Below, one piece after another: positions 1 to 10,352 of a stretch of DNA of 10,352 nt. The translations under genes and the position numbers were made by a program. The DNA is from Gammaproteobacteria bacterium. GTDB lineage: Bacteria; Pseudomonadota; Gammaproteobacteria; Halothiobacillales; Halothiobacillaceae. The notes under the pieces were generated by a model, which saw only the letters and a list, made by a program, of their open reading frames with translations, ran no database searches and was not told where the DNA came from. Numbering within the stretch: the first letter of the stretch is position 1; every line of letters starts with the position of its first letter. The stretch is taken from positions 1 to 10,352 of the forward strand of contig JARJMX020000017.1 in the NCBI GenBank assembly GCA_029335925.2, written 5' to 3'.

Positions 1-73
1 CTGCGAGCAGGCCACGGATGGCGTGCAACGCAGATCCATCCCGAACAGCGGCTGATCATCGGAGACTGTCGCG

Positions 74-286
74 GCTGGGCACATCCCTGTGCCCAGCCCT
101 TCGGGGACGCTTCGCGCCCCATGGTTGGTCCAGACAACCATAGTGCTGGGCACATCCCTGTGCCCAGCCCTTCGGGGACGCTTCGCGCCCCATGGTTGTT
201 CCAGACAACCATAGTGCTGGGCACATCCCTGTGCCCAGCCCCTCGGGGACGCTTCGCGCCCCATGGTTGTTCCAGACAACCATGGT
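74..286. repeat. Three tandem copies of a 71-bp triple-hairpin unit
   Basis: Units lie at 74-144, 145-215 and 216-286 and abut exactly, with no spacer. They are nearly identical; I see only a few single-base differences, for example ttggtcc against ttgttcc and cccttcgg against cccctcgg. Each unit contains three inverted repeats in order. The first has perfect 10-bp arms GCTGGGCACA and TGTGCCCAGC around a TCCC loop. The second has GGGG, a bulged A and CGC pairing with GCG-CCCC around a TTC loop. The third is ATGGTTG pairing with CAACCAT; in the last copy it grows to perfect 10-bp arms CCATGGTTGT and ACAACCATGG. The period of 71 is not a multiple of three, which argues against a repeated protein domain. 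It resembles REP-like or other structured intergenic repeats, but I cannot assign a named family. Confidence 0.9.
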
Positions 287-326
287 GATATGTGCCGCGA
301 CGTTTTCGAAGGCCGAACCTCGTAGG

Positions 327-354
327 GGCTTCCGGTATGGATGCCGGAACAGCC
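327..354. other. Imperfect hairpin between the repeat array and pepN
   Basis: GGCTTCCGG at 327-335 can pair with CCGGA (344-348) and AGCC (351-354), with a two-base AC bulge and an eight-base loop. No T-run follows on either strand, so it is not an obvious terminator. Function unknown. Confidence 0.35.
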
Positions 355-377
355 AAAGAGGAGGACCAGGCGAGTTG

Positions 378-401
378 AAAAAGGGCAGGAAGCCTTTTTT
401 T
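378..401. terminator. Probable bidirectional terminator after pepN
   Basis: AAAAAGGGC (378-386) pairs with GCCTTTTT (392-399), with one bulged G, around the loop AGGAA. The A-tract and T-tract flank the GC core on both sides, so a U-run forms whichever strand is transcribed. It lies 8 bases beyond the pepN stop codon (complement of 410-412), where a pepN terminator is expected. The GC core is only three base pairs, so strength is uncertain. Confidence 0.55.
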
Positions 402-409
402 GACGTCTG

Positions 410-3016
410 TTAGACCTCCCCGCCGAGGCTTTTCTCCACCACCTCGCGCAGTTCGATCGAGATCGGCTGCGCTGCGAGGAAACACAGTGCGTCGCGCATC
501 AAGCCGCGGCGGTGGGGATCGAAACGCCGCCACTGCTGGAAGGCTGCGGCCATGCGGGCGGAGACCTGGGGGTTGAGGGCATCTAGCCTTAGCACCTGCT
601 CCGCCACGAAGCGGTAGCCCGCGCCGTCCGGGGCATGGAAGCCGACCGGATTGGCGCGGGCAAAGCTGCCGATTAAGGCGCGAGCCTTGTTCGGGTTCGC
701 CAGGTGGAAGGCTCGATGCCCCATCAGCCGCTTCACCTCTTCCAGCGTTCCCGGCAGGGGGCTGGTGGCCTGGATACTGAACCACTTGTCCATCACCAGA
801 GGCTCGTTGCTCCAGCGAGCTTCAAACTCCGCGAGCACGTTCGCGCGGTCCGCGCAGTCGGTATGCGCGAGGGCCTGCAGGGCGGCGAGGACGTCGGTCA
901 TATTGTGGCCGGCGCGGAACTGGTGGGTGGCCAGTACATGGTGTGATTCCTGGCCCAGCGCCATTAGCATACTCAGGCAGAAGTTCTTCAGCCGCCGCCG
1001 GCCGATGGCGGCCGGCGAGGGTTCGTAAATCCCCTCCTCCTGCTGGGTGTGGTACACGGCGAGCAGGCTCTCCTCCCATGCCTCCGCCAAGGCGCTGCGC
1101 AGGAACTCACGAGCAGCATGGATGGCGTGCGGGTCCACCACCTCGCACTGGTCCGCCAGCCAGGCTTCGGAGGGCAGGGTCAGCAGATCGGCTATCATCC
1201 GCGCATCGAGCTGGGGATCATGCAGCGCATGGCCCCACGCCGCGCTCAGCTTCGGATCAAGGACAAGCTCTCGCTCGGCCTGCACGTCGTCGATGAGGCG
1301 GAGCAGCACACGGGTCAGGAGGCGCTGGGCGGCCTCCCAGCGATTGAAATCGTCGTCGTCCCGGGCCATGAGGAAGGCGAGCTCCTCATCCGTGTAGGGG
1401 AAGTCGATGCGCACCGGGGCGGAGAAGCCGCGTAGCAGGGAGGGGATGGGGGCTTCATGGAGGCCCTCGAAGACGAAGCGCTGCTCAAGCTGGTTCAGTT
1501 CGAGCACGCCTGCGGCCAGACGTTTGCCCTGAGCATCGAGCAGGGCCATGTCAATGGGGATGACGAAGGGCGCTTTTTCCGGCTGGCCGGGCGTCGGGGG
1601 CGTATCCTGGCGTAAGGTCAGCATGTAGCGGTGGGTATGGGCGTCATACTCCCCGCATGCACTAACACGCGGCGTGCCGGCCTGCACATACCAGCGGCGA
1701 AACTGGGTTAGGTCGCGTCCGGAGGCGTCCTCCATAGCCCTGACGAACTCCTCAATGGTCACAGCCTGGCCGTCGTGGCGGGTGAAGTACAGATCGCACC
1801 CCTTGCGGAAGGTAGGCCAGCCGAGCAGATTCTTGAGCATGCGCACCACCTCCGCGCCCTTGTTGTAGACAGTGGTGGTGTAAAAATTGTCGATAGCCTG
1901 GTATTCCGTCGGCTGCACCGGGTGCGCCAAGGGGCCCGCATCCTCGGCGAACTGCCAGGTACGCAGTACGTTCACATCCTCGATGCGCTTGCAGGCCCGC
2001 GCACCCATGTCGGCCGAGAACTCCTGGTCGCGGAAGACGGTGAAGCCTTCCTTGAGCGAAAGCTGGAACCAGTCGCGGCAGGTCACCCGATTGCCGGACC
2101 AGTTGTGGAAATATTCGTGGGCGATGACACTCTCGATGGCCTCGTAATCGCTGTCGGTGGCCACCTCGGGGCGCGCCAGCACGTACTTGGCGTTGAAGAT
2201 ATTGAGCCCCTTGTTTTCCATCGCCCCGGCGTTGAAGTCCTCCACCGCGACGATCATGTAGCGCTCCAGGTCATACTCGCGGCCGTAAGTTTCCTCGTCC
2301 CACTTCATCGCCTTGATGAGCGACTGCATGGCATGGCCGAGTTTGTCCACATTGTGGTGCTCGGCGTAGATCTCAAGACTAACTTCACGCCCGCTCATCG
2401 TGATGAAGCGATCGCGCAGCACGCCAAGATCCCCCGCCACCAGGGCATAGAGGTAGGTCGGCTTGGGGAAGGGGTCGTGCCAGGTCGCTTTCTTGCGCCC
2501 GTCTGCCAGGACCGTCTCACCGACGAGGTTGCCATTGGAGAGCAACACCGGGTAGCGTGCAGGATCGGCCACCACATGGGTGGTATAGACCGAAAGTACA
2601 TCCGGCCGGTCCAGGCTGTACATGATCTGACGGAAGCCCTCCGGCTCGCACTGAGTGGTAAAGATGCCATTAGAGAGGTACAGCCCCATGCAGGTGGTAT
2701 TGGCTGCGGGGCGGATACGGGTCGTGATGGCGAGGGTAAAACGAGCAGGCGGCTGGTGGATCACCAGCCCCCCCGCCTCCGTCATGGCGTAGTCGTCCGC
2801 CGTAAGCGGCACATCGTTGATGGCGATGCGCACCAGCTCCAGCGCCTCACCATCGAGCACTAGCGCCTCCTGCCCCTCGTCGGCACGCTCAAGGTGCAGC
2901 TGCCCGTGGACGAGGGTGATCTCGGGGTCGAGCTCGAAGGTCAGCTCAATGCGGGGCATGCGCCAGGCGGGCGGACGGTAATCGGCAAGGCGGATAGTGC
3001 GGTCGTCAGTGCTCAT
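410..3016 (-). CDS. pepN: Aminopeptidase N (M1 family zinc metallopeptidase)
   Basis: Cytoplasmic exopeptidase that removes N-terminal amino acids from peptides in the last steps of protein turnover. The chosen ATG gives 868 aa, close to the 870 aa of E. coli PepN. An upstream in-frame GTG at 3088 would add 24 residues with no counterpart in the family. Visible hallmarks are GAMEN at residues 264-268 (substrate N-terminus binding) and HEYFHNW with the zinc ligands and catalytic residues H300, E301 and H304. The third zinc ligand is E323 in LKEG, and the transition-state tyrosine is Y384 in TTVYNKGAEV. Similarity to E. coli PepN runs through to the C-terminus, including the helical domain (AMEDASGRDL, VMDKWFSIQATSPL, NPNKARALIG). 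The residue just before GAMEN is alanine (A263) where E. coli has Met260. The gene is divergent from rdgC, 113 bp away, and no strong Shine-Dalgarno sequence precedes the start. Confidence 0.97.
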   Translation of the reverse strand: MSTDDRTIRLADYRPPAWRMPRIELTFELDPEITLVHGQLHLERADEGQEALVLDGEALELVRIAINDVPLTADDYAMTEAGGLVIHQPPARFTLAITTRIRPAANTTCMGLYLSNGIFTTQCEPEGFRQIMYSLDRPDVLSVYTTHVVADPARYPVLLSNGNLVGETVLADGRKKATWHDPFPKPTYLYALVAGDLGVLRDRFITMSGREVSLEIYAEHHNVDKLGHAMQSLIKAMKWDEETYGREYDLERYMIVAVEDFNAGAMENKGLNIFNAKYVLARPEVATDSDYEAIESVIAHEYFHNWSGNRVTCRDWFQLSLKEGFTVFRDQEFSADMGARACKRIEDVNVLRTWQFAEDAGPLAHPVQPTEYQAIDNFYTTTVYNKGAEVVRMLKNLLGWPTFRKGCDLYFTRHDGQAVTIEEFVRAMEDASGRDLTQFRRWYVQAGTPRVSACGEYDAHTHRYMLTLRQDTPPTPGQPEKAPFVIPIDMALLDAQGKRLAAGVLELNQLEQRFVFEGLHEAPIPSLLRGFSAPVRIDFPYTDEELAFLMARDDDDFNRWEAAQRLLTRVLLRLIDDVQAERELVLDPKLSAAWGHALHDPQLDARMIADLLTLPSEAWLADQCEVVDPHAIHAAREFLRSALAEAWEESLLAVYHTQQEEGIYEPSPAAIGRRRLKNFCLSMLMALGQESHHVLATHQFRAGHNMTDVLAALQALAHTDCADRANVLAEFEARWSNEPLVMDKWFSIQATSPLPGTLEEVKRLMGHRAFHLANPNKARALIGSFARANPVGFHAPDGAGYRFVAEQVLRLDALNPQVSARMAAAFQQWRRFDPHRRGLMRDALCFLAAQPISIELREVVEKSLGGEV

Positions 3017-3068
3017 GGATCGCGGGCCGGACTCTTCGTGACAATCGGATGCTGCAGTATAACCGTGT

Positions 3069-3097
3069 TTGCCCCGCGCGTTCGGCACCCGGATAAT
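3069..3097 (+). promoter_or_regulatory. Candidate sigma-70 promoter for rdgC
   Basis: TTGCCC (3069-3074, 4/6 to TTGACA) and GATAAT (3092-3097, 5/6 to TATAAT) are separated by the ideal 17 bp. Transcription would start near 3104, about 26 bases before the rdgC ATG. On the other strand the same gap holds TATACT at 3057-3062, a possible -10 for pepN, but without a good -35. Prediction by motif only. Confidence 0.45.
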
Positions 3098-3129
3098 CTT
3101 CCACCCCGCTATGCAACGACGATTCCGCC

Positions 3130-4032
3130 ATGTGGTTCCGCGCCCTCCGTCTCTACTCCTTAACCGCTCCCCTGCCCTTTGGACTTGATGACCTGGAGGC
3201 TGCGCTCGGCAACCAGCCCTTCCGTTCCTGCGGTACCCTCGAGTTGTCCAGCGCCGGTTTCGAGCCGGTGCTCGGGCCCAAGGCGCAGTCCTTCGTGCAT
3301 GTCGCAGAGGGCGTGTGGACGGTACGCTGGGTGAGCGAAGAGAAACGCCTGCCCGGGGGCTTTGTGCGCGAGCAGCTGGCCGAAAAGGTCATGGAGTACG
3401 AGGCCCGTGAGGGCCATGCCCCGGGTTCGCGCGAGAAGAAGGAGATGCGTGAGGAGATCGAGCACGCCCTGCTGCCGCACTTGATCCCGCGTCGTCGCCG
3501 CCTGTTCGCGAGCATCGACGCTGAACGCGGCTGGGTGATGGTCGACAGTGCCGCCAGCAAGCAGGCCGAGGCCCTGCTCGGCGCCCTCCGTCAGGCCACC
3601 GGCACCCTCCCCGTATCCCCCTGGCGTACCCAGGAGGACTGGAGCGCGGCCATGACCCGCTGGCTCGCCAGCCGCGAGCTTCCCGAGGGCTTCGAACTGG
3701 ACCAGACCTGCGTACTCACCGCTGAGGACCATGAAGGAGGTATCGCTATCCTGCGCAAGCACGATCTTACCGCAGAGGAAGTCAAAGCCCACCTAGCCTC
3801 GGGCAAGAAGGTGACCCGCCTAGGCCTGGTGTGGCGCGACCGGATGAGCTTCGTGCTGGATGCAACCGGAGTGTTGCGTAGCATCAAACCGACCGATGTG
3901 TTGCTTGAACCCCTTGAGCAGATGAACGATGATGATGCAATAGTGCGGATAGACCAGACGCTCGCCTTGCAGGACATCACCTTGCGCGCCCTGCTCGATG
4001 AGCTGAATCATGCGCTGGGCGGCCGGATCTAG
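3130..4032 (+). CDS. rdgC: Recombination-associated protein RdgC
   Basis: RdgC is a ring-forming, largely sequence-independent double-stranded DNA binding protein of the nucleoid that restrains RecA-mediated recombination. The 300-aa product is close to the E. coli length of 303 and begins with the family's MWFRALRLYSL (E. coli MLWFKNLMVYRL). Other shared stretches are SFVHVAEGVWTV (54-65), EEIEHALLPHLIPR (108-121), WVMVDSAASKQAEALLGALR (135-154), GTLPVSP (158-164), AILRKHDLTAEEVKAHLASGKKVTRLGLVW (206-235) and the C-terminal acidic then hydrophobic tail. K210 sits where E. coli has the conserved KQDLT lysine; the following Gln is His here. The ATG at 3130 matches the family N-terminus exactly, although its ribosome binding site is poor. 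The gene is divergent from pepN and followed 78 bp later by a pilin gene that appears to have its own promoter. Confidence 0.96.
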   Translation: MWFRALRLYSLTAPLPFGLDDLEAALGNQPFRSCGTLELSSAGFEPVLGPKAQSFVHVAEGVWTVRWVSEEKRLPGGFVREQLAEKVMEYEAREGHAPGSREKKEMREEIEHALLPHLIPRRRRLFASIDAERGWVMVDSAASKQAEALLGALRQATGTLPVSPWRTQEDWSAAMTRWLASRELPEGFELDQTCVLTAEDHEGGIAILRKHDLTAEEVKAHLASGKKVTRLGLVWRDRMSFVLDATGVLRSIKPTDVLLEPLEQMNDDDAIVRIDQTLALQDITLRALLDELNHALGGRI

Positions 4033-4056
4033 CCCTGCTGTTCGCTATACGAGTGT

Positions 4057-4072
4057 TGGTACAGATCGTGCA
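4057..4072 (+). promoter_or_regulatory. Candidate sigma-54 (RpoN) promoter for the pilin gene
   Basis: TGGTAC-N5-GTGCA matches the -24/-12 consensus TGGCAC-N5-TTGCA at 9 of 11 defined bases. The invariant GG (4058-4059) and GC (4070-4071) have exactly the required spacing, and the preceding T fits the Y of the consensus. Predicted transcription start is about 4083, leaving a leader of roughly 28 nt that includes the Shine-Dalgarno sequence. Pilin genes such as pilA of Pseudomonas are known RpoN targets, which supports the assignment. No activator site was identified. Confidence 0.55.
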
Positions 4073-4089
4073 ATCGGATGTGTCCGATT
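4072..4089 (+). repeat. Inverted repeat over the pilin promoter start region
   Basis: Perfect 7-bp arms AATCGGA (4072-4078) and TCCGATT (4083-4089) flank TGTG. The left arm begins at the last base of the -12 element and the right arm covers the predicted start of transcription. It could be an operator or part of a weak rdgC terminator; no U-run follows, only TTAAAG. Confidence 0.5.
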
Positions 4090-4097
4090 AAAGCACC

Positions 4098-4103
4098 AGG
4101 AGG
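4098..4103 (+). promoter_or_regulatory. Strong Shine-Dalgarno sequence fixing the pilin start
   Basis: AGGAGG lies 7 bases before the ATG at 4111. This decides against the upstream in-frame ATG at 4078, which would add 11 residues, lacks a ribosome binding site and falls inside the inverted repeat. Confidence 0.85.
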
Positions 4104-4110
4104 TGGCCTG

Positions 4111-4635
4111 ATGCGTGCTCTCCGCTTCCCTCATCAGAACACCGGCTTTACTCTGGTGGAGCTGGTCGTTGTCATCGTCGTGCTAGGCATCCTTGCGTCC
4201 CTAGCCATACCTAAATACATCGAGATGAGTCGGGAGGCCAGGATCGCTGCCCTTGAGCAGCTCGCCGGGGCGGTTCAGTCCGTAGCGAACCTTGGCAATG
4301 CCAAGTGCGCCGTCTCACCCACATGCAACGTCAATGCCCGCAGCACCGACAGCCCTACCCCGCGGGCGGTAGTGGATGGTAAGAACATCGTTTTTCATTA
4401 CGGCTACCCCAATGCCTGGGACGGCTGGCCGCTGTCCGGGGCTGACGGCATTGCCTTTATGCTCGATTTGAGCGGTTTTACCGTCGATTACCGTCAGGAC
4501 GGGACGGGCTATTACCGCATCTTCAAGATGGTCAGGGCGCCCGACCCGGACCACTGTACCGTCACCTATCACCAGGTGGTTTCAGCACCAGGGATGACGC
4601 CTCCAGATGTCACCCTCGATACCTCAGGCTGCTGA
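4111..4635 (+). CDS. Type IV pilin-like protein, MSHA type
   Basis: The 174-aa prepilin has a 12-residue leader, MRALRFPHQNTG, followed by the class III signal FTLVELVVVIVVLGILASLA. A prepilin peptidase would cut after Gly12, leaving an N-terminal Phe and the conserved Glu at mature position 5. The hydrophobic stretch of about 20 residues is the only membrane segment and would form the filament core. The following IPKYIEMSREARIAALEQLAGAV resembles MshA-like pilins (PKF/Y, then AR-A-L-LAGA-). The mature protein has four cysteines: C54, C60, C137 and C162, the last being the C-terminal residue. C137-C162 could close a D-loop of the kind typical for type IV pilins, and C54-C60 a short loop; both are inferences. 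No assembly ATPase, platform or peptidase genes are nearby, so it is an orphan here. The last 12 bp overlap the 3' end of hopJ on the other strand. Exact subtype (MSHA pilin, minor pilin or pseudopilin) is uncertain. Confidence 0.88.
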   Translation: MRALRFPHQNTGFTLVELVVVIVVLGILASLAIPKYIEMSREARIAALEQLAGAVQSVANLGNAKCAVSPTCNVNARSTDSPTPRAVVDGKNIVFHYGYPNAWDGWPLSGADGIAFMLDLSGFTVDYRQDGTGYYRIFKMVRAPDPDHCTVTYHQVVSAPGMTPPDVTLDTSGC

Positions 4636-4996
4636 TCTGGACAGGCGAAAACGCAAGGGCTCGTCTTCAAAGCAGATGCCTGCCCACCCATGACGCAGAA
4701 ACAATCGGATATTCGGGTGAGCTTGCCCGTCAGGATCCTTACGCACCGCCTGATAGTGTTCGCCGAAGCAGGCCAAGGTCTGATCGACGGACAGCCCAAG
4801 GATTTGGCCAAAAGCGAACACCTTGCATGAGCCTTCATTGACGCCCGCCAGGTTATCGAGTCGATCCTCCCCAATGCCATGGCTGAATGGCCGTCGGTGT
4901 ATAGTCGAACACCGCTTCGATCAGGGCGAGGGTATCGGCAAATGGCACAAGCTCCCTGCCCTGTCGCTCCAGCAAAGCCGTGATGTGCGAGTCCAT
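4624..4996 (-). pseudogene. HopJ-family protein gene with a one-base frameshift
   Basis: The family is named after the Pseudomonas effector HopJ, but members occur in many bacteria without a type III system, so an effector role is not implied. The first frame starts at ATG 4996 and reads MDSHITALLERQ, then DTLALIEAVFDYTPTA; it then runs into a stop at 4853-4855 (47 aa). The family sequence resumes in another frame with FSHGIGEDRLDNLAGVNEGSCK, then FAFGQILGLSVDQTLACFGEHY, HPNIRLFLRHGWAGICF, and ends at TGA 4624. The 373-nt span is 3x124+1. Removing one base at about 4888 (the T complementary to an extra A between GCC and TTC) restores a continuous 123-aa protein of normal family length. GGAAG (5004-5008), inside the ilvD 3' end, is a Shine-Dalgarno sequence 7 bases from the ATG, so translation is probably coupled to ilvD. 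Sequencing error, recent inactivation or programmed shift cannot be separated here; I see no typical slippery heptamer. Confidence 0.85.
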
Positions 4997-5000
4997 GCCA

Positions 5001-6860
5001 TTACTTCCGGCACTTGAGCTGGCTGAGATCACGCACTGCCCCCCGGGCGGCAGAAGTGGTCATGGCCGCGTAGGCCTGTAGCGCAAGGCTCACCTCGCGC
5101 TCGCGGGCAGCAGGCTGCCAGGCATGAATACCCTTCGCCTCCATGGCCTCGCGGCGGCGGTGGAGTTCGTCCTCGCTCACGTCCACCTCAATGGTGCGGT
5201 TGGGGATGTCGATTATGACCAGATCACCCTCCTCCACCAGACCGATCGGACCGCCTTCGGCCGCCTCGGGCGAGACGTGTCCGATGGACAGGCCGGAGGT
5301 GCCGCCGGAGAAGCGGCCGTCGGTGATCAGCGCGCAGACCTTGCCCAGGCCCTTGGACTTCAGGTAGCTGGTAGGGTAGAGCATCTCCTGCATGCCGGGA
5401 CCGCCCTTCGGGCCCTCGTAGCGGATGATGACCACGTCACCAGGTTTGATCCGGTCGCCGAGAATGGCTTCGACGGCTTCGTCTTGGCTTTCGAAGATGC
5501 GTGCGGGGCCCTTGAACTTAAGAATCTCTTCATCCACCCCTGCGGTCTTGACGATGCAGCCATCTGGGGCGAGGTTGCCATACAACACGGCAAGTCCACC
5601 ATCCTGGCTGTAGGCGTGGGCACGGTCACGGATACAGCCGCCCGCGCGATCGAGATCGAGGTTCGGCCAGCGGGTGTCCTGGGAAAAGGGGATCTGGGTC
5701 GGGATGCCAGCGGGGCCGGCGAGGTAGCGTGTCTTCGCTGCCTCGGTGGCGGTCGGTCGGGCGATGTCCCATTGGTCTAAGGCCTCGCCAAGGGTGTTGC
5801 TGTGCACGGTGTGGCAGCCGACATGGATTAGGCCGGCGCGATCCAGCTCACCAAGAATGCCAAACACGCCGCCGGCGCGGTGCACGTCTTCCATGTGGTA
5901 TTGCTGGGTGCTCGGCGCAACCTTGCAGAGGTGCGGCACCTTGCGGCTGATGCGGTCGACATCGGCCATGCTGAACTCCACCTTGGCCTCATGGGCGGCA
6001 GCAAGCAGGTGCAGTACGGTATTGCTGGAACCCCCCATGGCAATGTCCAAAGCCATGGCGTTTTCGAAAGCCTCGAAGGTGGCAATGGAGCGCGGCAGGA
6101 CACGCTCGTCGCCCTGCTCGTAATAGCGGCGTGCCAGCTCAACGATCCGACGCCCGGCCTCAAGGAACAGCTCCTTGCGGTCCGCGTGAGTCGCCAGGAG
6201 CGAGCCGTTGCCCGGAAGGCTTAAGCCCAGCGCCTCGGTCAGACAGTTCATCGAATTGGCGGTGAACATGCCGGAACAGGAACCGCAGGTCGGGCAGGCG
6301 GAACGCTCGATTTGTTCGACGTCGGCATCGCAGATGTTCGGATCGGCAGCCGCGATTATGGCATCGACCAGGTCAAGCTTGATGCCCTTGCCCGCAAGAC
6401 GGGTCTTGCCGGCCTCCATCGGACCGCCGGAGACAAAGATTGTCGGGATATTCAGCCGCAGCGCGGCCATCAGCATGCCCGGGGTGATCTTATCGCAGTT
6501 GGAGAGGCATACCAGGGCATCCGCGCAGTGGGCGTTGACCATATACTCGACCGAGTCGGCGATCAAATCGCGGCTCGGCAGGGAATACAGCATGCCGCCG
6601 TGGCCCATAGCGATGCCGTCATCCACCGCAATGGTGTTGAATTCCTTAGCCACGCCCCCCGCCTTCTCGATCTCACGTGCCACCAACTGACCTATATCCT
6701 TAAGGTGGACGTGGCCTGGTACGAACTGGGTGAAAGAGTTGGCGATGGCGATGATTGGCTTGTCGAAATCGCCATCCTTCATACCGGTGGCGCGCCACAA
6801 GGCGCGGGCACCGGCCATGTTGCGGCCGTGGGTGGTGGTGCGGGAACGGTAGACGGGCAT
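5001..6860 (-). CDS. ilvD: Dihydroxy-acid dehydratase
   Basis: Catalyses dehydration of 2,3-dihydroxy-isovalerate and 2,3-dihydroxy-3-methylvalerate to the keto acids that give valine, leucine and isoleucine; cytoplasmic Fe-S enzyme needing Mg2+. The 619-aa product matches E. coli IlvD (616 aa) over its length. Visible motifs are [13 protein letters not shown] (78-90, Mg ligand D81), [12 protein letters not shown] (118-129, with C122, D123 and K124) and [17 protein letters not shown] (189-205, with C195). GRFSGGTSG follows at 515-523, with S518 the probable catalytic serine. In plant-type [2Fe-2S] enzymes a cysteine precedes NxH near residue 50; here the sequence is PGHVH as in E. coli, suggesting the E. 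coli-type oxygen-sensitive cluster (inference). The start at 6860 is supported by the family N-terminus ([26 protein letters not shown]) and by GAGG a few bases upstream. hopJ follows after four bases. Confidence 0.98.
5004..5008 (-). promoter_or_regulatory. Shine-Dalgarno sequence of hopJ inside ilvD
   Basis: GGAAG in the last codons of ilvD lies 7 bases upstream of the hopJ ATG at 4996. The ilvD stop (5001-5003) sits between them, the usual geometry for translational coupling. Confidence 0.6.
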
Positions 6861-6895
6861 GGCATCCCTCGGAACACTGGACAGAAAGACGGGTT

Positions 6896-6901
6896 ATTCT
6901 A
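6896..6901 (-). promoter_or_regulatory. Possible ilvD -10 element
   Basis: On the minus strand TAGAAT (5/6 to TATAAT) lies 35 bases before the ilvD ATG, placing a transcription start near 6889. No convincing -35 hexamer is found 16-18 bp upstream, so an activated promoter or a false match are both possible. I see no leader-peptide attenuator for branched-chain amino acids. Confidence 0.25.
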
Positions 6902-6986
6902 CACGGCAATGCACCTGAATAACGTCCATGTCTTAGGCTGCCAGAAACACCCGGCATTCGCGGAGGCTGTCTGATCATCATTATGG

Positions 6987-7106
6987 TTAGGTGGCGGCTG
7001 CGCCAAGCATCCGCACAAAGCTGCTTAAGATCTCTGGCGTGATCTTGAGGGAGTCGACATCGAGGGTGAGAGCGTACTGATTCCCATCCACCAGAACGTG
7101 CGTCAC
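6987..7106 (-). CDS. Possible small ORF of 39 aa upstream of ilvD
   Basis: GTG at 7106 to TAA at 6987 encodes a peptide reading VTHVLVDGNQYALTLDVDSL, then KITPEILSSFVRMLGAAAT. Its composition is that of a folded soluble protein (a beta-like start, then a predicted amphipathic helix) and unlike the Arg/Pro-rich shadow frames around it. There is no Shine-Dalgarno sequence and an in-frame stop lies seven codons upstream. It may be a real short gene, the 3' remnant of a decayed gene, or chance. I do not recognise it. Confidence 0.25.
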   Translation of the reverse strand: MTHVLVDGNQYALTLDVDSLKITPEILSSFVRMLGAAAT

Positions 7107-7244
7107 GAGAGGCTCGAGAGCAACTCAAGGCCATGGGCTCCAGAGAGGGGGAGCACAGAAAGGTTTGAGGTACTGAACGCCCTTCGTCAGCTGTGCAGTA
7201 GGCAAGCTAGACCGTAGATCCACTTTGCCCAATAACCCATAAAG

Positions 7245-7273
7245 CATGAAGGCCGCAGCAAGCGGCCTTCATG
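7245..7273 (-). terminator. Hairpin terminator of htpX
   Basis: Perfect 12-bp arms CATGAAGGCCGC (7245-7256) and GCGGCCTTCATG (7262-7273) flank the loop AGCAA. The hairpin starts 20 bases past the htpX stop codon. On the minus strand it is followed by CTTTATGGGTT, a short and imperfect U-run, so the stem is very stable but the tail is weak. Confidence 0.7.
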
Positions 7274-7292
7274 GTTTCAGAGATAGCTTGGA

Positions 7293-8189
7293 TCAGGCCG
7301 CATTACGCAGCGCCTCAATTCGTTCCTCCAGCGGCGGGTGAGTCATGAACAGACGAGCCAGGCTAAAGCCCTCCTTGCCACCGCCATTGATGCCGAAAGC
7401 AGCTATCTGACTCGGCAAATGACTGGGCTCGTGCATGGCGCGCAGCTTCTCCAGCGCCGCAATCATCTTGTGACGCCCGGCCAGGCTTGCGCCCGCGGCA
7501 TCGGCACGGAACTCACGCTGACGCGAGAACCACATGACAATGATGCTGGCGAGGATCCCCAGAACCAGCTCGGCCACGATGGTGGCGACGATATAGGCGA
7601 TGCCATTGCCATCCTCATTCTTGAAGATCACGCGGTCCACAAAGTTACCGATAATGCGGGCAAAGAAGATGACGAAGGTGTTCACCACACCCTGGATTAA
7701 GGTCAGAGTGACCATGTCGCCATTGGCGATGTGGCCGATCTCATGCCCCAACACGGCCTCGGCCTCGTCGCGGTTCATGTAGTTGAGCAGGCCGGTGCTC
7801 ACCGCGACCAGTGCATTGTTGCGGCTCGGGCCGGTGGCGAAGGCGTTGATCTCGGGGGAGTCATAGATCGCGACCTCCGGCATGGCAATACCAGCCCTCT
7901 CGGCCTGACGGCGCACAGTCTCGATCAGCCACAATTCGGTGGAATTGCTCGGCTGCTCAATGACCACGGCCCCCACGCTTTGCTTGGCAATCCACTTGGA
8001 CATCAGCAGCGAGACAAAGGCACCACCAAAGCCAAAGACGGCTGCAAACACGAGTAGGCTAGCAAGGTTCAACCCACCCGGGCCGTTCATGGCGTCTAGG
8101 CCGAACACGCGGGAGATGATGCTCCACGAGAGGGTGAGTACGATCATGATCGCGATGTTGGTGGCTAGGAACAGGAAGATGCGTTTCAT
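7293..8189 (-). CDS. htpX: Membrane zinc protease HtpX
   Basis: Inner-membrane M48 metalloprotease that cleaves misfolded or damaged membrane proteins, complementing FtsH. The product is 298 aa (E. coli 293). Hydrophobic segments lie at about residues 4-24, 39-62, 160-180 and 197-220. The zinc site is HEIGH (H149, E150, H153) plus the glutamate of REFRAD (E226). Other family sequences are [15 protein letters not shown] (52-66), INAFATG (114-120), LVAVSTGLL (127-135), [20 protein letters not shown] (156-175) and [16 protein letters not shown] (280-295). The ATG at 8189 matches the usual N-terminus ([11 protein letters not shown]); AAGGA lies upstream with a rather long spacing of 11. It lies 59 bp after parC on the same strand, has its own promoter candidate, and is followed by a stable terminator hairpin. 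Confidence 0.98.
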
Positions 8190-8222
8190 GCGTCGATTTT
8201 TCCTTCAATGGGGATGCAGCCT

Positions 8223-8252
8223 ATTAGATAGGAATTTTCCTCAAGAATTCAA
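8223..8252 (-). promoter_or_regulatory. Candidate htpX promoter with overlapping inverted repeats
   Basis: On the minus strand TTGAAT (8247-8252, 4/6) and TCTAAT (8223-8228, 5/6) are 18 bp apart; transcription would begin near 8216, about 27 bases before htpX. The -35 overlaps the parC stop codon. Two short inverted repeats cover the element: CCTAT/ATAGG at 8220-8232 enclosing the -10, and AGGAA/TTCCT at 8230-8241 in the spacer. They may be an operator (inference). Confidence 0.45.
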
Positions 8253-10352
8253 TCATTGGAGCGTACGGTTTCCAGTCGCTCGGCCCGGTTAAAGCCGCGG
8301 GGGAGCGGACGGCCGCGCCTGGCGCGCTGGCCGACCATGCCATGCCAATCGGTTGGACTTAGGTTGAGATAGCGCCCTGCGGTATGCACGCGTAGCGTGT
8401 CGTCTTGACCAAGCAGGGTCATAGCGAGCAGCGGCTCATCCCGACCGAGGGCCATGAGCTTGCTGCCACGACCACCGCGTCCTTCTTTGAGCAGCTCTTC
8501 CAGCGGGAAGATAAGCAGATTGCCTCCGCCCAGCAGGGCCACCCAGCCATCGCCCTCGCGCACCGGTACCGGCGGCAGCAGGCGCGCTCCCTCCGGCACG
8601 GTGATCAGCGCCTTGCCCGCGCGCAGGCGGCTGTGGGCTTGCTCCAGCGGAGCGACGAAGCCGAAGGCCGCGCTGGAGGCGAACAGGTAGCGATCCTCCG
8701 CCGGGCCAAGCAGCACATAAGGCACCTGCACGCCTGCTGGAAGACTAAAGCGACCGGTGAGCGGTTCGCCATGCCCGCGCGCGGACGGTAGGGTGTGCGC
8801 AGGAAGGCTGTAAGCGCGGCCGGTGGCATCAAGGAATACCGCCAGCTGGGTACTGCGTCCCACGGCTTGGGCCTGAAAGGCATCGCCGGTGCGGTAGGCG
8901 AGGTTCGCACCGTCCACATCGTGCCCCTTGGCCAGGCGCACCCAACCCTGCTTAGAGAGCACGATGGTGACCGGCTCGCTCGGGATCAGGGCGGTTTCAT
9001 CCAGTGCCTGGGCCGCCTGGGCCTCGATGAGCGGGGCGCGGCGTGGATCACCATAGGTCTCGGCATCCGCCAACAGCTCCTCGCGCACCCTCTCCCGCAA
9101 CTTCGCTTCGTCGTCGAGCAGGTTGCGCAATCCATCGCGCTCCTTGGCCAGATCGGCCTGCTCGCCGCGCAGCTGCATCTCCTCAAGCCGCGCCAGGTGA
9201 CGCAGCCTAAGTTCAAGGATGGCCTCGGCCTGGATGTCGGAGAGCCCGAAGCGCGTCATCAAAACCGGTTTAGGCTCATCCTCGTGACGGATGATGGCAA
9301 TGACATCGTCAATATTGAGGAAAGCCATCAGCAGGCCATCGAGGATGTGCAGGCGGCGCTCAACGCGCTCCAGCCGCCACTGCACCCGGCGGCGCACCGT
9401 CTCGATGCGAAAGCGCAGCCATTCGCCGAGCAGCTCGCGCAAGCCCATGACGCGCGGACGGCCATCCAAGCCGATCACGTTCATGTTGACGCGGTAGCTG
9501 CGTTCAAGGTCCGTGGTAGCGAACAGGTGGGCCATCAGGGCCTCAATGTCCACGTTGCGGCTGCGCGGTACGATCACCAGGCGCGTCGGGTGTTCGTGGT
9601 CGGACTCATCGCGAAGATCCGTCACCAGCGGCAGCTTTTTGGCCTGCATCTGGGCGGCGATCTGCTCCAGCACCTTGCTGCCCGAGACCTGGTACGGCAG
9701 GTCAGTGATGACGATATCACCGTCCTCAACCTTGTAACGCGCGCGCTGTCGCACTGAGCCCTGGCCGCTGGCGTATATTTTCAGCAGCTCGTCGCGCGGA
9801 GTGATGATCTCCCCTGCGGTGGGGAAATCCGGTCCCGGCAGGTGCTGGCAAAGAGCCGCGGTGTCGGCGTCCGGCTGGTCGAGCAGATATACGCAGGCCT
9901 GCACCACCTCGCGCAGGTTGTGCGGTGGGATGTCGGTCGCCATGCCCACGGCAATGCCACTGGTGCCATTGAGCAATACATTCGGCACGCGGGCCGGCAG
10001 CAGCGCGGGTTCCTCCAGGGTGCCGTCAAAGTTCGGTTGGAAGTCCACCGTACCCTGTTCTAACTCGCTCAAGAGTAGGTGGGCGTAAGGGGTGAGGCGC
10101 GCCTCGGTGGAGCGCATGGCAGCGAAGGATTTGGGCTCATCCGGTGAACCCCAGTTACCCTGACCATCGATCAGGGGATAACGGGTAGAGAACGGCTGGG
10201 CCATCAGCACCATAGCCTCATAGCAGGCCGAATCGCCATGCGGATGGTACGTGCCGATCACATCCCCTACGGTACGGGCGGACTTCTTGTGCTTGGCCGC
10301 GGCCGAAAGGCCCAGCTCCGACATGGCATACACGATGCGCCGTTGCACCGGC
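8249..10352 (-). CDS. parC: DNA topoisomerase IV subunit A, partial, catalytic Tyr replaced by Ser
   Basis: Breaks and rejoins DNA as the A subunit of topoisomerase IV, which unlinks daughter chromosomes. The gene runs off the right edge; the first visible codons, [10 protein letters not shown], correspond to E. coli residues 40-49, so about 39 N-terminal residues are missing. It is ParC rather than Gyr[44 protein letters not shown] and [23 protein letters not shown] follow E. coli ParC closely. The quinolone-resistance positions are Ser80 and Glu84, the susceptible-type residues. The coiled-coil region around [17 protein letters not shown] leads to the C-terminal beta-pinwheel domain from about [17 protein letters not shown]. 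The oddity is [10 protein letters not shown] where the family has AAMRYTE. The codon at 10109-10111 reads TCC (Ser) at the exact equivalent of catalytic Tyr120, while the preceding arginine is kept. As written the protein could not form the DNA-tyrosyl bond. The rest is intact. Confidence 0.96.

Follow-up and report, generated by a model that had tools for sequence, protein, structure and literature searches.

The parC fragment and its serine codon

The window analysed here is the whole of one contig (C47; 10,352 nucleotides), one of 214 in an assembly that totals 1,644,354 bases, with a completeness of 92.47 and an estimated contamination of 0.07. The features at its parC end, all on the minus strand, are as follows.

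7293..8189, minus strand: htpX, downstream neighbour of parC (NF003965, 446.8 bits, cut-off 245), in the same order in the related locus L036
8249..10351, minus strand: parC (topoisomerase IV subunit A) fragment of 700 codons (TIGR01062, 953.2 bits, cut-off 628.9), its 5' end lost at the contig end
9450..10352, minus strand: 903-base stretch shared with contig C194 (positions 4088-4990 there), from which it differs at 73 bases, 2 of these within the outer 375
10109..10111, minus strand: codon 81 of the parC fragment, TCC, coding for Ser where the catalytic Tyr is expected; C194 and the homologues have Tyr
10250..10252, minus strand: codon 34 of the parC fragment, ACG (Thr) at the invariant Lys of the GKYHPHGD motif; Lys in C194 and in homologues

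Residue 81 of the fragment, which we take to be the equivalent of Tyr120 in E. coli ParC numbering, lies near the place where the gene is cut off, as the contig ends 241 bases past the Ser codon and parC runs off there. The frame begins at PVQRR, is open at the contig end and holds neither a stop nor a frameshift. An earlier note on this DNA reported Ser in place of the catalytic Tyr, and this reading was confirmed: the minus strand at 10109-10111 is TCC, and the column aligns with the Tyr of E. coli ParC (PDB 1zvu). The note also described all flanking motifs as conserved, which is wrong at one residue, since GKYHPHGD has become GTYHPHGD (Lys34Thr). This change, the truncation of parC at the contig end and a second contig with both Tyr and Lys had been overlooked. 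The fragment departs a third time at residue 349, where Asp replaces Glu; this change is mild and distant from the contig end.

The fragment belongs to the ParC family, as TIGR01062 scores above its curated cut-off while the gyrA models fall below theirs. Compared with Gram-negative ParC (TIGR01062; E. coli ParC, PDB 1zvu), the whole fragment aligns (query 1-694), the family score is far over the cut-off, parE is present in the genome and the usual neighbours htpX and lptG are found. It differs from these proteins at the catalytic Tyr, where it has Ser, and at the invariant Lys, where it has Thr; C194 contradicts both readings.

Conservation of Tyr and Lys among relatives

Two sets of sequences were used for the comparison. 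The ParC homologues (P0002-P0120, n=119) were the best 120 of 7997 scored, minus the window's own P0001. The parC loci of other genomes (L005-L033 and L036-L115) numbered 109, representing at most 107 distinct loci, as L036 is identical to L005 and L037 to L007. All 119 homologues from the best 120 scored had Tyr at the residue 81 column, Lys at residue 34 and Glu at residue 349. Tyr was likewise present in 109/109 loci (at most 107 distinct), and Lys in 108 of the 109, the exception being L042 with Met. Both residues occurred in all four same-genus genomes that were searched (G001-G004; L005-L008). The earlier note had proposed that relatives sharing Ser would support a real change. No Tyr loss common to relatives, or in a second sequence of the species, was found among the 119 homologues (from the best 120 of 7997), the 109 loci and C194, all of which have Tyr.

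Two of the sequences examined were unusual in themselves. L042 comes from a low-coverage contig of a Methylococcaceae MAG (CADDYU010000291.1), and its ParC reads GMYHPHGDQACYE: the invariant Lys is replaced by Met, and the Ser position of the quinolone region is occupied by Gln. In a genome of the same class (G053:C98:1443-3000), parC matches in three pieces, two of which contain in-frame stops (2 TAA; 2 TAG), and this gene looks broken or badly sequenced.

One parC locus on two contigs

A search of the genome with PF00521 gave three matches, namely gyrA on C68, the C47 fragment and, on C194, a frame left open at the end of that contig. The C194 frame carries both AAMRYTE and IGKYHPHGD, and the terminal 903 bases of C194 overlap the parC end of C47. 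The catalytic Tyr of the AAMRYTE motif, absent from C47 (TCC), is thus present in a contig covering the same locus. On C194, trhP, lptF and lptG come first and are followed by parC, which starts there with its ATG; on C47 the 3' part of parC is followed by htpX. In L036, a Halothiobacillaceae MAG with 83% ParC identity, the 3' part of trhP, lptF, lptG, parC and htpX stand in one run. The overlap and this gene order show that C194 and C47 hold a single parC locus between them, not two genes, and C194 as a second, separate parC was ruled out on the same grounds. The second copy that the earlier note had suggested was not found among the three PF00521 matches of the genome, the one on C194 being the 5' portion of the locus to which the C47 fragment belongs.

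The other subunits of the type IIA topoisomerases were also found. The gyrA gene, for which the earlier note had advised a search, is an 873-codon frame on C68 with AAMRYTE, its Tyr present. The ParC partner parE lies on C108 (TIGR01055, 999.3 bits, cut-off 723.35). A frame of 819 codons on C55 matches TIGR01055 below the cut-off (550.1 bits) and is probably gyrB. Together, gyrA, parE, the putative gyrB and parC make up an ordinary type IIA set.

Anatomy of the overlap

The differences between the two contigs are unevenly spread. Only two fall within the outermost 375 bases of C47, at window positions 10251 and 10110, and in both the coding strand has A in C194 and C in C47. Both fall on codon position 2 and alter residues that are invariant in the 119 homologues (best 120 of 7997), giving Lys34Thr and Tyr81Ser, and there is no silent difference in this outer stretch. 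The next 195 bases contain 9 differences and the last 333 contain 62, so that the inner 528 bases hold 71; over the whole overlap, 46 of the 73 fall on codon position 3. The identical runs in the overlap measure 101, 140 and 132 bases. An attempt to read the assembler word length from these runs was dropped as not decisive.

The protein alignment shows where each contig departs from the family. Residues 1-300 include 157 columns that are at least 97% conserved. Of these, the only ones at which C47 departs are 34 and 81; C194 departs solely at 218 and 251, which lie towards the end of that contig. C194 shares 99% identity with P0002 and P0003 over residues 1-125, while its residues 236-300 find their best match in P0077, from another lineage (86%), and share 83% with C47, which itself matches P0002 at 100% there. 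The resemblance of C194 (L034) to its own genus is lost at about 4600-4990, at its parC end. Judged from these alignments, this suggests that C194 is a chimeric contig or comes from a recombinant strain. For both contigs, the sequence looks trustworthy at a distance from the contig's own end and less so close to it, and a poorly resolved or chimeric junction viewed from both sides would look like this.

A-to-C is a common sequencing error. Of the possible A-to-C changes in the outer stretch, 44/68 alter a conserved residue, so chance errors of this kind would often hit one; for all possible single-base changes the figure is 550/1125. A literature search on an Illumina A-to-C error bias gave no match.

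Origin of the Ser codon

A bacterium living with a topoisomerase IV that is unable to cut DNA would be startling. The probabilities of the explanations were set by judgement and not by calculation. The Ser codon is very probably a sequence or assembly artefact near the contig end, since the normal Tyr is found in C194, which overlaps C47 and belongs to the same genome. We propose that a single parC locus was split over two overlapping contigs, with the 5' part on C194 and the 3' part on C47, and that the outermost 375 bases of C47 may have received two A-to-C discrepancies from sequencing error or from an assembly tip that was chimeric or had little support. We infer that the base calls of C47, not those of C194, are wrong. 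Real variation would be expected to bring silent changes too, and the outer 375 bases are without any. The organism would then most likely make an ordinary Tyr-bearing ParC, which cleaves and rejoins DNA through this Tyr, and its ParC is predicted from the sequence to be active. Of the two options that the earlier note had left, the base error has gained from the Tyr of C194, and the non-cleaving ParC has lost ground, as only the base call stands behind non-cleavage.

Some observations speak against an artefact. The inner overlap differs at 71/528 bases, and therefore at least two related sequences are present or C194 is chimeric; the contamination estimate of the assembly is low (0.07). C194 is also not a flawless witness, because its inner end looks chimeric, yet its outer part is still 99% identical to P0002/P0003. 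In addition, C47 has odd residues elsewhere. ParC departs from near-invariant columns at 3/263, one of them being residue 349, and the mid-contig IlvD departs at 3/380. A contig-wide error problem on C47 was tested on IlvD in this way, and odd residues are not clearly more frequent in ParC. The odd residues at ParC 349 and at three IlvD positions weaken the case for an artefact a little. The parC end stands out because C194 contradicts it and because two radical changes lie close together near the contig end.

The 71 differences in the inner 528 bases make a mixture of strains plausible, and C47 and C194 were each assembled as their own path. C47 might then come from a real minor strain with both changes, and C194 from a strain with Tyr. 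The minor strain would have a parC variant of recent origin, either deleterious or without function, or would belong to a dying lineage. We consider this unlikely. Two radical differences without any silent one in the outer 375 bases speak against it, and the C47 ParC is otherwise conserved, its frame free of stops and frameshifts and 3/263 conserved columns changed. From what is known of E. coli parC, loss of the catalytic Tyr from topoisomerase IV would be expected to be lethal or close to it.

A lasting non-cleaving ParC is far less probable still. A laboratory precedent exists in E. coli topoisomerase IV with ParC Y120F, which is reported to be catalytically inactive and yet able to trap crossovers and, with MukB, to condense DNA (PMC8934648). 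As this enzyme is not inert, a non-cleaving ParC is conceivable as a binding protein. The catalytic Tyr is replaced there, as in C47 if the base call is real, but Y120F is an engineered, purified protein with Phe, and the available part of that report claims no natural case (PMC8934648). That some strain of the population truly has a Ser ParC, whose topoisomerase IV would bind and bridge DNA but not cut it while gyrase or another enzyme decatenates, seems to us highly improbable. Nothing found in this genome points to a non-cleaving, binding ParC, and a persistent form of it is kept at a very slight chance. A fixed functional ParC without the catalytic Tyr, serving a structural role such as DNA bridging or as a condensin partner while another enzyme decatenates, could appeal to the DNA condensation and crossover trapping of Y120F (PMC8934648) and to the Tyr-bearing gyrA, but it is scarcely credible against a Tyr-bearing version of the locus in the same assembly, Tyr in all four same-genus genomes searched, and a well-conserved parE (999.3 bits, cut-off 723.35), as in an ordinary topoisomerase IV.

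The case of an artefact carries a practical lesson. When a lone catalytic residue is missing a few hundred bases from a contig end, overlapping contigs of the same genome should be checked first.

Other features of the contig

A 71-base tandem repeat lies at window positions 74-287, in 3 copies with a 97% match. Similar DNA occurs on at least 7 other contigs of the genome, and in three of these (C98, C118, C214) it stands right at the start of the contig; from this distribution the repeat is an interspersed one, and it probably breaks the assembly. An Rfam search of the window gave no match. The ilvD gene (5001-6860) departs from near-invariant IlvD columns at residues 119, 168 and 391. Between rdgC and ilvD, at 4078-4635, a pilin-like protein is encoded that has a prepilin cleavage motif (TIGR02532, 27.8 bits, cut-off 16.3).
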